Assembly: GCA_958296055.1 (NCBI GenBank)
Contig: CATQHS010000001.1
Coordinates: 1,460,277-1,524,276 of the forward strand
Reading direction: 5' to 3'
Length of the DNA: 64,000 bases
From: an uncultured Acidimicrobiales bacterium
GTDB taxonomy: Bacteria > Actinomycetota > Acidimicrobiia > Acidimicrobiales > Aldehydirespiratoraceae
Position 1 is the first letter of the stretch, and each line of letters opens with the position of its first letter. A model generated the notes under the pieces. The model saw nothing but the letters and a program-made list of their open reading frames with translations, had not been told where the DNA came from and did not search any database. Made by a program: the position numbers and the translations under genes. This document shows, piece by piece, positions 1-64,000 of this stretch.

Positions 1-1777
1 CGTCGCTGGCCATGACGGTGAGGTGGGTGGTGGCCCTGGTCATGGCCACGTAGAGGGCTCGCCGGATCGTGGTGTCGTTGTGGGCCTCATCGCCCAGGGC
101 GATCTCGGAGAGCCCGGACAGGAACACGTGGGGGAACTCCAAGCCCTTGAGCAGGCGCAGTGAGGCGACCAGCACCCGGTCGGCCGCCTCCCGGCCCACA
201 GTGGCTCGGTTCTTGCGGTCGGAAAGATCGATGTTGGGGACGCCCCGCCTACTGAGCTCGGCCGCGTACCGGGCCTGGAGATTGCGGTTGCCGCACAAGA
301 CGGCGATGTCGCTCCAGTGAACCCCGCCGGTTTTCAGCCCTTCGATCCGGTCGCACGCCACCCGGACCTCGCCGCTCGAAGCGGTGTAGATCAACTCCGG
401 CGGCCGGCCGTGGCGCAGCGCCGACCGGGGCGGGATGATCACGTCGGCCGTTTCGGGATCGCCAGCCCGGTCCGTTCCGGCACCGTCGTCGAGCAGGGCC
501 AGGGCCGACCGCAGAATCTCCTCGGTGTTGCGGTAGTTCTGATCCAGGATGGAGGTCCGGCCCCGGCCGGAGGTGTCGGGCGGGATCCAGTTCGGCCGCC
601 GGTAGACGTTCTGGGCTGCGTCGCGGGCCACCACGAAGTCGCCCCGACCCGGTTTGAGCAGCCGCCAGGCCAGCTCCAGCCGATGGGGGTCGAAATCCTG
701 GGACTCGTCCACCAGCACCAAGTCGAACAGGGCCGCCTCCTCATCGGCGCGCAAGTGGTCGAGGCAAACAGCGACGCGCCCGTCGAAGTCGTCGTCGGGC
801 AATACCAACTCGCCGCCCCGTCGGCGGACCTGGGCCCGCAGATCGAAGGGCAGTCGGTCGATGTTCTTGACCGTGACGTTGCGCAGGCCCTTCAGTTGTC
901 GGCCCAGCTCGTCGGCCAGCACCCGGTTGAAGCAGGTCAGCAGCACCCGCCACCGGGGCTGAGCCTTGGCGATCAGCCGGGCCCGGCACAACAGCACCAG
1001 GGTCTTGCCGCTTCCGGCCACGCCCTTGACGACTCGGTAGCCATTGCCCATCGACCAAGCCAGTTGCTCCTGGGAGCGGTCCAAGACCTTGATCGTCTCA
1101 GAATCGTCGGGGTCGAAAATCTGGCGCAGGGCCAGCCGGCCCTGCTCGGGGGGCCGGCGGTCGTCGGCGATGACAAAATCGGGGTGCAGCGCGGCTTGGA
1201 CGGCCTTGTGCGTGACCGCCGGAGACGCAGCCGGCGACTTGACGGGGCCGGTGTCGCCCGCCGCCCCCGCGACGGGCCCGGGTCGGGCGAACAACTCAGC
1301 CACGGCCGCCTCCAGCCGGGTCAGGTCGTCGGAGAACAGCACCGGCGCGGGTCGGCCGCCGAAGCCGGCGGTCTGGCGGGGCACGTGGGGGGCGACGCAG
1401 ACCGCCACCACCGGGATGTCGCGCTCGGCGAGCCGGTCCAGCGCCGGACGGTTCGCCTCCCTCAGGCGCCTGATCGCGTCCGCGACCCGATCGGTGCCGG
1501 TCCCCGGCAGTTTGCGCCGGGCCAGAGCCCGCCGGCCACCCTCCAGCACATCGGCGAGCAGCAGCCCGTGCCGGGGAAGGGCCACGGCCAAGTGGAACTC
1601 GGGCTGTGGCGCGTCGGCGGCGGCTATGTCCAAGGCGAGCTGGCCTCTGGGGTTCGTGTACTCCAGCCAGACGGTGGCGTCGTCGGGAAGCTGGTCGCGC
1701 AGGGCCGCGGCCACCGACCCGATCCGGGCCGGGACGTCGCTGCGCGACGCCAGGTTCTCGGGAATGAGGTGGGCCAT
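1..1777 (-). CDS. UvrD/REP-type superfamily 1 DNA helicase (partial, 3' end outside window)
   Basis: The frame opens at the ATG at 1777 and stays open to the window edge, about 592 codons. Walker A (GVAGSGKT) lies near residue 250 and the Walker B/motif II (LVLVDESQDF) near residue 350. Near the left edge the motif YVAMTRA, typical of helicase motif VI in UvrD-like enzymes, is present, so little is missing. The first ~200 residues precede the motor and resemble a nuclease-related (NERD-like) region only loosely. It starts 17 bp after the stop of the exonuclease-DinG-RecQ gene, so the two are probably co-transcribed. Expected role: ATP-driven 3'-5' unwinding in DNA repair. The helicase call is strong; the N-terminal assignment is weak. 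Confidence 0.85.
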   Translation of the reverse strand, partial: MAHLIPENLASRSDVPARIGSVAAALRDQLPDDATVWLEYTNPRGQLALDIAAADAPQPEFHLAVALPRHGLLLADVLEGGRRALARRKLPGTGTDRVADAIRRLREANRPALDRLAERDIPVVAVCVAPHVPRQTAGFGGRPAPVLFSDDLTRLEAAVAELFARPGPVAGAAGDTGPVKSPAASPAVTHKAVQAALHPDFVIADDRRPPEQGRLALRQIFDPDDSETIKVLDRSQEQLAWSMGNGYRVVKGVAGSGKTLVLLCRARLIAKAQPRWRVLLTCFNRVLADELGRQLKGLRNVTVKNIDRLPFDLRAQVRRRGGELVLPDDDFDGRVAVCLDHLRADEEAALFDLVLVDESQDFDPHRLELAWRLLKPGRGDFVVARDAAQNVYRRPNWIPPDTSGRGRTSILDQNYRNTEEILRSALALLDDGAGTDRAGDPETADVIIPPRSALRHGRPPELIYTASSGEVRVACDRIEGLKTGGVHWSDIAVLCGNRNLQARYAAELSRRGVPNIDLSDRKNRATVGREAADRVLVASLRLLKGLEFPHVFLSGLSEIALGDEAHNDTTIRRALYVAMTRATTHLTVMASD

Positions 1778-1794
1778 GGTCTGCGCCCCCGTCG

Positions 1795-4700
1795 TTACGC
1801 CAGCCGCAGCGAAACGTACCCGGCCCGCTCGTCGGCGGGGCGGCCGGCGACCTCCACCTCCTCGATCTTCCCGCCGGCGATCATCTCCTTCAGCGCTTCC
1901 TCCACCCGGCGGCGGCCGCAGTGGGCCAAGCATCCGTGGAGCCGGTGCGACTTCAACTCCTCGGGCAGTTCGTAGCCGGGGGCGCCGGTGAGGGTTCGCA
2001 GCACGTTGTGCTTCGAGTACCGCGCCCCGGCCAGATCCCTCAGCAGGGCCTCGATCACCGGCTCGACCGGGACGGCCTCGGCGAGCTGGTCGCCGGTGAT
2101 CTTGTGGTCCCGCCAGGGCCGGGGCAGGTCGGGGTTGCACACGTCGCAGGCCCCGCAGGGCTCGGGCACCACATCCGTGCCGAGGTAGGCCAGCATCCAG
2201 TTCCGCCGACAGTCTCTCCGGTTGCGGGCGAAAGCCTTGGCCTCCTCTGATCTCTTCATGGCAAGTTCTCGCTGGCGGTCTAGGGACCTTTCGATGGCGA
2301 TCCAATCCGGCGCTCGTCCCGCCGCCGCGTCCACATCGCAGGCGACTGCGCACTCCACCACTCGAAAGGAAAGGACCTCGGCCCGCTCGGCTTCGAAGAG
2401 CAGCTCCTCGGTCTCGTCGAAGTCCCAGGACTTGGCCTCACAAAGCTCCTGAAGGTCGAAGGGCTCGGCACCGAAACGCGCCACCTCATCCACGACCTCG
2501 GCGAGGCCGCTTCCCCGGCCGGGCGGCCAGTCCGCGGAACTCATCCGATCCCGCCAGTTGCCGGGCACGGTCGCAACGCCGCGCCGGACGGCGTCGGGGC
2601 GACGGCGAACCGGGCCGTGGATCTCCAGGTACAGCAGGGCCGAGTCCAATTCGTCCTCGGCGCAGCCTGCCCGGCGGGCCATCTCGGCCTGGGTGCCGCG
2701 AGCGCGGCGGCCGGACAGGCTCGCCCACACTTGGCGGACGACATCGATGGCGGGGGCGGCGCTGTTCACGAAGTGCTGGTGGATGCGGCAGTCGCCAGGG
2801 GTGCTCAGCAGCACGCAGGTCCCGACTTGCGGGCCGGTCCCGGCCGAGGCCCCCCGGGCGGCCCGGCCGGTCTCCTGCACGTAGTCCTCGATGGATCGGG
2901 GCATCTCCAGGTGCAGCACCAGCGCCACGTCGGGTTTGTCCACGCCCAGCCCGAAGGCGTTGGTGCTCACGATGACGCCGACCTCGCCGCCGGCGAACGC
3001 CTCCTCGGTGCGGGCCCGCAACTGGGCGTCCATGCCCCCGTGGTAGGCCAGGGCCGAGTGCCCGTCGGCCCGCAGCAGACCGGCGAAGTACTCGGCGTCT
3101 TTGCGCCTGGGCCCGTAGACGATGGCCGGCCGGTCCCGGAACGCCCGCAGCACCTCCAGCACCCGTCGCCGCCGCTCCTCAACCGATTGGCATTGCTCGA
3201 CGTAGTAGTGCAGTTCGGGGCGATCCGGGCTGCGGGCGACGATCCCGTCGTCGCCCAGCTCCAGCCCCAGCACGGCGGTGATGTCGTCGAGGGTCTCGGA
3301 GGTGGCGGTGGCGGTGAGGGCGGCGATGGGCGGCCGTCCGGCCCCCGGTCCCTGAATGTCGGAGACGGCGTCGGAGATCCTGAGGTACTCCGGCCTGAAG
3401 TTGTGGCCCCACTGGGACACGCAGTGGGCCTCGTCCACCACGACCAGGCTGAGGTCCACGTCTTGCACGGCCTGGCGGAAGGCGGACTTCCACAGCCGCT
3501 CGGGGGCGACATACAGCAGCCGGTAGCGGCCGGAGCGGACGCCTTTGAGGATCTCGTTCTGCTCGGTCTGGGACTGCCCGCCGTGCAGCGCGGCCACCCA
3601 GTGGTGGCCGCGCCGGCGCATCCCCTCGGCCTGATCGCGCATCAACGCGATCAAAGGCGAGGTGACCAGGGTCACCCCGGGCAGCAGCGCCGCCGGGATT
3701 TGGTAGATGAGCGACTTGCCGCTGCCGGTGGGCAGCACCGCCAGCACGTCGGCGCCAGACCCCGTCAGGATCTTCTCCATCAGGTCCGCCTGCCGGGGCC
3801 GCCACTCTTTGAGGCCCATGCGGGCCCGGACGGCTTCGAGGCGTTTTGAAACCAGGCCCCGGTCGGGGCGTTGGGCGGCATTGAGCCGCAGGTCGGAGAA
3901 GTCGCGCGACCCTCCCGGCGGTGGCGGAAGGCCGCTCAGTTCGGCCGACACATCGTCGTCCCAGGGCCGGCCCAGATGCTCGGCGATGGCCTCATAGCCC
4001 TCCTCCGGCGACGCCGGGCGGGTTACGGAACTCTCGTCGTAGCCGGGCAGGGCGTCCAGGAAGGCCTGGCTGTAGGACAGGGGGAGGCGCAGGCGCTTGT
4101 CCAGCACCACTAGCACGCCCCGGTCGCCCTCGGCGCGGATCAGCCGCCCCGCGCCCTGGGCGAAGGTCAGCACCGCCCGGGGCACCAGGTAGTCCTTGAA
4201 GCGGTCTTGGCCGGCCAACTCGACGGCGTCCATGCGGGCCGCGGCGAGCGGGTCGTTGAACCGGGGGAAGGGCAGCTTCTCGATGGCCAGCAGCCGGAGG
4301 GCCTCGCCCGGCACGTCCACCCCCTCCCAGAACGAACTCGTGCCCAGCAGACAGCTACCGGCCCGGGCCCGCATCTCCTCGATCAGCTTCATGGATGCCT
4401 GGTCGCCCTGGCACAGGACCTCGATGCCCCGGCCGTCCAGCAGGGGCCGGAGATGGTCTCGGGACTGCAGCATCCGGCGGCGGGCGGTGAACAGCCCCAT
4501 GCCCCCGCCCCCGGTCAGGACGAACAGACGGGCCAGTTCGGCGGCGACGGCCTCGCCCGTCTCGTCCAGCAGCGATCCCGATGGCAGGGGCAGATGGCCG
4601 GGCAGCACCACCAACTGGTTCCGGGACAGGTGCTCGAACGGGTTGGGCAGAGCCAGAGGGTTGGAAGCGGTGAAGCCCAAGCGGCCGGCCATGTGGGCGA

Positions 4701-6981
4701 AGCTGCCGTTGACCCGCAGCGTGGCGGAAGTGAGCACCGCGGCCCTCATGGACTTCCACAGCGAGCGCAGCGTCCCGGACACGTCGATGGGCAGCCTGCG
4801 CAGCACCCACTCCCGGCCGGGCGGGTCGCCTGCGGGCGTCGGGTTGTCTGCCTGGACCGCCGCCGGGTCCGGTGCCACCGGGTCGGGCGCCACCACCGGG
4901 TCGGGCGCCGCCGGGTCAGCCATGGGGGCCAGTTCGGCCACGGTCACCATCTCGGCGGCCCGGGCCGCCCACACACCGGCCCGGAGTCGGGAGGACGCCT
5001 GGCGCAACTCCTGGCCGGCTCGGCGGATGTGGGTTTCCAGCCGCCGCCGGCGCCGGGCCAAGCGGTCAGCCGGATCGGCAGGAACAGCCGGGCTGGCGGG
5101 AACGGTCAGGCGGTCGAGGTGACCGGCGATATCGGCCAGGGCCGCGGCCAGCGCCTCACCCGCTCGGCGGACCGGCTGCCAGTCGCCGCTGCGCACATCG
5201 AAGCCGGGCCTGATCCGGTGCTCGGCCCCGTAGCGGGCCAGGTCTTCCCGGCTGGTCGAGGCCCGGCTCAACACGTAGCCGCTCAGCTTCTGGCCGAAGT
5301 CGCCGGCCTGCGCCCGGGCGTTCTCCAAAGCGCAGCGGGCCGTCTCCAGGCTCTTCTCGGCGGATTCCTCGTCGCCCAGGCGGCGGCTGTACTCCAGGCA
5401 GCGGCTCAGCAGGCCCCTCCGACGCCGCCGGCCGGGGGTGCCGCCGAGCACCTCGAAGAGCCGGTCCAGCGAACGCCGCGACACCTCCTCGGTCAGGGCC
5501 CCGGTGGCGCTGTCCTCCAGGTTGTGAGCTTCGTCGCAGATCAGATGGGTGATCTCGCCAGCCAGATGGGTGATCTCACCAGCGACGAAGGGACCGCTCA
5601 GCAGCAGAGCGTGGTTGACGACGGCGAGATCAGCGCCTGAGAGCGCCTCCCTGGCTCGCCGGTGAAAGCAGAGCCGCTCCAATTCGGTGCTCGGCAACGC
5701 GGGGGCCTCGTCGCAGGAGATGCGCCAGCGCAGGGCGGTGAAGTCGCCGCCCCGCTCGGCCAGAAGCCAGCGGCTCAGGTCGTCCCAGTCACCGGTGGGG
5801 GTGCGGGCCGCCCAGCCCGCCACCGCGGCCAGCGCCCAGGCGTCGGCCGGGGTTGGATCGTCCAACTCCTCCAGTTCGTCGGCCAGATCGGGCAGAGACA
5901 GGTAGTTGGAGGCACCCTTCAGCACCGTCCAGTTGAACGGCCCCAGCGTTTCCTGCAGCTCCACAAGGGTGGTCACCACTTGGTCCTGCAGCACTTTGGT
6001 GTGGGTGGACACCCCTACGATGACGTCTCCAGATGGACCGGACCGGGCCAGCGCCGCCACGGGGGCCAGATAGGCCAGGGTCTTGCCGGTGCCGGTGGGG
6101 GCCTCGATGAGGGCATTGCGCTCCTCGGCCAGCGCGTTGGCCACCTCGGCGGCCATCTTCTCCTGCTGGGGTCGGTGACGGCGGCCGGGCGGGCTCACCA
6201 GCGCCCCGGCCGCGGCCAGCGGCGCCACCGCCCCGGTGGGATCGAACGGACCGGGAAGCCGCGGCAGCTCTCGGGACAGCGGCGGCGGGGTCAGCACTGA
6301 CGCCAGCAGCGGTGCCTCGACGGGCGGCAGAGCCAACAGCGCGGCCCACGGGTGGCGGGCCTTGTGCAGCAGCCAGCGCTGCAGATTGCGGTCGGGCCGG
6401 TCGGCGTTCAGGAGATCCAGCAGTTTCAGCACCACTTGGGCCGTGGCCTTGGCGTCGGGCAGAGCCCGATGACGGGGCTGCGGGGCCGGAACCTCCAACT
6501 GCCGGCACAGGTCGTCCAGGGAGAGGCCGGCGGGCGGGGATGCGCCGTCGGCGTCGGGCCGGATCGACCTCCCCGAACGGGGGAAGGCCAGAAGGGCCAA
6601 CTCCAAGCTGTCGAGCCGCGGCCCGCCGATCTTTTGCAGGCCGCGGCGCTCGGCGGCCCGGTCCAGGATGGGGAAGTCGTAGCCGATGCCGTTGTGGGCC
6701 ACCACCGGCAGCGACCGGCAGAAGCCGGCTAACGCGGCGAGGGCTTGGGCCTCCCCCAGCGCGGACCGGAACTCGTCCTCTCTCACCTCGGGGAGGCGAG
6801 ACGCATCGACCCTCCTGGTCGAGTCGGCCACCAGCGTCTGGAACGTGGCCGCGGGCTGACCCGGTTCCAGGCGGCAGGCCCCGATCTCGGTGATCCGGAA
6901 GTCGGGCGAGTCGAAGTCCAGGCCCGTGGTCTCCAGGTCGACCACCGCGAAGGGACGGGGAACGCCGCCCTCCGTCGGCAT
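1795..6981 (-). CDS. Exonuclease-DinG-RecQ triple fusion helicase (1728 aa)
   Basis: Three enzymes are joined in one chain. Residues ~10-195 are a DEDD 3'-5' exonuclease (DLET at 15-18, VAHNGIGYDF near 95, HRALPDAKA near 171). Residues ~260-980 are an XPD/DinG-like helicase (PTGTGKT at 295-301, DEAH at 483-486, QGAGRLIR near 942). Residues ~1045-1728 are a RecQ helicase (PTGSGKS at 1084-1090, DEAH at 1183-1186) with a C-terminal zinc knuckle (CGACDVC) and a winged-helix-like tail. The DinG iron-sulfur site looks broken: the usual NYLC reads NYLS, and only two plausible cysteines (423, 438) remain. A Pro/Asp/Ala-rich linker lies near 685-720. ATG start at 6981, 9 bp after the MFS gene's stop. 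Exonuclease-DinG fusions are known; adding RecQ is unusual. Confidence 0.9.
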   Translation of the reverse strand: MPTEGGVPRPFAVVDLETTGLDFDSPDFRITEIGACRLEPGQPAATFQTLVADSTRRVDASRLPEVREDEFRSALGEAQALAALAGFCRSLPVVAHNGIGYDFPILDRAAERRGLQKIGGPRLDSLELALLAFPRSGRSIRPDADGASPPAGLSLDDLCRQLEVPAPQPRHRALPDAKATAQVVLKLLDLLNADRPDRNLQRWLLHKARHPWAALLALPPVEAPLLASVLTPPPLSRELPRLPGPFDPTGAVAPLAAAGALVSPPGRRHRPQQEKMAAEVANALAEERNALIEAPTGTGKTLAYLAPVAALARSGPSGDVIVGVSTHTKVLQDQVVTTLVELQETLGPFNWTVLKGASNYLSLPDLADELEELDDPTPADAWALAAVAGWAARTPTGDWDDLSRWLLAERGGDFTALRWRISCDEAPALPSTELERLCFHRRAREALSGADLAVVNHALLLSGPFVAGEITHLAGEITHLICDEAHNLEDSATGALTEEVSRRSLDRLFEVLGGTPGRRRRRGLLSRCLEYSRRLGDEESAEKSLETARCALENARAQAGDFGQKLSGYVLSRASTSREDLARYGAEHRIRPGFDVRSGDWQPVRRAGEALAAALADIAGHLDRLTVPASPAVPADPADRLARRRRRLETHIRRAGQELRQASSRLRAGVWAARAAEMVTVAELAPMADPAAPDPVVAPDPVAPDPAAVQADNPTPAGDPPGREWVLRRLPIDVSGTLRSLWKSMRAAVLTSATLRVNGSFAHMAGRLGFTASNPLALPNPFEHLSRNQLVVLPGHLPLPSGSLLDETGEAVAAELARLFVLTGGGGMGLFTARRRMLQSRDHLRPLLDGRGIEVLCQGDQASMKLIEEMRARAGSCLLGTSSFWEGVDVPGEALRLLAIEKLPFPRFNDPLAAARMDAVELAGQDRFKDYLVPRAVLTFAQGAGRLIRAEGDRGVLVVLDKRLRLPLSYSQAFLDALPGYDESSVTRPASPEEGYEAIAEHLGRPWDDDVSAELSGLPPPPGGSRDFSDLRLNAAQRPDRGLVSKRLEAVRARMGLKEWRPRQADLMEKILTGSGADVLAVLPTGSGKSLIYQIPAALLPGVTLVTSPLIALMRDQAEGMRRRGHHWVAALHGGQSQTEQNEILKGVRSGRYRLLYVAPERLWKSAFRQAVQDVDLSLVVVDEAHCVSQWGHNFRPEYLRISDAVSDIQGPGAGRPPIAALTATATSETLDDITAVLGLELGDDGIVARSPDRPELHYYVEQCQSVEERRRRVLEVLRAFRDRPAIVYGPRRKDAEYFAGLLRADGHSALAYHGGMDAQLRARTEEAFAGGEVGVIVSTNAFGLGVDKPDVALVLHLEMPRSIEDYVQETGRAARGASAGTGPQVGTCVLLSTPGDCRIHQHFVNSAAPAIDVVRQVWASLSGRRARGTQAEMARRAGCAEDELDSALLYLEIHGPVRRRPDAVRRGVATVPGNWRDRMSSADWPPGRGSGLAEVVDEVARFGAEPFDLQELCEAKSWDFDETEELLFEAERAEVLSFRVVECAVACDVDAAAGRAPDWIAIERSLDRQRELAMKRSEEAKAFARNRRDCRRNWMLAYLGTDVVPEPCGACDVCNPDLPRPWRDHKITGDQLAEAVPVEPVIEALLRDLAGARYSKHNVLRTLTGAPGYELPEELKSHRLHGCLAHCGRRRVEEALKEMIAGGKIEEVEVAGRPADERAGYVSLRLA
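5542..5583. repeat. 21-bp tandem duplication beside the DinG DEAH box
   Basis: Two adjacent 21-bp units (5542-5562 and 5563-5583) differ at one base and duplicate seven residues (AGEITHL twice) immediately before the LICDEAH motif of the DinG domain. The reading frame is preserved. Confidence 0.9.
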
Positions 6982-6990
6982 CCCGCCCTC

Positions 6991-8610
6991 CTAGATCCCT
7001 GCGGCCTCGGGCTTGGCCTCGGGTTCGGAAGCGGCCCGGCGCAACCGGCCCGGGCGCCGGGCGGCCAGGGCCAGAGCCGCGGCGACCGCCAGCGACAGTC
7101 CGGCCGAGACGGCCATGGTTTGGGCGAAGGCGGTGCTGAAGGCCCGGCCAGCCTCGGCGATCGCCGCCCGGGCCCCGGACTCGGCGAGCAGGCCCGCCCC
7201 GGTCAGGCCGTGGGCCGCCTCGATGGCCGCGCCGATCGACTCGCCAGCCGGCTCGGCCAGCTCGGCGGGCATCCCGCCGGCGTCGACGCCGTTGCGGTAG
7301 ATCGAAGTGGACAAGGCGCCGAGGGTGGCTATGCCCAGGGCCGCGCCCAGCTCCCGGGCGGTGTCGTTGACCGCAGACCCGACCCCGGCCTTGGCGAAGG
7401 GGGTGGCGGCCATGATGTCGTTGGTGGCCGGGATCATGGCCAGGCTCAGCCCGATCCCGGCCAAGGTCAGCGGGCCCAGCAAGTACCAGTAGCTGGTGCC
7501 GGAGTCGGCGAAGGCGAAGAACACGAAAGTGGCGGCCAGGATGGCGAACCCCAGCGCCATGGTCCGCCGCGATCCGAGCCTGGAGGCCACCGAGGGCACG
7601 AACGGCGAGGCCAACATGGACGCCAAGGCCTCGGGCATGGTGGACAGCCCGGCCAGCAGGGCGCTGTAGCCCAGCACGAACTGCACGTACAGCGCGAACA
7701 GGAACCAGAAGCCGATCATGATCAGGAACACCATGGCGATCACCGCCGACCCGGTGGAGAAGCGCCGGTCGGCGAACAGCTCCAGCGGCAGCATCGGATG
7801 GCGGGCCCGGCGCTGCCACGCCACCAGAGCGGCGGCGAAGACGGCGGCGGTGGCGAACCCGGCCACGATGGCCGGGGAGGTCCAGCCCCGCTCGGGGCCC
7901 TCGATGATGGCGTACACCACCGCGGTGACGGCCACGATGGACAGCCCGGCCCCGGCCGGGTCCAGCGGCGGGGTGAGCGGGTCGCGGGACCGGGGCAGCC
8001 ATGCCCACACCGCGGCGACGACCAGCGCCACGACGGGCAGGTTGTAGATGAACCCGCCGACCTCCCAGCCCCAGGCCGGGACGAACCACCACCCGCTCAC
8101 GAACAGCCCGGTCAGCATGGGCCCCAGCGCGGCGCCGCCGCCCGCGAACCCGGCCCACACGGCGATGGCTCGGGGCCGCTCGGCGGGCGGGAAGATCTCT
8201 ACGATCAGCGACAGCGTCGCGGGCATGACGAAGGCCGCCCCCAGCCCCATGACCGCCCGGGCCGCCAGGATCACCGCCGCCGAGGAGGCCAGCCCGCCCG
8301 CCAGCGCCCCCAGCCCGAAGACCCCCAGGCCGGCCAGCAGGGCGCCCTTGCGGCCGTAGCGGTCGCCGATGGCCCCGCCGGTGAGGAGCAGGCCGCCGAA
8401 GGCGATGGCGTAGGCGTTCAGCACCCATTGCAACTCCGGGCCGGTCAGCCCGAGGTCGCGTTGGAGCGCGGGCAAAGCGACGTTGAGGCCCGAGACCGAC
8501 ATCACCACCAGCACCAGGCTCAGACTCAGTATCCCGAGCAGGAACCACCTTCGGGCGTATACGTCGGGCCGTTCGTAGAGATTCACGTCCTCAGGACCAT
8601 CGGCGGCCAC
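6991..8610 (-). CDS. MFS multidrug efflux transporter, EmrB/QacA (DHA2, 14-TM) type
   Basis: 539 residues with about fourteen hydrophobic segments, the length expected for DHA2 proton-coupled drug exporters. MFS motif A reads GDRYGRKGAL after the second segment, and the antiporter motif C region contains GAALGPMLTG in segment five. It sits in the inner membrane and would export hydrophobic compounds in exchange for protons; the substrate cannot be told. GTG start at 8610. The stop lies 9 bp before the helicase-fusion start, so the exporter may head that operon, an odd pairing that may be only positional. It is divergent from the F420-type oxidoreductase (67 bp gap). Confidence 0.9.
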   Translation of the reverse strand: MAADGPEDVNLYERPDVYARRWFLLGILSLSLVLVVMSVSGLNVALPALQRDLGLTGPELQWVLNAYAIAFGGLLLTGGAIGDRYGRKGALLAGLGVFGLGALAGGLASSAAVILAARAVMGLGAAFVMPATLSLIVEIFPPAERPRAIAVWAGFAGGGAALGPMLTGLFVSGWWFVPAWGWEVGGFIYNLPVVALVVAAVWAWLPRSRDPLTPPLDPAGAGLSIVAVTAVVYAIIEGPERGWTSPAIVAGFATAAVFAAALVAWQRRARHPMLPLELFADRRFSTGSAVIAMVFLIMIGFWFLFALYVQFVLGYSALLAGLSTMPEALASMLASPFVPSVASRLGSRRTMALGFAILAATFVFFAFADSGTSYWYLLGPLTLAGIGLSLAMIPATNDIMAATPFAKAGVGSAVNDTARELGAALGIATLGALSTSIYRNGVDAGGMPAELAEPAGESIGAAIEAAHGLTGAGLLAESGARAAIAEAGRAFSTAFAQTMAVSAGLSLAVAAALALAARRPGRLRRAASEPEAKPEAAGI

Positions 8611-8677
8611 GATAACCGGCGGCCAGGATCAGGAATGCGCCGTTCGCCCCCTCAGGGGCGCCGTAGATTGTCGGTCG

Positions 8678-9589
8678 GTGAAGTTCTCGGTCACCTACCC
8701 GCTGGCCGCCCGGCCCTGTAGCCCCGAACTGGTCACCGGGGCGGGGCTGGCCCGGTTTGCGGCCGCGGCCGAGGGGGCCGGGTTCGACGGCATCGGGTTC
8801 ACCGATCACCCCGCCCCCACCCACCGCTGGATCGAAGCCGGGGGCCACGATGCCCTCGACCCCTTCGCAGCCCTGGCCTTCGCGGCGGCCGTCACGCAGC
8901 GGCTGCTGCTGATCCCCAACATCGTGGTGCTCCCCTACCGCAACCCGTTCCTGGTGGCCAAGTCGGTGGCCACCGTCGACGCCCTCTCCGGCGGCCGGTT
9001 CGTGCTGGCGGTGGGCGCCGGCTACCTACGGGGGGAGTACCGGGCCCTCGGCGTCGACTTCGACGAGCGCAATCACCTCTTCGACGAGGCTCTGGAGGTG
9101 ATTCGGGGGGTGTGGAGCGGCGACGATTTCGCCTACCGGGGCCTTCACTTCGACGCGCCCGGGCAGACGGCGAACCCCAAGCCCCGCCGGCCGGTGCCGG
9201 TATGGATCGGCGGCAACAGCGGGCTGAGCCGGCGCCGGGCGGCGGCCGGTGCCGACGGCTGGGTCCCGTTCCCCGCCCCTCGGGGTCTGGCTGCCACGGC
9301 CCGCACTCCCCCGTTGGAGACGACGGAGGACCTGCGGGCCATGCTGGAGGACCTGTGGCGCCGGGTCGAGGCCGCGGGCCGGGACCGGGCCGAGATCGAT
9401 GTGTCGTTCGCCGCTCCGGCTGGCGGCTCGCCGGCCGACGACGGCTTCGACGCCGATGCCCACCGGCAGGCGCTGGATGAGTTGGGGGCCATGGGGGTCA
9501 CGTGGTGCGGGGTGAACGTGCCGGGCGACTCTTTGGCCCGGGCCGTCGAGGCCGTGCAGCGGTACGGCGAGTCGGTGATAGCCGCCTGA
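8678..9589 (+). CDS. LLM-class F420-dependent oxidoreductase
   Basis: 303-residue TIM-barrel protein of the bacterial luciferase-like family. Typical landmarks are GFDGIGFTDHPAPT near residue 35, PYRNPFLVAKSVATVD near 85-100, SGGRFVLAVGAGYLRGEY near 105-122 and PVWIGGNS near 170. The arrangement matches the subgroup that uses coenzyme F420 rather than FMN, common in actinobacteria. The substrate is unknown. The start is GTG at 8678. It is convergent with the acyltransferase gene, separated by 31 bp of GC-rich DNA. Confidence 0.88.
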   Translation: MKFSVTYPLAARPCSPELVTGAGLARFAAAAEGAGFDGIGFTDHPAPTHRWIEAGGHDALDPFAALAFAAAVTQRLLLIPNIVVLPYRNPFLVAKSVATVDALSGGRFVLAVGAGYLRGEYRALGVDFDERNHLFDEALEVIRGVWSGDDFAYRGLHFDAPGQTANPKPRRPVPVWIGGNSGLSRRRAAAGADGWVPFPAPRGLAATARTPPLETTEDLRAMLEDLWRRVEAAGRDRAEIDVSFAAPAGGSPADDGFDADAHRQALDELGAMGVTWCGVNVPGDSLARAVEAVQRYGESVIAA

Positions 9590-9620
9590 CCCGGCGGACC
9601 TGTCACGGCCGGCGGGCCCG

Positions 9621-10577
9621 TCACGGCCGAGGGGCCGGATTCCCGCCTGGATCTCCTCCTATATCCTCCTCCGGCTCCGGTCGCGTCCACGAGAGCGGGC
9701 TGGAGAGGAACCAGTGCTCGGGGTTGGCCCTGATCGCCTCCGACCACCCGTCGACCAGCCCTTGCAGGACGGGCTGCTCGCCCGACTTGCCTGCTTGGAG
9801 GGGCGGCGGGTCGACGGGCGGGCCCATGACGACGCGCCAGCGGCGGGGGCCGAGGGGCAGCACGGTGAAGGATACGATCGGGGACCCGGCCAGACGGGCC
9901 ATGGCCACCACCCCGGCCGCCATGTCCACCTCCCCGTCCAGGAACCGGACCCGGTGGGTGCGCCGGGCCCAGTCGCTGTTGTCGCCGAGCACCACCACCG
10001 CTTCGCCGGACCGCAGCCGCCGCACCCCCCGCATGGCCGCCACCTCGGGATACATGACCTGCAGGCCGGCCGTCGCCCGGGCGTGCTCAATGGCCCGGGA
10101 CAGCCAGTTGTCGGCCACCACCACGCTGGTCGGCACCGGCAGAATCGCGCTCGGAATCGCGGTGGCCACCTCCCACCCGCCCAGATGGGTTCCGGCCAGG
10201 ATCACCCCCCGCCCCCGGCCAGCCGCGGCCTGGGCGTGCTCTATGCCGTCGTAGACGACGGTGTCGAGGAACTCCCGGGGGCGGCCCAGGGCCCAGAACA
10301 GGTCGGCGGCGACCCGGGCCTCGTTGACCATCACCCGGCGGGCCAGCCGCCGGACCCGCCGGTCGGAGGGGTCCGTGCCGATCACGCGGCACAGGTTGGC
10401 CGCGAACGTCCGCCGCCTCGTCGGTCGCAGCAGCCACAGCAAGTTGCCGCAGAGCGCAGCCGCCCGGTGGGCCGCCCGGGCCGGGACCCGCGCCCCAACC
10501 CAGGCCGCCCCGTCGATGACCGGAGCCAGGAACCGGGCCGTCAGCCAGAGGGCCCAGTCTCTGGGAGACCGGGTCAA
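9621..10577 (-). CDS. Lipid A/PIM-type acyltransferase (LpxL/HtrB/PatA family)
   Basis: 318 residues; the HxxxxE-type catalytic motif appears as GTHLGGWE near residue 175, and VVVLGDNSDWARR near 245 occupies the usual acceptor-site position. The family transfers fatty acyl groups to glycolipids; in actinobacteria the best known member acylates phosphatidylinositol mannosides (PatA), which is the likeliest role but is inference. It is membrane-associated through an N-terminal hydrophobic stretch. The start used is TTG at 10577 because no in-frame ATG or GTG lies nearby; a different start is possible. Confidence 0.82.
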   Translation of the reverse strand: MTRSPRDWALWLTARFLAPVIDGAAWVGARVPARAAHRAAALCGNLLWLLRPTRRRTFAANLCRVIGTDPSDRRVRRLARRVMVNEARVAADLFWALGRPREFLDTVVYDGIEHAQAAAGRGRGVILAGTHLGGWEVATAIPSAILPVPTSVVVADNWLSRAIEHARATAGLQVMYPEVAAMRGVRRLRSGEAVVVLGDNSDWARRTHRVRFLDGEVDMAAGVVAMARLAGSPIVSFTVLPLGPRRWRVVMGPPVDPPPLQAGKSGEQPVLQGLVDGWSEAIRANPEHWFLSSPLSWTRPEPEEDIGGDPGGNPAPRP

Positions 10578-10772
10578 GAGGCCGCGATCCGAGGCGAACC
10601 ACCGGGCGCCGAACGAGACATTGCGGCTCGAACCCTAATTGCGCCCCCGGCCGAACGGTGAGCGCCGGTTGAACGGCGTCCGCCGATTCGCCGACGGAAC
10701 GCAGGCGCCCCCGCGGGGCCGGGAATATCTTGAGGCATCACTGCGATCCTGTGCGACCAGTGGGGCGAGCCG

Positions 10773-11984
10773 GTGGCGGCCGGCGAGGAAGCCTCGGTCC
10801 GGGCGTGGGACGAAGCCTGGGCCGACATGCTGCACTTCCGCGGCGATCCGCTCGGACGGCTGGCCGAGCCCAACCGACAAGACGAGTCGTTCGCTCTCGG
10901 CCCCGTCTTCTGCGCCGCCTACCGGCTGCTCGCCGGAGCGCCGCCCAACTCGCCCGAGATCGGCTCGGACCTGGCCCGGGCCAGCCGGCGGGCCCGCACC
11001 GAGCGGGAACTCGGCCATGCCGCCGCGGTGACGGCCCTGGCCGCCGGCGAGTTCACCGAGGCGGGCCGGAAGTGGGAAGCCCTAGCCCGCGGGACCCATG
11101 ACCTGGCCGCGGTCCGGCTGGCCCACGACGTGTACCTGCACGTCGGAGACGACCGGCGTCGGCTGCGGGCCTCGGATGCCGCGGTCGAGTCGTGGTCGGC
11201 CGGCGACCCGGGCTGGGGGTTCGTGCAGGGCCAGCACTCCTTCGCCCTGGAGGAGGCGGGCCGCTACCGGGAGGCCGAGAGGTTCGGCCGGCTGGCCTTG
11301 GAGCACGACCCGCTCGACCTTTGGGCCCTCCACGCGCTGGCCCATGTCTACGAGAGCACCGGCGACCAGGCCGCGGCCCTCGGCCTGCTGCGCAGCCGCC
11401 AGGTGACCTGGAGCGACCAGCACGCCCTCGCCGTCCACGTCTGGTGGCACTTGGCCCTGCGGCTGATCGCGGCGGGCCGGCTCGACGAGGCTCTGGAGAT
11501 CCACGACGATCAGGCGCCGGCCGCGGCCACCGCGTTCTCCCTCTGCGACCTGGCGTCGCTGCTGTGGCGCCTCGAGCTGGCCGGCGCCGACACGGACATG
11601 AGCGGCCGCTGGGCCGACCTGGCCGACGCCTTCGCCGCCCGCCGCGAGCGCCACACCTGCGGCTTTTTGGACCTTCACGCCGCCCTCGTCTACGCCCGCT
11701 GCCCCGACCACCCCGAGGCCGCCGTCTTCTTCTCAGGGGTCTCGACCGCCCACGCCAGCACCGGAAGCGAGAACGCCGACATCTTCGGTTCCGTGGTTCA
11801 GCCCTTGGTCGAGGCCATCCGGGTCGGCGACGCCGACCCCGCCGGAGCGTTGAGGCTGCTCGAATCCATCGGCGACAAGCTGCACCGGATCGGCGGCAGC
11901 GTCGTGCAGCGGGACCTCGTCGGTTTGACCCGGTCCGCCTTGGAAGGCCGACTGGGCCCAAAGTCGGGGCAGCCCTCGGCGTGA
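10773..11984 (+). CDS. TTC38-like tetratricopeptide repeat protein
   Basis: At least 403 residues of helical repeats. The segment with LWALHALAHVYESTGD near residue 190 strongly resembles the conserved core of TTC38-family proteins. The function of the family is unknown; it is probably a cytoplasmic helical-repeat scaffold. The GTG at 10773 is the first standard start, but family-like residues (CDQWGEP) are encoded directly upstream in the same frame, which stays open back to a TGA at 10731. Translation may therefore begin at a rare codon such as CTG 10749 or an ATC. The neighbour downstream is a DUF4349 lipoprotein 107 bp away. Confidence 0.78.
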   Translation: MAAGEEASVRAWDEAWADMLHFRGDPLGRLAEPNRQDESFALGPVFCAAYRLLAGAPPNSPEIGSDLARASRRARTERELGHAAAVTALAAGEFTEAGRKWEALARGTHDLAAVRLAHDVYLHVGDDRRRLRASDAAVESWSAGDPGWGFVQGQHSFALEEAGRYREAERFGRLALEHDPLDLWALHALAHVYESTGDQAAALGLLRSRQVTWSDQHALAVHVWWHLALRLIAAGRLDEALEIHDDQAPAAATAFSLCDLASLLWRLELAGADTDMSGRWADLADAFAARRERHTCGFLDLHAALVYARCPDHPEAAVFFSGVSTAHASTGSENADIFGSVVQPLVEAIRVGDADPAGALRLLESIGDKLHRIGGSVVQRDLVGLTRSALEGRLGPKSGQPSA

Positions 11985-12091
11985 CGGCCATGAGCGGAGC
12001 CGGCGGCGCTTCCCGCGTCCGGCGGGAACCAGACGCACCAACCGGTCGTCCAATCTCTAACGGACCGACACAGAGCACGGGAAGGACGATC

Positions 12092-13513
12092 ATGCGCCAC
12101 CGAAACACCCACAGGCCGAGACCGGGAGGAGCCCGGCGGTTCCAGATGGCGCTGCTCGTTTCAGTCCTGGGCCTGATGATGGCGTTGGCAAGCGCCTGCG
12201 CCTCCGGCGACGACGGGGGCGATATGAGCGCGGAGGCACCGGCGGCCGGTGAGGTCACCATGGAGTCAGACAGCAGCGACGGATCATCGGATGACGCGAC
12301 GATGGCGAACTCCTTCGCCGACGAAGACATGTCCGAAGAAACGCCCGCCGAAATGTCCCCCGCAGCACCAATGGCGGAGGAAGAAATGGCGGGGCTCGAC
12401 TCCGGGGCCGGCCTGGCCGTGCCCACCGCGCTCACCCCGGCCGACATAGGGCGCGACATCATCTACCGGGCCACCGTCACCGTGGAGGCCCCCGACGTGG
12501 CCGCGGCCAGCCGGGAGGCGACAGCCATCGTGCAGGGCCTGGGCGGCATCGTGTTCGGCCAGGAGACCAGAACCGAGCCCCGGCCCCGCGCCACCATGAC
12601 CTTCAAGGTGCTGCCCGCCGACTTCCCGGTCGCCTTGGAGCGGCTGGCCGGGGTGGGCGAACTCGTCGATCAGCGGATCAGCACCGACGACGTGACCGAG
12701 CGCATCGTCGACCTGGAGAGCCGCATCATCACCGCCGAGGCCAGCGTGGACCGGCTGCGCAAGTTCCTGCAGGAGACCACCAGCCTTGAGGGCGTGGCCC
12801 GGCTCGAGCGCGAGCTGCTGGAGAGGGAGACGACCCTGGAGACGCTCCGGGGCCAGTTGCGCACCCTGCGCAGCCAGGTCGATCTGGCCACCATCACCCT
12901 GACCATCAACCAGTCGCCTGAGACGCTCCCCGACACCGGGGTCCTGGTCACGGCCTGGGTGGCCTCCGGCGACGACGACCCCTGCCTCGGGAGCCAAGAC
13001 GCCTCGGTCGAGCCCGGCACCGTCCTGCGGTTCTGCCTCGAGGTGGAGAACCGGGGCGAGGCCGCCCTTACCGACGTGAGGATCCGCTCGCAGGCCTTGC
13101 GCCGGCGAGTCGACTCCTTCGTCGCCGTCGAGGGAAGCTTCGACCGGATCGAGTCGGGCGAGATCCTGGTCGCCGTCCTGAATGAGCCGGTGACCGAGGA
13201 CGGGCGCCTGGCCGGCCGGGTGGCCGCCCGCGGGGGCCTGGAGGTCCGGATCGAAGCCGAGGCCACCCCGGTGAGCCCCGACGGCGCCGAGCTCCCCGGC
13301 GTCTCCGACGGCTCCGTCCTCTTCGTCAGCGTGTTCGAACCCGACTCGCAGCCCGGCTTCGCCGACGCGTTCGGAGCGGGCGCCGCCGCCTTGGCGTCCA
13401 TAGCCAGCGTGGTGATCCTGATCATCGGCGCGCTGCTGCCGTTTCTGCCCTTCATCGCCGCCGCCGGGGCCGGCGTCTGGTGGCTCCGCCGCCGTCGGAG
13501 TCTGCGGCCCTAA
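12092..13513 (+). CDS. DUF4349 lipoprotein
   Basis: 473 residues starting at ATG 12092, preceded by a GGAAGG ribosome-binding site. Residues ~16-36 form a signal peptide ending in a lipobox-like ASAC, so the protein is probably lipid-anchored outside the membrane. An acidic, low-complexity linker follows to about residue 120. Then comes the DUF4349 domain (IIYRATVTVEAPD to ATITLTI) with a central coiled-coil-like helix rich in Arg/Glu (residues ~205-270). The C-terminus has a hydrophobic segment followed by WWLRRRRS, a probable membrane anchor with a positive tail. DUF4349 proteins lack an established function. Confidence 0.85.
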   Translation: MRHRNTHRPRPGGARRFQMALLVSVLGLMMALASACASGDDGGDMSAEAPAAGEVTMESDSSDGSSDDATMANSFADEDMSEETPAEMSPAAPMAEEEMAGLDSGAGLAVPTALTPADIGRDIIYRATVTVEAPDVAAASREATAIVQGLGGIVFGQETRTEPRPRATMTFKVLPADFPVALERLAGVGELVDQRISTDDVTERIVDLESRIITAEASVDRLRKFLQETTSLEGVARLERELLERETTLETLRGQLRTLRSQVDLATITLTINQSPETLPDTGVLVTAWVASGDDDPCLGSQDASVEPGTVLRFCLEVENRGEAALTDVRIRSQALRRRVDSFVAVEGSFDRIESGEILVAVLNEPVTEDGRLAGRVAARGGLEVRIEAEATPVSPDGAELPGVSDGSVLFVSVFEPDSQPGFADAFGAGAAALASIASVVILIIGALLPFLPFIAAAGAGVWWLRRRRSLRP

Positions 13514-13556
13514 GGGAGCCTGACGAAGGAGGCCTGACGAAGGAGGCGACCCGCCC

Positions 13557-13955
13557 CTAATAGGCGAAAATGCGATCCTCGTAGTAGCCGTGCTCGTACT
13601 TCCACGACTCGATGCGGCGCACCAGAGCCCCCAAGGCCTTGCCGGTCGCGTCTTTGGTTTCGGACCGGTTCCGGGCCACGCTGAGGGCCGCCTCCCATGC
13701 CATCTGGGCGTTGTCGTACCAGAGTTCGCTTTCCAGCCCGATCCAGGTCACGTCTTCGAAAGCCTGCTTGTCAGGGTCGAGCCACCCGTGTCCGTAGAAC
13801 TTGATGGCCCACGTCGCCTTTCGGTCCAACGAGCGCCGCGTCACCCCGATCTCGGCGTGCGTGGGCACCACGTGGTCGAACCGCCCGTCAGGGTCGGGGC
13901 ATGGCCGACATTCGTAGATGGCGGGCATGTCATCGGCCCAATTCGGATCCGTCAT
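13557..13955 (-). CDS. Hypothetical protein, 132 aa
   Basis: No family recognised. The protein is soluble, acidic and unusually aromatic (repeated W and Y: KFYGHGWLDPD, ELWYDNAQMAWE, ESWKYEHGYYED). Codon use and GC match the neighbours. ATG at 13955 is chosen over an in-frame TTG six bases upstream because AAGGAAG precedes it by about eight bases. Convergent with the DUF4349 gene. The short gap between them carries a 14-bp direct repeat (GCCTGACGAAGGAG twice, about 13519-13547). Confidence 0.6.
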   Translation of the reverse strand: MTDPNWADDMPAIYECRPCPDPDGRFDHVVPTHAEIGVTRRSLDRKATWAIKFYGHGWLDPDKQAFEDVTWIGLESELWYDNAQMAWEAALSVARNRSETKDATGKALGALVRRIESWKYEHGYYEDRIFAY

Positions 13956-14153
13956 CGACAAATCTTCCTTTCATCTCGTGCTATTGAAGGGTTTTGATGT
14001 TCTTTGGAGTCTACACGATACAGGCCGCAGGCACCATCGGAGCCCCGACCCGGATCGCCGCGCCCCGAACCCGGCCCAATCCCCGCAGCCGCGGCCTGAG
14101 CCCCAGGGGCCGCTGATCGCTTTATCTGTAATCGGCAGACAGTTACGGGGGAG

Positions 14154-14459
14154 TCAGACTTCTTTGAGCAGGGTGTCGCGGGTCTGGCCGGACACGAAGA
14201 GTTCGCTGCCGGCCTTGAGGATCTCGCGGTAGGACTGCTCGGCGGGCAGGGAGTCGAGGAAAGCGTCAAGGGCGCCCAGGTCGGGGGCGTCGATCATCCA
14301 ATACACCACCCCGTAGGCGCCGTAGCTCTCCATCCAGGCCGTCACCGCGCCGCCGGCGGGGGTCCGCTCGGCCATGTGGGCGGTGTAGGCGCGGATCCAC
14401 TCCCGCACCCTGGCCACGTCGCTGGAGTCGACCTGGGCCTTGCGGATCATCCTGACCAT
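14154..14459 (-). CDS. Small alpha/beta-barrel-like protein, 101 aa
   Basis: 101 residues; the pattern of a beta strand, helix (DVARVREWIRAYTAHM), two strands around GAYGVVYWMIDAP and a C-terminal helix suggests a ferredoxin-like (Dabb/ABM/EthD-type) fold, but no family is identified with certainty. It begins 3 bp after the DUF1989 stop, so the two are almost surely co-translated. It closes the operon running down from 21.1 kb. Roughly 200 bp of comparatively AT-rich sequence without a gene lie beyond it towards 13955. Confidence 0.6.
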   Translation of the reverse strand: MVRMIRKAQVDSSDVARVREWIRAYTAHMAERTPAGGAVTAWMESYGAYGVVYWMIDAPDLGALDAFLDSLPAEQSYREILKAGSELFVSGQTRDTLLKEV

Positions 14460-14462
14460 CTT

Positions 14463-15143
14463 TCAACCTCCCGGTCCCGGCTCGTCACCGTCATCGGTCG
14501 CCCGCACTTCCAGGGCTATGGGCTTGGGCGCCCCGCCGTTGGTGGCCGAGGTATCGCTGGGGCAGGCCGACACCGCGGCCAGCACGTCGATCTCGGCCCT
14601 CAGGTCGATGTAGTCGCCCGGCCGAGCCGGCGACGGGCGGAACACCAGACGGCGCTCGTCCTCCACGTCGGTGAACATGAACACGTTGAACACGTCGGGG
14701 ACCAGATCGGGGTCCATCCCCCAGGGCCGCACCGCCTCCTCCAGGTTGTCCTGGCAGGTCCGGTGGCCCGACTCGATCCCGTCTCGCACCGCGTACACCC
14801 CCCGGGAGCAGCGGCCTCCGTTCCAGGCGAAGTGGACCCCCACCGGGTCGTCGATCACGGTCAGCATGGGCCGCTCATAGGGCGGGCGCGACCACAGCGT
14901 GGTCACCCGGCGCATCGTGCCGGTGCCGGCCAGCATGTTGAGCGCCACGGTCTGGCCGGCGTGGTAGCCCTCCCGATGGTTGTGAAGGGCCACGAAGGCG
15001 GCGTCGGCCACTTGGAGGCCGTCCATCGCTTCGATGCGCAGCACCCGCCCGGCTCGCACCTCCACCGCCCGACCCTCGCCAGCCGGGATCACCACCCGCT
15101 CCAAGACCTGGTCGGCTCCTCGACGAACCGGAGTCAGCTCCAT
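14463..15143 (-). CDS. DUF1989 / urea carboxylase-associated family protein
   Basis: 226 residues, with AGRVLRIEAMDGLQVADA near 30-45, GRCSRGVYAVRDGI near 110 and DVFNVFMFTDVEDE near 150, the hallmarks of DUF1989 proteins. In other bacteria members of this family accompany urea carboxylase/guanidine hydrolysing systems, but no such enzyme lies in the window. ATG at 15143 is used; a longer frame upstream would overlap the preceding gene's end. The upstream neighbour's stop is only 10 bp away. Confidence 0.8.
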   Translation of the reverse strand: MELTPVRRGADQVLERVVIPAGEGRAVEVRAGRVLRIEAMDGLQVADAAFVALHNHREGYHAGQTVALNMLAGTGTMRRVTTLWSRPPYERPMLTVIDDPVGVHFAWNGGRCSRGVYAVRDGIESGHRTCQDNLEEAVRPWGMDPDLVPDVFNVFMFTDVEDERRLVFRPSPARPGDYIDLRAEIDVLAAVSACPSDTSATNGGAPKPIALEVRATDDGDEPGPGG

Positions 15144-15153
15144 TTGTCTGATA

Positions 15154-17100
15154 CTATCTGGTCGAGAGTTCGGTTTCCCATAGTTCGCCTTCGCTGTCGG
15201 TGAACTGGCCTGTCCGTATCTTGGATATATTATAGTGCGGTAGTTCAACTGTTATTGTGCATTTGCCGTTAAATATTTTACCGTAATCATCAAAACCGAA
15301 GTCCAAGTTGTCGAATTCTGATTGGAGGCGATGGCTTGGAAGAGTGTTCATATCAACCGGTACGATGTGTAGAAAGAAGTTTGGTTCAGTGTCAGCCGAG
15401 GTGCATTGTTCTTTTGTATATATTAAAGTGTCCGCATTTATTTGTACATTGAAGTCCGGCTGCGGTCCAAGCGGCGCGGTTACTTGATACACTATACCCT
15501 CAGGTGTCTCCGCTATACGCTCTAAGTAGTTCTGCATACTAGGGTTTGATTCCAGTTCTTGAATATCGCAAAAATTGAACGAAATATTGAACCAGCCTTT
15601 TGAGTACAGTTCTGGCCGATAAGGAATGGTGAAGTATACGATGTATGATGGTTCGGGTAGTCTTGCAAGTCTTCGAACCCAGGATAAGCACGAGCCGTGT
15701 CCGTTATCTGAATTTATGTAACCCCCTAAAGATGCATCCGTGAACCAAAAAAGTAAGTGGTTCGCGTTGCTGTAGGCCTGACCTTCTACAGGATTGTTTC
15801 TGAGGTATTCTAATATTTCCATGTCGTGTGAGTACCCATAGGTCTCAAATATTTCAGGCTTCGCATTACTCTCCAACGCTTGGGCTGTCACATCTATATT
15901 CAATCGTAAAGAGAGGCTTATACTACCTAGGATGCCGGTTGATATGAGACAAACGAGGACAAGACCAGATGCCGTCCATTTTCGGGCAAGGCGGCGCAAG
16001 AGCAGGTCCAGCAGAACCAGTGCTACAATAATGACTGGTACATAGATAGGTATTAGTAGTCGTTCTGAAAAACTATCTGCATCACCTATACTTGAAGCAG
16101 AAAATAAAAGTACCCATATAGATATCAGCGCAAATAGACCGAACAAACTGAGATGTAGGCCATATTTGCTGCTATCTGAAGGAACCTGAGTCTGATTTAG
16201 TTCAGTTCTTTTTTGAATTGTCCCCCATATAATCAAGCATACTACTGTACAAATTAGATATATAAACCAGTCAGACCCCGGACGGAGTACTAGGATATCA
16301 GATATAAATAAATTACCGAAAGATTCAATATAGTCCAGTAAGGAAGATTGATAGTTAGTAGATCTACCCCAAAATGTTCCCATAGTTAACTGGTTTCGAA
16401 TCATCCAAACGCCAAATGGGAACAGTGATATACTACTATAGAAGGCCGCATATTTTAACTTATGACGAATCTTAAAGTTCCGACCCACAAGTATCATGAT
16501 TATTCCGGTCAATAGAACAGCAATTCCGGCGTATCTTGTTATTATAGCTAGAGCCGTAAATCCTGCTGACAACGCCAACGCAAACCGCGGCGAGTCTTCT
16601 TCCGACTTGAGAAATATTCGCATCTGAATCAAAGCGAGTAGCATCAACACTATATATAAGATTTCGGTCATCAAATAGGCAGCGATTCTAGAAACAGATA
16701 AGGAGGTCATAACTGCTACAGATCCCACTACTGCTAGGAAACGGAATCTGACATACCGGTTCAACTGATAACCGGTCAGCAATATGATCAGGCCGAATCC
16801 TATTATATTAACGAATCGGCCAGTGTCTACCGGATCAATTCCTAACAATCCGAAGAAGGCCAACAATAAAGGATAACCAGGCCCTCCATCTATATAGGTC
16901 CTTTGCAAATAGTCTTTAAATCCATCTCCAGCGGCTAGACTCTCTGCCACTGAGATATAATCCCAAGTGTCAGAGGTTAACTCTGGTCCGTAGTTGGAAG
17001 TTCGAATCAAAATATGCGCGGCACCGAGGAAGGCCGCTAGCAAGATTGCTATATGGAATGACTTAAACTGCAATTTACGTAGACGACTCAACACGGGCAC
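15154..17100 (-). CDS. AT-rich multi-spanning membrane protein, GT-C (GT39/ArnT-like) glycosyltransferase
   Basis: 648 residues with about ten or eleven hydrophobic segments followed by a soluble C-terminal domain (~residues 400-648). The first external loop carries SDTWDYISVAESLAAGDGF, the Asp-containing loop-1 pattern of GT-C enzymes that use polyprenyl-phosphate sugars. The gene is visibly AT-rich (many ATA, TTA, AGA codons) in a 70% GC setting, and both edges of the composition change coincide with the ORF. It lies in line with the Rieske operon, 49 bp after an alpha subunit. Acquisition by transfer is likely. GTG start at 17100; the GTG two codons later is equally possible. Sugar donor and acceptor are unknown. 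Confidence 0.72.
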   Translation of the reverse strand: MPVLSRLRKLQFKSFHIAILLAAFLGAAHILIRTSNYGPELTSDTWDYISVAESLAAGDGFKDYLQRTYIDGGPGYPLLLAFFGLLGIDPVDTGRFVNIIGFGLIILLTGYQLNRYVRFRFLAVVGSVAVMTSLSVSRIAAYLMTEILYIVLMLLALIQMRIFLKSEEDSPRFALALSAGFTALAIITRYAGIAVLLTGIIMILVGRNFKIRHKLKYAAFYSSISLFPFGVWMIRNQLTMGTFWGRSTNYQSSLLDYIESFGNLFISDILVLRPGSDWFIYLICTVVCLIIWGTIQKRTELNQTQVPSDSSKYGLHLSLFGLFALISIWVLLFSASSIGDADSFSERLLIPIYVPVIIVALVLLDLLLRRLARKWTASGLVLVCLISTGILGSISLSLRLNIDVTAQALESNAKPEIFETYGYSHDMEILEYLRNNPVEGQAYSNANHLLFWFTDASLGGYINSDNGHGSCLSWVRRLARLPEPSYIVYFTIPYRPELYSKGWFNISFNFCDIQELESNPSMQNYLERIAETPEGIVYQVTAPLGPQPDFNVQINADTLIYTKEQCTSADTEPNFFLHIVPVDMNTLPSHRLQSEFDNLDFGFDDYGKIFNGKCTITVELPHYNISKIRTGQFTDSEGELWETELSTR

Positions 17101-17149
17101 TATGCCTAATGAAAAACTACGAGACCCCGCCCCCAGGCTTGGCCTCGTC

Positions 17150-18463
17150 CTACCCGGCCGTTTCGCAAGGCACCGGGCCGGGGCCGGCCACCGTGCGAGG
17201 CGGGTCGGACTCCATCAGCTCCAGCCAGGCCCGGATGTAGCCCCGCATCGGGCCTTCGTGGGTGACCGGGCCCCGGCACACCCCGTTGTCGAGGACCTGC
17301 TGGTTGGGGTGGCCCAGACCCTTGCTCATGTCCACCCACTCGATCTCGGCTATGCCCAGCCCCTGCTGGCAGCGCTCGAACAGCTCCAAGTCGTCGGGGT
17401 TGCCCAGGCTGGGGAAGTCCTCGGCTATGCGCATGCGCATCACGTTGACTTCCTCGGGGGCGCCGGCCGCGGCCGCCACCCAGGTGTGGAGCCGGGTTTC
17501 GTTCACGCTGATGGGGTCGACCACCTCGAAGTGGTTGCCCTTGATGAGCAGGTTGGGGAAGATCGACAGGTTCACCATCGACCCCGGCGCCATCTCCAGC
17601 ACCTCGGCGCTGGAATCCGGGTACTCAGACCGGACCCGCTCGGCGTACCACTCCCGGCCCGGCACCGGCCGCTGGGTCTCCCAGAACGACCGGGTCAGCC
17701 CCGGCCTCTGGTCCACGAACATGTGGCCGTGGCCCAAGTCGTCGCCGTACATGCCGGTGTCGTCGGGGTTGGCCTTGAACTGCGACAGCGAGCGGGCCCC
17801 GCCGTGCTTGCGCTCGTTGAGCACCAGGAAGCTGCGGTGGGCGAAGGTGGGGTGGAGCCCGTCGGCGGCGTTGTCCCAGGCCAGCTTCCAGTTGCCCTTG
17901 TAGATCATGCGCTGGCGGTTGCGCAGCTCGATGCGGCCGCCGGGGGAGCGGTCCACGAACTCGTCGATGAGCGCCGCGGCCGGGCCCAGCCAGTCGGCGA
18001 GGGAGGGGGCGTCGGGGTTGAGGGTGGCGAACACCAAGCCCCGGTAGGTCCCCAGCCGGGGCACCTGGCGCAGGCCGTGCCCGGCCTGGTCGAAGCCGTC
18101 CGGGTAGCCCTCGGCGAAGGGGACGTTCACCAGGTCGCCCCGGTTGGAGTAGGTCCAGCCGTGGTAGGAGCACTGGAAGTTGCGGGCGGCGCCGCACTCC
18201 TGCTGGCACACGGTGGAGGCCCGGTGCGAGCAGCGGTTGAACAGGGCGTGCAGCTCGCCGTCGGAGTCTCGGGTGACGATCACGGCCCGCAGGCCCAGCC
18301 GGGCGGTGACGAAGTCGTTGGGCTCGGGCACCTGGCTCTCGTGGGCCAGGTACACCCAGGCGCCGCCGAAGACCCGGTCCATCTCGGCCGCGAAGACATC
18401 CGGGTCCACGTAGATGCTGCGGTGGACCCGGTGAGGCTCGACCAGGCCCTCGAGGTCGATCAT
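17150..18463 (-). CDS. Rieske ring-hydroxylating oxygenase, alpha subunit
   Basis: 437 residues. The N-terminal Rieske [2Fe-2S] domain has CSHR and CSYHGW as the paired Cys-His ligands (residues ~80-105). The catalytic domain has the mononuclear iron motif DGLHPTFAH near 210-218, with the bridging Asp just before it. With the beta-like subunit encoded immediately upstream it would form an alpha-beta oxygenase of the benzoate/anthranilate type; substrate unknown. Electron-transfer partners are not in the window. It is the fourth gene of the operon starting at 21095, 22 bp after the beta subunit. Confidence 0.9.
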   Translation of the reverse strand: MIDLEGLVEPHRVHRSIYVDPDVFAAEMDRVFGGAWVYLAHESQVPEPNDFVTARLGLRAVIVTRDSDGELHALFNRCSHRASTVCQQECGAARNFQCSYHGWTYSNRGDLVNVPFAEGYPDGFDQAGHGLRQVPRLGTYRGLVFATLNPDAPSLADWLGPAAALIDEFVDRSPGGRIELRNRQRMIYKGNWKLAWDNAADGLHPTFAHRSFLVLNERKHGGARSLSQFKANPDDTGMYGDDLGHGHMFVDQRPGLTRSFWETQRPVPGREWYAERVRSEYPDSSAEVLEMAPGSMVNLSIFPNLLIKGNHFEVVDPISVNETRLHTWVAAAAGAPEEVNVMRMRIAEDFPSLGNPDDLELFERCQQGLGIAEIEWVDMSKGLGHPNQQVLDNGVCRGPVTHEGPMRGYIRAWLELMESDPPRTVAGPGPVPCETAG

Positions 18464-18485
18464 GGCTCCGCCCTGCCTGCCGCGC

Positions 18486-19115
18486 TCACAGCACGAACGA
18501 GAACTTGGGCACGTCGCCGTCGCAGTCCACCAGGCCGACGATCTTGACCCGGATGGCCCAGTCGTCGCCCAAAGCGGCCAGCACGTAATCGTTGCGGCTC
18601 GCGAACGGGGTCAGCCTCCCCCGGCGGTACTCCCAGGTGACGACCGAGCACCGGACTCGGGTCTCGCCGCCGTCGAGGGGCCAGGCCTCCACGTTGGACA
18701 CCGTCCGGACGGTGCGCGACGGCGGGTTCTGGGCGTGGGCCCAGCCGGTTTCCAGCAGGCCGATCCGGTCGGCCATGCGGCGCCGGTCGTCGAGCAGGTA
18801 CGACACCTGCTCGCGGGGGTCGCCGCTGAGGTCAAGCGGCACCCAGTACACGCAGTCGGGGGTGAAGCGGTCCAGCCAGGCCCGGTACCGGCGGTCGTCG
18901 AGCAGCCGGGCCTCGTGGTACAGGGCCTGCTCCGCCGCCGGGCGCAGCTCGGGGTGGCCGGGTCCCATCTCGTCGGCCCGGGCCGCGGCCATCTCGGCCA
19001 GCCGCTGGTACAAGGCGTCGTCCACCACCGATACGGCCCCGGCCTCGACGGGGACGGGGGCGGCGGCGGCCGCGGACCGGGTCTCGGCGGTTTCGTCCAC
19101 CACTGATACGGCCAT
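18486..19115 (-). CDS. Aromatic-ring-hydroxylating dioxygenase, beta subunit
   Basis: 209 residues of the SnoaL-like/NTF2-fold small subunit family: ALYHEARLLDDRRYRAWLD near 63-82, CVYWVPLD near 90 and RTVSNVEAW near 140. It has no metal centre and plays a structural role with an alpha subunit. It lies between an aldolase (3 bp away) and an alpha subunit (22 bp away), and is the only beta subunit for the four alpha subunits in the window. The N-terminal 35 residues contain a VSVVD(E/D) segment twice, encoded by near-identical DNA at about 19021 and 19095, a local duplication that makes the true start uncertain. Confidence 0.87.
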   Translation of the reverse strand: MAVSVVDETAETRSAAAAAPVPVEAGAVSVVDDALYQRLAEMAAARADEMGPGHPELRPAAEQALYHEARLLDDRRYRAWLDRFTPDCVYWVPLDLSGDPREQVSYLLDDRRRMADRIGLLETGWAHAQNPPSRTVRTVSNVEAWPLDGGETRVRCSVVTWEYRRGRLTPFASRNDYVLAALGDDWAIRVKIVGLVDCDGDVPKFSFVL

Positions 19116-19118
19116 CGC

Positions 19119-19907
19119 TCAGGGGTTCCCGTGGACGGCGGCGCGCAGGCGGGCCACCAGGCCGGCCGGGTCGTCGCTGCCCCACACGTTGCGCCCGAAG
19201 GCCACGCCGGCGGCTCCGGCGGCCACCACTCCCCGGGCCAGGTCCACCACCTGAGCGGCGTCGTTCACCTTGGGGCCGCCCAGGGCCACCACCGGGCCGG
19301 GGCAGGCCGCCGCCACCTCGGCGAACTCTTCGACCGGGCCCGGGCACATGGTTTTCACCGCGTCGGCGCCCAGCTCTATGGCGATCCGGGCCCCCCGGCC
19401 GATGTTCTCGGCCGTCCAGGGCACGGTTCGGGCCCAGCCCCCCGGGATCGACTCGGCCACCACCGGCAGCCCCACCCGCTCACACTCCGCGACCAGGCGG
19501 GCCAGCCGGCCCAGCGACCGCTCCTCGTCGGGGGTGCCCGGGAAGGTCATGACGATCACCGCGTCGGCCCCCAGCACCAGGGCTTCCTCGGCCCGGTACA
19601 GCAGCGACGAGGTGTCGCCGCCGGCGGGCTCGCCCAGATCGGAGATGCCGCCGTCCACCCGCAGGATCAGACCGCAGCCGGCGAAGGCCTCGGGCCGGGA
19701 CCGGGCCAGGTGCCAGGTGGCTAGGACGGCGTCGGGCCCGGCGGCGGCGACGGCATCGACGGCCGCGGCGGGCACCCCCGCGCCCAGGTAGGCGGGGTGG
19801 TCCATGGCCACGATCACCGCCCGGCCGTCCGGGCCGAAGACGTGACGGGCCCGCCGACGCTTCCCGGCCGCCACCGCCGACGGCATTGGTGAAGGGGCGT
19901 CAGCCAT
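19119..19907 (-). CDS. Class I aldolase, DeoC/LacD/FbaB-type
   Basis: 262 residues forming a TIM barrel. VIVAMDHPAYLG near residue 32 and GADAVKTMCPG near 180 match the DeoC/LacD/Fba class I group, where the Lys of VKT forms the Schiff base. GGPKVND near 205 and GVAFGRNVWG near 235 are phosphate-site loops. It would cleave or form a carbon-carbon bond on a keto substrate. Embedded between oxygenase subunit genes with 3-bp and 9-bp gaps, it is likely to act on a product of that pathway, for example after ring opening; this is inference. Confidence 0.82.
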   Translation of the reverse strand: MADAPSPMPSAVAAGKRRRARHVFGPDGRAVIVAMDHPAYLGAGVPAAAVDAVAAAGPDAVLATWHLARSRPEAFAGCGLILRVDGGISDLGEPAGGDTSSLLYRAEEALVLGADAVIVMTFPGTPDEERSLGRLARLVAECERVGLPVVAESIPGGWARTVPWTAENIGRGARIAIELGADAVKTMCPGPVEEFAEVAAACPGPVVALGGPKVNDAAQVVDLARGVVAAGAAGVAFGRNVWGSDDPAGLVARLRAAVHGNP

Positions 19908-19916
19908 GGGGCGGGA

Positions 19917-21095
19917 TCAACCGTCGACGGGCCCGTCGAACTCGTCGGAGGCCAGCGGGGTCGCCGTGTCGGCCCTCACCATTTTCATGACGTGGGCGGC
20001 CCGGCCCTCCCAGACGGAGGCCGGCCCGACCCGGTAGAACGGCGACCGCAGGTTGCCCATCAGCACGGTCACCATGTCGGTGTCCTCTTGATTGGTGGTG
20101 GCCAGCCGGTCCAGCTCGAAGTTCTGGTCCTCGATGGTCTTGTCGATGCCGTAGATGCGGCTGAACAGGCGAGTCCGGTCCGGGGCGATCGGATCGGCCC
20201 GCACCAAGATGAGCTGGGTGGGGTAGGGCAGCGGGGTCAGGTTGGGGTAGATGAAGTCGGCGTAGTGGCCCTTGAGCTGCTCGGGGGTGAGGTCGGTGCG
20301 GCCCCCCGAGGCGTCATCGGTCTCGATGTGGGGCTTGTAGCCGCTGCAGGTTCGGCCTTCGAAGCGCACGATGGTGTCCATCTGCTTGCGCAGGTGGTTG
20401 AGGCGCCGGTGGACGAAGCGGACGTGGTAGTCGTCGTTGGAGTTCTCCGCGAACGCCTTCCAGTTGATGGGGTAGGTCTCGTCGAGTTCGCGGTGGTAGC
20501 GGGTGAACCGGGAGAAGTCGTAGAGGTCGTAGCGCTCGGCCAGCGGGGCGATCCACTCCCTGAACGGCGGGGCCTTGCGGGACAGGCAGCCGAACACCAG
20601 CTTGTCCCAGGCCACCTCGATGCGGATGGGGACCAGCCCGTAGTCTTCGGCCGGGATGTCGTCGGGGTACATGCGGGCCCGGTCCGGGATGCCGATGAGG
20701 CGGCCGTCGATCCGGTAGGCCCAGTTGTGGTAGGGGCAGGTGAGGGTCTTGCCGCAGTGCCCGGCCGGCTCGAACAGCAGCCCCGAGGCCCGGTGCCGGC
20801 AGTTGTTGAGGAACCCCTTGACCGATCCGTCCTCTTGGCGGATGGCGATCACCGGCTGATAGCCGATGGTGCCGGTGATGTAGTCGCCCGGCTCGGCCAG
20901 GTCTTCGGTGTCGCCCAGCCACAGCCACGACCGGCCGTAGACCCGCACCATCTCCAAGTCGAACAGGCCCTGGTCGTAGACCTCGTAGGGCTGCAGCATC
21001 GGGCTCGGCACCGGCGCCTCCACCAGCCCGGCCGTCTCGTTGACGTGGCGCTCGAGCCGCTCGTCGACCGGCTCGGCCCGCAGATCGGTGATCAT
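19917..21095 (-). CDS. Rieske oxygenase, alpha subunit
   Basis: 392 residues from ATG 21095; a longer upstream frame is GC-rich run-on. Rieske ligands are CRHRASG and CPYHNW (residues ~83-105). The mononuclear iron site reads DDYHVRFVH (near 190-198) with upstream AENSND. It heads the operon aldolase - beta - second alpha. The two alpha subunits in one operon are clearly different in sequence, so they may act on successive substrates or one may work as a homotrimer. It is divergent from the amidase with a 71-bp intergenic region that should hold both promoters. Confidence 0.9.
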   Translation of the reverse strand: MITDLRAEPVDERLERHVNETAGLVEAPVPSPMLQPYEVYDQGLFDLEMVRVYGRSWLWLGDTEDLAEPGDYITGTIGYQPVIAIRQEDGSVKGFLNNCRHRASGLLFEPAGHCGKTLTCPYHNWAYRIDGRLIGIPDRARMYPDDIPAEDYGLVPIRIEVAWDKLVFGCLSRKAPPFREWIAPLAERYDLYDFSRFTRYHRELDETYPINWKAFAENSNDDYHVRFVHRRLNHLRKQMDTIVRFEGRTCSGYKPHIETDDASGGRTDLTPEQLKGHYADFIYPNLTPLPYPTQLILVRADPIAPDRTRLFSRIYGIDKTIEDQNFELDRLATTNQEDTDMVTVLMGNLRSPFYRVGPASVWEGRAAHVMKMVRADTATPLASDEFDGPVDG

Positions 21096-21166
21096 CGCCC
21101 GCGATCCTAACCGGTGGCCCGGACCCCGACCCAGCGGCGGCGGCTGTTCCCGGCGAGACTGGGGCC

Positions 21167-22777
21167 GTGGACTCCGCCGTCTTCCCCGAGTCGATCGTGG
21201 CTGGGGCCGCCGCGGCCCAGGCCACCCTGGCCGACAAGCTGGCCGATCTGGCCGCGGTCCGCCTGCCGTTTTTGGCCGGGCCCGGGCATACAGCGGCCGA
21301 GCGCTGGATCGACTCCGGCGGGCTGGAAGGGTCGGGTTCGGGCTGGTCACCGGCCGCGGCGGCGGACGGGGGCGACGGATCGGACGGCGCGGGCGATCCG
21401 GCGGGGTGGAGCGTGGCGGACCTGCTGGCCGGGTTCCGGGCCGGACGGCTCGACCCGGTGGACGCGGTGGAGACCGCCCTGGCCCGGATGGATGCCACCG
21501 ACGGCGAACTGCACGCGGTGGTAGCTCGTCTTGACGACCGGGCCCGGGCCGCGGCGATTGAGTCGTCGGCCCGCTGGCGGGCCGGGACGGCCCGGCCGCT
21601 GGAGGGGGTGCCGGTGGGGGTCAAGGACATCATCGAGACCGCTGGGGCTCCGACCCGGGCTGGGTCGCCGCTGTTCGCCGACCACGTGCCTGTGGCCAAC
21701 GCGACCGTGGTGGACCGACTGGAGCGGGCCGGCGCAGTGGTGATGGCCAAGACCGCCACCCCCGAACTGGCCTTCGGAGACGAGACCGGCGCCGGGGCGG
21801 TCAACCCCTGGGGCGCAGGCCGCTGGACTGGCGGCAGTTCCTCGGGCTCGGCCGTAGCCCTGGCCGCGGGTCAGGTCCCGGCCGCGCTGGGCACCGACAC
21901 CGGGGGCTCGATCCGGGTTCCGGCCTCGTACTGCGGGGTGAGCGGGATCAAGCCGACGTTCGGCCGGGTGCCCCGGACCGGGGTGTTCCCGGTCTCGTGG
22001 TCCTTCGACCACGTCGGCCCCATGGCCCGCACCGTCGAGGACTTGGCCCTGCTGCTGACAGTGCTGGCCGGTGCCGATCCAGCCGACCCCTACTCGTCGG
22101 ACCGGCCCGTCCCCGACTACGCCGCGGCAGTGGCTTCGGGCGCGGCCAGCGGTCTCGGAGGTCTGCGGGTCGGCTTGCCCCAGGGCTGGCTGGCCCAGGG
22201 CTGCAGCTCCGGCGTCATGGCCGCCCGGGACTCGGCCGCCGACACGCTGGCCGACCTGGGCGCGGAGATCGTCCCGGTGGAAGTCCCCCGGGCCGAGTTA
22301 GCCGGCACCGTCGCCTGGCTGGTCACCGTGGTGGAGTTCGCGGCCAACCACGACTCCCGCCTCGACCAGGTGGAGGACTTCACCGCCTCAGCCGCCCACC
22401 GGCTGGTGGCCGGGGCCCGCACCAGCGCCGGCGACTACCTGCGGGCGCTGCGGGCCCGGCGGCTGGTGCAGCAGGACTTCGACGCTGTCTTCGAGCGAGT
22501 GGACGCAGTGCTGACCCCGGCCACTCCCCTCGCCGCCCCCGCCCTGGCCACCTTCTTCGACGACGGCGACCGGCTCTGGCTGGACAAGGTGGCCCGCAAC
22601 TTCTTGATCTTCAACGTCACCGGCATGCCCGCGCTGGTGATGCCGGCCGGCACCGACGACGGCCTGCCCGTCGCCGTGCAGATCGCGGCCCCACCCCACC
22701 GCGACGACCTGTGCCTGGCCGTGGGCGCCGCCTTCCAGCAAACCACCGACCACCACCTTCAAATGCCGACTATGTAG
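21167..22777 (+). CDS. Amidase signature family hydrolase
   Basis: 536 residues. The Ser-cisSer-Lys triad is visible: Lys153 in GVKDII, the cis-Ser in GGSSSGSA (about 222-229) and the nucleophile Ser248 in DTGGSIR. The family hydrolyses amide bonds (GatA, aryl and acyl amidases). No gatB or gatC is adjacent, so a catabolic amidase is likelier than the tRNA amidotransferase. An extra ~90-residue N-terminal helical/Gly-rich region precedes the core. GTG start at 21167. The 3' end overlaps the tail of the convergent PD40 gene by 19 bp. Confidence 0.88.
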   Translation: MDSAVFPESIVAGAAAAQATLADKLADLAAVRLPFLAGPGHTAAERWIDSGGLEGSGSGWSPAAAADGGDGSDGAGDPAGWSVADLLAGFRAGRLDPVDAVETALARMDATDGELHAVVARLDDRARAAAIESSARWRAGTARPLEGVPVGVKDIIETAGAPTRAGSPLFADHVPVANATVVDRLERAGAVVMAKTATPELAFGDETGAGAVNPWGAGRWTGGSSSGSAVALAAGQVPAALGTDTGGSIRVPASYCGVSGIKPTFGRVPRTGVFPVSWSFDHVGPMARTVEDLALLLTVLAGADPADPYSSDRPVPDYAAAVASGAASGLGGLRVGLPQGWLAQGCSSGVMAARDSAADTLADLGAEIVPVEVPRAELAGTVAWLVTVVEFAANHDSRLDQVEDFTASAAHRLVAGARTSAGDYLRALRARRLVQQDFDAVFERVDAVLTPATPLAAPALATFFDDGDRLWLDKVARNFLIFNVTGMPALVMPAGTDDGLPVAVQIAAPPHRDDLCLAVGAAFQQTTDHHLQMPTM

Positions 22778-23991
22778 ATGTCGTACTGGCCTTGGTGGTC
22801 GCTGGCGAAGAGGATCTGCGTGCCGTCGGGCGACCAGACCCCGACGGAGTCGTCGGTGTTGACGTCGGTCAGTTGGCGCACGCCGGAGCCGTCGGCTCGC
22901 ATCACGTAGAGGTCGAACCGGCCGTCGCCGCTGTTGCTGGTGAAGAGAATGTGCTCGCCGTCGGGTGACCAGGCCGGGTCCCAGACGTTGGCGTTCGGGT
23001 CGGTCAGCGGTTCGACGGTCGGGCGCCCGTCGGGGCCGTCGTCGTCGAGGCGGATGACGCTGGCCGGGTAGGGGGCGTCGGCGGCGGTGGTGAGGACGGC
23101 CCGCGGATGGGCGGTGAAGACGGCCCGGGCGCCGTCTGGCGACCAGTCCGGGCCGATGTCGGCAGTGTCGTTCTCGGTGAGCTGGCGCTCGTTGGATCCG
23201 TCGGCGTTCACCATGAACAGCTCGAGTTCGCCGTCGCGGTCGCTGGTGAAGAGGACGCGCGACCCGTCCGGCGACCAAACCGGGTCGAAATTGTCGGTGC
23301 CGCTCTCGGTGAGCCGGCGCACATCGGTGCCGTCGGGTTGCATCGAATAGAGGCCGTAGCCGCCGTCGCGGTCGCTGGTGAAGAGGATGCGCTCACCGGT
23401 GGGCGACCAGACCGGGTCGCTTTCGTAGGCCTCGTCGCGGGTCAGTCGGCGCACGTCCGATCCGTCGGCGGCCATCACGAAGATCTCGCGGTCGCCGTCG
23501 GGGTTGCCGGTGAAGAGGATGTGCTCGCCGTCGGGCGAGAATCCCTCCGCCGCGACCCAGTCGATGGCGTCGTCGTCGGTCAGTCGGTGCACGTCCGATC
23601 CGTCGGCGGCCATCACGAAGACATCGGTGTCGCCCGCCTCGGCACCGTGCCCCCGACCGCTGGTGAAGAGAATCTGCGTGCCGTCCGGCGACCAGATCGG
23701 GCCGAAGTCGTCGGCCGGATCATCGGTCAGCCGCACCATGCTCGACCCAGCACCTTGTGGTGACGGCTCGATCTCGACCGTGTCCTCCGGCGGCGGAGGC
23801 CCATCCGTTGGTGCCAGCACGGGCTCGGGTTCCGGTTGCGGTTCGGGTTCTGCTTCTTCGGCCGGTGACGAGGGTGTCGGGACCGTGGAATCGGGCCCAC
23901 CGTCTCCGCAGCCTTGAACGGCGATCGCCGCCAGCGCCCAAGCCGCCGCGCCCAGCCCGGACAGAAGGATTCTCGGCAGCGGCATTCTCAT
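22759..23991 (-). CDS. TolB-like PD40 beta-propeller lipoprotein
   Basis: About 410 residues. A signal peptide ends in the lipobox AVQGC, so the protein is probably anchored outside the cell membrane. An acidic Pro/Glu-rich linker follows (to ~residue 85). Seven PD40/WD40-like blades then repeat the pattern WSPDGxxILFTSDRDG. The DNA repeats the same pattern about every 130-140 bp, a recent-looking internal amplification. Such propellers bind proteins or polysaccharides; the partner is unknown. ATG 23991 is preferred because it puts the signal peptide at the N-terminus; a GTG at 24012 is also possible. Confidence 0.82.
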   Translation of the reverse strand: MRMPLPRILLSGLGAAAWALAAIAVQGCGDGGPDSTVPTPSSPAEEAEPEPQPEPEPVLAPTDGPPPPEDTVEIEPSPQGAGSSMVRLTDDPADDFGPIWSPDGTQILFTSGRGHGAEAGDTDVFVMAADGSDVHRLTDDDAIDWVAAEGFSPDGEHILFTGNPDGDREIFVMAADGSDVRRLTRDEAYESDPVWSPTGERILFTSDRDGGYGLYSMQPDGTDVRRLTESGTDNFDPVWSPDGSRVLFTSDRDGELELFMVNADGSNERQLTENDTADIGPDWSPDGARAVFTAHPRAVLTTAADAPYPASVIRLDDDGPDGRPTVEPLTDPNANVWDPAWSPDGEHILFTSNSGDGRFDLYVMRADGSGVRQLTDVNTDDSVGVWSPDGTQILFASDHQGQYDIYIVGI

Positions 23992-24062
23992 CCGCACCTG
24001 CCTGTGCAACACTTCTGGACCGAACCGAGCACTACGCCCAAACCCTCGATAAGGAGACCTAC

Positions 24063-25238
24063 GTGACCATCTTGACCGATGAGCTCCTGGCCAGCTTCGG
24101 CGATTCGATCGGCCCGATCAACGAGGCCCGGCTGCTGCCGCCCGTCCTGTACACCTCGCCGGAGTTCTACGAGTTCGAGCGGCGGGCCATCTTCCAGCGG
24201 GAGTGGCTGTGCGTGGGCCGGGTCGACCAGTTGGCCGAGCCCGGCGACTTCCGCTGCATCACTATCGCGGGCGAGCCCCTGGTGGCGGCCCGGGACAACG
24301 ACGGCGAGCTGCGGGTCATGTCGGCGGTGTGCCGCCACCGGGGCATGGTCCTGGCCGAGGGCTCCGGCAACTGCCGCCGGTTCACCTGCCCCTACCACCA
24401 CTGGAGCTACGGGCTCGACGGCCGGCTCCTCGGCACCCCGGCCATGGACCGGGCCGTCGGCTTCGACCCGGCCGAGCACGGGCTGGTCGAACTCAAGGTG
24501 GAGATCTGGCAGGGGTTTGTCATGGCCAACTTCGACCCCGACGCCGCCCCGTTCGGCCCGACCATGGCCAAGATCGACGTCATGCTCGAGAACTACGGGC
24601 TGGAGACCACCACCACCCTGGAGGGCAAGACCATCCCCGGATTGGCCTGGAACTGGAAGGTCATGATGGAGAACTTCAACGACCCCTACCACGCCAGCCG
24701 GCTCCACGGGGCGCTTCAGACCTTCGCCCCCAGCCACATGAACGACTTCCTGGACTGGGACGACGACGACGGCGCCGTCGGCCGGGTCCAGCACTTCGTC
24801 GACATCGACAGCTCGTTCAACCCGACCCAGCGCTGCATCCTGCCGGTGTTCGCCAACCTCACCGAGGACCAGCGCCGCCGGGGCGGGTTCGTGCTGATTC
24901 CGCCCACCTTGGCTTTGGCCATCGTCCCCGACGAGGTGGCCTACTTCATCATCAGCCCCGACGGCCCCGGCCACATCACCATCCACATCGGCTACTGCTT
25001 CGAGTCCTCGGCCCTCAAGGACCCGCTGTTCGAATACCTGTTCGAGGCGGCCGAGGCCGGCGTCAACAACTTCAACGTGCAGGACATCTACGCGGACGAG
25101 ATGACCCAGAAGGGCCTCAACTCCCACCTGGCCCCCCGGGGCCGCTACTCGTGGCAGGAGGAGACCCTGGTCCAGTTCAACCGCTGGCTGGTGAAGCGCT
25201 ACCGCCAATCCTGGCCCAACGGCGCCACCGCCCGGTAG
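24063..25238 (+). CDS. Rieske oxygenase, alpha subunit
   Basis: 391 residues from GTG 24063, which is preceded by a strong AAGGAG site seven bases upstream; the frame upstream of it is not coding. Rieske ligands CRHRGM and CPYHHW (residues ~85-112); iron site NDPYHASRLH near 203-212. It stands alone without a beta subunit, so it may be a homotrimeric (three-alpha) oxygenase. Its closest relative in the window by eye is the one at 47139 (shared EWLCVGR and CRHR contexts). Substrate not inferable. Confidence 0.9.
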   Translation: MTILTDELLASFGDSIGPINEARLLPPVLYTSPEFYEFERRAIFQREWLCVGRVDQLAEPGDFRCITIAGEPLVAARDNDGELRVMSAVCRHRGMVLAEGSGNCRRFTCPYHHWSYGLDGRLLGTPAMDRAVGFDPAEHGLVELKVEIWQGFVMANFDPDAAPFGPTMAKIDVMLENYGLETTTTLEGKTIPGLAWNWKVMMENFNDPYHASRLHGALQTFAPSHMNDFLDWDDDDGAVGRVQHFVDIDSSFNPTQRCILPVFANLTEDQRRRGGFVLIPPTLALAIVPDEVAYFIISPDGPGHITIHIGYCFESSALKDPLFEYLFEAAEAGVNNFNVQDIYADEMTQKGLNSHLAPRGRYSWQEETLVQFNRWLVKRYRQSWPNGATAR

Positions 25239-25279
25239 CCCCTCAGCAGTTTTCGGGCGGGTCTCCAGCGCGGTTGGCT

Positions 25280-26233
25280 CTAGCCCAGCCGGTTTCCGGT
25301 TTCCAAATCGTGAATGCGGCGCAATTGACGCATTTCATCCACAGCGTCTAGGTACCGTTTTACTTCTGGATGTCTGCTCAAGTCCTTACCGGAGTTTCTG
25401 TCTTCTAAAGCTCCGATAAGAATGGTAGCCACATTTTCAGCAGCATTCAGATATGCTTCAACCCGACTGGCAGGCAAGTAATCAGAAGCTATGCCTTCAG
25501 CATCATAAGTGGATATAGCATTTCTAACGTTTTCCGTTTCGATGGAGTCTGGTAAACTGCTCAATAGAGCATCCAAGCGATGGGTTTTTGGTGGTGGCGC
25601 ATTCCTCAAGGTATGGTGAAGCGCCTTCAGAGAAGTCTCTAGAACCATATCTATATTGGTCACAATATTTACATACCGATAGTACTGGTACCATGAAAGT
25701 TCTTCGTCAGGATCATCGTGATGCAGTTCTATTTCCTTCGGCCGAGGCAGGAACGAACCATTGGCACGATCGTAGGCAACCCACGCCTCATGAAGTCGTT
25801 TGTAGGCTTCATCTAAATCAGATGTCGGTTTGTCCGTTGCTTTGTCCTTGTTCATGCGTATAACCGGCTCTTTCGATTGATGTAGATCCACTAGATCGGC
25901 GGAGATGGCCCGTTCAAAGCTTGTAAACAGCTCAGATCGGGTACTCCACTCGCGTGTATCGGTGACCACAACGCTGACCCGGTGATCAATGCCTGAACGG
26001 GCATCGTCTAATGCCGACCGGCACCGGCTAGCGATCCGTTTCCGCTCTGCATAGTCGATGTCATCGAACACGATCAGCAAGTCGACGTCGCTTTCGGGTG
26101 TGGCCTCGCCGCGAGCCACAGACCCGTACAAGCAGATCCGCCTGATTCCAGGCACCCGGTCGGCCATGTCCCGCGCCGCCGTCCGAGCCATGTCAACGGT
26201 CGGTAGGCAGCCGCTCTTCACCGGTGCGGCCAT
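25280..26233 (-). CDS. MNT nucleotidyltransferase fused to a HEPN-like domain
   Basis: 317 residues. The N-terminal third has the minimal nucleotidyltransferase motif GSVARGEATPESDVDL (residues ~38-53) with both Asp ligands. The C-terminal part is all-helical and resembles HEPN domains (LKALHHTLRN, then KTHRLDALLSSL). In MNT-HEPN toxin-antitoxin systems these are usually two proteins, the MNT enzyme adenylylating and silencing the HEPN ribonuclease; here they are one chain. The canonical HEPN RxxxxH motif is not obvious. GC is lower than in neighbouring genes, suggesting transfer. A DNA-repair-type nucleotidyltransferase is an alternative reading. Confidence 0.72.
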   Translation of the reverse strand: MAAPVKSGCLPTVDMARTAARDMADRVPGIRRICLYGSVARGEATPESDVDLLIVFDDIDYAERKRIASRCRSALDDARSGIDHRVSVVVTDTREWSTRSELFTSFERAISADLVDLHQSKEPVIRMNKDKATDKPTSDLDEAYKRLHEAWVAYDRANGSFLPRPKEIELHHDDPDEELSWYQYYRYVNIVTNIDMVLETSLKALHHTLRNAPPPKTHRLDALLSSLPDSIETENVRNAISTYDAEGIASDYLPASRVEAYLNAAENVATILIGALEDRNSGKDLSRHPEVKRYLDAVDEMRQLRRIHDLETGNRLG

Positions 26234-26384
26234 GTGCTCATCCTAGGCGCAGACGGGCGGCGCCGGAGGAGGCCGCAGAAGTCCAGAATGGGAGCCGTTC
26301 CGTGAGATGGTTCCGTTAGAGTTGCCTCTTCGGCGGGGGCGGCCGGGATTAGAGCCGCCCGTCGGTCTGCGGGAGGGGGAAGCC

Positions 26385-28625
26385 GTGGGAACCTTCGAAG
26401 CCGAAGTCCGGTCAGTGCGGGAGTGGATGTCGGGGCCCCGGTTCGCCGGGCTGCGGCGGCTGTACTCGGCCCGCCAGGTGGTGGAGCAGCGGGGCGCCAT
26501 CCGCGCCGACTACGCCGTGGCCCGCGACGCGGCCGAGCGGTTCCACGCCCGCCTCCGGGAGCTGTTCGACGCCGGGCGGGCCATCACCACGTTCGGCCCC
26601 TACTCCCCCGGCCAGGCCGTGGCCATAAAGCGGGCCGGGATCGAGGGCATCTACCTGGGCGGCTGGGCCACCTCGGCCAAGGGCGACCAGCAGGAGGACC
26701 CCGGCCCCGACTTGGCCAGCTACCCCCTCGGCCGGGTGCCCGACGAGGCCGCGGCCATGGTGAGGGCCCTGCTCACCGCCGACCGCAACCAGCGGTTCCT
26801 GCGGTCCCGCATGACCCCCGCCGAACGCGACCGCACCCCCGAGGTGGACTACTCCCCGTTCATAATCGCCGACGCCGACACCGGCCACGGCGGCGACCCC
26901 CACGTCCGCAACCTGATCCGGCGGTTCGTGGAGGCCGGCGTGCCCGGCTACCACATCGAGGACCAGAAGCCGGGGGAGAAGAAGTGCGGCCACCAGGGCG
27001 GCAAGGTGCTGGTCCCGGTGGACGAGCAGATCAAGCGCCTCAACGCGGCCCGCTTCCAGCTCGACGTGATGGGCGTTGGCGGCATCATCGTGGCCCGCAC
27101 CGACGCCGAGTCGGCCAGCCTGCTCCACGGGGGCGGCGACGAGCGAGACCAGCCCTTCATCCTGGGGGCCACCGCCGAGGTGCCGCCCTACAAGGTCGCC
27201 TACCTGTCCGTGCTGAAGCTCCTTCACGAGGCCGGGCTCGAAGGGGTCAACGGGCACCTCCTCTACGCCGTCTCCGCCGAGGCCTACGCCCAGGCCGAGT
27301 CATGGCTAGACCGGGCCGGGGTCCGGGCCGCCCTCGACGAGGCCGTGGCCGCCTGCCGGGCCTCTGAGATAACCGCGGGCGCCGCGGTGGACCGGACGGC
27401 CGACGTGCTGGTGGAGGCCTGGCAGGCCGCGGCCGGGCTCACCACCTACGCCCAGGCAGTGGCCGACCGGATGGCGTGGCGGGCCGCCGAAGGCGAGCGC
27501 TTCGAGACCACCGCCGAGGAGTGGCTGGCCTTCGCCCGATCGGCCGACACCGAAACCGCCCGGGCCCGGGCCCGGCGGATGGGCCTCGACGCAGCCTGGG
27601 ACCCGGCCCCGGCCCTGACCCCCGAGGGCTATCACCAAGTGCAGGGCGGCATCGACTACGCGGCGGCCAAGTCGCTGGCGGTGGCTCCGTTCTGCGACAT
27701 TTTGTGGATGGAGACCAAGACCGCCGACCTCGACGACGCCCGAGCCTTCGCCGAAGCCGTCCACGCCGTTTACCCCGACAAGATGCTGGCCTACAACCTG
27801 TCGCCGTCGTTCAACTGGGACACCACCGGTATGACCGACGAGGAGATGCGCCAGTTCCCGGCCGAGCTGGGCCGGATGGGGTTCGTCTTCAACTTCATCA
27901 CCTACGGCGGCCACCAGATCGACGGGATGGCCGGAGAGGAGCTGGCCACCGCCCTCAACGAGGACGGGATGCTGGCCCTGGCCCAGGTGCAGCGCCGCCT
28001 GCGCCTCCTCGACTCGCCGTACCGGACGCCCCAGACCCTGGTCGGCGGCCCCCGCCTGGACGCGGCCCTCATGGCCACCTCGGGGCGCACCGCCACCACC
28101 CGGGCCATGGGCAAGGGCTCCACCCAGTTCCAGCACCTGGCGCAGACCGAGGCCCCCCCGTCGGTGCTGGAGGAATGGCTGGGGCGATGGGCGGCCCATC
28201 ACGGCGTCGACTCCGAGCTGCGGGTGCGGCTGCGGCCCTACAAGGCCGGGTCGGAGATCCTCGAACTCAGCGTGTCCGACCGCACCGACACCGTCGGCAG
28301 CGTGATCTTCGCCGTCCTCAAAGACCGGCGGGGCCGGGCCATCCTGTCGGTGCGGGACCAGAACACGGCGGAGGCCCTGCGGCGCAAGCGGCTCATGGCG
28401 CTGCTGCAGTTGTTCCTGGTGCTGCGCTACAAGGTCTCCTCCATCCACTACCTCACCCCCACCGACGACAACCACCGCCAGACCGCGGGGATGAGGGCCA
28501 TGGGCGTCTTCCGGTCGGTGTCGGAGGAAGTGGGCGAGATGATCGTGGCCGACATCGACGGCGAAGCGGTCGAGCGACTGCTCAACGACGACGGCACCCT
28601 GCAGTCTCTGATAGAGAGAACCTGA
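26385..28625 (+). CDS. aceA: Isocitrate lyase 2 (ICL2, long mycobacterial type)
   Basis: 746 residues, matching the ~766-residue ICL2 of mycobacteria rather than the ~430-residue common form. The signature KKCGHQGGK lies near residue 205, [11 protein letters not shown] and [11 protein letters not shown] flank the Mg/substrate site, and the C-terminal extension with [19 protein letters not shown]-like SVRDQNT and HYLTPTDDN is full length. It cleaves isocitrate to succinate and glyoxylate (glyoxylate shunt); the family also acts on methylisocitrate. GTG 26385 is chosen because GGAGGGGG precedes it and family homology begins there; an ATG at 26307 would add 26 unrelated residues. The transporter operon follows after 25 bp. 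Confidence 0.93.
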
Positions 28626-28650
28626 CCCGAAGCGAAAGGACGGTTCCCGA

Positions 28651-29913
28651 ATGAGCCGATTCACTCGAACCGCGGCCTTGATCGCCGCCCTGAGCCTGAT
28701 GGCCGTCGCCTGCGGCGGCGATGACGACTCCGACGCCGGTGATTCCTCCGGCGGCGCCACCCCGGCCACCACCGCGGCCGCCGACTCCGACAGCAGCTCT
28801 GGCAGCAGTTCCGGCGGCGACTCCGGCCAGCCGGCCACCGACGCCGAGGAGACAGGCGGCGAGGAGATGTCCGGCGAGGAGACGCCGGGCGAAGAGATGA
28901 GCGGCGGCGAAGAGATGTCGGGCGAAGAGGACTCCGACAGCGGCGAGGCAGAGGGCGAGGGCACCCTGGTCGTGGGCCAGCCCGACGTCAACGGCGACGG
29001 CCAAGTGGTCATCGGCATCGCCAGCCCCGGCGACACCAACGACGGCGGCTTCTACGAGAACTTCGTGCGCGGGGCCCGGGCCTACACCGAGGAGGCGGGC
29101 TGGGGTCTGATCGTGGCCGACTTCATCAACCCGGCCGACAGCGAGTCGGCCCTGTCCGACCTGGCCCGCCAGGGCATCGACTTCCTGGCCGTGGGGGCCA
29201 CCGAGCTGCAGGACGGCCTCGACGCCATCGCCTGCTCCGACGAGTTCGCCGACATCGCCATGTACCTCAACGCCAGCCTGGCGGTCGACAGCGAGTGCTA
29301 CGGCCAGTCCAGCGACAACTACTTCCAGATCCACTGGGTGCTGGGAGTGGCGGCGGCCCAGCTCCTAGAACGCACCGGCGGCACCAAGGCCGGCTTCATC
29401 GGCGGCCCCGAACTGGCCTTCTCCACCATCGCCCACCGCTCCATGGAGGCCGGGCTCAAGTCGATCCTCCCCGACGCCGATCTGGTGGTGACCCACACCG
29501 GCGACTTCAACGACGCCGCCCTGGGCATCGAGGCGGCCCGGGCCATGCTCGACCAGGACATCGGCGTGATCCACACCTTCCTGGGCGGGGCCATGTTCCC
29601 CACCGGCGGGTTCGTGGCCTCCGAGGGCGGGCTGGCCCTGTCGGCCTCATCCAACACCTGCTTCCCGGGCTCGCCCTTCGTCGGGTCGTCGCTGTTCCCG
29701 CCGGGCGACTACCTGGTGGCCAACCTCCGGGACTTCGCCGCCGGCCAGTACCGCGAAGGGGTGATCCGCAGGTTCCTGGTGGGGATCGATCCCGAGGTCG
29801 GCGCCGTGCTGTGCGACGCCTCCGCCGAAGAGCAGGCCACCATCGACGAGGTGGTGGCCATGATCGGCTCGGGCGAACTAGTGCCCGAGGAGCTCGTCGA
29901 GCCGCTCGGGTGA
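28651..29913 (+). CDS. BMP-family ABC transporter substrate-binding lipoprotein
   Basis: 420 residues. The signal peptide ends in a lipobox (MAVAC), followed by a long Ser/Glu/Gly-rich acidic linker to about residue 105. The BMP (Med/PnrA-like) domain starts at VVIGIASPGDTNDGGFYENF. Known relatives bind purine nucleosides and similar ligands at the cell surface. It is the first gene of a complete importer (ATPase and two permeases follow), 25 bp after isocitrate lyase. A GAAAGGA ribosome site precedes the ATG. The ligand cannot be read from sequence. Confidence 0.9.
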   Translation: MSRFTRTAALIAALSLMAVACGGDDDSDAGDSSGGATPATTAAADSDSSSGSSSGGDSGQPATDAEETGGEEMSGEETPGEEMSGGEEMSGEEDSDSGEAEGEGTLVVGQPDVNGDGQVVIGIASPGDTNDGGFYENFVRGARAYTEEAGWGLIVADFINPADSESALSDLARQGIDFLAVGATELQDGLDAIACSDEFADIAMYLNASLAVDSECYGQSSDNYFQIHWVLGVAAAQLLERTGGTKAGFIGGPELAFSTIAHRSMEAGLKSILPDADLVVTHTGDFNDAALGIEAARAMLDQDIGVIHTFLGGAMFPTGGFVASEGGLALSASSNTCFPGSPFVGSSLFPPGDYLVANLRDFAAGQYREGVIRRFLVGIDPEVGAVLCDASAEEQATIDEVVAMIGSGELVPEELVEPLG

Positions 29914-29956
29914 CGGGCCCGTCTGAGGCCGCGCCGCCGAGCGCCTCCCAACGCCG

Positions 29957-31513
29957 ATGACGGAGCCGCCCGAGGCCGCGCCGACCCTCGAGCTTCGGGG
30001 CGTCAGCAAGCGGTTCGGGCCGGTCGTGGCCTGCGACCGGGTCGACCTGTCGGTGGCGCCGGGCGAGATCGTCGGCCTGCTAGGCGAGAACGGGGCCGGC
30101 AAGTCGACGCTCATGAAGATCGTGCTCGGCTTGGTCCCCCCCGACGCGGGCGAAATCCGCATCGGGGGCCGGGCCCGGGCCGTGCGCGACCCCATCCACG
30201 CCGCCGAGCTCGGCGTCGCCATGGTCCACCAGCACTTCAGCGTCATCGACGCCCTGACCGTCTGGGAGAACGTGCGCCTCGGAGGCCGGGGCGGGCTCGA
30301 CGCAGCCGCGCTGCGGGCCGAGGTCGTGAAGCTCAGCGAGACCTACGACCTAGTCATCGACCCCGACGCCCGGATCGGCGACCTCGACGCCTCCCAGCGC
30401 CAGCGGGTAGAGATCATCAAGTGCCTGCGCCGCGATCCGGCGGTGATCATCCTGGACGAGCCCACGTCGGTTCTGACCCTGGACCAGTCCCGGCGGCTGT
30501 TCGAGGTGCTGCGCCGCATGGTGGCCGACCACCAGCGGGCGGTGGTGCTCATCAGCCACAAGCTGGAGGAAATCCTCCACGCCACCGACCGGGTGGTCAT
30601 CATGCGCCAGGGCCGGGTGGTGCGGGAGATGCCCACCGCCGAGGCCGACCCCCCCACCCTGGCCCGGGCCATGGTCGGGCGGGACGTGTCGCTGCGGGCC
30701 GAGGCCTCGGCGCTGGGCCTGCTCGACGAGCTGGCCGGCCAGGCCGTGACCGAGCAGAGCCGGGCCGGCGAGGTCGTGCTGCAGGTGACCGGCGCCACCG
30801 CGGCCGGATCCGACGGCCGCCGCCTCCTCGACGGGCTCGACCTGGAGCTGCGGGCCGGTGAGATCCTGGGGGTGGCCGGGGTGGAGGGGAACGGGCAGGC
30901 GGCCCTGACCGAGCTGTTCTCGAGCCTGCTGGAACTCGACTCCGGGCGGGTGGAGGTGGACGGCGGGACCGTGGCGTCCGGCGTGCCCGGCGCCATGGCC
31001 GCGGCCGGCGTGGGAGTGGTGCCCGAGGACCGCCACGCCTCGGGCTGCGTGCTCGACCTGACCGTGGCCGAGAACCTGATCCTGGCCGACCCCCGGCGGG
31101 TGGCCCGCTGGGGGATCCTCGACCGGTCCCGCATCTCCGCCGAGGCCCGGGCGCTGATCGAGCGGTTCGAGATCGCCACCCCGTCGCCCGACGTGCCGTT
31201 CCGGCTCCTGTCCGGCGGCAACCAGCAGAAGGTGGTGCTGGCCCGGGAGCTGTCCAGCGACCCGAAAGTGCTGGTCGCCTCCCAGCCCACCCGGGGGCTC
31301 GACGTGGGCGCCATCGAGTACGTGAGCGGCCGAATCCGGGCCGCGGCCGAGGCCGGGGTGGCCGTGCTGCTGATCTCCACCGAACTGGAGGAGATCCTGG
31401 AGCTGGCCGACCGGATCGCGGTGATCTTCCGGGGCCGCCTGATCGGCGAGATGGCCCGCTCCGGGATCGACCTCGACCGGCTCAGCCTCATGATGGGCGG
31501 CCAGGCCGCGTGA
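29957..31513 (+). CDS. ABC transporter ATPase with two nucleotide-binding domains (BMP/RbsA type)
   Basis: 518 residues with two ATPase halves. The first has Walker A GENGAGKST (43-51), a degenerate signature (LDASQRQRVEI) and Walker B LDEPTS. The second has the degenerate Walker A GVEGNGQ, a canonical signature LSGGNQQKVV and SQPTRGLD. This asymmetric pattern is normal for nucleoside/monosaccharide importers of this family. It powers the permeases encoded directly downstream; its TGA overlaps their ATG-type start by 4 bp. Confidence 0.92.
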   Translation: MTEPPEAAPTLELRGVSKRFGPVVACDRVDLSVAPGEIVGLLGENGAGKSTLMKIVLGLVPPDAGEIRIGGRARAVRDPIHAAELGVAMVHQHFSVIDALTVWENVRLGGRGGLDAAALRAEVVKLSETYDLVIDPDARIGDLDASQRQRVEIIKCLRRDPAVIILDEPTSVLTLDQSRRLFEVLRRMVADHQRAVVLISHKLEEILHATDRVVIMRQGRVVREMPTAEADPPTLARAMVGRDVSLRAEASALGLLDELAGQAVTEQSRAGEVVLQVTGATAAGSDGRRLLDGLDLELRAGEILGVAGVEGNGQAALTELFSSLLELDSGRVEVDGGTVASGVPGAMAAAGVGVVPEDRHASGCVLDLTVAENLILADPRRVARWGILDRSRISAEARALIERFEIATPSPDVPFRLLSGGNQQKVVLARELSSDPKVLVASQPTRGLDVGAIEYVSGRIRAAAEAGVAVLLISTELEEILELADRIAVIFRGRLIGEMARSGIDLDRLSLMMGGQAA

Positions 31514-32721
31514 CCGGCGCCGGACCCGACTCGCCCGGCGGGGCGCTCCCGGCCGCCGGTGCCCAGCCGGATGCGGGCTCGCCGCCGCCGCCGGTCCGGC
31601 AAGATTCGGGCCTGGTCGGCGCCGTCGAGCCCGCGTCGCGCCGACTCGCCCTGCAGACCGGGCTGTTCGCGGTGTTCTTCGCCGGCGCGGTGGTGATCAG
31701 CGGCGGGCTGGTGGCCTCGGTGGGCGGCTCCCCCACCGAGGTGCTCGACGCCCTGCTCGACGGCAGCCTCCGCAGCCCGGGGGCCTGGGGCCGGACCCTG
31801 GTGGAGATGGTGCCGTTGGCCCTGGTGGGGCTGGGCGTGGTGGTCGCCTTCCGGGCCGGCTACTACAACATCGGCACCGAGGGCCAAGTGGCCATGGGCG
31901 CTCTGGGCGCGGCCGTGGTGGTGCTGAAGGCGCCCGGGCCGGCGTGGATGCTGATCGGGTTGGGACTGGCGGCCAGCGCCGCGGCCGGAGGGTTCTGGGC
32001 CGGGCTGGCCGCGGTGGCCCACGCCCGCCGCCGGGTGGACGTGCTGATCAGCACGCTGCTGCTCACCTTCGTGGCCCCCAACATCATCTTGTTCGTGGTG
32101 GCCCGGGACTATCTCCTGCTCGACACCACCGAGGCCAACACCCGGCGGGCCTCGCAGAGCGAGCGCCTCCCCGACAGCACCCACCTGCCCGATCTGGAGC
32201 TGTTCGGCAACACCGTCCACATCGGCGTGCTCGCGGCCGTCCTGATCGTCGCCGCGGTGGCCTTCCTGCTGGCCCGCAGCGTGTGGGGCTTGAAGCTGAG
32301 GATGCTGGGCCGGAACTCCCAGACCGCCCGGCGGGCCGGGGTGCGGCCCGGGGTGGTGGGGGGCGGGGCGCTGGTGATCTCGGGGGCGGCCGCCGGGCTG
32401 GCCGGGGGGATGTTCCTCACCGGCGCCGCCTTCCGGCTCCAGAACCTGATCGCCAACGACTTCGGATGGCACGGGCTGCTGGTGGCGCTGGTGGCCCGGC
32501 TCAACCCGGTGGGGGTGCTGCCGGTGGCCTTCTTCTTCGCTTCGCTGCGCACCGGCAGCGGCTTCCTCACCGCCACTGGCATCTCCCGCACCGTCACCGA
32601 TGTGGTCCAAGCCCTCTTCGTGGTGGCGGCCCTGCTGCCGGCCGCGGTCATGGTCATCCGCGACCGCCGGGTCGCCCGCCGCCTGGCCCTGCGCTCCGCG
32701 GCCGACGCCGAAGTCGGATGA
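31510..32721 (+). CDS. ABC transporter permease 1 (BMP-type importer)
   Basis: 403 residues with about nine hydrophobic segments and the family motifs YYNIGTEGQVAMGAL (near 115) and LRMLGRNSQTARRAGV (near 265-280). It forms the channel with the next gene product. It has an extra Pro/Gly-rich N-terminal ~40 residues before the first membrane segment. It starts with GTG overlapping the ATPase stop and ends overlapping the second permease by 4 bp, so expression is translationally coupled. Confidence 0.9.
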   Translation: MTGAGPDSPGGALPAAGAQPDAGSPPPPVRQDSGLVGAVEPASRRLALQTGLFAVFFAGAVVISGGLVASVGGSPTEVLDALLDGSLRSPGAWGRTLVEMVPLALVGLGVVVAFRAGYYNIGTEGQVAMGALGAAVVVLKAPGPAWMLIGLGLAASAAAGGFWAGLAAVAHARRRVDVLISTLLLTFVAPNIILFVVARDYLLLDTTEANTRRASQSERLPDSTHLPDLELFGNTVHIGVLAAVLIVAAVAFLLARSVWGLKLRMLGRNSQTARRAGVRPGVVGGGALVISGAAAGLAGGMFLTGAAFRLQNLIANDFGWHGLLVALVARLNPVGVLPVAFFFASLRTGSGFLTATGISRTVTDVVQALFVVAALLPAAVMVIRDRRVARRLALRSAADAEVG

Positions 32722-33629
32722 TCGCCGATCTCGAGACCATCATCGAGCCGACGATCCGGCTGGCCGTGCTGCTGCTGTTCGCGGCCCTAGGCGAGTACGT
32801 GGCCGAGAGGGCCGGCACCATCAACATCTCGCTGGAGGGGATGATGCTCTGCGGCGCCTACGCCGCGGCCCTGACCGCCTCCGAGACCGGGTCGCCGGTG
32901 CTGGGCGCAATGGCGGGCATGGGGGCGGGCCTGGTGGTGGCCGCCATGCAGGCCCATCTCAGCCACCAGCTCGACGTGAACCAGTTCGTGGTGGGGATTG
33001 CCCTGAGCGCGTTCGCCATCGGCGTGACCACCTTCCTGTTCACCGAGATCGAGATGACCGGCGGGATCCTGCACGTGGTGGAGATCCCCGTCTTGGTGGA
33101 CATCCCCCTCATCGGCGAGGCCCTGTTCGGCCAGCCCTGGCCCACCTACCTGATCGTGCCCGCGGCGGCGGCCGTCTGGTGGGCGGTGCAGCGCACCGGC
33201 TGGGGCTTGGAGGTGCGGGCGGTGGGGGAGAACCCGGCCGCGGCCGACGTGAGCGGGGTGCCGGTGTTGGCCCGGCGCCGCCAGGCCATATACGTGTGCG
33301 GCCTGCTGGCCGGGCTGTCCGGCTCCTATCTGGCCGTGGGCCTGGTGGGCGGGTTCTCTCAGAACATGACCGCGGGCAAGGGCTTCATAGCCATCGCCGC
33401 GGTGCTGTTCGGCGGCTGGCGGCTGTGGGGCACCATCGCCGGGGCCCTCCTGTTCGGGTTCGCCGACGCCTTGGCCGTGGCCCTGCCCGCGGTGGGGATC
33501 GAGAACGTGCCCGGCGCCTTCCTCGACTCGATGCCCTTCGTGCTGGCCTTCGCCGGGCTGCTGGTGTTCGCCGCCCGGGCCCGCAAGCCCGACGCCCTGG
33601 CCGAGCCGTTCTCCCGGGGCGCGGCATGA
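32718..33629 (+). CDS. ABC transporter permease 2 (BMP-type importer)
   Basis: 303 residues, eight or nine hydrophobic segments. ERAGTINISLEGMMLCGAY near 32-50 and VRAVGENPAAADVSG near 168-182 are the standard YufQ-like permease motifs. It pairs with permease 1 to form the transmembrane channel. The ATG at 32718 overlaps the previous stop in an ATGA arrangement. It ends the transport part of the operon; the flavin-reductase-like gene begins 84 bp later. Confidence 0.9.
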   Translation: MIADLETIIEPTIRLAVLLLFAALGEYVAERAGTINISLEGMMLCGAYAAALTASETGSPVLGAMAGMGAGLVVAAMQAHLSHQLDVNQFVVGIALSAFAIGVTTFLFTEIEMTGGILHVVEIPVLVDIPLIGEALFGQPWPTYLIVPAAAAVWWAVQRTGWGLEVRAVGENPAAADVSGVPVLARRRQAIYVCGLLAGLSGSYLAVGLVGGFSQNMTAGKGFIAIAAVLFGGWRLWGTIAGALLFGFADALAVALPAVGIENVPGAFLDSMPFVLAFAGLLVFAARARKPDALAEPFSRGAA

Positions 33630-33713
33630 CTCGCACCTGCCGACCCCCCGGCCGCGACGCCCGGTCGGGCCCGGGCCGCGACGTAGTTTCGACCCTGACC
33701 CACAGGAGACCCG

Positions 33714-34505
33714 ATGGACCCTGACCGCACTGTCACCTTCGACCCGGCCGCCCACGAGCCGATGCACTGCCAGTTCATGCTGTCGCAGCTAGTGGTGCCC
33801 CGGCCCATAGCCATGGTGTCGACCCGCAGTCCCGACGGGGTCAACAACATCGCTCCCATGAGCTACTACCTGCCCATTACCGGCGACCCGATGCTGCTGG
33901 GCATAACCATGGGCCTGCGGGAGGACGGGGGGCTCAAGCACACCTACGAGAACGCCATGGCCAGCGGCGACTTCGTGGTCAACGTGACCAGCGAGGTGTT
34001 CCGCGACGACATAGAGACGGTGGCCATGGAGAGCCCGTCCCCCACCGACGAGTTCGAACTGGCGGGGTGGACCCCGACGCCGGCCACCAAGGTCACCTCC
34101 CCGGCCATCGCCGAAGCCCTGGCCCGGCTGGAGTGCCGGGTGCGCCAAGTGGTGGACCTGGGCACTCCCGGGGTGCCTTTCGGCGAGGTCCACTTGGTGA
34201 TCGGCGAGGTGGTGTGGGTGGCCTACGACGAGGCGATCTGCAACCCCGAGGGCCGGATCGACCCGGTGCGTTTGGGGGCCATCGCCCGGCTCGGCCTGCG
34301 GACCTTCCTGCGGTCCACGGACGAGGCGTCGTACTTCCTGCCCCGTATCCCCTGGGCCGAGTACGCCACCAACCGGGGTGCCGACAGCGGGGATGGCGCC
34401 GACGGCGACGGGACCGGCAGCGTTGAGGGTGCCGACGGTGACAGGGCGGTGTCGGTCTCGGGCGGTTCCGCCGTCGGCGGAGCGGCGGCTTCGGCCTCGG
34501 GCTGA
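33714..34505 (+). CDS. Flavin reductase-like domain protein (FMN-binding split barrel)
   Basis: 263 residues. MLSQLVVPRPIAMVSTRSPDG (residues ~20-40) and NNIAPMSYYLPI begin the flavin-reductase-like split-barrel domain, which usually binds FMN and reduces flavin or passes electrons to partner oxygenases. CNPEGRIDPVRLGAIARLG near 180 is typical of the larger subgroup. The last ~45 residues are a Gly/Asp/Ser-rich low-complexity tail. ATG 33714 follows a GGAG site. Position between an importer and a molybdoenzyme hints at electron supply or chemistry on the imported compound, which is inference. Confidence 0.82.
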   Translation: MDPDRTVTFDPAAHEPMHCQFMLSQLVVPRPIAMVSTRSPDGVNNIAPMSYYLPITGDPMLLGITMGLREDGGLKHTYENAMASGDFVVNVTSEVFRDDIETVAMESPSPTDEFELAGWTPTPATKVTSPAIAEALARLECRVRQVVDLGTPGVPFGEVHLVIGEVVWVAYDEAICNPEGRIDPVRLGAIARLGLRTFLRSTDEASYFLPRIPWAEYATNRGADSGDGADGDGTGSVEGADGDRAVSVSGGSAVGGAAASASG

Positions 34506-34519
34506 GAGGGGCCCCGACG

Positions 34520-35386
34520 GTGCCGGCGGCGGCGTTCGAGCTGGAGCGACCGGAATCGGTCTCCGAGGCGCTGGACGCGCTGGCCGCCGAGCCCGACGCC
34601 CGGGTGATGGCCGGAGGACAGTCGCTGGTCCCGCTGCTCACCCTGGGCTTGGCCGTCCCCCCGGTGGTGGTCAGCCTCGACCGCTGCGGAGGCCTCGCCG
34701 ACATCGAGGCGGGGCCCGACGAGGTGGCGGTCGGGGCCATGGTCACCACCCGTCGGGTGGAGCTCGACGCCGGCCTCGGTGCCCGGCTCCGGCTGCTGGC
34801 CGAGGCCGCGGCCTCGGTGGGTTCGCCCCACGTCCGCAACTTCGGGACGCTGGCCGGCAACCTCTGCCACGCCGACCCCGGCAGCGACCTGATCCCGGCC
34901 GCCCTGTGCTTGGAGGCCGAGCTGGAGGTTCGATCCGCCCATGGCCGCCGCCGGGTCGGCGTCGGCGAGATGATCGACGGTCCCTTCTCCACCGCGCTGC
35001 GCCCCGGCGAGATGGCGGTGGCGGTGCGGTTCCCGGTGCCGGATCCGTCTTGGCGCTGCGGCTACCGCAAGCTGGTCCGCCGGGCCGGCGACCTGGCCAT
35101 GGCCTGCGCCGCGGTGATGGTGAGGGTGGAGGACGGGGCGATGGCCGAGGCCCGGGTGGCGTTGGGCGGGCCGCTGCGCCGGGCGGTGCGGGTCCGGGGC
35201 CTGGAGGCCGATCTCGAAGGGGTGGCCGCGGCCGACGCGGCCGGGACAGTTTTGGGCGGGACCTGGATGGATGACCTGGCCGGCGACCTGCTGCCCGACG
35301 CCACCCTGCCCGTCGACTACCTGACGGCCATGCTGCCCCGGTTCACCGCCGCGGCGGTGGCCGAGACCCTCGGAGCCGGCCCGTGA
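34520..35386 (+). CDS. Molybdenum hydroxylase FAD subunit (CoxM/XdhB-like)
   Basis: 288 residues of the FAD-binding CO dehydrogenase/xanthine dehydrogenase medium-subunit family. The FAD motifs AGGQSLVP (near 32) and TLAGNLCHADPGSD (near 110) are intact. It transfers electrons between the iron-sulfur subunit and the acceptor. GTG start at 34520, 14 bp after the flavin-reductase-like gene. It is followed by small and large subunit genes in the usual M-S-L order. Confidence 0.9.
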   Translation: MPAAAFELERPESVSEALDALAAEPDARVMAGGQSLVPLLTLGLAVPPVVVSLDRCGGLADIEAGPDEVAVGAMVTTRRVELDAGLGARLRLLAEAAASVGSPHVRNFGTLAGNLCHADPGSDLIPAALCLEAELEVRSAHGRRRVGVGEMIDGPFSTALRPGEMAVAVRFPVPDPSWRCGYRKLVRRAGDLAMACAAVMVRVEDGAMAEARVALGGPLRRAVRVRGLEADLEGVAAADAAGTVLGGTWMDDLAGDLLPDATLPVDYLTAMLPRFTAAAVAETLGAGP

Positions 35387-35420
35387 CCGCCGCGACCGCC
35401 GGGCCAGCGGAGACCGGGCC

Positions 35421-35918
35421 GTGACCGCGGTCTCAGCCAACGGCGGGAACCGGCCCGCGGCCTCCATCTCCGTCACCGTGTCGGTGAACGGGCGGCGGCG
35501 GGTGATCGACTGCTCGCCCGGCGACACCCTCCTAGAGGCGCTGCGAAGCCCCTTGGGCTTGACCGGCACCAAGTCCGGTTGCGAGATCGGCTACTGCGGA
35601 GCGTGCACGGTGCTGGTGGACGGGGCCGCCGCCCATTCATGCTGTCTGCTGGCCGCCACCATGGACGGGCGCGAGGTCACCACCATCGAGGGGATCGGCA
35701 CCGCCGAGGGCCTTGATCCGGTGCAGGCCGCGTTCTTGGAGACGGGCGCAGTCCAGTGCGGCTACTGCACACCCGGATTCGTGGTCTCGGTGAAGGCCTT
35801 GCTGGCCGAGAACCCGGCCCCGAGCGAGGCCGAGATCCGCCGGTACTTAACCGGCAACATCTGCCGGTGCAGCGGGTTCGCGGCCATCGTCCGAGCCGTC
35901 GCCGCCGTGACCCGATGA
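35421..35918 (+). CDS. Molybdenum hydroxylase [2Fe-2S] subunit (CoxS/XdhC-like)
   Basis: 165 residues carrying both clusters of the family. The plant-type ferredoxin cluster uses CEIGYCGACTV plus a downstream Cys in SCC, and the helical-domain cluster uses CGYCTPG and CRCSG. It shuttles electrons from the molybdenum site to FAD. A ~12-residue extra N-terminus is included from GTG 35421. Its stop TGA is overlapped by an ATG at 35915, the first of three ATGA junctions in the tandem repeat that follows. Confidence 0.92.
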   Translation: MTAVSANGGNRPAASISVTVSVNGRRRVIDCSPGDTLLEALRSPLGLTGTKSGCEIGYCGACTVLVDGAAAHSCCLLAATMDGREVTTIEGIGTAEGLDPVQAAFLETGAVQCGYCTPGFVVSVKALLAENPAPSEAEIRRYLTGNICRCSGFAAIVRAVAAVTR

Positions 35919-35953
35919 AACCGGCGATTCGACCCCTCGCCGTGGCCCGATGA
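35915..35953 (+). CDS. 12-codon mini-ORF 1, coupled between CoxS and mini-ORF 2
   Basis: ATG at 35915 overlaps the CoxS stop (ATGA). The frame encodes MKPAIRPLAVAR and stops at 35951-35953, itself overlapped by the next ATG. It is a by-product of the 35-bp tandem repeat. Whether the peptide matters is unknown; its translation could carry ribosomes from CoxS to CoxL by termination-reinitiation. Confidence 0.4.
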   Translation: MKPAIRPLAVAR

Positions 35954-35988
35954 AACCGACGATCCGACCCCTCGCCGTGGCCCGATGA
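35950..35988 (+). CDS. 12-codon mini-ORF 2, coupled to CoxL start
   Basis: ATG at 35950 overlaps mini-ORF 1's stop. It encodes MKPTIRPLAVAR, one residue different from mini-ORF 1, and stops at 35986-35988, overlapped by the ATG of the large subunit at 35985. It completes an unbroken chain of three ATGA overlaps. Confidence 0.4.
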   Translation: MKPTIRPLAVAR

Positions 35989-38288
35989 AACCGGCGGTTG
36001 AGCCTGATCGGTCCGCGGTGGGGCGGGCCGTGGCCCGGGTGGACGGACGGGCCAAGGTCACCGGGGCGGCCTCCTATCTGGCCGACATGGCGGTCGAGAA
36101 CATGGCCCACGCCGCCGCGGTGCGCTCGCCGCATCCCCGGGCCCGGGTCACCGGGATCGACGCCTCGGCCGTGCAGGGGTGGCCCGGGGTGCTGGCTGTG
36201 CTCACTCCCGAAGACACGGCCAGCCTGCCCTCGGTGCGCATATTCGCTGACTCCCCGCCGGTGGCCCGGATACTCACCGCCACCCCCCAGTTCGCGGGCG
36301 ACGCGGTGGCCGCGGTGGTGGCCGAGACCGAGGCGCTGGCCCGGCGGGCCGCGGCCGAGGTGGAGGTTGATTACGAGCCCCTGCCCGCGGTGCTCACCGC
36401 GGCCGAGGCCCTGGCTGCCGAAGTCGAGCTGCACCCCGAGGCCCCGCAGAACCGGGCCGGGCCGCCGGTGAACATCGCCCGAGGCGACCCCGATGCCGCC
36501 CTGGCCGGGTGCTGGCGCGTGTTCCGCGACACCTACGCCACCCAGCGTCAGTGCGCCCAGACCATCGAGCCCCTGGCCTGCGTGTGCCACTGGCGCGACG
36601 ACCGCCTCGACGTGTGGACCCACCTCGACTCAATGTTCCACTTCCGCGACGCCCTGGCCGAGGCCCTGGCCGTCGATCCCGAGACGGTGCGTATCCATCC
36701 CCCCGAGGCGCTGGGGGCCACCTTCGGGCTCAAGAACAGCCTGCTGGCCTCGCTGGAGCCGCTGGCCGCGGTGGCCTCGCGCCGGACGGGGCGGCCGGTG
36801 AAGCTGGCCCTGACGCCGGAGGAGTCGATGGCGGCCACCGTGACCCGCCACCCGGCCCGCATCGACTTGGCCACCGGGATGAACGCCGACGGCACCATCG
36901 CGGCCCGCACCTGCGACGTGGTGCTCGACTCCGGCGCCTACGGCTGGGGCTATGTGGTGGCGCTGAGCATGGCCGGCAAGTGGGTCTCGCTGTACCGCAC
37001 CGAGCACCTGCGGTTCTCGGCCGTCTCCGTCTACACCAACCATGTGCCCGGAGGGGCCTACCGGTCGGTGGGCACGGCCCAGATCCACTTCGCCATGGAG
37101 TCCCAGCTCGACGAGATCGCCCGGTCGCTGGGCATCGGCCCGGTGGAGCTGCGCCGCCGGAACATGATCGGCGTGGGCGACCCGCTCCCCTTCGGCACCC
37201 CCATCCGCTCCTTCGGTGCCGAGTCCTGCCTGGATGAGGGGGCAGCCGCCTTCGGCTGGCCAACAGAGCCCCCCAGCTCCGCCCGCCCCGTGGCCGGTCC
37301 CGGCCCCGATGCGGCCCGAGGCCCGGACATGGCCCGCAGCCCGGTCCGTCCGCCGGTTGGGCCCATCGGCGGCACCATTGGCCGGCGCCGGGGGGTGGGC
37401 ATGGCGGTGGGGATGCACCACGCCGGGCTGACCGGGCTCACCCCCATGCCGGAGGCGTCGCGCTGTCGGGCCGAGCTGCAAGCCGACGGCACGGCCGAGA
37501 TCGCGGTGGGGGTGGTGGACAAGGGCCAGGGCTCGCTCACCACCCTCACGCTGGTGGCCGCCGACGAGCTGGGCCTGCCGCCGGAGCGGGTTCGGGTCAC
37601 CAACCGGGGGACCGCGGCCGTGCCCTTCGACCCCTCCGGCGCCGAGGCCAGCCGCACCACTTACGTCATGGGCCGGGCGGTGGCCGACGGGGCCCGTCGC
37701 CTGCGGGAGGCGATCCGGGACCGGTTCGGGACCGACCCGGCCGAGCTGACCCTCCAGCGGCTGGCGGCCTGGGACCCGGCCGCCGAGCCGGTTAGGGCCG
37801 ACGGTCACTTCGAGCCCGCCGACCGGGACCCGCTCCCGGTAGTGGGCGCCCATTTCTGCGAGGTGGAGGTGGACTGCGCCACCGGCGCCGTGCGGGTGCT
37901 GCGCTACGTGGCCGCCCAAGACGTGGGTCGAGTCATCAACCCCCTGGGCTGCGCGGGCCAGATGGAGGGCGGCATCCACCACGGGATCGGCTACGCCCTC
38001 ACCGAAGAGCTGGTCTACGACGACGGCCTGCCCCTCAACCCCGACTTCATGGGCTACAAGGTGCTGATGGCCTCCGACATGCCCGCCATCGAGGCCATCC
38101 CGGTGGAGGACCCCGACCCCGACGGCGGCCCGTTCGGGGCCAAGGGGGTGGGCACACCGGTCATCCCGGCCATAGCCCCGGCGGTGGCCAACGCGGTGCG
38201 CGACGCCATCGGAGTCCGCCTCACCGAGCTACCCCTGACCCCGCCGAGGGTGCTGGCCGCCCTGATGTCCGCCACCGACCCGGCGTAG
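35985..38288 (+). CDS. Molybdenum hydroxylase large subunit (CoxL/XdhA-like), atypical active site
   Basis: 767 residues of the xanthine dehydrogenase/CO dehydrogenase molybdopterin-binding family, colinear with it throughout. The first cofactor loop, usually GGGFG, reads GATFG (244-248). The loop corresponding to CODH AYRxxxR reads GAYRSVGT (near 358), so it is not a form I CO dehydrogenase. The C-terminal loop that normally carries the catalytic Glu (KGxGE) reads KGVGT, with Thr724 in its place. A poorly conserved Pro/Arg insertion lies near 427-465. ATG 35985 overlaps the preceding mini-ORF stop. Either chemistry differs from the family's base-assisted hydroxylation or the subunit is inactive; the sequence cannot decide. 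Confidence 0.87.
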   Translation: MKPAVEPDRSAVGRAVARVDGRAKVTGAASYLADMAVENMAHAAAVRSPHPRARVTGIDASAVQGWPGVLAVLTPEDTASLPSVRIFADSPPVARILTATPQFAGDAVAAVVAETEALARRAAAEVEVDYEPLPAVLTAAEALAAEVELHPEAPQNRAGPPVNIARGDPDAALAGCWRVFRDTYATQRQCAQTIEPLACVCHWRDDRLDVWTHLDSMFHFRDALAEALAVDPETVRIHPPEALGATFGLKNSLLASLEPLAAVASRRTGRPVKLALTPEESMAATVTRHPARIDLATGMNADGTIAARTCDVVLDSGAYGWGYVVALSMAGKWVSLYRTEHLRFSAVSVYTNHVPGGAYRSVGTAQIHFAMESQLDEIARSLGIGPVELRRRNMIGVGDPLPFGTPIRSFGAESCLDEGAAAFGWPTEPPSSARPVAGPGPDAARGPDMARSPVRPPVGPIGGTIGRRRGVGMAVGMHHAGLTGLTPMPEASRCRAELQADGTAEIAVGVVDKGQGSLTTLTLVAADELGLPPERVRVTNRGTAAVPFDPSGAEASRTTYVMGRAVADGARRLREAIRDRFGTDPAELTLQRLAAWDPAAEPVRADGHFEPADRDPLPVVGAHFCEVEVDCATGAVRVLRYVAAQDVGRVINPLGCAGQMEGGIHHGIGYALTEELVYDDGLPLNPDFMGYKVLMASDMPAIEAIPVEDPDPDGGPFGAKGVGTPVIPAIAPAVANAVRDAIGVRLTELPLTPPRVLAALMSATDPA

Positions 38289-38613
38289 GCAAAGACCCCG
38301 GCTGGCGGGTCTCGTCCTCTTTGGGCGGTTGGTGTGCCCGGCCAGCGAGTTCGGCCATGGCTCTCGCTTTGTCCGGCCGGCGGGTCTCGTCTTCTTTGGG
38401 CGGTTGCTTTGTCCGGCCGGCGGGTCTCGTCTTCTTTGGGCGGTTGCTGTGTCCGGCCGGCGGGTCCTGTCACGGGGGCGGTCGTCGCCGCAAGCGGCGC
38501 CGACGCTAACCCCCGTGCCACCCCCCGGCCTGGCGCATTGGCGTCCGGGGCCTGGTTCACTCCGATTACCTCGGTTCACTCTCGGTTACTCCGGTTATCT
38601 CGGTTCGCTCTGG
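38289..38613. other. Non-coding spacer between convergent genes, repeat-rich
   Basis: About 325 bp between the CoxL stop and the end of the HNH gene. The left half holds a 40-bp minisatellite. The right half (about 38560-38610) has short imperfect GGTTCACTC/GGTTACTCC/GGTTATCTC direct repeats. No supported gene was found here; the open frames across it are created by the repeats. Confidence 0.7.
38366..38470. repeat. 40-bp tandem repeat (minisatellite), about 2.6 exact copies
   Basis: Identical 40-bp units at 38366-38405 and 38406-38445 start with GCTTTGTCCGGCCGGCGGGT. A partial third copy starts at 38446 and a diverged copy precedes them at about 38296-38335. No unique spacers separate the units, so it is not a CRISPR array. 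Confidence 0.92.
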
Positions 38614-40008
38614 TCAGGTGGTGAAGAGGGCGGGTGTTCTTGGCCGGGGCGGGTCGGGGCCGCTGCCCGGGTGACCTGACCCGTAGCGGTTTGGGGTGGG
38701 GCGGGTTCGGTCTCGGGTTGGCTGCGGGCCGCGGCTTGGTCGCGTCCGTTGAGGTTTGTGGGTGTCTTGGTCGTGGGGGTGTTGGGGGTTGGCGGGGTTG
38801 GGCGGGGCCGAGGGGTTGGGGGGTTGGAGGGCGGGTTTGCCGTTTTGGTGGGTGATTTGCCAGTGGTGGTCATGGATGTTGTGGTGGCAGCGCCAACAGA
38901 CCAGCACGAGATTTTCGATGTCGGTGCGGCGGGATTGGGCGAAAGGCACGATGTGGTGGACTTGGCAGCGGCTGGGCTCGGCGCCGCAGCCGACACAGCC
39001 GCCGTCTCGGGCGATGAGCATTCGCCACTGGGCGGTGGTGGCGGTGCGCACCCTGGCCCCGTGGTGCAGCGGCTTGCCTTCGCTGAAGAGAATGCCGGTG
39101 AGGTGGGCGTCGCAGGCGATGCGCTGGAGCACCGTCGGGGGCACGGGCCCGGTACCGGGAATTTCGCAGCGCCCGGCGTGGTCGGCACCGGTGAGCACGC
39201 CGATGTCGGCCACCACTATGACTTCGGCTTTGGGCCGCCCGCTGGTGCCGCCGCGGCCCTTCGCCTCTCCTGAGGTCAAGAGATCCAAGGCGTCGGCTCG
39301 GAGCTGGTCCCAGGACCTCGGCTCTTCACCGCTGTCCGGGCCGCCGGGGCCGGGGCCGGTGCGGGCTGATTGTTGGTCTTGGCGGCGGAGTTCTTCGGCG
39401 GTGCCCTCCAAGCGAGAGCAGATTCGGGTGTCAGTTTCGGGGTCTAGCAGGGCGTCGAGGCGCACCGTGCCGTCTTGTTGTTTCCAGGTTCTCAGGTACC
39501 GACGGCGGCGCTTTTGCAGGTAGTCGTCGTGGCCGTGGTCGGTCTGGTGGCGCTGGGTCCAGGCGCCGGCCTCGCGGGCGAACCGGTCCGGGGGCAGTTC
39601 CTTGGCCATGGCCAACAAATCAGAAGCGGAGTCCACCGTCTCGGGCGCAGTGCGGCGGGCGGCGTCGGCTAGGCGCTCGGCGTTGGCCAGCGGTACCTCC
39701 CCGGCGTCCACCGCGGCGCGCAGCCCGGGCATCTCGTGGAGCGTCTCGGCCGTTCCCAGGCTTCTGCGGGCCTGGGACTTGGATTTGCCGGCCTGGTCGC
39801 GCAGCACGGAGGCCCCGCCGTCGCCGTGGCGCTCCCGCAGAGCGATCAGCCGGGCCGCGTCGGTCTGCAGGGCGGCCACATTGGCTTCCCAGGACCGGCT
39901 GGCCGCGATCAGATCCTTGAGCCGGGCGGTCGACAGCTCCCCGGACCGGGCCGCCTCCAGCAGCCGGGCCAAGTCCTCATCGACGCATTCGACCGTTTCC
40001 GTGAACAT
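38614..40008 (-). CDS. DUF222 HNH endonuclease
   Basis: About 464 residues. The N-terminal two-thirds is the helical DUF222 domain common in actinobacteria. The C-terminal HNH nuclease has CVGCGAEPSRCQVHHIVPF near residue 365 and CWRCHHNIHDHHW near 395, giving two zinc CxxC pairs and the catalytic His pair. The last ~60 residues are Pro/Asn/Thr-rich and disordered. These genes occur in many copies in actinobacteria and often behave like mobile or orphan genes; a role in DNA cleavage is assumed. ATG 40008 is chosen over a GTG at 40041 because typical members begin near this Met. Confidence 0.87.
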   Translation of the reverse strand: MFTETVECVDEDLARLLEAARSGELSTARLKDLIAASRSWEANVAALQTDAARLIALRERHGDGGASVLRDQAGKSKSQARRSLGTAETLHEMPGLRAAVDAGEVPLANAERLADAARRTAPETVDSASDLLAMAKELPPDRFAREAGAWTQRHQTDHGHDDYLQKRRRRYLRTWKQQDGTVRLDALLDPETDTRICSRLEGTAEELRRQDQQSARTGPGPGGPDSGEEPRSWDQLRADALDLLTSGEAKGRGGTSGRPKAEVIVVADIGVLTGADHAGRCEIPGTGPVPPTVLQRIACDAHLTGILFSEGKPLHHGARVRTATTAQWRMLIARDGGCVGCGAEPSRCQVHHIVPFAQSRRTDIENLVLVCWRCHHNIHDHHWQITHQNGKPALQPPNPSAPPNPANPQHPHDQDTHKPQRTRPSRGPQPTRDRTRPTPNRYGSGHPGSGPDPPRPRTPALFTT

Positions 40009-40108
40009 ATGATCACTCTGCAACACGGGTGAGACAATCACACCCTATTACCTGAAATAAGCTAAAAATATTTAGAGCTGCCCCGACGGGCAAGCCCGGT
40101 TCCGCGGC

Positions 40109-40849
40109 TTAGCGCAGTTCGAAGAGTGAGGTCCGCACTAGGAAATCGTCGTCGGAGCCGGGTCGGGTCAGGTCGTCGGGGTATTCCAGCCTTACTGTGC
40201 CGATGAGCCTCAGCTCGTCGGTCTCGGGCTGGCCGGTCACGTCGATGGTGAACCTCACCGACGTGCCTTGCAGGCTGGCGTCGCAGGCTTCGGGTCCCAG
40301 CCGCTCCTCGGTGAAGCGGTTTCTGGCGGCGTAGGCCACCAACTCCGGAGAATCCGGGCTGGCAGCGGCGGACGAGCCGGCGGGGCCGGCGCCTGCGTTG
40401 GACAGGCCGCAGATGAGACCGCCGTCGGTGAAGGCGTTGGCCGTCTCGGCGAAGAACTCGGCCGTCCACTCTGACCCCTCCGACCCCTCGCCGAGCCCGG
40501 GGGCCTCGGTCAGCTCCAGTTCGACGGCCAGGGTGTTGAGGTCGGGCCACCACACCGACACCGACTCGATGTCGGCGCCGGGCTCGCACCCCTCGCCGGT
40601 GTCGAGCCGGGCCTCTCGGCAGTCGCCGAGCTTGTCGGCCACCACCAGGCGGGTGGCGTCGTCGGCCCCGGGGAACAGGAAGGTGGCGTTGATGACCCCC
40701 AGCCCCGACAGGACCCACACCCCGGCCAGCACCACTCCCACCGCGGCCAGCAGCAGCGTCCTAGACGGCACGCCCCTGAGGCCGGATCTCTTCGGGCCGT
40801 CGCCCGGCGGGCCGCCCGCGGGGCCGCCGCTGTCGTCTCCCGGCGGCAC
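40109..40849 (-). CDS. Single-pass membrane protein with extracytoplasmic domain, unknown function
   Basis: 246 residues from GTG 40849, chosen because it lies just after the preceding gene's stop and has a GGGGAGAGG stretch upstream. A Gly/Pro/Asp-rich cytoplasmic N-terminus precedes one membrane segment (TLLLAAVGVVLAGVWVLSGL, residues ~30-50). A ~190-residue acidic outer domain follows, with four or five Cys that may form disulfides (CREARLDTGEGC, CGLS, ACDAS). No family recognised. It follows the 2-oxoglutarate oxygenase gene by 16 bp. Confidence 0.68.
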   Translation of the reverse strand: MPPGDDSGGPAGGPPGDGPKRSGLRGVPSRTLLLAAVGVVLAGVWVLSGLGVINATFLFPGADDATRLVVADKLGDCREARLDTGEGCEPGADIESVSVWWPDLNTLAVELELTEAPGLGEGSEGSEWTAEFFAETANAFTDGGLICGLSNAGAGPAGSSAAASPDSPELVAYAARNRFTEERLGPEACDASLQGTSVRFTIDVTGQPETDELRLIGTVRLEYPDDLTRPGSDDDFLVRTSLFELR

Positions 40850-40865
40850 CCCGGCGCCCTCTCCC

Positions 40866-41858
40866 CTACTGGTCCTCGAGCATCGACATCGACTTGGCCT
40901 TGATCCACTCCCCGGACAGGACCGGCTCGTAGCGGGCCGGGCGGTCATCGGTGACGGTGGTGGGGATGGTCTCGATGACGGCCCTATACGACGGCTGGAA
41001 GAAATACGGCACCGACATCCGGTCCCTCTGTCGGTCGGCCCCGTCGGGGATCACCACCCGGTGCAGGGTCGAGACCCAGCGGTCGTTGGTCCAGTGGGCC
41101 ATGAGGTCGCCCAGGTTCACCACGAAGCCGCCCGGCACCACCGGGACGTCGGTCCAGCGGTCGCCGACGAGGATCTGCAGCCCCGGGATCTGCTCGGCGG
41201 CCACGATGGTGAAGGCCCCGTAGTCGGTGTGGGCCCCCCGCCGCAACTGGCCCGGCCGCACGTCGGCGGCCGGCGGGTACCAGTTCACCAACAGCAGGGC
41301 GGTGTGGTCGGTCACCTTGTCGTCGAACCAGTCGGGGGGTAGGTCCAGGGCCCGGGCCAACAGCGGCAGCATGTCCAGGCAAAGCTGCTCCATGACTCGG
41401 TAGTAGCGCTCGAACGCGGGCCGCAGCTCGGCCGGCTCGTCGGGCCACAGGTTGGGCAGGAAGGTGGCCTCGGCCCCCTTGACGAAAGCCCGGGCTCGGG
41501 CCTCGGGATCGTCGAAGCGGCCGACGTTGAACGACTCGCACAAATCCGGCGGGGTTACGTCGTCGCCCAGGGTGGCGGCCAGCGAGGTGGTGTCCAGGCC
41601 CAGCCAGCCCCGGTAGTGCGGGGGGCCGGGCGGGGCCACCTTCTGCTTGGTCTCGGCTGGCAGCAGGAAGAACCGGCGGGCCGCGTCCATGACCTCGTCC
41701 ACCAGCTCGGCGGCCACGCCATGGCTGGTGACGATGAAGAACCCGCTGTCAGTGCAAGCCGCGTCGATGGCCCGGGCCGCCTCGTCGGCCCTCGAGGGAT
41801 CGGCCCCGCCAGCGCCGTTGAGGGCCCCGCTCACATCAATGGTGGGAACCGATCTCAC
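40866..41858 (-). CDS. Isopenicillin-N-synthase-like 2-oxoglutarate/Fe(II) oxygenase
   Basis: 330 residues. The N-terminal DIOX_N region has DSGFFIVTSHGV (near 36-47) and RFFLLPAETK. The iron ligands are HTD in GAHTDYGAF (near 217) and His in STLHRVV (near 272), with the RxS co-substrate motif RMSVPYFF after it. The double-stranded beta-helix fold is therefore complete. It would oxidise a small molecule using O2 and 2-oxoglutarate, in the cytoplasm; family members include IPNS, ethylene-forming and pyrimidine/thymine oxygenases. Substrate unknown. Confidence 0.88.
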   Translation of the reverse strand: MRSVPTIDVSGALNGAGGADPSRADEAARAIDAACTDSGFFIVTSHGVAAELVDEVMDAARRFFLLPAETKQKVAPPGPPHYRGWLGLDTTSLAATLGDDVTPPDLCESFNVGRFDDPEARARAFVKGAEATFLPNLWPDEPAELRPAFERYYRVMEQLCLDMLPLLARALDLPPDWFDDKVTDHTALLLVNWYPPAADVRPGQLRRGAHTDYGAFTIVAAEQIPGLQILVGDRWTDVPVVPGGFVVNLGDLMAHWTNDRWVSTLHRVVIPDGADRQRDRMSVPYFFQPSYRAVIETIPTTVTDDRPARYEPVLSGEWIKAKSMSMLEDQ

Positions 41859-42066
41859 ACCCTCTCCCTCCTGTCCCTCTCCACCTGTGGCAGTCTCCGA
41901 TCTTCTCCGGCTTCCGCCCCACTGGTTAGCACGCGGCAGGCTAACTCACGGGTCACCGCACCATCAGTGGACCCAGCAGGCGATCGCCTTTGCCTTTAGC
42001 TTGTAGCAGTGCGACGGCTGCGCCAAGAGGAGATCGGCGCTGAGCTGCGCGGCGATCTCACTGAGA

Positions 42067-42097
42067 CCGAGGTCGGTTGGCTTGATACCGACCTCGG
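42067..42097. other. Perfect 10-bp inverted repeat (hairpin) in intergenic region
   Basis: CCGAGGTCGG (42067-42076) and CCGACCTCGG (42088-42097) are separated by an 11-base loop. It lies 32 bp past the stop of the second importer's last permease. No T-tract follows on the minus strand, so it could be an atypical terminator or an operator. The rest of the 270-bp gap (41859-42128) shows no convincing gene. Confidence 0.6.
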
Positions 42098-42128
42098 CAT
42101 TCCCGCGCCGTCGCGGTCGGGGGCTCGA

Positions 42129-43064
42129 TCAGGTCAGGCCCCGGACGAAGGGGCGGGCTAGGGCGCTGGGCTCGTGGGTGCGGTGGGCGAAGAAGGCCAC
42201 GGTGACGATGGTCACCACGAACGGGGCGGCCGACAGCAGCTCCGAGTTGAGCTCGTGGCCCACGGTGGGCAGCGTCAGCCGGAATGAGTTCACCGTGCCG
42301 AACAGCACGCAGCCCCCGATGACTCCCCTCAGCGTCCAGCCCCCGAAGATCACCGCGGCGATGGCGATGAACCCTTGCCCGCCCACGATGGCGTCCTCGA
42401 ACCGGCCGACCTGGCCCAGCACCAGGTAGCCGCCGCCCAGCCCGCTGGTGAGCCCGGCGATGTAAATGGACTGGCGCCGCCGCTTGTTGACGTCGATGCC
42501 CGACACGTCGGCGGACTGGGGGTTCTCCCCGACGGCTCGCACCTCCAGCCCCCAGCGGGTCCTGTACAGCAGCCACCACGTGAGCGGCACCAGCGGGTAC
42601 ACCAAATACAGCGGCCAGGGCTGGTTGAAGAAGGCCCCGCCCACCAGGGGGATGTCCGACACCACCGGTATGGCCAGCCGGTGGGCGGCCCGCGACACCG
42701 GCTGGATGCTGGTGTTGAGGAAGCTGGCCACCCCCAGCACCAGGGTGTTGAGGGCCAGCCCGACCACGAACTGGTTGGCGGTCAGCCGGTGGCTCATGTT
42801 GGCCTGCAGGGCGGCTACCACCAGCCCGATGACGGTGGCGAACACCAGCCCGGCCGACACCGACGAGGTGAGGTGCATGCCCAGGGCCCCGGCGAAGGCC
42901 CCGCCCAGCACCATGCCCTCCAACGAGACGTTGAGGGTGCCGGCCCGCTCGGCGATGGTCTCCCCCAGAGCGGCGAAGGCCAGCAGGGCGGCGAAGCGCA
43001 TAGCCCCCGAGTAGGAGACGTCGTTGCTGACCACATCGCCCACCGCGGAGGCGAAATCGCCCAT
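42129..43064 (-). CDS. ABC transporter permease 2 of second BMP-type importer
   Basis: 311 residues, eight or nine hydrophobic segments. ERAGTLNVSLEGMVLGGAF near 38-56 and VRAVGENPQSADVSGID near 170-186 are the family motifs also seen in the first importer. It is the last gene of the operon 47025-42129 and begins 3 bp after permease 1. The arrangement exactly repeats the plus-strand importer at 28.6-33.6 kb, but the sequences differ enough to suggest a different ligand. Confidence 0.9.
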   Translation of the reverse strand: MGDFASAVGDVVSNDVSYSGAMRFAALLAFAALGETIAERAGTLNVSLEGMVLGGAFAGALGMHLTSSVSAGLVFATVIGLVVAALQANMSHRLTANQFVVGLALNTLVLGVASFLNTSIQPVSRAAHRLAIPVVSDIPLVGGAFFNQPWPLYLVYPLVPLTWWLLYRTRWGLEVRAVGENPQSADVSGIDVNKRRRQSIYIAGLTSGLGGGYLVLGQVGRFEDAIVGGQGFIAIAAVIFGGWTLRGVIGGCVLFGTVNSFRLTLPTVGHELNSELLSAAPFVVTIVTVAFFAHRTHEPSALARPFVRGLT

Positions 43065-43067
43065 GGC

Positions 43068-44183
43068 TCAGGTCCTCGCCCGGGTGGCGGCCAGCGCCCG
43101 GCGGCGCTCGCGGATGAACAGCAGGGCGGGCGGCACCAGCAGCGCCAGCACCAGCAGCGCCTGCACCACCTGGGAGATCTCCCGCTCCACCCCGGTGGCG
43201 GCCAAGAAGCCCGACCCGGCCCGCAGCCCGGCGAAGCTGAAGGCCATGACCACGATGCCCACCGGGTGCTGGCGGGCCACCAGGGCCACCAGCAGGCCCT
43301 CCCACCCGATGTTGTTGGAGAAGCCGGGCGTGAACCGGTAGTTCCCGAAATCGCCGCCGGAGAACATGAACGCCCCGGCCAACCCGGCGCAGCCGCCCGA
43401 GATCAGCATGGCCCAGGTGCCGTACCTAACCGACGACACCCCGGCCCGCTGGGCGGTGCGGGAGTTGCGGCCCAGCATCTTCATGCGGAATCCCCACACC
43501 GAGCGCCGGAACAGCACCAGCACCACCGCGGCCATTATCACCACCGCCACCGCGCTGATCGGGAAGTCGTTGCCCCACAGGTCAAGGCGGGGCAGGCGGG
43601 TGTCGTCGGCGAGCTGCTCGCTCACCTGGTTGCGCACCGAGCGGTCCTCCCGGAACGGGGCCAGCAGCAGCCACTCGACCTTCAGCCCGTAGCCGGTGGC
43701 CTGGGAGGCCACCGTGATCAGCAGCAGCGTGGTGAGCACCTCGGGCACCCGCCGCCAGTAGAGGAGGCCGCTGGCGATGCCGGCCCAGATGGCGCCGCCC
43801 AGGATCCCGGCCAGCAGCAGGCACACCACGGCCAGGGGCCCGAAGCCGGCCATGCGCACGCCCACGTAGGCGGCGAAGGCGGCGCCCATCATCAACTGGC
43901 CCTCTTGGCCGATGTTGACCAGACCGGCCCGGCTGTTGATGGCCGTCCCCAGCGCCACCACCACCAGGGGGATGGCGATGCCGATGGTCTCGCCCCACCG
44001 GCCCTGGGCCCGCAGGCTGCCGTCCAGCAGAGCTGAGAACACGGCCTGCCAGGAGCCGCCGGTGGCGGACACGATGACGGCCGAGATGAACAGGGCCACC
44101 ACGATGCAGCCCAGGTACATGGCCAGCGCCACCGCGGCCTCGTGCAGTCGCGAGGGGGCGGACGGCGGCTCGGGGCTGCTCAT
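43068..44183 (-). CDS. ABC transporter permease 1 of second BMP-type importer
   Basis: 371 residues from ATG 44183, which overlaps the ATPase stop in an ATGA junction; a longer in-frame reading into the ATPase gene is rejected. Motifs INSRAGLVNIGQEGQLMMGA near 92-110 and MKMLGRNSRTAQRAGV near 255 identify it as the YufP-like permease. About nine hydrophobic segments are present. The C-terminal tail is Arg-rich (IRERRRALAATRART). Confidence 0.9.
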   Translation of the reverse strand: MSSPEPPSAPSRLHEAAVALAMYLGCIVVALFISAVIVSATGGSWQAVFSALLDGSLRAQGRWGETIGIAIPLVVVALGTAINSRAGLVNIGQEGQLMMGAAFAAYVGVRMAGFGPLAVVCLLLAGILGGAIWAGIASGLLYWRRVPEVLTTLLLITVASQATGYGLKVEWLLLAPFREDRSVRNQVSEQLADDTRLPRLDLWGNDFPISAVAVVIMAAVVLVLFRRSVWGFRMKMLGRNSRTAQRAGVSSVRYGTWAMLISGGCAGLAGAFMFSGGDFGNYRFTPGFSNNIGWEGLLVALVARQHPVGIVVMAFSFAGLRAGSGFLAATGVEREISQVVQALLVLALLVPPALLFIRERRRALAATRART

Positions 44184-45775
44184 GCCGGCACCGGCTCGGC
44201 CGCGCCGGCCCCGCCCATCAGCAGGCCCAGCTCCTCCAAGTCCACCTCGCCCCGGCTCATCTCCCCGATGACCCGGCCCCGGAACAGCACTGCGATCCGG
44301 TCTGAGAGCTGGAGGATCTCCTCCAGCTCGCTGGAAATCAGCAGCACCCCCACGCCGCTGTCGGCCACGGCCCGCAACCGGCTGGTCATCCACTCGATGG
44401 CGCCCACGTCGAGGCCATGGGTGGGCTGGGCCGCCACCAGCACCTTGGGGGCATAGCTCAACTCCCGGGCCAGCACCACCCGCTGCTGGTTGCCGCCCGA
44501 CAGCGACCAGAAGGGGGCGTCGGGACCGGCGGTCTGGATCTCGAACTCGGAGATGAGCCGGCCCGCCTCCCGGCGCATCAGAGCCGGGTCGAAGAATCCC
44601 CGGCTGGCGATCCGGTTCAGGTCGACCAGGAAGAGGTTCTCGGCCACGGTCATGTCCAACACGCAGCCGGAGGCGTGGCGGTCCTCGGGTATGACGGCCA
44701 CGCCCGCCCGGGCCATGGCCCCCGGCCGGTTGGGCTCGACCGGGGCCCCGTCCACTTCGACGGCGCCCGCTTCGACGGCCAGCAGACTCGACAGCAGGTC
44801 GGTGAGGGCGGTCTGGCCGTTGCCCTCCACCCCGGCCACCCCCACGACCTCGTGGCTGAACACATCGAGGCTCAGGCCGTCCAGGGAGACCCGGCCGTCC
44901 GGCCCTCGGGCGGTCACGCCGCGCAGGCGCAGCACCGGGGTCCGGCCCTCGGTCTCAGCCTCGGCCCCTTCATCGGCGCCCTCGCCGGCCAGCTCCGCCA
45001 CCAGACCCAGAGCCGACGCCTCGGAGCGCAGCGACACCTCCCGGCCCACCATGGCCCGGGCCAGGATGGGGGCGTCGGCCTCAGCCGTGACCATGCGGTC
45101 CACCACCGCCCCGGTCCGCATGATGGTGACCTCGTCGGTGGCATGCAGGATCTCGTCGAGCTTGTGGCTGACCAGGGCCACGGCCCGGTTCTCCTCGTAT
45201 ACGGCTTGGCGCAGCACCTCGAACAGTCGATCCGACTCGGCCGGGGTGAGCACCGAGGTGGGCTCGTCGAAGATGAGGATGCTGGGGTCCCGGCGCAGGC
45301 ACTTGATGATCTCGACCCGCTGGCGGACCCCGGCGGTGAGGTCGCCCACCCGGGCGTCGGCGTCCACGCCCAGGCCGTAGCGCTCGCTGATCTCGGCCAC
45401 CCGGCGGCGGGCCGCGGCCGCGTCGAACCGGCCGGTGTCGCCCAGCATCACGTTCTCCCAGACCGTGAGGGGGTTTACCAGGCTGAAGTGCTGGTGGACC
45501 ATGCCGATGCCCCGCTCGGCCGCGTCGTGGGGATCGCGGATCTGGCACGGCTCGCCGTCCACCTCGATGGTGCCGCCGTCGGGCAGCACCAAGCCGATCA
45601 GCACCTTCATCAGGGTGGACTTGCCCGCCCCGTTCTCGCCCAGGATGCCGTGGATCCGGCCCCGGTGCAGGGTCAGGTCAACGTGATCGCAGGCGACGAT
45701 GGCGCCGAACGACTTGGTTATGGAGGTGAGCCGGACGGCGGGGACTTCCGTCCCCGCCGCCGGCTTATCGGCCAT
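44180..45775 (-). CDS. ABC transporter ATPase (double domain) of second BMP-type importer
   Basis: 531 residues from ATG 45775. The first domain has Walker A GENGAGKST (about 46-54), a degenerate signature (LTAGVRQRVEI) and FDEPTS. The second has GVEGNGQ in place of Walker A, LSGGNQQRVV and AAQPTHGLD. The same asymmetry is found in the first importer's ATPase. It starts 23 bp after the binding-protein gene. Confidence 0.92.
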   Translation of the reverse strand: MADKPAAGTEVPAVRLTSITKSFGAIVACDHVDLTLHRGRIHGILGENGAGKSTLMKVLIGLVLPDGGTIEVDGEPCQIRDPHDAAERGIGMVHQHFSLVNPLTVWENVMLGDTGRFDAAAARRRVAEISERYGLGVDADARVGDLTAGVRQRVEIIKCLRRDPSILIFDEPTSVLTPAESDRLFEVLRQAVYEENRAVALVSHKLDEILHATDEVTIMRTGAVVDRMVTAEADAPILARAMVGREVSLRSEASALGLVAELAGEGADEGAEAETEGRTPVLRLRGVTARGPDGRVSLDGLSLDVFSHEVVGVAGVEGNGQTALTDLLSSLLAVEAGAVEVDGAPVEPNRPGAMARAGVAVIPEDRHASGCVLDMTVAENLFLVDLNRIASRGFFDPALMRREAGRLISEFEIQTAGPDAPFWSLSGGNQQRVVLARELSYAPKVLVAAQPTHGLDVGAIEWMTSRLRAVADSGVGVLLISSELEEILQLSDRIAVLFRGRVIGEMSRGEVDLEELGLLMGGAGAAEPVPA

Positions 45776-45798
45776 GGGCGCCCGTCCCCCGGAGACCG

Positions 45799-47025
45799 TC
45801 AGCCTCCGCCGTAGGCGATGCCCTTGATCTCGCCGAACGCGTCTTTGTGCAGCCCTTCGAAGACCTCGGCGTGAACCCGCTCGAGATCCGCTTTCTGCTC
45901 GGGGGTGGGATCGCAGATCTTGGACCCGACCTCGGGGTCGCGGCCCACCCTGAACGTGTAGATGCTGCCCTCTTGGACTTCGCCGGCCACGATGCCGGGG
46001 AAGATGGCCCGGGCGAAGTCGCCGCCGTCGAACAGCACGGCCATGTCCCAGTGCAGGTCGGTGCGCTCGCACACCTTGGAGGAGCCCGCGCTCATGACGA
46101 TGATGTCGTTCTCGTTGGCGAGCTGCACCAGCGGCTCGTGGGCCCCGCCCAGGTAAGGGTAGACGGCGTCCATGCCGCCGTCGAGGGCGACGTTGAAGGC
46201 CTCGGTGGCCCCGGCCACGTTGTCGAAGTCGAACGGGTAGTTGCCGGTGGGGGTGTAGGTGACGTCGAAGCTCGGGTCCACGTCTTGGAGGCCGAGCCGG
46301 AAGGCCAGCTCGGTCTCCACCTCGAACCCGAGGTCGCAGCAGCCGATCATGGCCACCGAGTCGCCGCCCCGCTCCTTGAGGAGCAGGCCGGTGGCGTAGC
46401 CGGCCACGTACTCGATCTCGGCTCCGTCGTTGGTGCTGAGGGCCACGCCCGGCGTCTGCGGGAAGCCGGTGCCGCAGTTGCAGTACCAGAAGACGTCCGG
46501 ATACCGCTCCACTAAGTCGGGCAGCGGGTCGGCGATCTCGCCTGCGCCCACGGCCACGATGTCCACCCCCTGGGCCACCAGGTTCTCCAGCTCGGTGTCG
46601 GCGACGGCCGGCTCGATGTTGTCGATGATGACCGGGGCCTCCCAGTTGTTGGACGCGGCGATCTCGATGGCCGCGTCCACCAGGGCCTGGTAGTAGGCGC
46701 CGTCGTCGCGGGGGCCGGCCGCGGCCACGCCCAAGACCACCTTGCCGTCGCCGTTGGTGTCCAGCGGGTCGGCCATCACCTCGTCGTCTGCCATGTCGGT
46801 GGACTCTTCGGCCGCCATGTCGTCGTCGGCCATCGCGTCGTCGTCGGCCGTGGCTTCGGCGGTGTCCATGGCGTCGTCGGGCTCGGCCGGCGCCGTGGCC
46901 GAAGCGCTGCCGGTGTCGGTGTCGGTGGCGGTGGTGCCGCCGTCGTCGTCACCGCCGCAGGCGGCCGCCATGAGGGCGAGCGCCGCCAGAAGCGCCGCTG
47001 CCGGTAACAGTGGATGCCGTTTCAT
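45799..47025 (-). CDS. BMP-family substrate-binding lipoprotein of second importer
   Basis: 408 residues from ATG 47025, which follows a strong GGAGGGGG site. Signal peptide with lipobox MAAAC (residues ~20-24), then an Asp/Ala/Met/Thr-rich acidic linker to about residue 90, then a BMP domain beginning VVLGVAAAGPRDDGAYYQAL. It has paired cysteines unusual for the family (YCNCG, IGCCD). It heads the importer operon and is divergent from the Rieske gene at 47139; the 113-bp gap should carry both promoters. Confidence 0.9.
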   Translation of the reverse strand: MKRHPLLPAAALLAALALMAAACGGDDDGGTTATDTDTGSASATAPAEPDDAMDTAEATADDDAMADDDMAAEESTDMADDEVMADPLDTNGDGKVVLGVAAAGPRDDGAYYQALVDAAIEIAASNNWEAPVIIDNIEPAVADTELENLVAQGVDIVAVGAGEIADPLPDLVERYPDVFWYCNCGTGFPQTPGVALSTNDGAEIEYVAGYATGLLLKERGGDSVAMIGCCDLGFEVETELAFRLGLQDVDPSFDVTYTPTGNYPFDFDNVAGATEAFNVALDGGMDAVYPYLGGAHEPLVQLANENDIIVMSAGSSKVCERTDLHWDMAVLFDGGDFARAIFPGIVAGEVQEGSIYTFRVGRDPEVGSKICDPTPEQKADLERVHAEVFEGLHKDAFGEIKGIAYGGG

Positions 47026-47138
47026 TTTTTTCCCCCTCCGGGTGTATGGACATGACTGGGTCGGTGTGATCTGATGGGCTGACCCGGCCGCCGGACGGCG
47101 ACATCTTAGCAAACCATTAGGCGGGGAGGCCATACGAG

Positions 47139-48377
47139 ATGAGCGCGACCCGCTGCCCGATCCCGCTGAGCGAACTGGAGTCGGCGGCCCGATCCACCGA
47201 CACGGCCATCGGCCTGCCCCCGGCCTGCTACACCGACCCCGGCTTCTGGCGGTTCGAGCAGGCCGCGGTGTTCGACACCGAGTGGCTGTGCGTGGGCCGG
47301 GCCAGCCAGATCCCCGAGCCCGGCGACTACTTCACGGTCACGCTGCTGGGCGCGGAGCCGGTGATCGCGGTGCGCAACCGCGACGGGCGCATCAACGTCA
47401 TGTCGGCGGTGTGCCGGCACCGGGCCATGTGCATCACCGCCCCGGCCGAGCGGCCCGAGCCGGAGTGGTTCGCGCCCCCGCCCGAGTCGTCGGGCACCGT
47501 CAGGGTGTTCCGCTGCCCCTACCACTGGTGGACCTACGACCTCGACGGCAGGCTGGTGGGCGCCCCCGAAATGAGCGGGCGGCCCGGCTTCGACCGCACC
47601 GAGATAGCCCTGCCCCGCCTGGCCACCGAGGAATGGCAGGGCTTCATCTTCTGCTCCTTCGCGGCCGACCCGGCCCCGCTGGGCCCCCGGATGGCCCCCT
47701 TCGACGAGATGCTGGCCCCCTATCGGCTCGACGAGATGACCACTACCGAGCCCGAGACGCTGAGCCTGCCCTTCAACTGGAAGGTGTTCGCCGAGAACTT
47801 CATGGACGCCTACCACTCGCTGCGGCTGCATGCCTCCCTCTACGACTTCACCGGTGCCGACACCGCGGGCGAAACTCTGCTGGCCGGCACCTTCCCGGCG
47901 CTGGAGCCGGGCTCGATCGGGATGGGGGGCCGGGGCCGCACCGGATTCAAGGACCGGGGCATGAACCCCACCCAGGCCGCGCTGTTCCCGCCCATACCCA
48001 CCCTGACCGACGAGGACCGCTGGAACGTCGTGTACCTGTATGTGGCCCCCACCTTGCTGCTGGGGGTGCACAGCGACTCGGCCCACTGGCTGGCCGTGCA
48101 GCCGGTGTCGGCCGCCGAGTCGTTGATGACCTCGGGGTTCCTGTTCCCCGAGTCGACCGCCAAGCTGAAGCTGTTCGACCAGCTTCTTGAACAGCACAAA
48201 CGGGGCATCGGCCTCTTCTACGACCAGGACATGCCGGTGGCCGTGGCCAGCCAGCGGGGCATGGGGTCGCGCTTCGCCCCCCGGGGCCCGCTGAGCCCGC
48301 AGGACTTCTTCCGGTCCCAGCTCGCGGAGTGGCTGCTGGAGCACTACCGGGCCGCCGAGTCCGCCGACCAGCCGTAG
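47139..48377 (+). CDS. Rieske oxygenase, alpha subunit
   Basis: 412 residues. Rieske ligands CRHRAM and CPYHWW (residues ~89-130), separated by a longer loop (APPPESSG) than in the other three alpha subunits of the window. The iron site is MDAYHSLRLH near 225-234, preceded by AENF. ATG 47139 follows a GGGGAGG site. There is no adjacent beta subunit. Divergent from the second importer, so the oxygenase may act on that importer's ligand; this is positional inference. Confidence 0.9.
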   Translation: MSATRCPIPLSELESAARSTDTAIGLPPACYTDPGFWRFEQAAVFDTEWLCVGRASQIPEPGDYFTVTLLGAEPVIAVRNRDGRINVMSAVCRHRAMCITAPAERPEPEWFAPPPESSGTVRVFRCPYHWWTYDLDGRLVGAPEMSGRPGFDRTEIALPRLATEEWQGFIFCSFAADPAPLGPRMAPFDEMLAPYRLDEMTTTEPETLSLPFNWKVFAENFMDAYHSLRLHASLYDFTGADTAGETLLAGTFPALEPGSIGMGGRGRTGFKDRGMNPTQAALFPPIPTLTDEDRWNVVYLYVAPTLLLGVHSDSAHWLAVQPVSAAESLMTSGFLFPESTAKLKLFDQLLEQHKRGIGLFYDQDMPVAVASQRGMGSRFAPRGPLSPQDFFRSQLAEWLLEHYRAAESADQP

Positions 48378-48460
48378 TCCCGGCGCCGGGTTTCCGGCCA
48401 GTTGCGGGCCGGTGGTCGGCAGCCGGGCCGGTGGTCGGCTCCCGGCCGGCCCGGGGCTGG

Positions 48461-49297
48461 CTACTGCTCGAACTGGCGGCGGCGCCAGGTCAGGGCCGCC
48501 TTGAGCCCGTCTTTGGCGGCTCGCTCGCGGAACTCCCGGCCTGCCTCGGTAGCGGCCGCGTAGACCGGGGCCACCACGTCCAGCCCGGCCATCATGGCCG
48601 AGCGGAACCCGGCCGCGTCGGCCCCCCGGTTGATGCCGAGCTTGGCCGCGGCCAGGGCTTCGGGGGCGATGAGGGCCATGCGGCGGGCGTAGGCCAGGGT
48701 CGCCTCCCGCAGCTCGGCCGTGGGCACGACCCGGTTGACCATCCCCATCCGCAGCGCGGCCTCGGCGTCGATCAGGTCGCCGAAGTAGGCCAGCTCCCGG
48801 GCCCGCTTGTACCCGATGATCCACGGCATCACCAGGCCGGGGCCGGGGTCGGAGAAGCGGATCTCGGGCTCGCCGAAGACGGCGTCGTCGGCGGCGATGG
48901 TGATGTCGCAGAACATGGCGATCTCGCAGCCGCCGCCCACCGCGTGGCCCTGCACCGAGGCGATCACCGGCTTGGCCATGTACCAGGGGGTGAGCATGAA
49001 ATCGAGGCCCTCGGCCAGCATGGCGTGCTTGGACAAGGCGTCGTCGCCGTAGGCCCGGTGACCGTCGGCGGGCGGCGCGCCGGAGATGTCGAACCCGACG
49101 CAGAAGCTGCGGCCCTCCGAGCGCAGCACCACCACGCTGACCGCCGGGTCGCGGTCGGCCTCCCGGAACCGGTCCCACCAGGCGTGCATCAGGGCCGGGC
49201 TGATGGCGTTGAGCTTCTCGGGCCGGTTGACGGTGATGATCCCCACCTTGCCGTCGGTCTGGTATCGGACCAGATCCGATCCCTTCTGGTCATTCAT
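48461..49297 (-). CDS. Enoyl-CoA hydratase/isomerase family protein
   Basis: 278 residues of crotonase fold. The oxyanion-hole segments are RSFCVGFDISG (near 65) and GHAVGGGCEIAMF (near 115), and FGEPEIRFSDPGPG near 142 carries the catalytic-Glu region. It adds water to, or isomerises, a CoA-linked double bond. ATG 49297 is used (GTG 49300 is also possible); AAGGAGG lies upstream. The start overlaps the end of the acyl-CoA synthetase gene by 8 bp, so the pair is an operon. Confidence 0.9.
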   Translation of the reverse strand: MNDQKGSDLVRYQTDGKVGIITVNRPEKLNAISPALMHAWWDRFREADRDPAVSVVVLRSEGRSFCVGFDISGAPPADGHRAYGDDALSKHAMLAEGLDFMLTPWYMAKPVIASVQGHAVGGGCEIAMFCDITIAADDAVFGEPEIRFSDPGPGLVMPWIIGYKRARELAYFGDLIDAEAALRMGMVNRVVPTAELREATLAYARRMALIAPEALAAAKLGINRGADAAGFRSAMMAGLDVVAPVYAAATEAGREFRERAAKDGLKAALTWRRRQFEQ

Positions 49298-51461
49298 CAC
49301 CGTCGCCTCCTTCTTCCCGGAACCGGGGTCGGGGGACTATGAGAGCGTCGGCTACCACGCAGCCCCGGCCCTGGGGTCTCACCAGTATGGGGTTGAGGTC
49401 GATCTCGGCTAGGTGGTCGCGCTCGGCCCAGGCCAGACCGGCCAGGGCTTCGATGCAGCCGATCAGGGCCTCGACGTCGGCCGGGGGCCGGCTCCGGAAG
49501 CCCTTCAGCAGAGGGGCGGCGCGGATCTCGTCGATCATGGCCGCGGCGTCGCCGGTGCGCAGGGGCAGGACCCGCAGGGCGGTGTCGTCGATCAGCTCCA
49601 CCGCGGTGCCGCCGAGGCCGAAGGAGACGGTGGGGCCGAAGGTCTCGTCGGTGCTCACCCCGGCGAAGACCTCGACCCCGTCGGTGATCATCTCCTGCAC
49701 CAGGACGCCGGCCCCCGACCCGAGGTCGCCGAGGCCCGCCAGCCGCTCGACTATCAGCCGGTAGGCCCGTTCCAGATCGTCCATGTCGGTGACGCCGGTG
49801 ATCACCAGCCCGGCGTCGGAGCGGTGGGCGATGGCGTCTGAGACGGCCTTGACCGCCAGCGGGAACCCGATCTCGGCCGCGGCCTCGCCCAGGTCGTCGG
49901 GGCCGGCGACCAGGCGCTCGGCGGTGACGGCGATCCCGTAGGCGGCCAGGACCCGCTTGGCGTCGTGTTCGTGGACGGTGGGCCGAGGCCCGGCTTCGAG
50001 CAGATCGGAGACCAGCCCCAGGCTCGGGATTGGGTCCAGCGGCGGGGTCGGCCGCCACCGGGTGAAGCGGGCCACCCTGGCGATGGCCTCCAGCCCCTGG
50101 CGGAGACCGGCGACGGTGGCCACGCCCGCTTCGGCCAGGGCGTTCGCCTGGTCGCGGTGCATGAGCCCGGGCCGGGTGTTGAGCTGGAAATGGGGCTTGT
50201 CGGCGGCTTCGGCCGAGGCGGCCAGCAGGCGGGTGAAGGCGAGAATGTCGCCGGGCCCGCCCATGGGCTGGCCGTCGAAGGCGTCGTTGGGGAAGACCAC
50301 CGCGTCGCTGTCCGAGCTGGCGGCGAGCACCTCCAGGGCCCGGGGGAAGTTGTCCATGAACTGGCCTTTGCCCCAGGCGTCGAGGGGGTTGCCGTCGCCT
50401 GACACCGGCCCCATGGCCGCCTCGATGGCGGCTCGGTCGGCGGCCGACAGCGGCGGCAGTTCCACCCCGGCCGCCGGGGCCGAGTCCAGCAGCAGCTCGG
50501 CCAGGCCCCCTGAGGCGGTGACCACCGAGACCCGGTTGCCGGCAGGCCAGCGCCGGCCCTGGCCCACGGCCAGCACCTCGGTCAGCTCGTCCAGCCCGCC
50601 CACCTCGATGGCCCCGTGGGCCCGCAGCACCTCCGACATCACCCGGGTGCCGGTGGCCAGGCCGCCGGTGTGGCTGGTGATGGCCCGCCGGGTCCGCTCG
50701 TTGCGGCCCACCTTCAGGGCCACCACCGGCTTGCCCGCGGCCGCGGCCCGGTCCAGCGCGGCCACATAGCGCTCGGGGTCGGCCACGGTCTCGGTGAAGG
50801 TGGCGATCACCCGGGTGGCGGGATCGTCGACTAGGAAGTCGATGTAGTCGGCGGTGGTCACCGCGGCCTCGTTGCCCGACGACACGATCACCGAGAACCC
50901 GAACCGGCGGGTGTCGCTCATCATCCCGATGCAGATGGAGCCGCTCTGGGCCACCAAAGCGACGTTGCCGGGGAGCTGGGCCGGGTCGTGTATGAGCTGG
51001 GCGTAGGCCCCGGAGCGCCGGGCCGGGTTCAGCAGGCCCATGCAGTTGGGGCCGCACAGGGCGATGGACGCCTCTCGGTTGATGGCGTCGATCTCGGCTT
51101 GGCGGCGTCGGCCCTCGGGACCGGCCTCGGCGAAGCCGCCGTCGAAGATCACCGCCGCGGCCGCCCCGGCCTCGGGCAGCCGCCGGTAGGTCTCCAGCAC
51201 CCGGCCCGCGCCCACGCAGAACACCACCACGTCGGGCTCGATCTCGACCTCGTCGATGGAGGGCCGGCACTCCAGCCCCAGCACCGACTCATAGCGGGGG
51301 TTGACGGGCACGACGGCGCCGCCGTACCCCATGAGCTGGAGGTTCTCCACCACCGACCGGCCGATGGAGGGCCGTTCCGAGGCCCCGATCACCACCACCG
51401 ACGACGGATCGACCAGCGCCCCGATCCCCCCCGGCCCAGACATCTCCTCAGCCACCGACAA
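49290..51461 (-). CDS. NDP-forming acyl-CoA synthetase (acetate-CoA ligase ADP-forming type), alpha-beta fusion
   Basis: 723 residues. Residues ~10-130 are a CoA-binding Rossmann domain (VVVIGASERPSIGRSVVENL), 140-460 the succinyl-CoA-ligase-like domains with the phospho-His in ITSHTGG near 265, and ~495-723 an ATP-grasp domain (FPLAVKAVSDAIAHRSDAGL). It makes acyl-CoA from acid, CoA and ATP with ADP release, or the reverse. The first possible start is TTG 51461; ATG 51443 is an alternative with AGGAG abutting it. The 5' end overlaps the stop of the PIN-toxin remnant. Confidence 0.87.
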   Translation of the reverse strand: MSVAEEMSGPGGIGALVDPSSVVVIGASERPSIGRSVVENLQLMGYGGAVVPVNPRYESVLGLECRPSIDEVEIEPDVVVFCVGAGRVLETYRRLPEAGAAAAVIFDGGFAEAGPEGRRRQAEIDAINREASIALCGPNCMGLLNPARRSGAYAQLIHDPAQLPGNVALVAQSGSICIGMMSDTRRFGFSVIVSSGNEAAVTTADYIDFLVDDPATRVIATFTETVADPERYVAALDRAAAAGKPVVALKVGRNERTRRAITSHTGGLATGTRVMSEVLRAHGAIEVGGLDELTEVLAVGQGRRWPAGNRVSVVTASGGLAELLLDSAPAAGVELPPLSAADRAAIEAAMGPVSGDGNPLDAWGKGQFMDNFPRALEVLAASSDSDAVVFPNDAFDGQPMGGPGDILAFTRLLAASAEAADKPHFQLNTRPGLMHRDQANALAEAGVATVAGLRQGLEAIARVARFTRWRPTPPLDPIPSLGLVSDLLEAGPRPTVHEHDAKRVLAAYGIAVTAERLVAGPDDLGEAAAEIGFPLAVKAVSDAIAHRSDAGLVITGVTDMDDLERAYRLIVERLAGLGDLGSGAGVLVQEMITDGVEVFAGVSTDETFGPTVSFGLGGTAVELIDDTALRVLPLRTGDAAAMIDEIRAAPLLKGFRSRPPADVEALIGCIEALAGLAWAERDHLAEIDLNPILVRPQGRGCVVADALIVPRPRFREEGGDGDE

Positions 51462-51555
51462 GGGTCGCCCCGGCCAGCCGGGCGAGCTTGCGGTCGAAGG
51501 TATGAAGCGCCTCGGCCCCGGCCCGTTCGGCGGCGGCCAGAATCATCAGATCGCT
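51448..51555 (-). pseudogene. C-terminal remnant of a PIN-domain toxin
   Basis: Reading from about 51555 to TGA at 51448-51450 gives SDLMILAAAERAGAEALHTF and then DRKLARLAGA, the last ~35 residues of a VapC-type PIN domain with its TFD motif. The first ~90 residues, including the catalytic Asp/Glu, are missing. It is out of frame with, and fused onto, the end of the AbrB antitoxin gene. A deletion from the antitoxin's last codons into the toxin explains the structure. Confidence 0.8.
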
Positions 51556-51758
51556 CGCTCCATGTCTTCGAGTGTCGCGGGCGGGCCATCGTATTTCAGA
51601 ATGCCGCGCAGATGACCGACAGGCCTGACCGGGAGGATCAGAACCCCGTTGTCCTGAATGACATACCGCACCTTGTCTCCCGGTTCGATTAAGAGCGATT
51701 CCCGCACGACCGCTGGCAAGGTGGTTTGCCCTTTAGCAGTGATGGTGGACTCAATCAT
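51546..51758 (-). CDS. AbrB/MazE-like antitoxin (VapB type), C-terminally clipped
   Basis: 70 residues. The swapped-hairpin AbrB domain reads MIESTITAKGQTTLPAVVRE then IEPGDKVRYVI. The toxin-binding tail (KYDGPPATLEDMERAI) ends a few residues earlier than usual in this family, exactly where the PIN remnant begins. It may still bind DNA and its own promoter. Upstream, about 165 bp including an AT-rich patch near 51770-51830 separates it from the divergent molybdoenzyme genes. Confidence 0.87.
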   Translation of the reverse strand: MIESTITAKGQTTLPAVVRESLLIEPGDKVRYVIQDNGVLILPVRPVGHLRGILKYDGPPATLEDMERAI

Positions 51759-51922
51759 GGCGAAACCTCTATTTGCATTTCAATAGGCTTGATGTCCATA
51801 CATTTCTAAAAGTACAAAGGACGCCCTTTCGTAAGCAAAGGCCCTGGCGGCGTGAAGGCAGCCTCGGCCTGCGGGCTGGCCAGCCGCGGGTGCCGGTCGG
51901 GGTTGGGTAGGTTGCTTCGGGT

Positions 51923-52399
51923 ATGGACGGGGGTCTGGTTGTCCGACTTGTCGTGAACGGCGAGGCGGTGGAGGTTGATGTGGCCCCCACCACCCGGCTC
52001 GTCGATGTGCTGCGCGACCGGCTGGGGCTGACCGGGGCCAAGGACGCCTGCGGCCGGGGCGACTGCGGGGCGTGCACGGTGCTGGTGGGGGACCGGGCCG
52101 TGCTGGCCTGTCTGACCCTGGCCGCCCGGGTGGCCGAGCCGGTTCGCACCGTCGAGGGGATCGCGGCAGAGGCCGCCGACCTGCGCCGAGCCTTCGCCGA
52201 CCGGGGCGGGCTCCAGTGCGGGTACTGCACGCCGGGCCTCATCGTGCGGTGCCACGAGATGCTGGAGGCGGCCGAGTCCGGGGCTGGCGCGGGCCCGGGC
52301 GGCGAGGCGGCGGCCCGGGCCGGGCTGTCGGGCAACTTCTGCCGCTGCACCGGCTACCGCGGGGTGATCGCCGCTCTGCTCGAAACCCCGACCCGGTAG
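51923..52399 (+). CDS. [2Fe-2S] subunit of second molybdenum hydroxylase
   Basis: 158 residues. Cluster ligands CGRGDCGACTV plus ACLT, and CGYCTPG and FCRCTGY, are all present, so both [2Fe-2S] centres should form. It passes electrons between the molybdenum centre and the FAD domain of the fused protein encoded 18 bp downstream. A short Gly-rich insertion (SGAGAGPGGEAA) lies near residue 120. ATG start at 51923. Confidence 0.92.
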   Translation: MDGGLVVRLVVNGEAVEVDVAPTTRLVDVLRDRLGLTGAKDACGRGDCGACTVLVGDRAVLACLTLAARVAEPVRTVEGIAAEAADLRRAFADRGGLQCGYCTPGLIVRCHEMLEAAESGAGAGPGGEAAARAGLSGNFCRCTGYRGVIAALLETPTR

Positions 52400-52417
52400 A
52401 GCCGAGGGCTGCTGGCC

Positions 52418-55400
52418 ATGGCCATCGGGCAACGGGTGCGACCCGACTCGTGGGAGGAGCGGACTGCCGGGACGGCGGTGTACGCCACCGACGTCCGCCG
52501 CCCCGGAATGCTGGTGGCCCGGGTGCTGCGCAGCCCCCACCCCCACGCCGAGATCCGGTCCATCGACGCCGCCCGGGCTCGGGCCCTCGACGGGGTGGCC
52601 GCGGTGATCACCGCTGCCGACCTGCCCGATCCCGATGTCACCTACCTGCACTTGGGCGAGCCGTTCCGAGACCGCACCGCGCTGGCCCGGGACCGGGTCC
52701 GCTTCGTCGGCGAGGAGGTGGCGGCGGTGGCGGCCGAGACCCCCGAGGCGGCCGAGGCGGCCCTGGGGCTCATCGACGTCGCCTACGCCCGGCTGCCGGC
52801 CGCATTCGACCCCGAGCAGGCCCGCCGCCGGGGCGCGGCCCCGATCCACGGTCACGCCCCCGACAACTCGGCCCTGAAGATCGAGCGGGTCTACGGCGAC
52901 TTCGAGGGGGCCCGGTCCGGGGCCGCGGCCGCCGTCCGCGGCGCCTACCGCTACCGCTCCGCCGCCCATCTGTGCATGGAGCCGCACTCGGCAGTGGCCG
53001 AGTGGGACCCGGCCGCGGCGCGGATGGACCTGTGGGTCTCCACCCAGGCCCCCTGGTTCGTGCGCAAGGAGGTGGCGCACATGCTGGGGCTGGACATGGA
53101 CCAGGTCCACACCCACCCGGTGGCGGTGGGGGGCGGCTTCGGGGCCAAGGCCAAGGCCGGGGCCCACGAGGCCATCGCCGCCGCCCTCTCGATGCGGACC
53201 GGCCGGCCGGTGCGGCTGGTGCTGGACCGGGCCGAAGAATTCGCGGTCACCGCCACCCGCCACCCGTTCGACATCGAGCTGAGCACGGGGGCGGCCGTCG
53301 ACGGCACGCTCACCCACCGAGACTGCTCGTTGCTGGTGGACAACGGTGCCTATAACCACGCCGGGCCGTCGGTGGCCGTCTTCGCCACCATGCTGGCCGC
53401 CAACCTGTACCGGCTCCAGGGCTGTCGAGCCCGGGCCGAGCTGACCTACACCAACAAGCAGCCCAGCGCCTCGTTCCGGGGGTACGGCAACCCCCAGATG
53501 ACCTTCGCCATGGAGTCCCAGCTCGACGAGCTGGCCGACGAGCTGGGCATCGACCGGGCCGAGATGCGCATCCGCAACGCCAACCGGCTCGGCGACGAGA
53601 CCCTGACCGGCTGGCGGCTCGGCCCGGCCCGGCTGGTCGAGTGCTTGGAGCGGGCCCGAGACGAGATCGGCTGGGACGCCAAGCAGGACTGGGCCGGCAC
53701 CGGCCGGGGGGTGGGGATGGCCGCGGCTGTTCACGTGTCGGGGGCCAATGCCTTCGAGCACTCCGAGCTGTCGGAGGCGGCGGTGGAGGTGCGTTCCGAC
53801 GGCGCTGTCGAGGTCTGCTTCGCCGGGGCCGATGCCGGCACCGGCCAGGCCGCTCTGCTGCGCCAGATCGCGGCTGCCGAGCTGGGGGTTGATTTCGACG
53901 ACGTGTCGGTGACCATGATGGACAGCCAGGACGCGCCGATGGACTTGGGGGCCTGGTCGTCTCGGGGCACGGTCTGGAGCGGGCATTGCGTGTCCGACGC
54001 CGCGGGCCGGGCGGCCCGGCTTCTGGCCGAGGCGGCCGCGGCCAAGCTCGGCGTTGACGCCTCCGAGGTGACCCTGGCCGGCGGCCAGGCTCGGGCCGGG
54101 GGCGAGGCCATCGACATCGGCGACCTAGTGGTGTTGGCCGACCCCGAGGCTTTGGGCCGGCTCCGGGTGGAGGGCCGCTACCTCACCGACGTGGACAAGA
54201 TGGACAAGGCCACCGGCATGGGCCACTTCTCCCCGGCCTATTCCTTTTGCGTGCAGGCGGTGGAGGTGGAGGTGGATCCGGACACCAACCAGGTCCGGGT
54301 GACCGACGCGGTTTCGGTTCACGACTCGGGCGCTGTCTTGAACCCGGCCGGGGCCGAGGGCCAGGCGGTCGGGGCGGTGGTGATGGGCCTGGGCGCGGCC
54401 CTGGGCGAGGAGCTGGTCCACGAGGGCGGCCGCCTGGTCAACCCCAGCTACCTGGAGTACGCCGCGCCCCGGGCCGCCGACGCGCCCGCCGTCCGGGCCG
54501 TCTTCTTGGATGGGGCTGACCCGGCCGGCCCGTACGGGGCCAAGGGCCTGGGCGAGATCGGGGTGGTGCCCACCCCAGCCGCGGTGGCCAACGCGGTGGC
54601 CCACGCCACCGGAATGAGGGTGCGAGAGCTGCCCATCACCCCCGACAAGCTCCGGGGCTGGAACCGGCCTCCGGTGCGGTCCCGGCCCGTCTGGCTGCGG
54701 CCGTCGCGGTGGTGGACGGCAGGGGTCCGCTGGCTCTACCCCCGGGGTCTGCACCGGGCCCTGCACCGCTGGGGCACCGAGCGGGCCCGGCGGAACGAGC
54801 CCGCCCCGGTGCCGGTGACCGGCTTGGACCGGCCCGCCAGCGCCGAGGCGGCCACAGCCGCTCACGCCCCCGGTTCGGCCTATCTAGCCGGGGGCACCGA
54901 CCTGCTGGTGGCCCGCGATCAGGGGGTGGCCGCCCCGGTGCGGTTGATCGATCTGAGCACGGTGCGGTCGCTGCAAGAGCGGCGCGAGACCGACGACGGG
55001 GGCCTGCACATCGGGGCCGGGGTGAGTTTGGCCGACCTGCGCCGCTTCCTGTCCGGCGAAGCCGCGCCGGGAGATAGAGGTGATGATGGCGACGGACCCG
55101 GCCCGGTGCCGGGTGACCGGTCGGGCGACGGACCCGGCCCGGCCCCCGGTGACCGGATGCTGGCGGAGCTGCTGGACGGGCTGGCCACCCCCCAGATCCG
55201 GGAGATGGCCACCGTGGGGGGCAACCTGCTGCAGCAGAAGCGCTGCTCCTTTTATCGCAACGGTTTCAACTGCTACAAGAAGGGGGGCTGGACCTGCCCC
55301 TGCTACGCGGTGCTGGGCGAGCACCGCTTCCACCACGCGGTGATCGGCGCCCACCGCTGCCAGGCGGTGACGCCGTCGGATCTGGCCACCGGTCTGCTGG

Positions 55401-55870
55401 CCCTGGACGCGGCCGCGCACTTGTCGGGGCCGCAGACACCGCGCCGGCAGGTGCCCATCGGCGGCCTGTACCAGGGGCCGGGCGAGCCGGCGCTGGCCCC
55501 GGGCGAGCTGTTGGTGGCGGTGACCGTGCCGGCCGCGGCCCGCCGGATGCGGTCGGCCTTCGAGAAGCTGGCCAAATACGCGGGCGACTTCGCCGTCTGC
55601 TCGGCTGCGGTGTCGCTGGACGTCGACGACGGGGGTGTCATCTGCGACGCCCGGGTGGCGCTGGGCGCGGTCGCCCCCGTGCCCTACCGGGCCGCCCGCA
55701 CCGAGCAGCGGCTCCGGGGCTGCTGGCTCGACGACGACGCCGGGCTCCAGCGGGCGGCCGAGGCTTGGGCCCGCGACGCCCACCCCTTGGCCGACAACGG
55801 CTGGAAGATCGACGCGGCCTGCGGGTTGATCCGCCGAGCCCTCCGCCGCCTCGCGGTAGGGCTTTGCTAG
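52418..55870 (+). CDS. Fused molybdopterin-binding and FAD subunits of a molybdenum hydroxylase
   Basis: 1150 residues combining two normally separate subunits. Residues 1-~760 are the molybdopterin domain, with intact GGGFG (238-242), FRGYGNPQ loop near 350 and catalytic Glu713 in KGLGE. Residues ~800-1150 are the FAD domain (AGGTDLL near 824, TVGGNLLQQ near 933). The FAD domain has clustered Cys at 943, 952, 960 and 962 (CSFYRNGFNC, CPCY), like the [4Fe-4S] loop of PaoB and 4-hydroxybenzoyl-CoA reductase beta. A Gly/Pro/Asp repeat loop sits at ~890-913. Likely oxidises an aldehyde, heterocycle or aromatic CoA ester; substrate unknown. The stop overlaps the convergent ATPase stop. Confidence 0.88.
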   Translation: MAIGQRVRPDSWEERTAGTAVYATDVRRPGMLVARVLRSPHPHAEIRSIDAARARALDGVAAVITAADLPDPDVTYLHLGEPFRDRTALARDRVRFVGEEVAAVAAETPEAAEAALGLIDVAYARLPAAFDPEQARRRGAAPIHGHAPDNSALKIERVYGDFEGARSGAAAAVRGAYRYRSAAHLCMEPHSAVAEWDPAAARMDLWVSTQAPWFVRKEVAHMLGLDMDQVHTHPVAVGGGFGAKAKAGAHEAIAAALSMRTGRPVRLVLDRAEEFAVTATRHPFDIELSTGAAVDGTLTHRDCSLLVDNGAYNHAGPSVAVFATMLAANLYRLQGCRARAELTYTNKQPSASFRGYGNPQMTFAMESQLDELADELGIDRAEMRIRNANRLGDETLTGWRLGPARLVECLERARDEIGWDAKQDWAGTGRGVGMAAAVHVSGANAFEHSELSEAAVEVRSDGAVEVCFAGADAGTGQAALLRQIAAAELGVDFDDVSVTMMDSQDAPMDLGAWSSRGTVWSGHCVSDAAGRAARLLAEAAAAKLGVDASEVTLAGGQARAGGEAIDIGDLVVLADPEALGRLRVEGRYLTDVDKMDKATGMGHFSPAYSFCVQAVEVEVDPDTNQVRVTDAVSVHDSGAVLNPAGAEGQAVGAVVMGLGAALGEELVHEGGRLVNPSYLEYAAPRAADAPAVRAVFLDGADPAGPYGAKGLGEIGVVPTPAAVANAVAHATGMRVRELPITPDKLRGWNRPPVRSRPVWLRPSRWWTAGVRWLYPRGLHRALHRWGTERARRNEPAPVPVTGLDRPASAEAATAAHAPGSAYLAGGTDLLVARDQGVAAPVRLIDLSTVRSLQERRETDDGGLHIGAGVSLADLRRFLSGEAAPGDRGDDGDGPGPVPGDRSGDGPGPAPGDRMLAELLDGLATPQIREMATVGGNLLQQKRCSFYRNGFNCYKKGGWTCPCYAVLGEHRFHHAVIGAHRCQAVTPSDLATGLLALDAAAHLSGPQTPRRQVPIGGLYQGPGEPALAPGELLVAVTVPAAARRMRSAFEKLAKYAGDFAVCSAAVSLDVDDGGVICDARVALGAVAPVPYRAARTEQRLRGCWLDDDAGLQRAAEAWARDAHPLADNGWKIDAACGLIRRALRRLAVGLC
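55088..55156. repeat. 36-bp in-frame tandem repeat in the FAD domain
   Basis: Units at 55088-55123 and 55124-55156 (last one 33 bp) start with GGCGACGGACCCGGCCCGG and encode GDGPGP(V/A)PGDR twice. The insertion expands a surface loop before the glycine-rich FAD motif and keeps the frame. Confidence 0.88.
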
Positions 55871-57126
55871 GGGCCGAGGGCGGTGATGGGAACGACCCGG
55901 ACCCCGTCAGGGCGGGTGTAGCCGTATCCCACGGCCGTGATCACAACCAACGCCGAGCGCTGGTCGAGGCGGTCGCTCTGAAGCTCGGCAGCGAAGCGCA
56001 GCAGTGATCGAGCCGCGGCGTCGACGGCGTCAGGCCCGCCGAGTTTGATCTCAGCGGCCAGCCATCGCCCGTCTGGGCATTCGACGATGGCGTCAGCCTC
56101 TCGGCCGGCCGCGTCTCGCAGGTGGAACACCCGTCCGTCCAATGGCTGGGCCAACACCCGCAGATCGCGCACGACCAGCGACTCGAAGAAAAGGCCGAGC
56201 GTCGAGGGGTCAGACATCAGCCGGTCGGGGTCGGCGCCGAGCGCCGCCGCGGCCAGCGACGGGTCGGCCAGATGCCGCTTGGGCGACGTGCGCAGCACCG
56301 CCCTGGAGCGCAGGCGCACCGACCAGGCCGGCTGTTCCTCCAGCACGAACAGGCGACGGAGCGCCTCAAGGTAGGCACGGACGCTGTGCCGGTGCAGAGG
56401 CTCAGGCTCCACATCCGAGGCCAGTGTCGAATTGCTCGCCTCGGTCGCGGTGTTGCGGGCCAAGGACGCTAGGAGCCTCTCTACGCCGCCGGGCCGGTGG
56501 GAGGCCTGGCCCTCCAGCCTTCTCACGTCGGTGCGAGCGACTTCCGACAGATAGCCGCGGAGATTCTGCTGCACTTCCGGCAGCGGCAGGTCCAACTGTC
56601 CCGGCCACCCGCCTCGGCACAGCATGGCGGCGACGTCGCGCAGCCCGGCGGCTGGGCGGGCGGCGCGACACGGCTCGCCGTTGAGAAGCCCGGCCAGCGA
56701 CACTTCTCCAGATGAGTCCCCCGACTCGAACAGCGACATCGGACGCATCCTGATCCGGCGCACCCGACCCGCGCCTGTATGGCGGGTCATGTCGTCGGCA
56801 GGTTGGGCCGAACCGGCCAGGATGAACAGGCCGCGGCCGCTTCCGGCGTCGCAAGCATGGCGAACGTGGTTCCACACCGCGGGCAGCATCTGCCACTCGT
56901 CGATCAGTCGCGGCGACGCGCCCTCCAGCAGAGCGGCAGGCTCGACCGCGCCGATCGTGCGGGCGTCGACATCGGTGTCCAGGCGGATCGCGCTGCGGGC
57001 GAAGCGCAACCCCGTCCACGTCTTGCCGCAGGCTCGGGGCCCCTCCAACACCAGCCATCCGGCCGCGCCGAGCGCCCTGCCCACCTCAGCGTCCACGACC
57101 CTGGGCCGATAGCCGGCAGGAGCCAT
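55867..57126 (-). CDS. AAA-type ATPase with DUF4143 domain
   Basis: 419 residues from ATG 57126. Walker A is GPRACGKT (near 27-34), Walker B is LIDEWQ (near 75), and a sensor-like FILAGSAQ follows. The C-terminal DUF4143 region has LRTSPKRHLADPSLAAAALG, FFESLVVRDLRVLA and the nuclease-like segment READAIVECPDGRWLAAEIKLG. The last resembles a PD-(D/E)xK core (D, then E-x-K). Function of the family is unclear; members are scattered accessory genes. The stop overlaps that of the molybdoenzyme tail-to-tail. Confidence 0.85.
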   Translation of the reverse strand: MAPAGYRPRVVDAEVGRALGAAGWLVLEGPRACGKTWTGLRFARSAIRLDTDVDARTIGAVEPAALLEGASPRLIDEWQMLPAVWNHVRHACDAGSGRGLFILAGSAQPADDMTRHTGAGRVRRIRMRPMSLFESGDSSGEVSLAGLLNGEPCRAARPAAGLRDVAAMLCRGGWPGQLDLPLPEVQQNLRGYLSEVARTDVRRLEGQASHRPGGVERLLASLARNTATEASNSTLASDVEPEPLHRHSVRAYLEALRRLFVLEEQPAWSVRLRSRAVLRTSPKRHLADPSLAAAALGADPDRLMSDPSTLGLFFESLVVRDLRVLAQPLDGRVFHLRDAAGREADAIVECPDGRWLAAEIKLGGPDAVDAAARSLLRFAAELQSDRLDQRSALVVITAVGYGYTRPDGVRVVPITALGP

Positions 57127-57417
57127 GGTCGTGGCATCGTCCCCCGTCGGCTCAATCACGTGATGTCTCCGCTCCGTACCATCCAACGCCCTAGCGATGT
57201 CCACTCTGAGAGCTAAAATTGTATACAACTTATACAGAAAATGATATACAGTGTGAGTACTGACGGCTGCTGGTCGTGCCGACCTGCGTTTGGCAAGGCC
57301 GAGCTGAGTGACCGCGCCCGACATCATGACGCTCATCCTCGTTTGATCCGCTGCGACGCGCGGAGTACCTTGTGGCCGGACGGTGGCCCCAACTTCAAAG
57401 GTGCAGGAGAGTTACCG
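57127..57417. other. Divergent promoter region with AT-rich palindrome
   Basis: About 290 bp between the divergent DUF4143 ATPase and the EVE-like gene. An AT-rich stretch at about 57208-57255 contains a perfect palindrome TTGTATACAA (57219-57228) and nearby TATAC half-sites, likely promoter and operator elements. No supported gene was found. Confidence 0.55.
57219..57228. promoter_or_regulatory. Perfect palindrome TTGTATACAA, possible operator
   Basis: A 10-bp perfect palindrome in an AT-rich patch of an otherwise GC-rich intergenic region. Related TATAC motifs follow at about 57231-57250. Its position roughly 90 bp upstream of the ATPase start and 190 bp upstream of the EVE-like start suits a regulator-binding or -10/-35 region; no regulator is identified. 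Confidence 0.4.
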
Positions 57418-58221
57418 ATGAACTACTTCCTACTTCAAGTCCAAGGCAAAACTTACGACGACATCTGGAACAAACGCCGCTATGAGAACATGCGCTGGGA
57501 ACAGAAGTACAAGCCCTATAACGATGACCACGGCACGGTAAAATCAGGTGACCGGCTGTTGGTGTATTGCGGCTCAAAAGTGTCAAATAAAGACCACAGA
57601 CAGAAGCTTGCATTCAGTGTGGATGTAATAAGTGTAATCAACGATAGGACCACTTTCGAACTCGGAGACCCTCAAGAATTTAGCTGCCCACTCACGGATA
57701 TTCACAAGCATATAAAGCAGGATAAACTGGACGATGTTTTTGGTAACTGCGGTAAACAGGGATTCAATATTGCTAAGCTAGAGCCAACCGCGGTAGAGCA
57801 AATCTTAAATTTAGTTAATCCCTCTAGTTTCAAGCCCGATATAAATGGCGAATCTCCGAGTTGTCCAAAGACCGGCTCTGACGATGTGAAGCCATTTGAG
57901 GACAAGGCAGCGCGAGTCGTCGGGATTGGCAGCGGACTATGCGCCGGAGCGGCCACCGGGGCGGCGGTGACGGCCCCGGGCGCGTTCGCTGTTCCCGGCA
58001 TGGGCATGGGTGTGGCTGTGGGGGCGGCGGGCGCGGCTGCGCTCCCCGCGGCCGTCTCGGCTGCGGTGATCGGAGTTGGGATCGGCGGCAGCGTCTATTT
58101 GGGGGTGAAGTACGGCCCGAAGGCTGCTCGGGCGGCGCAGAAGCACGGCTTGAAAGCAGTCCGTGCGGGTTGGCGCGAATTCAAGGCCGGGTTTGACGAG
58201 GGCCGTGGCCGCCGCGAGTAG
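57418..58221 (+). CDS. EVE/PUA-like N-terminus with Gly/Ala-rich membrane tail, unknown function
   Basis: 267 residues from ATG 57418, preceded by GCAGGAGAG. Residues 1-~135 resemble EVE-type (PUA-like) modules: an N-terminal strand MNYFLLQVQ, an aromatic-rich loop and GDRLLVYCGS near 44-53. EVE domains bind modified bases and occur in restriction systems. Residues ~163-230 are extremely Gly/Ala-rich and hydrophobic (GIGSGLCAGAATGAAV, AVIGVGIGGSVYLG), like a glycine-zipper membrane hairpin, then a basic tail. The first 480 bp are AT-rich, and GC then rises abruptly at about 57905, so the gene looks chimeric. The EVE assignment is tentative. Confidence 0.6.
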   Translation: MNYFLLQVQGKTYDDIWNKRRYENMRWEQKYKPYNDDHGTVKSGDRLLVYCGSKVSNKDHRQKLAFSVDVISVINDRTTFELGDPQEFSCPLTDIHKHIKQDKLDDVFGNCGKQGFNIAKLEPTAVEQILNLVNPSSFKPDINGESPSCPKTGSDDVKPFEDKAARVVGIGSGLCAGAATGAAVTAPGAFAVPGMGMGVAVGAAGAAALPAAVSAAVIGVGIGGSVYLGVKYGPKAARAAQKHGLKAVRAGWREFKAGFDEGRGRRE

Positions 58222-58337
58222 CCCCGATGAGGTCGGCTCACTCCTTGCTGGCCCCCCGCCGCCAAAGTCGCGGCTGCGCTTCACGAACTCGGGTAGAAAT
58301 GGGCCACGAACTTGTGTAATAAGTACCCCTCAAAATT

Positions 58338-58549
58338 GTGTATGAATGCACTGGCGCAAATAGGCTGCACGTCTTGCGGCTCGTCGCCGACACGCCCGCT
58401 TGGCGCTCCGACCGCCTGAAGCGTCTCACGTCCACCCCCAAGTCCCGCCGGAGCAGTTCGCCGGAGGAGTGGTGTTCCACACCGGTCGGCATCGCCGCAA
58501 GCTGGCCGAGGGCATCGAGGCCGTCCCCATCGCTGGCCTCTGGGGCTGA
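58338..58549 (+). pseudogene. Decayed remnant of a DUF4143 ATPase
   Basis: One frame (from about 58361) gives RLHVLRLVADTPAWRSDRLK then RLTSTPK, the mid-protein DUF4143 pattern in which PAW is followed by KRL and TPK. After a frameshift and deletion another frame gives GGVVFHTGRHRRKLAEGIEA then VPIAGLWG and TGA at 58547, the usual C-terminal end of these proteins. It resembles the intact DUF4143 gene at 55.9-57.1 kb in domain order but is too short to function. The remaining 58222-58612 sequence shows no other gene. Confidence 0.65.
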
Positions 58550-58612
58550 CCGAGGCGACGGCACGATGTCTATATGTAGTGCTTGTAACGTGAGATATGT
58601 AGCATAGCTTTC

Positions 58613-58843
58613 ATGAAAGCGGTGACGATCACGATGCCTGAGGAACTCGATGCCCGGGTCGCGTCAGAGGCCCGGCGGCTGGGGATCTCCAAGTCCGAGC
58701 TGATCCGGAGAGGTTTGGTCGCCGTCCTGCCCGCAGGCAAGCCCGAACCGAGCAAGAACATGTGGCTTGACCTGGCTGGCTTTGGTGAAGCCGGGCTGAG
58801 CGTCGAGCCGGACGAGATCGACGAAGTCGTCTACGGCTTGTGA
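58613..58843 (+). CDS. vapB: Ribbon-helix-helix antitoxin (VapB/CopG type)
   Basis: 76 residues. MKAVTITMPEELDARVASEA then RRLGISKSELIRRGL is a canonical ribbon-helix-helix DNA-binding domain. The C-terminal acidic tail (SVEPDEIDEVVYGL) would wrap the toxin. It overlaps the PIN toxin start by 4 bp (GTGA). It should neutralise the toxin and repress its own promoter. Confidence 0.88.
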   Translation: MKAVTITMPEELDARVASEARRLGISKSELIRRGLVAVLPAGKPEPSKNMWLDLAGFGEAGLSVEPDEIDEVVYGL

Positions 58844-59250
58844 AGTTCGCCGACACGAGCTGGTGGGCGGCGTGGGCCCTGCCCGGGGACGCCCGCCATC
58901 ACGACGCGCTGGGAATGCTCGCTCGGGTGGGCGGCAGCGAGCAGGTGCTCACGACGAATCTGGTTGTGGGCGAGACTTGGACGCTGCTGAGGCGTCAAGC
59001 CAGCCACCGGACCGCGGTCGCCTTTGTCGACCGCATAGGGGAACTGGTGTCGGCCGACAAGTTGATCGTTCATGCTGTCACCGGCGATGAGGAGTCAAGG
59101 GCATGGCGCTGGCTGCGCCGCCACGATGAGCGGGAGTACTCCTTCGTCGACGCGGCCAGCTTTGAGGTGATGCGGGCTCGGCGGCTTCGCGAGGCGTTGG
59201 CCTTCGACAACGACTTCGCCTCGGCGGGATTCGTCGAGATGCGCCCCTGA
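58840..59250 (+). CDS. vapC: PIN-domain toxin (VapC type)
   Basis: 136 residues. The acidic catalytic set of PIN ribonucleases is present: Asp5 (KFADTSWW), Glu45 (VVGETWTLL), Asp104 (SFVDAASF) and the late Asp in AFDNDF. The length is typical of VapC. GTG 58840 overlaps the antitoxin stop. It would cleave RNA when released from its antitoxin. The PIN stub at 51.45 kb has a related C-terminus (TFDRKLARLAG). Confidence 0.9.
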   Translation: MKFADTSWWAAWALPGDARHHDALGMLARVGGSEQVLTTNLVVGETWTLLRRQASHRTAVAFVDRIGELVSADKLIVHAVTGDEESRAWRWLRRHDEREYSFVDAASFEVMRARRLREALAFDNDFASAGFVEMRP

Positions 59251-59314
59251 CGCGATCCAGGTGCAAGCCCTCGTCGATCAGGTTCACCGCCATGCCGCCC
59301 GAGTGGCTGACACC

Positions 59315-60481
59315 TCAGTACGACCTGGGGAGGCCCATGACGCGGCTGCCGATGTAGTTGAGCACCATCTCCTGGCTGATGGGGGCGATCCGCAGGAGCC
59401 GGGCCTCTCGGAAGTAGCGCTCGACGTGGTACTCGCGGGCGTAGCCGTACCCGCCGTGGGTCTGCACAGCCATGTCGGCGGCGAAGAACCCGGCCTCGGC
59501 GGCCAGGTACTTGGCCATGTTGGCCTCCTTGCCGCACGGCTGGCCCCGATCGAACAGCCAGGCCGCCTTGAGGCACATCAGCTCGGCCGCGTCGAGGCGG
59601 GTCTGGGCCTCGGCGATGGGGTGTTGGACGGCCTGATTCTGGCCGATGGGGCGGTTGAAGACGACCCGCTCGGAGGCGTAGCGGACGGCCCGAGCGATAG
59701 CGGCCCGACCGATGCCCAAAGCGGCGTTGGCCACGATCACCCGCTCGGCGTTCAGCCCGGTGAGGATCACCTTGAACCCGTCGCCGGGTGCCCCGACCAC
59801 GTCGGAGTCGGACACGAACAGGTCGTCGATGAACAGCTCGTTGGAGTCGACGGCGTGGCGGCCCAGTTTGGCGATGGGCCTGATGTCGATGCGGTCGCGG
59901 TCGATGGGCGCGAACAGCACGGTCATGCCGTCGGTCGGCCTGGCCACCTCGTCGCGGGGCGCGGTGCGGACCAGCAGCAGCATCCGCTGGCTCTCCAGGG
60001 CCTTTGAGATCCACACCTTTTTGCCCGACACCAGGTAGCCGCCCTCGGTCTTGCGGGCGAAGGTGGAGATCCGCGAGGTGTCGGTGCCGGCGTCGGGCTC
60101 GGTCACCGCGAAGGAGATGTGGAGGCTGCCGTCGAGGAAGGAGGGCAGGAACCGCTCCTTGAGGTCGTCGCTGCCGTGCTTGAGGATCGGGTCGAAGCCG
60201 AAGATGCCGATGTGTACCGCGCTGCACCCGTTCATCCCCGCCCCCGACGCGGCGATCTCCTGCTCGATGACGGAAGCTTCGAGGATGCCCAGGCCGCCGC
60301 CCCCGAACTCGGTCGGCACGGTCACCCCCAGCCACCCGCCCGCCACGACGGCGTCGTAGAACTCCCAGGGGAACTCCGAGTTGCGGTCCTTCTCCTCCCA
60401 GTACTCGTCGGAGAACTGGGCGCACAGCTTGCGGATGCCCTGCCGGATGTCCTCGGCTACCGGCGACCACTCGAAGTCCAT
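59315..60481 (-). CDS. Acyl-CoA dehydrogenase
   Basis: 388 residues. FAVTEPDAGTDTSR near 122-135 and GKKVWISKALES near 153 form the FAD/substrate region; GGYGYAREYHVERYFREARL near 342-361 is the C-terminal signature. A Glu in the usual catalytic position is present (Glu371 in ISQEM), and a second in the isovaleryl-type position (LNAERV). It oxidises an acyl-CoA at C2-C3 using FAD and electron-transfer flavoprotein. Just beyond its stop, a short frame (MAVNLIDEGLHLD at about 59293-59255) may be the start of a truncated downstream gene. Confidence 0.92.
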   Translation of the reverse strand: MDFEWSPVAEDIRQGIRKLCAQFSDEYWEEKDRNSEFPWEFYDAVVAGGWLGVTVPTEFGGGGLGILEASVIEQEIAASGAGMNGCSAVHIGIFGFDPILKHGSDDLKERFLPSFLDGSLHISFAVTEPDAGTDTSRISTFARKTEGGYLVSGKKVWISKALESQRMLLLVRTAPRDEVARPTDGMTVLFAPIDRDRIDIRPIAKLGRHAVDSNELFIDDLFVSDSDVVGAPGDGFKVILTGLNAERVIVANAALGIGRAAIARAVRYASERVVFNRPIGQNQAVQHPIAEAQTRLDAAELMCLKAAWLFDRGQPCGKEANMAKYLAAEAGFFAADMAVQTHGGYGYAREYHVERYFREARLLRIAPISQEMVLNYIGSRVMGLPRSY

Positions 60482-60627
60482 CGGCTCCCTTCCTGACGCC
60501 GTCGGTTGACAGCTCGCTCTGAACCTAGGCCGCCCGCCCCGGCCAGCGGCCTAGATCCATCTAAGCTCTGACCCCCGGCGCTCTAAGCGACGACATGTTG
60601 AGGAGTCCTGGAAATGTCGGGCAAGTC

Positions 60628-60668
60628 GCCCGGAAACTGTAGGCTAGATTGCCCGGAAACTGTAGGCT
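60628..60668. repeat. 18-bp direct repeat, 23-bp period
   Basis: GCCCGGAAACTGTAGGCT occurs at 60628-60645 and 60651-60668, followed by a related inverted-looking segment (AAAACTATAGCCT, about 60679-60691). It may be a terminal-repeat scar of a lost mobile element. Confidence 0.75.
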
Positions 60669-60682
60669 GGTTGTTTCTAAAA

Positions 60683-60898
60683 CTATAGCCTGATATATTC
60701 TACGGTATTCTGTAGGGTTAGCGATTGTCGCTCATACAAGCTCGCGCAAGAGGTGAAGCGCTCCTCGAAGGCGGTGACGAACTCCTGCATGTGCTCGCGC
60801 ATCAGCTTCTCGGCCCGGTCGACATCGCTGGAGATGATGGCCTCGGCCGCCGTTTCGTGAGCGCTGAGGATCTTGGCCCGCTCGCCGGGCGCGTACAC
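60683..60898 (-). pseudogene. C-terminal FCD-domain remnant of a GntR/FadR-type regulator
   Basis: 71 residues remain: ERAKILSAHETAAEAIISSD then RAEKLMREHMQEF is the last helical part of an FCD ligand-binding domain. The winged-helix DNA-binding half and most of the ligand domain are absent; a TAA lies just upstream in frame at about 60905. The protein cannot bind DNA, so it is a relic. It lies upstream of the acyl-CoA dehydrogenase on the same strand, where such regulators often sit. Confidence 0.72.
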
Positions 60899-61059
60899 CA
60901 GTTAGGCGAATGGGGAATGAGCGAATACCTCGAAGCCAAACAACATCCCAATGGCGGATCTGAACGGAGAAATCGGATCGTTCAGATCCACGATGGCCTT
61001 GACCACCGCCCATCCTGGGCGTACAGTGGCCGTACTGAGCTGTGTTTTTAGGAGGGCCC

Positions 61060-61347
61060 ATGTCCACCGCCACCAAGCGCCGTCGTAGCGAGCGAATCGA
61101 GTTGCGAGCCACGCCCGAGGAGCGGGATCTGATAGATCGGGCTGTGGCCGCGCTGGACACCGACCTGACCAGCTTCGCCCTGTCCAATCTCACGATGGCC
61201 GCCCGACGGGCGCTAGCGGACAGGACCGAGTTCGTTCTTGATGCCGACGCATGGGAAGCATGGGAGGCGCTCAACCGCCGACCGGCCCGCGACCTGTCAT
61301 CTCTCCGTGAGTTCATGCAGAGGCCTTCGCCCTTCGTCGACGAGTGA
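61060..61347 (+). CDS. DUF1778 antitoxin (TacA/AtaR type)
   Basis: 95 residues from ATG 61060 with a strong TAGGAGGG site. RRRSERIELRATPEERDLID then RAVAALD is the ribbon-helix-helix domain, and the C-terminal half (EAWEALNRRPARDLSSLREF) is the toxin-wrapping tail. Such proteins pair with GNAT acetyltransferase toxins, one of which starts in overlap with this stop. It probably autorepresses the operon. Confidence 0.9.
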   Translation: MSTATKRRRSERIELRATPEERDLIDRAVAALDTDLTSFALSNLTMAARRALADRTEFVLDADAWEAWEALNRRPARDLSSLREFMQRPSPFVDE

Positions 61348-61970
61348 GCCTTCGTCACTATCTACGGCCGAGGCTGCTCTGCGACGATGACGAAATCGGA
61401 TCGTTCGAGTGCCGGTCTGACGAACAGTCCGATTGGCTGCGGCGTCATGCCCGCCAGGCCAATGCTTCCGACACTGCCCGGGTTCTTGTCGTCACCGAGT
61501 TCGGCAGTTCGACTGTCGTGGCCTACTACGCCTGGTGCATGGCCGGCATCCGGGCCGCGGACACCCCGCCCCGGATGCGCAGAGGAGCCGGGCGTTACCG
61601 GCAACCAGTCGCGCTGCTCGCTCGCCTCGGAGTCGATCTCGAGCACGAAGGCCGCGGGCTCGGCGCCGGGCTCCTCAAAGACGTGATCGCCCGGACTGCT
61701 GAGATCGGCACGGAAATCGGCTGCCGGGGTTTGGTAGTCCACGCCGAGACAGCCCGGGCGCGGGACTTCTATCTTCACTTGGTTCCCGCATTCGAGCCCT
61801 CGCCGACCGAGGAGATGCATCTTGTGTTGTTGCTGAAAGACCTACGCAAATTCATCAAGGACCGGGCGACGACTTTGAGGCACCACCATCTCTGGGACCG
61901 GGGCGGAAGCACCTATCTGGCACCGGACCTGTTCTCGGGCACCGCCGCCCGGGTGTACAAGCTGTCATGA
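61344..61970 (+). CDS. GNAT acetyltransferase toxin (TacT/AtaT type) with C-terminal extension
   Basis: 208 residues. The acetyl-CoA pyrophosphate loop reads EGRGLGAGLLKDVI (near 101-115), ending the LARLGVDLEHEG strand, and ARDFYLHLVPAFEP carries the catalytic Tyr region. Known relatives acetylate the aminoacyl group of tRNAs. Typical toxins end soon after the HLVLLLKDLRKFI strand/helix (~170); here about 35 further residues (LWDRGGSTYLAPDLFSGTAA) follow. GTG 61344 overlaps the antitoxin stop. Confidence 0.88.
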   Translation: MSLRHYLRPRLLCDDDEIGSFECRSDEQSDWLRRHARQANASDTARVLVVTEFGSSTVVAYYAWCMAGIRAADTPPRMRRGAGRYRQPVALLARLGVDLEHEGRGLGAGLLKDVIARTAEIGTEIGCRGLVVHAETARARDFYLHLVPAFEPSPTEEMHLVLLLKDLRKFIKDRATTLRHHHLWDRGGSTYLAPDLFSGTAARVYKLS

Positions 61971-62001
61971 GGACCACGGCCGCGGGGGGGCAAGCGCTGT
62001 C

Positions 62002-63123
62002 GTGAGCTTGGACTTCGCGCTGCGCCCGGAGTGGGTGAAGCTGCGGGCCCGGGCCCGGGCGGTGGCCGAGCGGGGCGCGGCCGCCTACGGGAAGTGGCAC
62101 GACTCCTGGATCAACGGGCACTCCAAGGAGTTCTCCAGGGTGCTGGCGGCCGAGGGCTGGATCGGGATGACCTGGCCGGCCGAGGTCGGCGGCGGCGGCC
62201 GGCCGGGGATAGAGCGGATCATCATGGCCGAGGAGATGATCAGCGCCGGGGCGCCCATCGCCGCGAGCTGGTTCGCCGACCGGCAGATGGGCCCCTCCAT
62301 CTACACCTATGGCACCGACCGCCAGAAGGCCGAGTTCCTTCCGGGCATGCTCTCGGGCGAGGCCACGTGGTGCATCGGGATGAGCGAGCCCGACGCCGGG
62401 TCCGACTTGGCGTCGGTGAAGACGGCCGCGGTGCGCCACGGCGCCGACTACATCGTCAACGGGCAGAAGATCTGGACCAGCGCCGCGGCCGGCGCCGATT
62501 ACTGCTACCTGATCTGCCGCACCGATAGCTCCGGTCCGCCCCACCGGGGCGTGAGCGAGCTGATCGTGCCCATGGACCGGCCCGGCATCGAGGTGCGGAC
62601 GGTGCGCGACATGGTGGGCAGCGAGCATTTCTGCGAGGTGTTCTTCACCGACGTGCGGGTGCCGGCCGCCAACCTGGTCGGCGTCGAGGGCGACGCCTTC
62701 CGCCAGACCATGGTCCAGCTCGCCCACGAGCGGGGCGGCATCGACCGCCTGGTGTCCAACCGCCCGCTCTATGACCTGGCCCTCGAGCGGGCCGACCGCG
62801 CCGATCGGCGGGTGCGCCAGGAGATCGCCGCCATCGAAACCGGCTACCGGCTGGGGCGGCTCATGGTCTACCGCGGCGCCCTCGGCCAGGGCGGGGCCGA
62901 CTTCAGTGCAGGCACCAAGGCGTTCTGCACCGAGCACGAGCAGCGGGTGGCCCAGTTCGCAGCCGTAGTTCTCGGCCCGGCCGCGGTTGCGGGCGATCTG
63001 GCAGGGGACGCGGCGCTGGCTGTGTGCTACGCGCCGGCGTACACCATCCAGGGCGGCACATCGGCCATCATGCGCAACATCCTGGGCGAGCGGGTCTTGG
63101 GGCTGCCCCGCGAGCCCAGATAA
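62002..63123 (+). CDS. Acyl-CoA dehydrogenase with substituted catalytic Glu
   Basis: 373 residues from GTG 62002. CIGMSEPDAGSDLASVKTAA near 128-147 and NGQKIWTSAA near 154 form the FAD/substrate site. The C-terminal motif, normally GGTSEI, reads GGTSAI (Ala355) in an otherwise conserved TIQGGTSxIMRNILGERVLG context. It may act as the non-catalytic partner of a heteromeric FadE-type enzyme or use another base. It follows the toxin gene by 31 bp on the same strand. Confidence 0.9.
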   Translation: MSLDFALRPEWVKLRARARAVAERGAAAYGKWHDSWINGHSKEFSRVLAAEGWIGMTWPAEVGGGGRPGIERIIMAEEMISAGAPIAASWFADRQMGPSIYTYGTDRQKAEFLPGMLSGEATWCIGMSEPDAGSDLASVKTAAVRHGADYIVNGQKIWTSAAAGADYCYLICRTDSSGPPHRGVSELIVPMDRPGIEVRTVRDMVGSEHFCEVFFTDVRVPAANLVGVEGDAFRQTMVQLAHERGGIDRLVSNRPLYDLALERADRADRRVRQEIAAIETGYRLGRLMVYRGALGQGGADFSAGTKAFCTEHEQRVAQFAAVVLGPAAVAGDLAGDAALAVCYAPAYTIQGGTSAIMRNILGERVLGLPREPR

Positions 63124-63172
63124 AGAACGGCGGCGGGTCCTGAACCTGCCCGCAAACCGAGCCGAGATTGGG

Positions 63173-63301
63173 CTACCACTCCGAGACAGTGAGGGCGGCG
63201 AGGCGGGCCGCTGATTGGATCAGCGCGGGATCAGGGGGCTGACGCCGATAGGCCGCCACCAGTTGGCGGTCGGCCCCGGCGGGGTCTTCGGCTTCGATCA
63301 C
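63173..63301 (-). CDS. Tiny ORF, 42 aa, coupled to the upstream 54-aa ORF
   Basis: GTG 63301 overlaps the upstream stop (GTGA). The frame encodes a helical, Ala/Arg-rich peptide (DRQLVAAYRRQPPDPALIQS) and ends at TAG 63173. No family recognised; it may be a fragment of a longer lost gene. Evidence is only the coupling and amino-acid-like composition. Confidence 0.35.
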   Translation of the reverse strand: MIEAEDPAGADRQLVAAYRRQPPDPALIQSAARLAALTVSEW

Positions 63302-63462
63302 CGCCCGGGCGCCGCGGCGAAGGCGTTCAAGAACTCTTCGTCGTTGTAATAGGTGTTGGCGATGTCTCCAGAGTCCAGTCGCGGTCCCTTGCCGATGCTG
63401 GCTTTGAGATCTTCGATGGTCAGCGTCTCAAGCGGCACATCGCTTTTGACTGGCTGCGACAC
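63298..63462 (-). CDS. Small hypothetical protein, 54 aa
   Basis: From GTG 63462, preceded by a good CAGGGAGAA ribosome site. The sequence is acidic and balanced (TLTIEDLKASIGKGPRLDSG then EEFLNAFAAAPGR), unlike out-of-frame GC-rich translations. No family recognised. It follows the amidohydrolase on the same strand by 49 bp. Confidence 0.5.
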   Translation of the reverse strand: MSQPVKSDVPLETLTIEDLKASIGKGPRLDSGDIANTYYNDEEFLNAFAAAPGR

Positions 63463-63511
63463 GGGCTTCTCCCTGCAGGCTTGTCGTTGCATCCTAGCGG
63501 GCTGGCCGTGT

Positions 63512-64000
63512 CTATGGCCCGCGTCGGTGGCAGCCAGAGCCCAGCGGCACGGTGTAGGTGTCGCGGCCGGAGCGCAGCACGGCGCCGGGGCGCTGTTCGG
63601 TGGCCACCCCGCCTTTGACGGTGGTGACGCCGCTTACCAGCACCCGCTCGATGCCGGTGGCCTGCGACCACAGCCGCTTGCTCCCGCCGGGCAGATCGAA
63701 GACCAGCTCGGGGTCGGTGGTGCCGATCCGGTTCGGGTCGAAAAGCACCAGGTCGGCGTGAAAGCCCGACGCGATCCGGCCCCGGTCCCGCAGCCCGAAC
63801 AGGCGGGCCGGGACGTCGGTGAGGTGGCGGATCGCGTTCTCCATCGTGGCGAGCCGCCGGCCTCGCAGGCAGTCGCCGATCCAGGCCGTGGTGTATCCGG
63901 CGCCGGCCATGCGGTCGAGGTGGGCACCGGCGTCGCTGCCGCCGATGATGACGTGCTCGTGCTCCCACACCTCGGCCCGCAGCCTCCAGCTCTCAGGATC
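63512..64000 (-). CDS. Amidohydrolase, N-acyl-D-amino-acid deacylase type (partial, 5' end outside window)
   Basis: The C-terminal ~160 residues are present. IIGGSDAGAHLDRMAG carries the metal-binding Asp/His loop, followed by the small beta domain typical of family 3 amidohydrolases (GRIASGFHADLVLFDPN, then VLVSGVTTVKGG). These metal-dependent hydrolases cleave D-acylamino acids, dihydropyrimidines or related amides. It may belong with the amidase, oxygenases and CoA enzymes of the region, but the missing N-terminus prevents finer assignment. Confidence 0.82.
   Translation of the reverse strand, partial: DPESWRLRAEVWEHEHVIIGGSDAGAHLDRMAGAGYTTAWIGDCLRGRRLATMENAIRHLTDVPARLFGLRDRGRIASGFHADLVLFDPNRIGTTDPELVFDLPGGSKRLWSQATGIERVLVSGVTTVKGGVATEQRPGAVLRSGRDTYTVPLGSGCHRRGP

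Follow-up and report, generated by a model that had tools for sequence, protein, structure and literature searches.

The junction between the genes for the 2Fe-2S (S) and molybdenum-binding (L) subunits of a predicted hydroxylase carries three ATGA stop/start overlaps in series, and it seems probable that this array arose by local tandem duplication of a coupled junction. Selection would act mainly by removing copies that misframe ribosomes, and the copies that survive would be those that keep the two genes coupled. Positions below refer to the window, that is, the whole stretch of 64,000 nucleotides that was analyzed. The features concerned are the following.

34520 to 35386, plus strand: gene for the FAD-binding (M-type) subunit of a xanthine-dehydrogenase-family hydroxylase, predicted by gene call and Pfam FAD_binding_5 and CO_deh_flav_C
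35383 to 35424, plus strand: 12-codon minicistron with a GTG start, VTAATAGPAETGP-stop (initiator read as M), linking the M stop to the S start, with 22/40 positions matching in register
35421 to 35918, plus strand: gene for the 2Fe-2S (S) subunit, GTG start (Pfam Fer2 and Fer2_2; NCBIfam pucE/XdhC-like)
35903 to 35996, plus strand: 35-bp tandem array, 2.7 copies (TRF)
35915 to 35953, plus strand: minicistron 1, MKPAIRPLAVAR-stop, 12 codons; its ATG overlaps the S stop and its stop overlaps the start of minicistron 2
35950 to 35988, plus strand: minicistron 2, MKPTIRPLAVAR-stop, 12 codons; its stop overlaps the L start
35985 to 38288, plus strand: gene for the molybdenum-binding (L) subunit, 767 aa (NF043082; Pfam Ald_Xan_dh_C, MoCoBD_1 and MoCoBD_2)

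By their domain assignments, S and L are predicted to be the Fe-S and Mo subunits, respectively, of a hydroxylase of the xanthine dehydrogenase family. L contains the hammerhead and the two Mo-cofactor domains of this family (Ald_Xan_dh_C, MoCoBD_1 and MoCoBD_2), and among solved structures its best relative is 4-hydroxybenzoyl-CoA reductase. The first-pass annotation had named the two genes CoxS and CoxL, which is incorrect: L scores 442 bits against the XdhA model NF043082, itself below the cutoff, versus 183 bits against the CODH large-chain model TIGR02416, whose cutoff of 991 is not reached, and the AYxCSFR loop of form I CoxL is missing, with GAYRSVG there instead (residue 356). Xanthine dehydrogenase proper was also set aside as an identity for L, since the catalytic glutamate of the KGxGE motif is replaced by threonine (KGVGTP, near residue 723). 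Two orthologues with 56% identity (L035 and L036) both have KG[VL]GTP at the same site, and by this motif they and L form a small subfamily with a predicted altered active site. The upstream neighbors of the operon are ABC transporter genes, encoding an ATPase and a BPD_transp_2 permease by Pfam, presumably of the type serving nucleosides. Downstream, an ORF on the minus strand (38614-40041) has an HNH-type motif (CxxC ... HHIVPF ... CWRCH) that was spotted by eye in the translation. Another Mo-hydroxylase gene is borne by a small third contig (C3, L136) that is nearly identical to the stretch of contig C1 at ~752-755 kb (L131); the junction of this gene, GCGTGACCCGGCCATGAC, occurs twice, 67 bp apart.

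At the S/L junction, the chain of ATGA overlaps, the two 12-codon ORFs and the 35-bp period described in the first-pass annotation are all correct to the base. The ATGs lie at 35915, 35950 and 35985, exactly 35 bp apart, and the first of them overlaps the TGA of S (35916-35918). The distance from the true S stop to the L start is 66 nt and is filled by the two minicistrons, so that the -4 nt NTGA overlap characteristic of coupled gene pairs occurs here three times in series. TRF reports 93% matches in the array, and the two full repeat units differ at 2 of 35 positions. The in-register similarity at the junction is 28/40; all 27,722 mismatched end/start pairs fell below this value, which rules out chance. 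A search of the genome found the array at this locus alone. An assembly artifact was judged unlikely, since the copies carry substitutions and a dependence on frame cannot arise from assembly. Other repeats in the window include a 40-bp tandem array of 4.3 copies right after the L stop (38298-38466, TRF), more short repeats further downstream of that stop (38554-38611) and a 132-bp repeat of 3.1 copies (44 codons; 23132-23538, TRF), apparently a repeated protein domain.

Minicistrons are present at both junctions of the operon, and the one between M and S had gone unmentioned in the first-pass annotation. It is flanked by two GTGA overlaps, at 35383 and 35421, which are 38 bp apart, and the in-register similarity of 22/40 has a p value of ~0.005. 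On this alignment, the M/S minicistron is read as a duplicated junction that is more diverged than the S/L array.

Both the orthologues and the composition of the unit support the origin proposed previously for the S/L array, namely that an ATGA junction was duplicated. In the two orthologous operons S and L share one 8-nt overlap and the repeat is absent; therefore, the array is lineage-specific. These two operons are the only outgroups, as searches of 60 relatives (best 37%) and of the family gave no orthologue exceeding 38% identity, and at 56% identity they are too far away for dating the duplication or testing copy number. At its beginning the repeat unit carries the opening 12 bases of the L gene, and its final 12 bases match the end of the S gene with one mismatch, a match equalled by 3% of random stretches. 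Alignment of the remainder of the unit to the tail of S gave no clear match beyond these last 12 bases. The presence of L-start bases together with an S-end match fits a duplication across the junction, and the unit is plausibly a chimera of the two genes that formed with a deletion.

We also examined short tandem duplications in 1.66 Mb of the same genome (approximately half, window included), with genes called by our own codon-usage caller and gene starts computed. A scan for periods of 20 to 160 with at least 30 of 40 positions matching yielded 323 duplications, compared to 1 in a block-shuffled control. Their periods were mostly 30-80 bp. Duplications within coding sequences numbered 118 per Mb, compared to 11-83 in the genomes used for comparison, and nearly all had periods that were multiples of three. 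A similar adjacent copy was found at 63 of 1328 gene ends versus 36 of 3438 positions within genes, and an upstream duplicate of the start region was present in 35 of 1264 genes versus 1 of 1109 in four relatives plus mycobacterial loci (p 5e-9). The longest chain of overlaps found comprises six GTGA at exact 35-bp steps (C1:1978808-1978986).

This abundance, which extends to intergenic regions, bears on the best-surviving alternative, namely that the array is a neutral product of slippage with no translational effect and that the 35-bp period fell into this frame relation by a one-in-three chance. The RNA folding of the array is likewise unremarkable (z -0.56). The first-pass annotation had also stressed that the repeat steps through the reading frames while keeping perfect overlaps. 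The stepping is real, but it adds no coincidence, because serial perfect overlaps arise automatically whenever the period is 2 mod 3 and the unit contains no internal stop, as the neutral reading would have it. However, neutral slippage does not account for the frames found at copied gene starts genome-wide, and we therefore regard it as unlikely.

In the 1.66 Mb sample, duplications with periods of 0, 1 and 2 mod 3 numbered 137, 1 and 4 within coding sequences; 34, 14 and 11 in intergenic regions; 22, 11 and 17 where only a stop was copied; and 25, 8 and 39 where a start was included. When start and copy were both NTGA, the counts were 1, 2 and 19. The excess of class 2 over class 1 among start-containing duplications is significant (8 vs. 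39, p=3e-6; against intergenic duplications, Fisher p=0.001), holds at four thresholds (28-34 of 40) and persists with stricter gene calls; intergenic and stop-only duplications have no such bias, although the contrast of start-containing with stop-only duplications is by itself marginal (p=0.053). Of the gene starts with a similar NTGA copy in register, 18 have it at a period of 2 mod 3, compared to 2 at each of the other periods; in all 18 the mini-ORF is open. Copies with a period of 0 are under-counted upstream; another 10 are found in frame on the downstream side of called starts, which brings the overall counts to 15, 6 and 24, and the clear signal is therefore the loss of period 1 more than the uniqueness of period 2. 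The gene caller, if anything, favors finding class 1, since in that class the copied TGA is in frame with the gene downstream. In this genome, period 1 is clearly lost, period 2 is the commonest and period 0 is tolerated.

In this genome, triple GTGA matched 10 times at a period of 35, compared to 2 at 34, 0 at 37 and 1 at 38. In the rest of the class, 77 genomes matched at 35 versus 60 at 34, mostly by chance or through microsatellites, and a scan for ATGA chains with no similarity filter returned chiefly chance ORFs. The frame preference is seen in this genome, and the class-wide counts do not establish it beyond. A literature search largely confined to open-access papers found none that describes a frame rule for junctions duplicated in tandem.

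How duplication of a coupled junction would produce this pattern can be outlined as follows. A duplication that spans the junction spares both proteins and would put additional starts in front of the second gene. Only a period of 2 mod 3 ends the short ORF of each copied start exactly on the next start, and a ribosome reinitiating at the first overlap would then pass from minicistron 1 to minicistron 2 and on to the true L start. With a period of 1 mod 3, the copied start would drive ribosomes past the true start out of frame, and such copies would mostly be lost. In published tests, reinitiation was nearly abolished at intergenic distances of ~20-38 nt, while the final 15 nt of the upstream gene were enough for it to occur (PMC10666635). 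By this measure, coupling between the subunits should be lost across 66 nt, whereas minicistrons with -4 nt overlaps could retain coupling, which would thereby outlast a spacer that otherwise breaks it. Ribosomes presumably use the copied starts, and L may depend on coupling; the L start at 35985 has almost no Shine-Dalgarno sequence (-1.5 kcal/mol, weaker than ~91% of starts), which is compatible with such dependence. The ribosome relay suggested in the first-pass annotation thus gains statistical support from the genome-wide frame preference, while the relay itself is a prediction from sequence.

A broader reading is that serial minicistron relays are a standing initiation architecture in this lineage, made by tandem duplication of coupled gene starts. 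The frame filter would keep copies whose period is 2 mod 3, and one or more minicistrons would channel ribosomes into each of dozens of genes, where the added initiation sites might raise output. We regard this as possible but hold it only tentatively. The more specific proposal, an evolved regulatory relay in which the number of minicistrons sets L output or the subunit ratio and is tuned by changes in copy number, appears very improbable. Minicistrons at both junctions of the operon and longer chains elsewhere, such as the chain of six GTGA, are in its favor, but the orthologues manage with no array. Furthermore, a rough comparison of start-containing duplications of period 2 (39) with stop-containing ones (41, or 17+24) shows similar frequencies, so that neutral tolerance suffices and positive selection is not indicated. 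The setting of stoichiometry and the tuning by copy number, both suggested in the first-pass annotation, accordingly find no support. Finally, a mobile repeat of the MIRU type, inserted at start codons together with its own coupled ORF, would share the anatomy of an internal ORF coupled to the next gene at -4 (PMC12548453), but it is hardly credible here, as the unit is confined to one genomic locus, includes the opening bases of the very gene that follows it and is unrelated in sequence to the relay units elsewhere, which match one another in a single pair (L185/L188).

If the frame rule that we attribute to duplication of coupled junctions is true, genomes rich in short tandem duplications amount to a natural reinitiation experiment, in which the surviving duplicated starts would reveal, without reporters, both the real use of copied starts and the cost of a start out of frame. 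The rule would also explain how the spacer between overlapping genes can grow while coupling is kept. For annotation it would serve as a warning that short ORFs chained by ATGA or GTGA may be duplication products and not peptide genes.

Several known systems share parts of this arrangement. Termination-reinitiation pairs with a -4 nt spacing have the ATGA overlap in common with it, and in the first genome sample -4 led all short spacings, with 44 of 276 same-strand pairs. However, the genes here are 66 nt apart and the overlaps are borne by two intervening minicistrons. In bicistronic designs and short leader ORFs, too, the stop of a short ORF overlaps the start of the gene that follows, and short upstream ORFs deliver ribosomes to that gene (PMC12548453); these are engineered or single leader ORFs, whereas the minicistrons here are serial, locally duplicated and plausibly chimeric between two genes. 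The two-codon minigene of axe-txe is likewise a mini-ORF within an operon that acts in cis on the downstream gene, dependent on frame and distance, but it has only two codons, its proposed route is mRNA stability and it forms no tandem chain (PMC8708949). The closest known system is the mycobacterial MIRU. Between senX3 and regX3, MIRUs are repeated in tandem and their stops and starts overlap, in units of 77 and 53 bp, both of which are 2 mod 3. According to a 2025 review, MIRUs insert at start codons, have an ORF inside them that is coupled at -4 nt, and are tolerated with little effect on expression (PMC12548453). The likeness lies in the repeat-internal ORF that overlaps the downstream start by -4 nt, as it does here at 35950 and 35985. 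MIRUs, however, are dispersed and apparently mobile and share one consensus, whereas the array described here is a set of private copies of its own junction at a single locus, and the mechanism behind such arrays in this genome looks like tandem duplication.
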